The notes beneath the pieces were generated by a model, which saw only the letters and a program-made list of their open reading frames with translations, was not told the DNA's origin and searched no databases. A stretch of DNA of 14,282 nt from positions 29,085 to 43,366 of the forward strand of contig VAXX01000100.1 of NCBI GenBank assembly GCA_005885115.1, given 5' to 3'. How positions within the stretch are numbered: the stretch's first letter is position 1; every line of letters begins with the position of its first letter. Of the stretch, positions 1-14,282 are shown one piece after another. Position numbers and translations under genes: made by a program. The DNA is from Actinomycetota bacterium. GTDB taxonomy: Bacteria; Actinomycetota; Actinomycetes; Mycobacteriales; Micromonosporaceae.

Positions 1-986
1 CCCCGCCGCCGACGCCGCCCCCCCGTACGCCGCCGACCCGTACGCCGCCGTCCGGTACGCCGCCGTCCGGTACGCCCAAGCCGCAGCCCACGCCGACCGC
101 GACGGCCACGCCGACGCCGACGCCGACCCCGACTCCGACGCCGACCGCGCCGCCGTCGACCAGTCCACCTCCACAGCCGCTGCCGGACCTGCAACTGTCG
201 GTGTCCGCGAACCCGAGCCAGGTGGGGCAGGACGTACGGCTGTCGGTCAGGGCGAGCGCGGCCCCGCAACCGGTCGGTGCGCACTGGGAGTTCGGCGACG
301 CCACGACCGCCGAGGGTTCCTCGACCGACCACCAGTGGAGCGCGGCCCGGACCTTCCAGGTCACCGTGACGGCCACGTTCCCCGACGGTCGGACCAAGAC
401 CCGCTCGTACGCACAGGACGTACGACCACAACGGGTCACGGGCACGTTGACCGTCCACGTGATCGGTCCGGGCCGGATCGTCAGCACCCCGGCCGGGATC
501 AACTGTTCGGGCACCTGCTCGGCCCAGTTCGACGCGAACACGACCGTGCACCTGACCGCGCAGGACAACCCGGGCGCCCAGTTCGAGGAGTACGCCGACG
601 ACTGCACCGGCGCCACGCCGCCCGACTGCGACCTGGTGGTACCGGCGTCCGGGGCGACCGTGACCGGGACCTTCACCCAGGTCTCGTGGACCCTGACGCT
701 CAAGGTCCAGGACCCCGCCTCCGGCGGCGGTGGCGGCATCGTCGAGGTGTTCGACAACGACGGTGCCGGCCCCGACCACCAGTGCCGCCAGGCCCGGTGC
801 GTGGACAACTTCGGCGTGGACGAGACGATCCTGCTCGAACCCAACGCGCTCGGCCTGTCCATCTCGCAGTTCCGCGGCTGGCAGGGCGCCTGCGCCGGTC
901 AGGGCCAGCAGTGCCATCTGACCATGGACGGCAACAAGACAGTGACCGCCCTCTACGTCAGATGTCCACCGGGTGGCTGTACCTGA
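1..986 (+). CDS. Secreted PKD / InlB-like-repeat protein, 3' part (5' end outside window)
   Basis: The frame is open from the left edge (first full codon at base 3) to TGA at 984-986, so the N-terminus is missing. Bases 3-190 encode a Pro/Thr linker with repeated (R/G)TPP(S/T) and TP units, typical of actinobacterial cell-surface or exported proteins. Bases ~192-432 encode a PKD-type beta-sandwich with the hallmark WEFGD. Two divergent InlB B-repeat-like units follow (~441-680 and ~687-983). Each has a TLTV/TLTL start and two Cys pairs (CSGTC and DDCTG...DC in the first; CRQARC and ACAGQGQQC in the second), suggesting disulphides outside the cell. The second unit ends in the typical MDGNKTVTALY. 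These domains usually bind or display rather than catalyse; any catalytic domain would lie upstream. The end overlaps the convergent oxidoreductase gene by 34 bases. An internal ATG-like start at 201 would cut into the PKD domain and is unlikely. Confidence 0.82.
   Translation, partial: PPPTPPPRTPPTRTPPSGTPPSGTPKPQPTPTATATPTPTPTPTPTPTAPPSTSPPPQPLPDLQLSVSANPSQVGQDVRLSVRASAAPQPVGAHWEFGDATTAEGSSTDHQWSAARTFQVTVTATFPDGRTKTRSYAQDVRPQRVTGTLTVHVIGPGRIVSTPAGINCSGTCSAQFDANTTVHLTAQDNPGAQFEEYADDCTGATPPDCDLVVPASGATVTGTFTQVSWTLTLKVQDPASGGGGGIVEVFDNDGAGPDHQCRQARCVDNFGVDETILLEPNALGLSISQFRGWQGACAGQGQQCHLTMDGNKTVTALYVRCPPGGCT
26..76. repeat. 15-bp tandem repeat in Pro/Thr linker
   Basis: There are three head-to-tail 15-bp units starting TACGCCGCCG (26-40, 41-55, 56-70) plus a partial fourth (71-76). 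Units two and three are identical. The unit length is a multiple of three, and each encodes a five-residue RTPPT/RTPPS/GTPPS block, so copy-number change would lengthen or shorten the linker without a frameshift. Confidence 0.8.
90..153. repeat. Degenerate ACGCCG hexamer tract encoding Thr-Pro repeats
   Basis: This is a run of ACGCCG/ACGCCGACC-type hexamers that reads as TP dipeptides in the surface-protein frame. It is a low-complexity linker directly after the 15-bp repeat block and before the PKD domain. Confidence 0.7.
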
Positions 987-1972
987 CCGGTGGGTCGGCG
1001 GGGTGCGAGCCCCGCCGCGCGGTACGCGGCGTCGATCAGGGCCATGGTCCGGACCGCGTCGGCGGCGTCGGTGAGGACCGGGGTACCGTGCACGATCGCG
1101 TCCCGGAAGGCGCGCAACTGACAGGTGTACGTCGCCGGTCCCGGTACCCGCTCGGTACGCCGGCCCCCGGCGGTACGCACGGACAGCCGGTGGTACCGCT
1201 GCGGTAGGACGAAGTTGAGCACCCGGATCGTTCCGGCGTCGCCGACGATGCGCAGCGACACGTCCAGCAGCCGCGCCGACCACATCGACGTGACGGCCCG
1301 TCCGGTCGCCCCGCCCGGATACTCGACGTGCACCTCCATCGCGCGGTCCACCTCCGGCCGGTGCAGCCGGGCCCGGGCACTGCGTACGGTCGGCTCGCCC
1401 GGCCCGAAGGTACGCAGGGCGTGCAGGACGTAGCAGCCGGCGTCCATCGTCGCGCCACCGGCGAGGTCGAGGTTGTACCGGATGTCGGAGAACCTCGGCA
1501 GCGGGAAGCACAGGTGCGCCTCGACGTGCCGGACGGTGCCGATGGTGCCCTCGTCGACGAGCTGGCGGATCCGGGCGGTCAACGGGTGGTACCGGTAGTG
1601 GAACGCCTCCATCACCACCCGGTCGCTGGCCGCGACCGCCCCGGCGACCACCCGGGCCTCGTCGGCGTTGGCGGTGAAGGGTTTCTCGCACAGCACGTGC
1701 TTTCCCGCCGCCACCGCCCGCAGCGTCCAGGCGCCGTGCAGCCCGTTGGGCAGCGGGATGTACACCGCGTCCAGGTCGTCGGCCGCGATCAGGTCGGCGT
1801 AGCTGTCGTACACGCGGGAGATGCCGTACCGGTCGGCGAAGCGTCGCGCCCGTTGCCGGTCCCGGGCGGCGACGCCGGCGAGCGTGATCCCGGGGACCTC
1901 GCTCGCCGGCGTGACGATGGCGGGTGGTGCGATGGCGGCGGCGCCGAGAATCCCGATCCGCAACGAGTCCAT
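953..1972 (-). CDS. Gfo/Idh/MocA family NAD(P)-dependent oxidoreductase
   Basis: 339 residues, a normal length for the family. The N-terminal Rossmann fold starts IGILGAAAIA (residues 6-15). The family EKP motif is CEKP at 95-98; its Lys takes part in catalysis and cofactor binding. MEAFHYRYHP (121-130) and MDAGCYVLH (176-184) follow, the latter carrying the conserved Asp and His near the substrate site. MEAFHYRYHP resembles the dihydrodiol-dehydrogenase/sugar-dehydrogenase branch; the substrate, probably a sugar or cyclitol, cannot be told from sequence. ATG at 1970-1972 is the start, with no clear Shine-Dalgarno; a TAGGTT hexamer 6 bases upstream suggests a leaderless transcript. The gene follows the ABC permease by 16 bases on the same strand, so read-through is also possible. 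Its last 34 bases overlap the convergent surface-protein gene. Confidence 0.9.
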   Translation of the reverse strand: MDSLRIGILGAAAIAPPAIVTPASEVPGITLAGVAARDRQRARRFADRYGISRVYDSYADLIAADDLDAVYIPLPNGLHGAWTLRAVAAGKHVLCEKPFTANADEARVVAGAVAASDRVVMEAFHYRYHPLTARIRQLVDEGTIGTVRHVEAHLCFPLPRFSDIRYNLDLAGGATMDAGCYVLHALRTFGPGEPTVRSARARLHRPEVDRAMEVHVEYPGGATGRAVTSMWSARLLDVSLRIVGDAGTIRVLNFVLPQRYHRLSVRTAGGRRTERVPGPATYTCQLRAFRDAIVHGTPVLTDAADAVRTMALIDAAYRAAGLAPRRPTGQVQPPGGHLT

Positions 1973-1978
1973 CCGCCG

Positions 1979-1984
1979 AACCTA
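1979..1984 (-). promoter_or_regulatory. Possible leaderless -10 (TAGGTT) of the oxidoreductase gene
   Basis: Read on the minus strand, TAGGTT matches the actinobacterial -10 pattern TANNNT and ends 6 bases before the ATG at 1972. That spacing would put the transcription start at or next to the start codon. No clear -35 is visible. Confidence 0.3.
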
Positions 1985-1988
1985 CCGC

Positions 1989-2831
1989 TCAGGCGTCGCG
2001 TCGCTGGAACATGACGGCGGCGACGATCAGCAGCAGCGCGGTCCAGCCGGCGAACACACCCAGGCCCTGCCACGGGCTGAGCAGGTCGTCCGGGCCCTGT
2101 TGCGGGTACAGGATGAGCTGTCCGGCATTGGTGGGCATCCAGGCGTTGATGTGGTGCCCCCAACTGTCGGGCAGCAGCCCGGTCAGGTTCGACACGATGA
2201 GGATCAGCCCGAGTACCGCCGTGATCGCCCCGGCCGTGTGTCGCAGGATCGCCCCGAACGCCAGCGAGAACAGCCCGAGTACGGCGATGTAGAGCCCGGC
2301 ACCGAGCACCGACCGGGTGACGCCGGGATCGCCGAGGCTGACCGGGATGTGCGCGGCGATGACCTGCCGGCCGACGAAGAACGCGGCGAACGCCAGCAAC
2401 TCACCGACGATGAGCATCAGGACCGCGAACACCGCGACCTTGGCGGCCAGTACGGTCAGCCGGCGCGGCTGCGCCTGGAGCGTGGACCGGATCATCCCGG
2501 TGGTGTATTCGGCGGAAATCACCATCACGCCCAGTACCGCGATGACGAGTTGGCAGATGAACACCGGCCGGACCAGGATGATCTCCAGCGGGCGGTGCAG
2601 CAGGTTCGCCTGTTCGCGCGGCTCGAACCGGGCCCAGCGGTGCATCGTGGCCCAGGCGATCAGCGACATCAGCCCGATCGCGATGCCCGCCATGGCCAGC
2701 AGCGACCACATCGTCGAGCGGACCGTCCGCAGCTTGGTCCATTCACTGTGCAGGGTGCCCGGCAGGCCGGCCCGGTGGGTCGCCGGCGGCAGCGGCGTCC
2801 CGACCGTCGGTCGGGTCATGGTCTGGGTCAT
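1989..2831 (-). CDS. ABC-2 type transporter permease
   Basis: 280 residues starting MTQTMTRPTV at ATG 2829-2831, with AGGAGG about 8 bases upstream. A cytoplasmic N-terminus with SEWTKLRTVRSTMWSLL, the usual lead-in of ABC-2 permeases, is followed by about six hydrophobic segments. These lie roughly at residues 36-58, 86-110, 129-155, 172-195, 197-220 and 250-272. SAEYTTGMIRSTLQAQPRR between segments two and three is the conserved cytoplasmic coupling region. The gene starts 2 bases after the ATPase stop, so the two genes form one exporter. The substrate is unknown; this class often exports antibiotics, peptides or lipids. A longer frame to 3269 would lie inside the ATPase gene and is not the start. 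Confidence 0.9.
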   Translation of the reverse strand: MTQTMTRPTVGTPLPPATHRAGLPGTLHSEWTKLRTVRSTMWSLLAMAGIAIGLMSLIAWATMHRWARFEPREQANLLHRPLEIILVRPVFICQLVIAVLGVMVISAEYTTGMIRSTLQAQPRRLTVLAAKVAVFAVLMLIVGELLAFAAFFVGRQVIAAHIPVSLGDPGVTRSVLGAGLYIAVLGLFSLAFGAILRHTAGAITAVLGLILIVSNLTGLLPDSWGHHINAWMPTNAGQLILYPQQGPDDLLSPWQGLGVFAGWTALLLIVAAVMFQRRDA

Positions 2832-2833
2832 CG

Positions 2834-3760
2834 TCAGGCCTCCTGGCCGGTCGTCGGGAGGGCGGCGTGGTACTCGACGGTGTCCCTGGTCAGTTCCATG
2901 AACGCCTGCTCCAGCGACGCCTGCAACGGCGACAGCTCGTGTACCCGGATGCCGTTGTCGAAGGCCAGATCGCCCACCCGGTCCATCGGCAGCTCGGTGA
3001 CCAGGAGCGCGGACTCGCCATCCAGCACGGCCTTCCCGCCTTCGGTGGTGACGAGCTGGGCGAGCCGGTCCGGCTCGGGCGTGCGTACCCGGACCGCCAG
3101 TTCCGAGTTCTGGTTGATGAACTCCCGCACCGTGCAGTCGGCGATCAGCCGGCCCTGGCCGATGACCAGGAGGTGGTCGGCGGTGTTCTCCATCTCCGAC
3201 ATCAGGTGGCCGGAGACGAAGACGGTCCGGCCCTCGGCGGCGAGCGTCTTCATCAGGTTGCGGATCCACAGGATCCCTTCGGGATCCAGCCCGTTGACCG
3301 GCTCGTCGAACATGAGGATCCTCGGGTCACCCAGCAACGCCGAGGCGATACCCAACCGTTGCCCCATACCCAGGGAAAAACCCTTGGCCCGCTTGCGGGC
3401 CACCTCGCTGAGCCCGACCATCTCCAGCACCTCGCCCACCCGGCGCCGGGGCAGGCCGTTGGTCTGCGCCAGACACAACAGATGGTGGTACGCGGTCCGG
3501 CCGCCATGGATGGCCTTGGCGTCCAGCAGCGCACCGACCTCGCGCATCGGGTTGTCCAACCGGGCGAACGGCCGGCCGTTGACGGTGACCGTCCCGTCGG
3601 TGGGCCGGTCCAGGCCCAGGATCATGCGCATCGTGGTGGGCTTGCCGGCCCCGTTCGGGCCGAGGAATCCGGTCACCTGACCGGGTTTCACGGTGAATGA
3701 CAGCCGATCGACGGCCAGCCGGTCCCCGTAGCGTTTGGTAAGGCCGACGGCCTCGATCAT
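2834..3760 (-). CDS. ABC transporter ATP-binding protein with Pro in the Walker A Ser/Thr position
   Basis: 308 residues from ATG 3758-3760 (MIEAVGLTKRYG), chosen because GAAAGGG lies about 9 bases upstream; ATG 3767-3769 sits almost on that site. It is the energy subunit for the permease 2 bases downstream. Motifs: Walker A GPNGAGKPTT (34-43), signature SLGMGQR (129-135), Walker B ILMFDEP (148-154), D-loop GLDP (157-160) and H-loop His185 in VSGHLMSEM. A regulatory-type C-terminal region of about 90 residues follows. The odd point is Walker A: the residue after the catalytic Lys40, normally Ser or Thr that binds Mg2+, is Pro41 (codon CCC, one base from TCC or ACC). The rest of the domain is well conserved, so this may be a recent mutation, a sequencing error, or a tolerated variant in which Thr42 substitutes. 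The reading frame is open well upstream, but those residues are antisense to argF. Confidence 0.92.
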   Translation of the reverse strand: MIEAVGLTKRYGDRLAVDRLSFTVKPGQVTGFLGPNGAGKPTTMRMILGLDRPTDGTVTVNGRPFARLDNPMREVGALLDAKAIHGGRTAYHHLLCLAQTNGLPRRRVGEVLEMVGLSEVARKRAKGFSLGMGQRLGIASALLGDPRILMFDEPVNGLDPEGILWIRNLMKTLAAEGRTVFVSGHLMSEMENTADHLLVIGQGRLIADCTVREFINQNSELAVRVRTPEPDRLAQLVTTEGGKAVLDGESALLVTELPMDRVGDLAFDNGIRVHELSPLQASLEQAFMELTRDTVEYHAALPTTGQEA

Positions 3761-3814
3761 CTGGTACATCCCTTTCGCCCGAGGGTACGGTGCCCGCGCC
3801 GGAACCCGGACGGC

Positions 3815-3844
3815 CATAATACCGGCAGGTCGCGCAACGTCAGG
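3815..3844. promoter_or_regulatory. Divergent promoter region between ABC ATPase and argF
   Basis: The 94-base gap between the two divergent starts holds the most AT-rich short stretch nearby, CCATAATACC. On the plus strand CATAAT (3815-3820) is one base from TATAAT and lies 34 bases before the argF ATG. On the minus strand TATTAT (3821-3816) is also one base off, with CTGACG (3843-3838) 16 bases upstream as a weak -35, and is 55 bases before the ATPase ATG. Strong Shine-Dalgarno AGGAGG (3842-3847) serves argF. Confidence 0.35.
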
Positions 3845-3854
3845 AGGGCATGTC

Positions 3855-4829
3855 ATGGCCGCCGGTACCCTCAAGGGCCGCAGTCTGTTGTCGCTGCAGG
3901 AGTTCTCCGCCGCGGAGATCACCCTGTTGCTGGACACGGCGGCGGAGCTCAAGCGGCTGCGCCGGGTGGGGGTGCATCCCCGGCCGTTGGAGGGCCGCAA
4001 CGTGGCGCTCATCTTCCTCAAGCCCTCCAGCCGTACCCGGGTGTCCTTCGTGGTGGCCGCGACCGAGGCGGGCGCGCATCCGGAGATCTTCAACCGGGAC
4101 GACATCCGGTTCGGCATCAAGGAGTCGGTACGCGACATCGCCCGGGTGTTCGGGCGGGTCTTCGACGGCATCATGTTCCGCGGCTACGACCACGGCACCG
4201 TCGTGGAGTTGGCGAGGTACGCCGGGATCCCGGTGTGGAACGGACTGTGCGACAGCTACCACCCGACCCAGATACTCGCCGACCTGTTGACGATCCGGGA
4301 GACGTTCGGGACGTTGCAGGGGGTTCCGGTCACGTACGTCGGGGACGGGCACAACAACGTCACCCGTACCCTGGCCATCGCGGCCGCCAAGACCGGACTG
4401 GACCTGCGCATCCTGGCGCCCGAACCGCTCCAGCTCACCGAGGAGTTCCTCGCCCCGGTGCTGGCCGCCCGGGAGAACCCCGAGGGGCGCGTGGTGGTGA
4501 CCGACAAGCCGGCCACCGCGCTGTCGGGTACCGCCGTCATCTACAGCGATGTCTGGGTATCCATGGGCGAGGAGGACAAGACGCAGGAGCGCATCGCGCT
4601 GCTGCGCGACTACAAGGTGACCGCCGACCTGCTCGCCCTCACCGGCCGCGCCGACACCATCTACCTGCACTGCCTGCCGGCGTTCCACGACCTGGACACC
4701 GAGTTCGCACGCGCGAACCCGGACGTCCGGGAGGTCGACGACGACGTCTTCGAGGGGCCGCGCAGCCGCGTCTTCGACCAGTCGGAGAACCGGATGCACA
4801 CCGCCAAGGCGTTGATGGCGCTCACCAGG
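3855..4829 (+). CDS. argF: Ornithine carbamoyltransferase (catabolic/ArcB-like), native stop lost
   Basis: It transfers the carbamoyl group of carbamoyl phosphate to ornithine, giving citrulline (arginine synthesis, or the reverse in the arginine deiminase route). ATG 3855 lies 7 bases after AGGAGG; the ATG at 3850 is in another frame. The 325 recognisable residues cover the whole family length. Carbamoyl-phosphate loop: SSRTR (58-62) in FLKPSSRTRVSF, where the usual context is F-E-K-x-S-T-R-T-R. Also present are HPTQ (136-139), the ornithine loop DVWVSMG (232-238), HCLP (272-275) and the C-terminal ENRMHTAKALMALT. SMGEEDKTQER and VYVGDG-like features resemble ArcB/enterobacterial enzymes more than the usual actinobacterial ArgF, so a second, catabolic copy is possible. 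The coordinates cover the homologous part only: no stop follows, and the frame continues to 5639 (594 codons in all) through a 45-bp foreign insert and then antisense of the flavodoxin gene. Confidence 0.9.
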
Positions 4830-4872
4830 CCCGCAGCCGACGTCGAGGGTCGCACCCCGGCACCGGGCCAGG
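4828..4872. repeat. 45-bp perfect direct repeat, copy 1 (junction between argF and flavodoxin gene)
   Basis: All 45 bases are identical and in the same orientation as 6637-6681, inside the methyltransferase gene. The flanks differ immediately on both sides. Here the copy has no native role: it joins the end of the argF coding sequence to the truncated end of the flavodoxin gene and encodes LARCRGATLDVGCG in the flavodoxin frame, a methyltransferase motif. Confidence 0.95.
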
Positions 4873-5477
4873 TGCAGCAGATTCCATGTCATGAACGTGG
4901 TGTTGCGGTTGGTGAAGTCGTTGTCCGGGCCGCCCGAGCCCGGGTCCAGGTACGACGGGCCGGGGCCGGCCTCCCCGATCCAGCCCGCGTCGGCCTGCGG
5001 CGGGACGGTGTACCCGAGGTGCTGCAGGCTGTAGAGCACGTTCATCGCGCAGTGCTTGACGCCGTCCTCGTTGCCGGTGATCAGGCAGCCGCCGACCCGC
5101 CCGTAGTACGCGTACTGACCGGCCGGGTTGAGCAGGTGCGAGCAGCCGTACAGCCGCTCGATCACCTGCTTGGTGACCGAGCTGTTGTCGCCCAACCAGA
5201 TCGGCCCGGCGATGACCAGGATGTCGGCCGGCAGCACCGAATCCCGGTAGATCGCCGGCCACTCGTCGCGCGCCCAGCCGTGTTCGGTCATGTCCGGCCA
5301 CACGCCGGTGGCGATGTCGTGGTCGACCGCCCGGAGCACCTCGACGGCGACCCCCTGCTTCTCCATGATGGACCGGCTCAGTTCGATGAGGCCGCCGGTG
5401 TGGGACAGCTCGGGGGAGCGCTTGAGGGTGCAGTTGATGAACAACGCGCGCAGGTCGTCGTACCGGGCGGTGGGCAA
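4863..5477 (-). CDS. Flavodoxin-family / NADPH-dependent FMN reductase-like protein, C-terminus lost
   Basis: TTG start at 5475-5477 with GGAGG 5 bases upstream, 20 bases after the stop of the preceding gene, so probably the second gene of an operon. The first 205 residues are family sequence. ALFINCTLKRSPELSHT (11-27) is the phosphate-binding loop after the first strand, where FMN binds. GPIWLGDNSSVTKQVIERLYG (91-111) is the second flavin loop. GGCLITGNEDG (129-139) precedes the last strand, and NTTFMTWNLLHLAR (192-205) begins the final helix. Homologues normally continue some tens of residues. Here the frame passes into LDVGCGPG from the 45-bp methyltransferase copy and then runs antisense to argF as far as 3840 without its own end. 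The listed coordinates give the native part. The protein may be non-functional, or the end may be an assembly error. Confidence 0.82.
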
Positions 5478-5497
5478 GGATACCTCCGAAAGGTGGG

Positions 5498-6115
5498 TCA
5501 GGCGGCGTGCTGCTGGCCTTCGATGAAGAACGCCAGCACGGTGTCGGGTCGGGCGTCGTCGAGGTCGCGCATCAGCCGGGCCGCGCCGAACGGGGCGTTC
5601 CAGAACGGGCCGCCGCGCGGGGTCGGTGGGGTCACGTAGGCGTACGGCTCGGGGAAGAAGTGGTCGCCGGGGCAGACCCCGAAGGTGGCCCCGCCGGTCG
5701 ACACCGCCACGTCGAAGTGCTCCGGCCACAGGATCGGTTGCTCGTCGGGGGCCAGTTGACGCAGCGCGGCGTCGCCGGCCGCCCAGCACCGCGCCAGCCA
5801 GCGGGCCGCGTCGGGGTCGGCGTCCAGCGGCTCGTCCGGCTTGACCCCGCAGCCGTCGTGGTAGAGCCCTTCCGGGGCACCGGCTTCGACGCCGACGGCG
5901 GCGGCGAGGTCGGCGGCGCTCCGGCCGGCCAGCGGTACCCGCCGGTCGCCGGCGACCAGGTAGAGCCCGTCGACCCGCAGGTCGGGCGCGGTCACGGTAC
6001 CGAACCCGCCGGGGCGTACGAACAGCCGGATCGTCCCGGAGCGGCGGTACTGCGGCCCGGCCATGACCAGCTCGGCGACGGCGTGCAGGGACCGGCGGGT
6101 GGCTTCGTCGTTCAT
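5498..6115 (-). CDS. Conserved actinobacterial protein of unknown function
   Basis: 205 residues from ATG 6113-6115, with GGGAGG about 7 bases upstream. I recognise the pattern of a conserved family in actinomycetes but know no assigned function. Features: RGTIRL-like RSGTIRLFVRPGGFGT near residues 25-40, a segment on DLRVDGLYLVAGDRRVPL, YHDGCG (~84-89), LWPEHFDVAVS (~129-139), a Gly-rich GGATFGVCPGDHFFPEPYAYV (~140-160), and C-terminal FWNAPFGAARL. There is no signal peptide and no membrane segment; it is probably a soluble cytoplasmic protein. It is likely co-transcribed with the flavodoxin gene downstream (20-base gap). The order may mean a redox-related context, but that is only a neighbourhood argument. 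Confidence 0.85.
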   Translation of the reverse strand: MNDEATRRSLHAVAELVMAGPQYRRSGTIRLFVRPGGFGTVTAPDLRVDGLYLVAGDRRVPLAGRSAADLAAAVGVEAGAPEGLYHDGCGVKPDEPLDADPDAARWLARCWAAGDAALRQLAPDEQPILWPEHFDVAVSTGGATFGVCPGDHFFPEPYAYVTPPTPRGGPFWNAPFGAARLMRDLDDARPDTVLAFFIEGQQHAA

Positions 6116-6142
6116 GGGGGTACCTCCCTCTACAGCGGTTCG

Positions 6143-6148
6143 AGCCTA
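6143..6148 (-). promoter_or_regulatory. Possible -10 element (TAGGCT) for the 6115-5498 gene
   Basis: In the 73-base gap between this gene and the methyltransferase stop, the minus strand carries CCTAGGCT. It gives a TANNNT -10 that ends 27 bases before the ATG and leaves room for the GGGAGG ribosome site. No good -35 is seen. CTAG is a rare word in the window. Confidence 0.28.
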
Positions 6149-6188
6149 GGCCCGGGACGGCCGTGGCGGGGTAGGGCGGACGGGTGGA

Positions 6189-6839
6189 TCAGGGCGCGGA
6201 GAGTCGGGCGAACCATCGTCCGGCGTCGGCCCAGCGGTCCAGTACCCGCAGCCCGGCCTCGCGGGCGAGGGCGTCCAGGTCGTCGGCGGCGACCACGGCC
6301 CAGGCGAACGGTGGGCCGGTCCGCTCGCCGTGCCGCAGCGCGACCAGGCCGTGCCAGCTCCCGGTACCGGGCGGGTCGAGCTCCACGAGGAGGTCACCGT
6401 CCGGCGCGACCAGTTCCCGGCACCGGCGCAGCAGCCGGTACGGGTCGCCGCCGATGCCGATGTTGCCGTCGGCCAGCAGTACGTGCCGCCACGATCCTTC
6501 CCCGCGGACCGGGGAGAAGACGCAGCCGTGGTGGACCGGGGCGCCCCGGCGCCGGGCCTGACGGACGGCTTCGCCGCTGAGGTCAACACCGAGCGCCGTA
6601 CGCCCGACGGCGGCCAGCGCCGCGGTCAACCGGCCGGGCCCGCAGCCGACGTCGAGGGTCGCACCCCGGCACCGGGCCAGGATGGAGTGGTCGCCCGGGC
6701 GCAGCCCGCCGCACCAGTCGGCGGGCTCGATACGGCGGGGTGGCCGGGTGGCGGCCGGATCGACGAGCGCGACGTCGGCTGCTCCACCGGCGGCGGCGCG
6801 GCGCAGGACGGCGCCGTACAGGGCCAGGGCGCGGGTCAT
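6189..6839 (-). CDS. Class I SAM-dependent methyltransferase
   Basis: 216 residues from ATG 6837-6839. The start overlaps the stop of the glycosyltransferase by 4 bases (ATGA), so the two are translationally coupled. Motif I, LDVGCGPGR (62-70), is the glycine-rich SAM-binding loop. GVDLS (84-88) carries the acidic residue that holds the ribose. LLADGNIGIGGDP (121-133) and the ...APDGDLLVELDPPG strand (145-158) complete the Rossmann fold. The substrate is not evident; the family also includes enzymes acting on small molecules or glycans, and the coupled glycosyltransferase supports a role in the same pathway. Bases 6637-6681 (residues 54-67) are the source copy of the 45-bp repeat found at the argF/flavodoxin junction. 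The gene itself looks complete. Confidence 0.88.
   Translation of the reverse strand: MTRALALYGAVLRRAAAGGAADVALVDPAATRPPRRIEPADWCGGLRPGDHSILARCRGATLDVGCGPGRLTAALAAVGRTALGVDLSGEAVRQARRRGAPVHHGCVFSPVRGEGSWRHVLLADGNIGIGGDPYRLLRRCRELVAPDGDLLVELDPPGTGSWHGLVALRHGERTGPPFAWAVVAADDLDALAREAGLRVLDRWADAGRWFARLSAP
6637..6681. repeat. 45-bp perfect direct repeat, copy 2 (source, inside methyltransferase gene)
   Basis: Identical to 4828-4872. In this copy the sequence encodes the SAM-binding motif in its proper context, followed by RLTAALAAVG. This is therefore the ancestral copy and the one at 4828 is derived. Confidence 0.95.
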
Positions 6840-7510
6840 CCGGACGCCACCACCGGCAGGTTCCGGGCCACGGCCGGATCGGGTTCCCCGGCGAGATTGC
6901 GGGCGACGGCGGCGGCGAACCGGCTGTCCCGGCACAGCCGCGCGACGTGCCAGGCGTCGGGCGCGGTGTCCACGTCGCGCAGCGTCGGCCCGTACCCGAC
7001 CCGCAGGCCCCGGCACCGCAGCGCCGCCACGGTCAAGGTACCGGTGTCCACAGTGGACATCGGTACGTCCCGCAGTACCCGGGCCGGCGCCGCATCGCGC
7101 AGAGCCAGGGCCCACCAGCCGCCGTCCTCGGCCGGCCCGAGTACCGCGTCGTACCGGTCCAGCCCGGTTGCCATGGCCCGCAACAGGATCGGGGTCACCT
7201 GCGGGGTGTCCATGCCGATCAGCAGCGAACCGGTACCGGGCCGGGCGGTGTCGGCGAAGCCGTTGGCGAGCCGGGCGCCGAGCCCGTCGCCGCGCTGCGG
7301 TACCCGGTGCCACCCGGACGGCGCCGGAATGTGTCCACTGTGGACGATGGTGTGTCGGACCGCCGGGGTGGCCCACGCGGCGGCCAGCGTGTCGGCCAGT
7401 GCGGCGGCGGCGATCTCGGCCGCCTGGGCGTACGTCGCCGGCGGGCAGAGCCGGGTCTTGACCCGGCCGGGTACCGGAGCCTTCGCGATGACCAGGAGCT
7501 GGGTCCTCAT
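6836..7510 (-). CDS. DUF2064/TIGR04282-type glycosyltransferase (GT-A, nucleotidyltransferase-like fold)
   Basis: 224 residues from ATG 7508-7510. LLVIAKAPVPGRVKTRLCP (6-22) is the family N-terminal nucleotide-binding signature, with the Lys-Thr-Arg of the phosphate loop. LLIGMDTPQ (97-104) contains the acidic residue of the DxD-like site. GPAEDGGWW (125-133) is the conserved acceptor-side motif. The family includes the protein annotated as arsenosugar biosynthesis glycosyltransferase; in actinomycetes it commonly neighbours a family-2 glycosyltransferase, a methyltransferase and an epimerase, as here. The ATG overlaps the TGA of the 24-codon glycosyltransferase remnant by 4 bases, and no Shine-Dalgarno is seen, so translation may depend on coupling. 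A GTG at 7525 in the same frame is an alternative start. Confidence 0.85.
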   Translation of the reverse strand: MRTQLLVIAKAPVPGRVKTRLCPPATYAQAAEIAAAALADTLAAAWATPAVRHTIVHSGHIPAPSGWHRVPQRGDGLGARLANGFADTARPGTGSLLIGMDTPQVTPILLRAMATGLDRYDAVLGPAEDGGWWALALRDAAPARVLRDVPMSTVDTGTLTVAALRCRGLRVGYGPTLRDVDTAPDAWHVARLCRDSRFAAAVARNLAGEPDPAVARNLPVVASG

Positions 7511-7581
7511 CCGGCCAGTACCCACGGCAGTGCGGCGGCCTCGTCGAGGCAGGGCAGAACCACGTCCACGGGTTCGGTCAT
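7507..7581 (-). pseudogene. 24-codon remnant of a family-2 glycosyltransferase
   Basis: ATG 7579-7581 opens a frame encoding MTEPVDVVLPCLDEAAALPW then VLAG and TGA (7507-7509). VDVVLPCLDEAAALPWVL is the first strand and nucleotide loop of GT2 (GT-A) enzymes, which normally continue for 200 or more residues. The remnant keeps the start codon and a stop that overlaps the next gene's ATG (ATGA), as an intact upstream operon gene would. The simplest reading is a large in-frame internal deletion between two similar short sequences encoding VLA. It may survive as a small open frame that only feeds ribosomes into the next gene. It is too short to be an enzyme. Confidence 0.6.
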
Positions 7582-7588
7582 GCCCGTC

Positions 7589-7594
7589 ACGCTA
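7589..7594 (-). promoter_or_regulatory. Possible leaderless -10 (TAGCGT) of the glycosyltransferase operon
   Basis: The minus strand reads CCTAGCGTG with TAGCGT ending 7 bases before ATG 7581. The same nine bases occur in the same position before the epimerase ATG. The spacing fits a leaderless start. No clear -35 is visible. Confidence 0.35.
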
Positions 7595-7632
7595 GGCCGC
7601 CACCCAGCCGCGGTGGGGGCCGTCACGCTTAC

Positions 7633-7657
7633 AGAACCCTTACCGCACAACGGTTCT
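7633..7657. promoter_or_regulatory. Inverted repeat AGAACC-N13-GGTTCT in the intergenic region
   Basis: In the 240-base stretch between the glycosyltransferase remnant and the epimerase stop, the arms AGAACC (7633-7638) and GGTTCT (7652-7657) are inverted copies. TTACCG occurs at 7640 and again at 7657, 17 bases apart. The block is less GC-rich than its surroundings and could be a regulator site or promoter, but the match is short. Confidence 0.22.
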
Positions 7658-7672
7658 TACCGGGTGATGACA

Positions 7673-7702
7673 TACCGGTGCCGGGCCGGCCCGGCACCGG
7701 TA
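7673..7702. repeat. 30-bp perfect palindrome without spacer
   Basis: The half-site TACCGGTGCCGGGCC (7673-7687) is followed at once by its exact reverse complement (7688-7702), which ends 16 bases before the ATG of the 43-codon plus-strand ORF. It could be a two-fold operator for a dimeric regulator or a strong hairpin in RNA from either strand. There is no T-tract, so it is not a classical terminator. Confidence 0.75.
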
Positions 7703-7718
7703 ACGTCAACCGACGACC

Positions 7719-7850
7719 ATGACGCGTACCCGCGAAATCTGGCTCGTGGTCGCCACCGCCTGGCTGCCGGCGCGGCAGCACCGGGTGTGGCTCGCCGGTC
7801 AGGCGCTGACCGCCCTGGCGGTCAACCATCTGCTGTTCTCGAACTGGTGA
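7719..7850 (+). CDS. 43-residue ORF, probably the 5' fragment of a truncated membrane-protein gene
   Basis: ATG 7719 to TGA 7848-7850 encodes MTRTREIWLVVATAWLPARQ and then a second hydrophobic stretch ending NHLLFSNW. By my count 39 of 43 codons end in G or C, as in real genes here. The N-terminus looks like a cytoplasmic lead followed by a membrane-directed segment. No family is recognised. The last 29 bases overlap the 3' end of the convergent epimerase gene, so the reading frame seems to be cut off where it meets that gene. There is no Shine-Dalgarno; the 30-bp palindrome lies just upstream. It could also be a chance frame. Confidence 0.35.
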   Translation: MTRTREIWLVVATAWLPARQHRVWLAGQALTALAVNHLLFSNW

Positions 7851-8805
7851 GGCGCAGCGGCGCCGTCGCGAAGTCGGCGACGCCGGCGGCGAACCCGATG
7901 CGCGCCCGGAACCCGAGCACCCGCGCGGCCCGCTCGGGGGAGGCCACCACGTGCCGGACGTCCCCGGGGCGCGCCCCGCCCACGACGACCGGCTCCGGTC
8001 CGCCCATCGCCGCCGCGAGCGTGCACGCCAGGTCGCCGACGGTGTGCGGCTCACCGGAGCAGACATTCACGGCCGTAAACGAATCAGCCGGTACGTCCAA
8101 CGCCAGCAGGTTCGCCCGGGCCACGTCCTGTACGTGCACGAAGTCCCGCCGCTGCCACCCGTCCTCCATGACCCGCGGCGGGTCCCCGCGTTCCAGGGCC
8201 GACCGGAACAGCGAGGCCACCCCCGCGTACGGGGTGTCGCGCGGCATCCGCGGCCCGTACACGTTGTGGTACCGCAGCGCCCAGACACTGCCACCGGTCT
8301 GGCGGGCCCACGCGGAGGCGAGGTGCTCCTGGGCCAGCTTCGTCGGGCACGGCGGCTCGTACCGGCCGGCGTCCAGGTCGGCCGGCCGGCGCGGACCCGG
8401 GCCGACCAGCCCGTGTACGGCGCACGAATACCGCCCCTCGCCATACACCACCATCGAGCTGGCCAGCACCAGCCGGGACACCCCCGCCGTGTACATCGCC
8501 GACAGGAGAACGGCGGTGCCGAGGTCGTTGTGCCGGGCGTACGCCGGCGCGTCGGTCGGGTCGACGCCGTGCCCGACCATCGCGGCCTGATGGCACACCG
8601 CGTCCACCCCGACGAGCAGCCGGGCCAGCAGGGCGCCGTCGCCGACGTCCCCGACGACGACATCGCCGGCCCAGGACGGCGTTTCACCGCCGTGCGCCTG
8701 CGGCAGCAACGCGTCCAGCGCGGTCACCTCGTGCCCCGCGTCCCGCAACGCATCGACCACGTGCGATCCGATGAACCCGGCGCCGCCGGTGACGAGTACC
8801 CGCAT
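7822..8805 (-). CDS. NAD-dependent epimerase/dehydratase (extended SDR) with apparent internal deletion
   Basis: 327 residues from ATG 8803-8805 (MRVLVTGGAGFIGSHVVDAL), the usual start. VTGGAGFIGSH (5-15) is the NAD-binding GxxGxxG loop, and LASSMVVYGEG carries the active-site Ser. LRYHNVYGPRMPRDTPYAG, RDFVHVQDVARANLLAL and NVCSGEPHTVGDLA are typical of sugar-nucleotide epimerases. The catalytic YxxxK is missing: the sequence runs RYEPPCPTKLAQEHLASAW, with Lys preceded by P-C-P-T and no Tyr four residues before it. As I know the family, PPCP continues with a second Cys pair and a stretch ending in YAATKLAQEHL. About 25 residues including the catalytic Tyr therefore seem to be gone in frame. 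The protein may fold but should be catalytically dead, unless this is an assembly error. It may belong with the glycosyltransferase cluster downstream. Confidence 0.85.
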   Translation of the reverse strand: MRVLVTGGAGFIGSHVVDALRDAGHEVTALDALLPQAHGGETPSWAGDVVVGDVGDGALLARLLVGVDAVCHQAAMVGHGVDPTDAPAYARHNDLGTAVLLSAMYTAGVSRLVLASSMVVYGEGRYSCAVHGLVGPGPRRPADLDAGRYEPPCPTKLAQEHLASAWARQTGGSVWALRYHNVYGPRMPRDTPYAGVASLFRSALERGDPPRVMEDGWQRRDFVHVQDVARANLLALDVPADSFTAVNVCSGEPHTVGDLACTLAAAMGGPEPVVVGGARPGDVRHVVASPERAARVLGFRARIGFAAGVADFATAPLRLTSSRTADG

Positions 8806-8812
8806 GCGCGCC

Positions 8813-8818
8813 ACGCTA
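8813..8818 (-). promoter_or_regulatory. Possible leaderless -10 (TAGCGT) of the epimerase gene
   Basis: The minus strand reads CCTAGCGTGGCGCGC then ATG; TAGCGT ends 7 bases before the start codon, as at 7589-7594. There is no Shine-Dalgarno in between. Confidence 0.35.
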
Positions 8819-8859
8819 GGGCCCGGTCGGGCCGCGTGGTGGCGGGCCGGGACAGCCGT

Positions 8860-8892
8860 AAGCATCCCGAAAGGGATACCCGTGGAATGCTT
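8860..8892. promoter_or_regulatory. Nested inverted repeats in the epimerase/lipase divergent promoter region
   Basis: Outer arms AAGCAT (8860-8865) and ATGCTT (8887-8892) enclose inner arms ATCCC (8864-8868) and GGGAT (8873-8877) around GAAA. The block lies 5 bases before the lipase GTG and about 55 bases before the epimerase ATG. It could be an operator shared by both genes or a leader hairpin that hides the lipase start. Confidence 0.35.
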
Positions 8893-8897
8893 GCGGC

Positions 8898-9728
8898 GTG
8901 CGATCAGCGCTCGCGCCGCGCCGGCGGCTGCTGGTCGTCGCGGTCGCGCTGCTCGTGGTGGCGCTCGCGGCGACCGTCGCGCTGCGCGCCTGCGCGGGGC
9001 GGCCGGCCGCGCGGGAGGACTTTCCGGACCAGTCGCGCCCCGGGCCGGTCCTGCTGATCCCCGGGTACGGTGGCGGACAGGCGGCGCTGTCCGTACTCGC
9101 CCAGCGGATCCGCGCGACCGGCCGCGCCGCCACGATCGTGGCGCTGCCCGGCGACGGTACCGGGGACCTCAACGCGCAGGCGGCCACCCTGGACGGCGCG
9201 GTGACCCGGGCACTGCGCGACGGCGCGCCCTCGGTCGACCTCGTCGGGTACTCGGCGGGCGGGGTGGTGGCGTTGTTGTGGCTGGCCCGCCACGACGGGG
9301 TACACACGGCCCGGCGGATCGTCACGTTGGGCGCGCCCCTGCACGGTACCCGCCTGGCGGCGACCGGCGCCGCCGTCGTACCCGACGCCTGCCCGACCGC
9401 CTGTCAACAACTGGCTCCGGGCAGCGCCCTGCTCGCCGAGCTGGATCGGCTCACCGTGCCGGCCCGGCTGCCGTGGCTGTCGGTGTGGACGGACGACGAC
9501 CAGACGGTGGTACCGCCGGACTCCGCCCGGCTGCCCGGCGCGGTGAACGTACCCGTGCAGAGCGTCTGCCCCGAAGTGCACCTCGCGCACGGCGACCTGC
9601 CCGCCGATCCGCTGGTCGGGGATCTGGTCCTGGGCGCCCTCGGGACCGCGCCGCTGACCGCGCCGGACGCGAGCGACTGCGCCCGGTCGCGGACGTCCCG
9701 GCTCAGCTCGTCACGTCCCGGGTCATGA
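8898..9728 (+). CDS. Membrane-anchored or secreted serine lipase/esterase (alpha/beta hydrolase)
   Basis: 276 residues from GTG 8898. RR at 9-10 and a hydrophobic segment (11-29) ending ...RACAG form a signal peptide or anchor, possibly with a lipobox-like Cys32. The hydrolase core starts PVLLIPGYGGG (50-60), the oxyanion strand. The nucleophile is Ser119 in the elbow GYSAG (117-121). A likely acid is Asp199-201 in WTDDDQTVVPP and the likely His is His231 in HLAHGDLP, in the order of class 2 lipases such as the Bacillus LipA/EstA type. Cys165/Cys169 and Cys224/Cys261 could form disulphides outside the cell. It hydrolyses ester bonds; the natural substrate is unknown. It is divergent from the epimerase gene, and its last 26 bases overlap the convergent ABC permease gene. 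The tail after ASDC is Ser/Arg-rich and does not look conserved. Confidence 0.88.
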   Translation: MRSALAPRRRLLVVAVALLVVALAATVALRACAGRPAAREDFPDQSRPGPVLLIPGYGGGQAALSVLAQRIRATGRAATIVALPGDGTGDLNAQAATLDGAVTRALRDGAPSVDLVGYSAGGVVALLWLARHDGVHTARRIVTLGAPLHGTRLAATGAAVVPDACPTACQQLAPGSALLAELDRLTVPARLPWLSVWTDDDQTVVPPDSARLPGAVNVPVQSVCPEVHLAHGDLPADPLVGDLVLGALGTAPLTAPDASDCARSRTSRLSSSRPGS

Positions 9729-10533
9729 AGTTGGCCCACGCCGCGCCGAGCAGCAGCCCGAGGTAGCACGCCTGCAGCAGCAGCCCGTGTTCGATGTCCC
9801 GCCAGAAGATCGGGTCGCGGAAGAAGTCCACCCACGCCAGCCAGTACCGGGTCGGCAGGTACGGCTGCACGGCGCTGGCCGCGTCCAGGGTCAGCAGGAC
9901 GTCGCTGGTGACCAGGACGGCCAGGGCACCGAACGCGGCACCGAGCGCGGAGTCGGTCAGCGTGGACAGGAACAGCGCGATGGCCGCGACCCCGAGCATC
10001 GACACGGTGATGAAGGCGACCGTCCCGAGTACCCGCAACGTGAGCTGGGTCGAGGTCAGCGGCGGCCCGGACAGCGAGGTCACCCCGCCGGGCTCGCCGA
10101 GCGCGGCCGGCGGCTGGGTACCCAGCAGCAGCACCCCGGCGACGTACGACGTGCCCACCACGGCGGCCAGGGCCAGCAGGACGAAGACGGTCAACGCGAC
10201 GAGCTTGGCGACCAGGAGCCGGGTCCGGCCGACCGGCCGGGCCAGCAGGTACCGCAGCGTCCCGCCGGTCGCCTCGCCGGCCACCGCGTCGCCGGCCAGC
10301 ACCGCCACGGCGATCGGCAGGAAGATCGGTACCACCATGGCCATCGCCGCCGCCGGGTACAGCGACCCGTTGTTGAGCACCGCGGACATGAACGCGGGAC
10401 CGCGCCCGGGCGCGGGAGCGAGATGGCGTACCGCCACGAACGCCGCCACCAGCACCGGCAGCGCGCACAGCAGCGCGACCGCCACCCAGGTCCGCGGCCG
10501 GCGCAGCAGTTTCACCAGCTCGACCCGGATCAC
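9703..10533 (-). CDS. ABC-2 type transporter permease
   Basis: 276 residues from GTG 10531-10533, overlapping the ATPase stop by 4 bases (GTGA). MIRVELVKLLRRPRTWVAVALL is the classic N-terminus of ABC-2 permeases that work with a single ATPase. About six membrane segments follow, roughly at residues 17-36, 63-82, 108-136, 165-190, 195-218 and 245-265. VAGEATGGTLRYLLARPVGRTRLLVAKL (84-111) is the cytoplasmic coupling helix region. It forms an exporter with the coupled ATPase. The last gene of the coupled set, it overlaps the convergent lipase by 26 bases. The substrate cannot be inferred. Confidence 0.9.
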   Translation of the reverse strand: MIRVELVKLLRRPRTWVAVALLCALPVLVAAFVAVRHLAPAPGRGPAFMSAVLNNGSLYPAAAMAMVVPIFLPIAVAVLAGDAVAGEATGGTLRYLLARPVGRTRLLVAKLVALTVFVLLALAAVVGTSYVAGVLLLGTQPPAALGEPGGVTSLSGPPLTSTQLTLRVLGTVAFITVSMLGVAAIALFLSTLTDSALGAAFGALAVLVTSDVLLTLDAASAVQPYLPTRYWLAWVDFFRDPIFWRDIEHGLLLQACYLGLLLGAAWANFMTRDVTS

Positions 10534-11441
10534 GGCACCGCCTCGATCCGGTCGGCACTGGTGGTCGTGGCCGCCAGCACGATCTGCTCCAGCGAGCGGC
10601 GCTGGGCGCTGATCTCCGCGACCCGCAGCCCCTCGCCCACCAGCAGCGCGTTGAGCCCGGCCGGGTCGTCGTGCCGGACGGTCAGCGCGTCGCCGTCGCG
10701 GGCCTCGACCCGCCCGTCCAGCAGCGCCGCCGCCCGCGCCGCGTCGGGGCTGCGGACCAGCACCCGGCCGGTGGGCGCGCGCAGCGTGGCCAGCTCCTCC
10801 TGGACGACCAGCCGGCCGCGGTCCATCACCCCGATCCGGTTGCCCAACTGCTCGACCTCGGCCAGCAGGTGGCTGGACAGGAACACCGTGGTGCCGGCCG
10901 CGTTCAGCTCCGCGAGCAGGTCGCGGATCTCCCGCATGCCGCGCGGGTCCAGGCCGTTGGTCGGCTCGTCCAGGACCAGCAACCGGGGGGTACGCAGCAG
11001 GGCTCCCGCGAGCCCCAGTCGTTGCCGCATCCCCAGCGAGTACGCCTTGAGCGGCCGCCGGTCGATCCCGCCCAACCCGACCCGGTCCAGGGCCTCGTCC
11101 ACCCGGCGTCGCCGGGTCCGCCGGGACCCGCCCGGCCCGGCGGCGTCGAAGATCCTCAGGTTGGTACGCCCGGACAGGTGCGGATACCCCGCCGGCCCTT
11201 CGACCAGGGCACCGACCTGGGGGAGCACCTCGTGGACCCGACGGGGTACCGGCCGGCCCAGCACCTCGATCCGGCCACTGGTCGCGAAGACCAGCCCCAG
11301 CAGCATCCGTACCAGCGTGGTCTTGCCCGACCCGTTCGGCCCGAGCAGGCCGTACCGGTCGCCCTCGCGGACGTCGAGGTCGACGGTGTCGACCGCGGTC
11401 ACCCGGCCGTACCGCTTGGTCAGCGCGACTGTCGTGATCAT
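10530..11441 (-). CDS. ABC transporter ATP-binding protein
   Basis: 303 residues from ATG 11439-11441 (MITTVALTKRYG), whose ATGA overlaps the stop of the RseB-like gene. Motifs are complete: Walker A GPNGSGKT (34-41), signature SLGMRQR (135-141), Walker B LLVLDEP (154-160), D-loop GLDP (163-166) and H-loop His191 in LSSHLLAEVEQ. A C-terminal region of about 90 residues precedes the coupled permease. Unlike the other ATPase in the window, its Walker A has a normal Thr after Lys40. An open frame extends upstream to 11780, but those codons belong to the RseB-like gene read in another frame. Confidence 0.93.
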   Translation of the reverse strand: MITTVALTKRYGRVTAVDTVDLDVREGDRYGLLGPNGSGKTTLVRMLLGLVFATSGRIEVLGRPVPRRVHEVLPQVGALVEGPAGYPHLSGRTNLRIFDAAGPGGSRRTRRRRVDEALDRVGLGGIDRRPLKAYSLGMRQRLGLAGALLRTPRLLVLDEPTNGLDPRGMREIRDLLAELNAAGTTVFLSSHLLAEVEQLGNRIGVMDRGRLVVQEELATLRAPTGRVLVRSPDAARAAALLDGRVEARDGDALTVRHDDPAGLNALLVGEGLRVAEISAQRRSLEQIVLAATTTSADRIEAVP

Positions 11442-12543
11442 ACGATGTCCACCGGCAGCTCGGACGCGACGCGGGTCAGCAGGTCGGGCGTGACCAGGCC
11501 GGCGAGCACCGCGGTCTCGCTGATGCGGGTCTGCACCGCCAGCACGGTCAACACTCCGGCGCGCACCTCGTACGCGTGCGCACCACCGCCCAGCGGCACC
11601 GGTGCGGCGCCGGCGTCCTGTACCGCGCGGAACGTCTGGTAGCCCAGCCGCCGGGGCAGCGGGATGACCACGAACCGGGACAGCCCGTCGCCGTACGCCG
11701 CCACGCTGGTGATGGTCAGCGTGTCGAATACCCGCGGCCGCCCGGGGTCGAGTCGGTGACGACGTAGCCGATCCCGTCACGGGGCGCCGGCGGAGTCAGG
11801 ACCGACGGGGTCGGTGCGCGCAGGCTGACGTCGAGGAAGGTGCTGACCAGGATCGGCTGGGTGGCGTGTTTCCCGGTCACCGACACCGACAGTGGCAGGC
11901 CGGTACGCGGGTCCGCCCACACGTCCACGTGCCCGACCGTCGAGTGGGTACTGACCGGTTCGATCCGCAGCCCGGCGGCGGCGATACCGGCGATCCGGCG
12001 CGCCGGCAACGGGCGCAGCCGATCACCCGGGTCGGTCATCGACAGCAGCCGCCGGGCCAGGTCGGGCGGGACGAGGTCGGCGCCCCGGGGCAGCCGTACG
12101 GGTGGGGCGCCGGTCACCTCGGTCACCTCGCCGCGGCCGTAGTCCCACACCAGCTCCCGGCCGCCGAGCCGGTACGTGTCCCGTTCCGTACCGTCGTCGA
12201 TCACGTCCACCCGGAATCGGTCGGTTCCGGCGTACCAGACCCGCAGCCGGGTGTCGCCGTTCAGCAGGTCGGCGACCGTACCCAGTTGCGGAAGGGCGGG
12301 AAGTCCGGCGGAACCGGTGCTCACCGCGTACCCCTGGAAGGGTTGTGCGGCCGAGGCGCGGATGCGGGCGGCGAGCGTGGCCACCGCGGTGTCCGGCACC
12401 TTCGCGGGCAGCGCGCTGACCGCGGCCGGCGCGCTGACCAGGACCAGCGCGCTGGCGCCGACCACGAGCCAGCGTCGCGCCGCCTCCCGCCGTACCACCG
12501 TCACGGCCACCACCCGATCCCGAACGTCCCTCCACCATGCCAC
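11438..12543 (-). pseudogene. RseB/LolA-like membrane-anchored protein gene, frameshifted
   Basis: One gene is split into two frames. The first (GTG 12543 to TGA 11716) has a membrane segment (about residues 25-44) and a beta-rich extracytoplasmic domain of MucB/RseB or LolA type: PFQGYAVSTGSAGLP, LRVWYAGTDRFRVDV, ELVWDYGRGEVTEV, and VDVWADPRTGLPLSVSV. It ends VVTDS then nonsense TPGGRGYSTR. The other frame supplies the natural continuation VFDTLTITSVAAYGDGLSRF and ends at 11438 with a stop overlapping the ATPase ATG. The span is 1106 bases, one short of a 368-residue protein, so a single missing base between about 11731 and 11754 explains it. In this gene order the protein is likely a sensor or carrier partner of the ABC exporter. 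A sequencing error is as likely as real inactivation. The start lies 7 bases after the amidase stop and lacks a ribosome site. Confidence 0.75.
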
Positions 12544-12550
12544 GGGAAGC

Positions 12551-13969
12551 TCAGCGCGCGTCGACGGCCAGCGGCGGCCGGCGCCCGTGCCCCGGCGCGG
12601 CCCGTTCGAGCTGGGCGGCGACCCGCAGCAGCAGGTCCTCCCGGCCGTACCCGGCGACGAGTTGTACCCCGATCGGCAGCCCCTCGCGACTGTGCCCGAG
12701 CGGCAGGCTGATCGCCGGGTGCCCGGAGACGTTGAACGGGGCGGTGAACGGACCGTACTCGAGGATCCGGCGTAGCCACGACCGCACCGGGTACGCCGGG
12801 TTGTCGTAGTCCAGCGTGCCGTGCGGCGCCGGGAGCTGGCCGAGCGTGGGGGTGACGAGCAGGTCGTACCGGGTGAAGAACAGCCCGACCGGCCGGGTCA
12901 CCCGGTGTTGGGCGTCAACGGCCCGCATGACGTCCAGCGCGGTCGCGGCCTCGGTCTCGGCGAGCACCTGCCGGGACACCGCCTCCAGCCGGGACCGGTC
13001 GGGCTGGCGGGGCGCCAGCAGCAGGGCGGCGCCGGTCGCCATCGTGCCGAGCAGCAGCGCCTCGACCAGGACGTCGGGGTCGAGATCCGGGCTCGCCTCG
13101 CTCACCGCGTGGCCGAGGGACTCCAGCAGCGTGCCCGTCGCGGTGGCGGCCGCGGCCACCTGCGGGTCCACCGGGACACCGGACCAGGCCCGGGTGGTCA
13201 GCGCGATCCGCAGCCGGCCCGGGTCCGTGCCGACTTCCCGGGCGTTCGGGCGGGCCGGCGGCGGTGCGACGTACTTGTCGCCGACCGGTGGTGCGGCGAC
13301 GGCGTCGAGCAGCAGCGCGACGTCCCGGACGGTACGGGCCAGCCCGAACTCGACCACCAGCCCGAACCCGATTTCTCCGGCGTACGGGCCGCTGGGCGTA
13401 CGCCCCCGGCTGGGTTTGAGCCCGACCAGCCCGCAGCACGACGCCGGTATCCGCAGCGACCCGGCCCCGTCGTTGCCGTGCGCGAGTGGTACCGCGCCGG
13501 CCGCGACCAGTGCCGCCGCCCCGCCGCTGGATCCGCCCACGCCCCGGTCGGGCGCCCACGGGTTGCGGGTCGGCCCGTGCCTGACCGGCTCGGTGGAGAA
13601 GCTGAGCCCCAGCTCCGGCGCGGTGCTCTGGCCCAGTGTCACCAGCCCGGCGGCCCGGAACCGGGTCATCAGGTCGTGGTCGACCATCGCGAGCGCGCCC
13701 CGGATGGCGCGGCTGCCCAGCGCGAACGGTACGCCCCGGGCGAACGGCCCGCTGTCCTTGATGACGAACGGCACCCCGGCCAGCGGACCGCCCGGCTCGT
13801 ACTCCAGCGCCGGCTCGAACAGCGGCCCGGTCAACGCGTTGAGGTCGGCGTCGGCGATCTCCAGCGCCTCCCGGGCCACCGCCTCGACCTCGTCAGGGCG
13901 TACCGCACCGGACCGGATCAGCTCCCGCAGCCCGGTCGCGTCCAGACCCGCGTACTCATGCAGCTCCAC
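12551..13969 (-). CDS. Amidase (amidase signature family)
   Basis: 472 residues from GTG 13967-13969 (VELHEYAGLDATGLRELI), chosen for GAGG 8 bases upstream and the usual family N-terminus; GTG 13990 would add 7 residues. It hydrolyses a C-N amide bond in the cytoplasm; the substrate is unknown. The Lys-cisSer-Ser triad is present: Lys71 in FVIKDS, Ser147 in GGSSGG and nucleophile Ser171 in HGNDGAGSLRIPAS. The spacings (76 and 24) match those of known members such as fatty acid amide hydrolase. GLVGLKPSRGR follows, and the C-terminal FNVSGHPAISLPLG is also conserved. There is no GatB/GatC nearby and the Gat-specific context is absent, so it is not the tRNA amidotransferase subunit. The RseB-like gene starts 7 bases downstream. 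Confidence 0.92.
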   Translation of the reverse strand: MELHEYAGLDATGLRELIRSGAVRPDEVEAVAREALEIADADLNALTGPLFEPALEYEPGGPLAGVPFVIKDSGPFARGVPFALGSRAIRGALAMVDHDLMTRFRAAGLVTLGQSTAPELGLSFSTEPVRHGPTRNPWAPDRGVGGSSGGAAALVAAGAVPLAHGNDGAGSLRIPASCCGLVGLKPSRGRTPSGPYAGEIGFGLVVEFGLARTVRDVALLLDAVAAPPVGDKYVAPPPARPNAREVGTDPGRLRIALTTRAWSGVPVDPQVAAAATATGTLLESLGHAVSEASPDLDPDVLVEALLLGTMATGAALLLAPRQPDRSRLEAVSRQVLAETEAATALDVMRAVDAQHRVTRPVGLFFTRYDLLVTPTLGQLPAPHGTLDYDNPAYPVRSWLRRILEYGPFTAPFNVSGHPAISLPLGHSREGLPIGVQLVAGYGREDLLLRVAAQLERAAPGHGRRPPLAVDAR

Positions 13970-14017
13970 CGGGCCAGCCTCGCGGATCACCTTCCGCAGG
14001 GCCAGCGAGTTCCCGGG

Positions 14018-14282
14018 TCACTCCTGCCGGGCGGCCCGGGCCCGTCGCTTGCCCTCGTGCATCGCCTGGACCCGGGCGATCGGGATCGCCCGGCCCTCCT
14101 CGATCAGGTCGGCGGGCAGCCGCTGCGGCTCGGGCATCCGCTCGGCCCACGGGTCCCGCCCGCCCAGCAACCCCGGCACGGTGTGCACGGTGAAGTCGGC
14201 CGGCGTCACGCGGTCCAGCTCGTCCCAGGCCAGCGGGTACGACACCGGTACGCCGGGCCGGATCCGTGGGCTGTACGCCGCC
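14018..14282 (-). CDS. ligD: LigD-type polymerase/primase domain protein, C-terminal part (5' end outside window)
   Basis: The frame enters from the right edge and ends at TGA 14018-14020. It reads AAYSPRIRPGVPVSYPLAWDELDRVTPADFTVHTVPGLL and ends with a basic tail (HEGKRRARAARQE). YSPRxRPGxPVSxPLxWDEL followed by TPxDFTxxTVP is the C-terminal part of the polymerase domain of LigD, which fills gaps with ribonucleotides during Ku-dependent non-homologous end joining. It may be a stand-alone polymerase-domain protein or part of a multidomain LigD; the ligase and nuclease parts cannot be seen. A GTG at 14245 in the frame lies inside the conserved motif and is not the start. Confidence 0.8.
   Translation of the reverse strand, partial: AAYSPRIRPGVPVSYPLAWDELDRVTPADFTVHTVPGLLGGRDPWAERMPEPQRLPADLIEEGRAIPIARVQAMHEGKRRARAARQE

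Follow-up and report, generated by a model that had tools for sequence, protein, structure and literature searches.

Between two convergent genes, argF and a flavodoxin-family gene, we identified a junction at which both genes lack their ends and which holds a 45-bp exact copy of part of a methyltransferase gene 1.8 kb away. We interpret this junction as a deletion scar of mutagenic double-strand-break repair with a templated insert, a reading to which we give a probability of about 0.5. The window (the whole stretch of DNA that was analysed, 14,282 nucleotides) comprises bases 29085-43366 of scaffold C593 (43,366 bp). It comes from an assembly of 3.47 Mb in 607 contigs, with 77.7% completeness and 0.79% contamination. 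The scaffold has N gaps of 76, 11, 135 and 18 bp, and thus scaffolding was used; the 18-bp gap immediately precedes the window. A genome of the same genus (G001) served as the comparison reference for truncations and identities. The features at and around the junction are as follows.

3855..4827, + strand: argF (ornithine carbamoyltransferase; PF02729 and PF00185), without its last codon and stop
4828..4872, no strand assigned: the 45-bp insert, identical to 6637-6681 and in the same orientation, with its final 9-10 bp also compatible with the flavodoxin gene
4863..4872, - strand: microhomology CCTGGCCCGG (flavodoxin sense), common to flavodoxin genes and the donor
4863..5477, - strand: flavodoxin-family gene, which by comparison with G001 lacks the stop and the 32 codons before it
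6189..6836, - strand: SAM-dependent methyltransferase gene, full-length (Pfam Methyltransf_25/11), which holds the donor
6637..6681, no strand assigned: the donor copy within the methyltransferase gene, encoding the LARCRGATLDVGCGPG-type SAM motif region

The insert and its donor form an exact direct repeat on the same strand (4828-4872 and 6637-6681, with a spacing of 1,809 bp). This agrees with the earlier note, which had described a perfect 45-bp copy of the SAM-motif region bridging the end of argF and the cut end of the flavodoxin gene, with its source 1.8 kb off in the same orientation. No other exact repeat in the window is as long, the runner-up measuring 22 bp. Chance is ruled out as its origin, given that about 5e-16 exact pairs of at least 45 bp are expected from the base composition. 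A query of positions 4600-5100 against the whole assembly gave two hits, one being the window itself and the other the donor. Insertion of a mobile element is also ruled out, as the inserted 45 bp are a plain fragment of methyltransferase coding sequence. The net added sequence is about 35 bp once the 9-10 bp compatible with the flavodoxin gene are subtracted. The locus thus combines a deletion, seen in the truncation of both flanking genes by comparison, with a short insert of the genome's own DNA. The donor gene is full-length, which is compatible with templated copying, and its product shares 71% amino acid identity with that of G001 over residues 1-214.

The break in argF falls within the last codon. 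The window reads ...KALMALT-R and then stays open, whereas a database protein of 325 aa (P0004), identical to the window argF over residues 1-324, has Ile instead of Arg at residue 325 and ends ...KALMALTI. We conclude that P0004 follows the normal argF sequence because two more distant argF relatives, the DNA of which was read, end ...LTIAG followed by a stop. The evidence from P0004 consists of this one differing residue and the protein end at 325, judged from the protein alone, and its source mark in the table ('-') is the one also carried by proteins encoded in the window. P0004 belongs to a cluster of four sequences on four contigs, the longest of which (26,265 bp) differs in size from C593 and from each of its N-free pieces. 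The earlier note had named a normal argF end as a finding that would count against the junction, and such an end is found in part, in that P0004 continues normally past the breakpoint. This continuation speaks against the junction being universal.

The window argF shares 70-73% identity with its best matches in Streptomyces, Kitasatospora and Embleya, about 70% with plasmid copies of Streptomyces and Embleya, and 43% with its nearest homologue in G001. One of the three OTCase matches in this incomplete bin (the window argF) lies above the cut-off, as against two of four in G001. Judged from these sequences, the gene may have been acquired horizontally or may be an old paralogue.

The gene on the other side encodes a flavodoxin-like FMN reductase (PF03358, 28.3 bits against a cut-off of 24), with a TTG start at 5477 that is preceded by GGAGGT in the sequence. 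It shares 88% DNA identity with the gene of G001 as far as ...HLAR and diverges thereafter, so that 32 residues are missing (MLKDAGGVPAHGNQRSEWDAGCRFDFPNPDYR). The tail was not found elsewhere in the bin: the G001 tail and its downstream DNA matched only the window (E 1.7e-5), all other matches being at 0.0165 or weaker (40 of the 122 candidates were scored). Among the best 120 of 8000 proteins scored, there was no full-length flavodoxin of this strain (the best match was 91%), although clustering at 90% could mask one. Differences from G001 in 196 codons are 39 synonymous and 18 non-synonymous. Given these differences, and since both broken genes are open up to the break, any event would be recent.

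An ancient, conserved argF-flavodoxin pair was considered and rejected, as both genes occur together in 0 of 109 relative loci at the cut-off used (97 loci with a flavodoxin match and 12 with an argF match, many merely 3 kb in length). In G001 the flavodoxin gene adjoins a GNAT-like gene (assigned by eye). A 7.2-kb stretch of the same genome (contig C6, L178, 7589-14767) holds homologues of the window genes at 953-1972 (oxidoreductase-like, by eye) and 5498-6115, one of them inverted. These two genes flank the junction on either side, and their shared neighbourhood in the window and G001 is suggestive only.

Neither gene meets a nearby stop across the junction. The argF frame is open to 5639 (about 594 aa), and the flavodoxin frame runs antisense through argF to 3840. 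The resulting GC-rich fused frames are open on both strands within 3840-5639 (about 594 aa on the + strand and about 546 aa on the - strand from 5480), and annotation could call them as genes. The fused ORF of the + strand was not found in the protein database, where its best match is 67%, and this counts against a real scar.

The two edges of the insert are unequal. At the argF edge, zero bases are common to argF and the donor (A at 4827 and G at 6636); were the Ile codon intact, its next base would be T. At the flavodoxin edge, the earlier note had reported that about ten bases (encoding L-A-R) fit both the gene and the source, and the comparisons bear this out with 9 bp against G001 and 10 bp in 17 of the 56 relatives in which the motif is present. 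In the remaining relatives the shared length is 9 bp (12/56), 8 bp (2/56) or 7 bp (1/56), or the core is different (24/56). The base for this count is the C-terminal motif found in 56 of 91 relative loci, and the intact end is that of relatives rather than of the strain itself. Among 400,000 random joins 0.2-5 kb apart on the same scaffold, the fraction that reaches 9 bp of shared sequence is 2.3e-4, and about 1e-4 reach 10 bp. In the flavodoxin sense, CCTGGCCCGG occurs at nine sites in the 43-kb scaffold, the junction included. Apart from the junction, the closest of these is the donor, and the next ones lie about 7.2 and 9.2 kb away.

We propose that a double-strand break would have led to loss of the argF stop, the intervening DNA and the 3' end of the flavodoxin gene. 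The flavodoxin 3' end (CCTGGCCCGG) could then anneal to its nearest match, in the methyltransferase gene 1.8 kb off, and be extended by about 35 nt on this template. The extended end would be released and joined to argF without homology, plausibly by Ku-LigD. The inequality of the edges (0 and 9-10 bp) suggests this order, with priming from the flavodoxin end, copying of about 35 nt and a blunt finish at argF. Genes for both components are present in the same bin, Ku (PF02735) on C368 and the LigD polymerase domain (TIGR02778, above the curated cut-off) on C230. We advance more tentatively, and with more doubt than belief, the specific proposal that this is natural bacterial synthesis-dependent end joining, in which a broken 3' end uses a 10-nt match 1.8 kb off as its priming site, copies about 35 nt and is joined bluntly.

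The earlier note's proposal of end joining with template switching holds in part. An exact local copy, a full-length donor, microhomology at one edge, the choice of the nearest 10-mer site and published actinobacterial scars all favour it, and the normal argF continuation in P0004 stands against it. Template switching during replication in the cell (FoSTeS/MMBIR-like), in place of end joining, would also explain a local donor in the same orientation and one switch with microhomology. We regard it as unlikely, as the second switch is without microhomology, although the two routes are indistinguishable from sequence alone and the weight given to this one overlaps that of the repair scar.

An artefact of some kind, chimera or misjoin, falls just short of an even chance. 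Its simple form, a wrong gap closure in which an assembler links contig ends through a shared k-mer or gap filling, was also raised in the earlier note and is now weakened to the point of being very improbable. The N gaps of the scaffold fit it, but the sequence shared at the joins (0 and 9-10 bp) falls short of k, and usual k-mer or overlap thresholds exceed 9-10 bp. Unless contigs were abutted without N, both joins must already have existed in some read. Since edges of this length are too short for overlap walking, an artefact would need a chimeric molecule in the reads.

Such a molecule could have formed during library preparation or whole-genome amplification, by template switching in vitro followed by ligation, and have been accepted by the assembler, so that the junction was never in a cell. 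This is a serious contender, though we hold it to be somewhat less than an even bet. In its favour, and against a real scar, are the normally continuing argF of P0004, the fragmented draft assembly and the simultaneous loss of both ends, stops included, by two otherwise open genes without decay. A GC step at the junction (70.2% on one side and 74.6% on the other) also speaks against a real scar. A microhomology-primed switch to a nearby template is seen at one of the two edges. Passages of a study of multiple displacement amplification (MDA) describe chimeras whose 3' ends prime anew on short complementary sequences, usually less than 10 kb away, these sequences being of 2-21 nt in more than 70% of junctions (Lasken and Stockwell 2007, PMC1855051). 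The likeness to the present junction lies in this re-priming of a 3' end on a short match nearby. However, the chimeras in those passages are mostly inverted (more than 85%), and direct ones of less than 10 kb number just 11 of 475 (PMC1855051), whereas two direct switches within 45 bp would be involved here. The chimera would also require that two joins arose in a single molecule at a distance of 35-45 bp, or that two chimeric reads overlapped, and that the product outcompeted the true reads. There is no sign that the sample was amplified.

A survey of repeats in the assembly also argues against a chimera, as the 383 kb sampled contained neither another dispersed copy nor an inverted repeat with long arms, although chimeras that leave no duplicated sequence would escape this test. 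The survey covered 61 contig stretches, the scaffold included, with 414,525 bases of which 383,234 are readable (12 of the 61 pieces are all N). Nine exact direct repeats of at least 28 bp were identified. Eight are tandem, simple-sequence or have related flanks, which leaves the 45-bp copy as the only dispersed, sharply bounded one with unrelated flanks. Inverted hits are palindromes, apart from one pair that spans two contigs. We therefore reject frequent chimerism for this assembly as far as the sample and this test reach, one of nine repeats being dispersed between unrelated flanks. As the sole dispersed copy, the insert reflects neither a routine feature of the genome nor a routine fault of the assembly, within the sample.

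Some other repeats were noted. Near the start of one contig (L200, G000:C195), positions 209-1134 form a perfect tandem duplication (a 464-bp exact match at an offset of 462 bp, or 154 codons) in a long, membrane-protein-like frame (by eye), which may be a fresh duplication or an assembly artefact. In another contig (L184, G000:C35), a 42-bp exact repeat occurs twice, offset by 57 bp (8514-8612). In the window, a perfect 30-bp palindrome at 7673-7702 (TACCGGTGCCGGGCCGGCCCGGCACCGGTA) lies 5' of a short ORF, as read from the sequence, and is a candidate terminator or operator.

If the junction is a repair scar, one counterpart in outcome is end joining by eukaryotic polymerase theta, which makes templated insertions by copying a nearby template from a microhomology and then joining. 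Polymerase theta is not known to us from bacteria, and another polymerase would be needed. A theta-like outcome in an actinobacterium would presumably arise via the LigD polymerase domain or a DinB-type polymerase. Among the matches listed in a literature search on templated insertions by polymerase theta, none is about bacterial repair, by titles and abstract openings.

The scar would be of a known kind, already documented in an actinobacterium. Passages of a study of Streptomyces ambofaciens describe three KanS clones with inserts at the repair point, two from near the break (42 and 83 bp) and one from the TIR (30 bp) (PMC5869714). For breaks at a central site, they report that KanS clones fall from 82 to 1 in a kuA mutant and to 0 in ligCD (PMC5869714). 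For breaks in the chromosome arms, outcomes are much alike without kuA or ligCD, and one ligCD strain has an 18.8-kb insertion (PMC5869714). Thus, an insert alone does not prove the action of Ku-LigD. As far as these passages go, the likeness consists of a deletion and a short insert in a high-GC actinobacterium, with genes for Ku and the LigD polymerase domain in the present bin too. The scars of S. ambofaciens differ in that they followed induced breaks and were sequenced in clones. They show microhomologies of 1-6 nt in half of the cases (PMC5869714), whereas the present junction has 0 bp at the argF edge and 9-10 bp at the flavodoxin edge, is known from an assembly alone and has a normal argF counterpart elsewhere.

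If the junction is an artefact, it illustrates that a single chimeric molecule is enough to remove the stops of two conserved genes from a public draft genome and to generate two long fused reading frames that are spurious. If it is real, it would be a natural and fresh case of a type of scar documented in induced-break experiments, and its unequal edges would suggest which end primed the copying and which was ligated.
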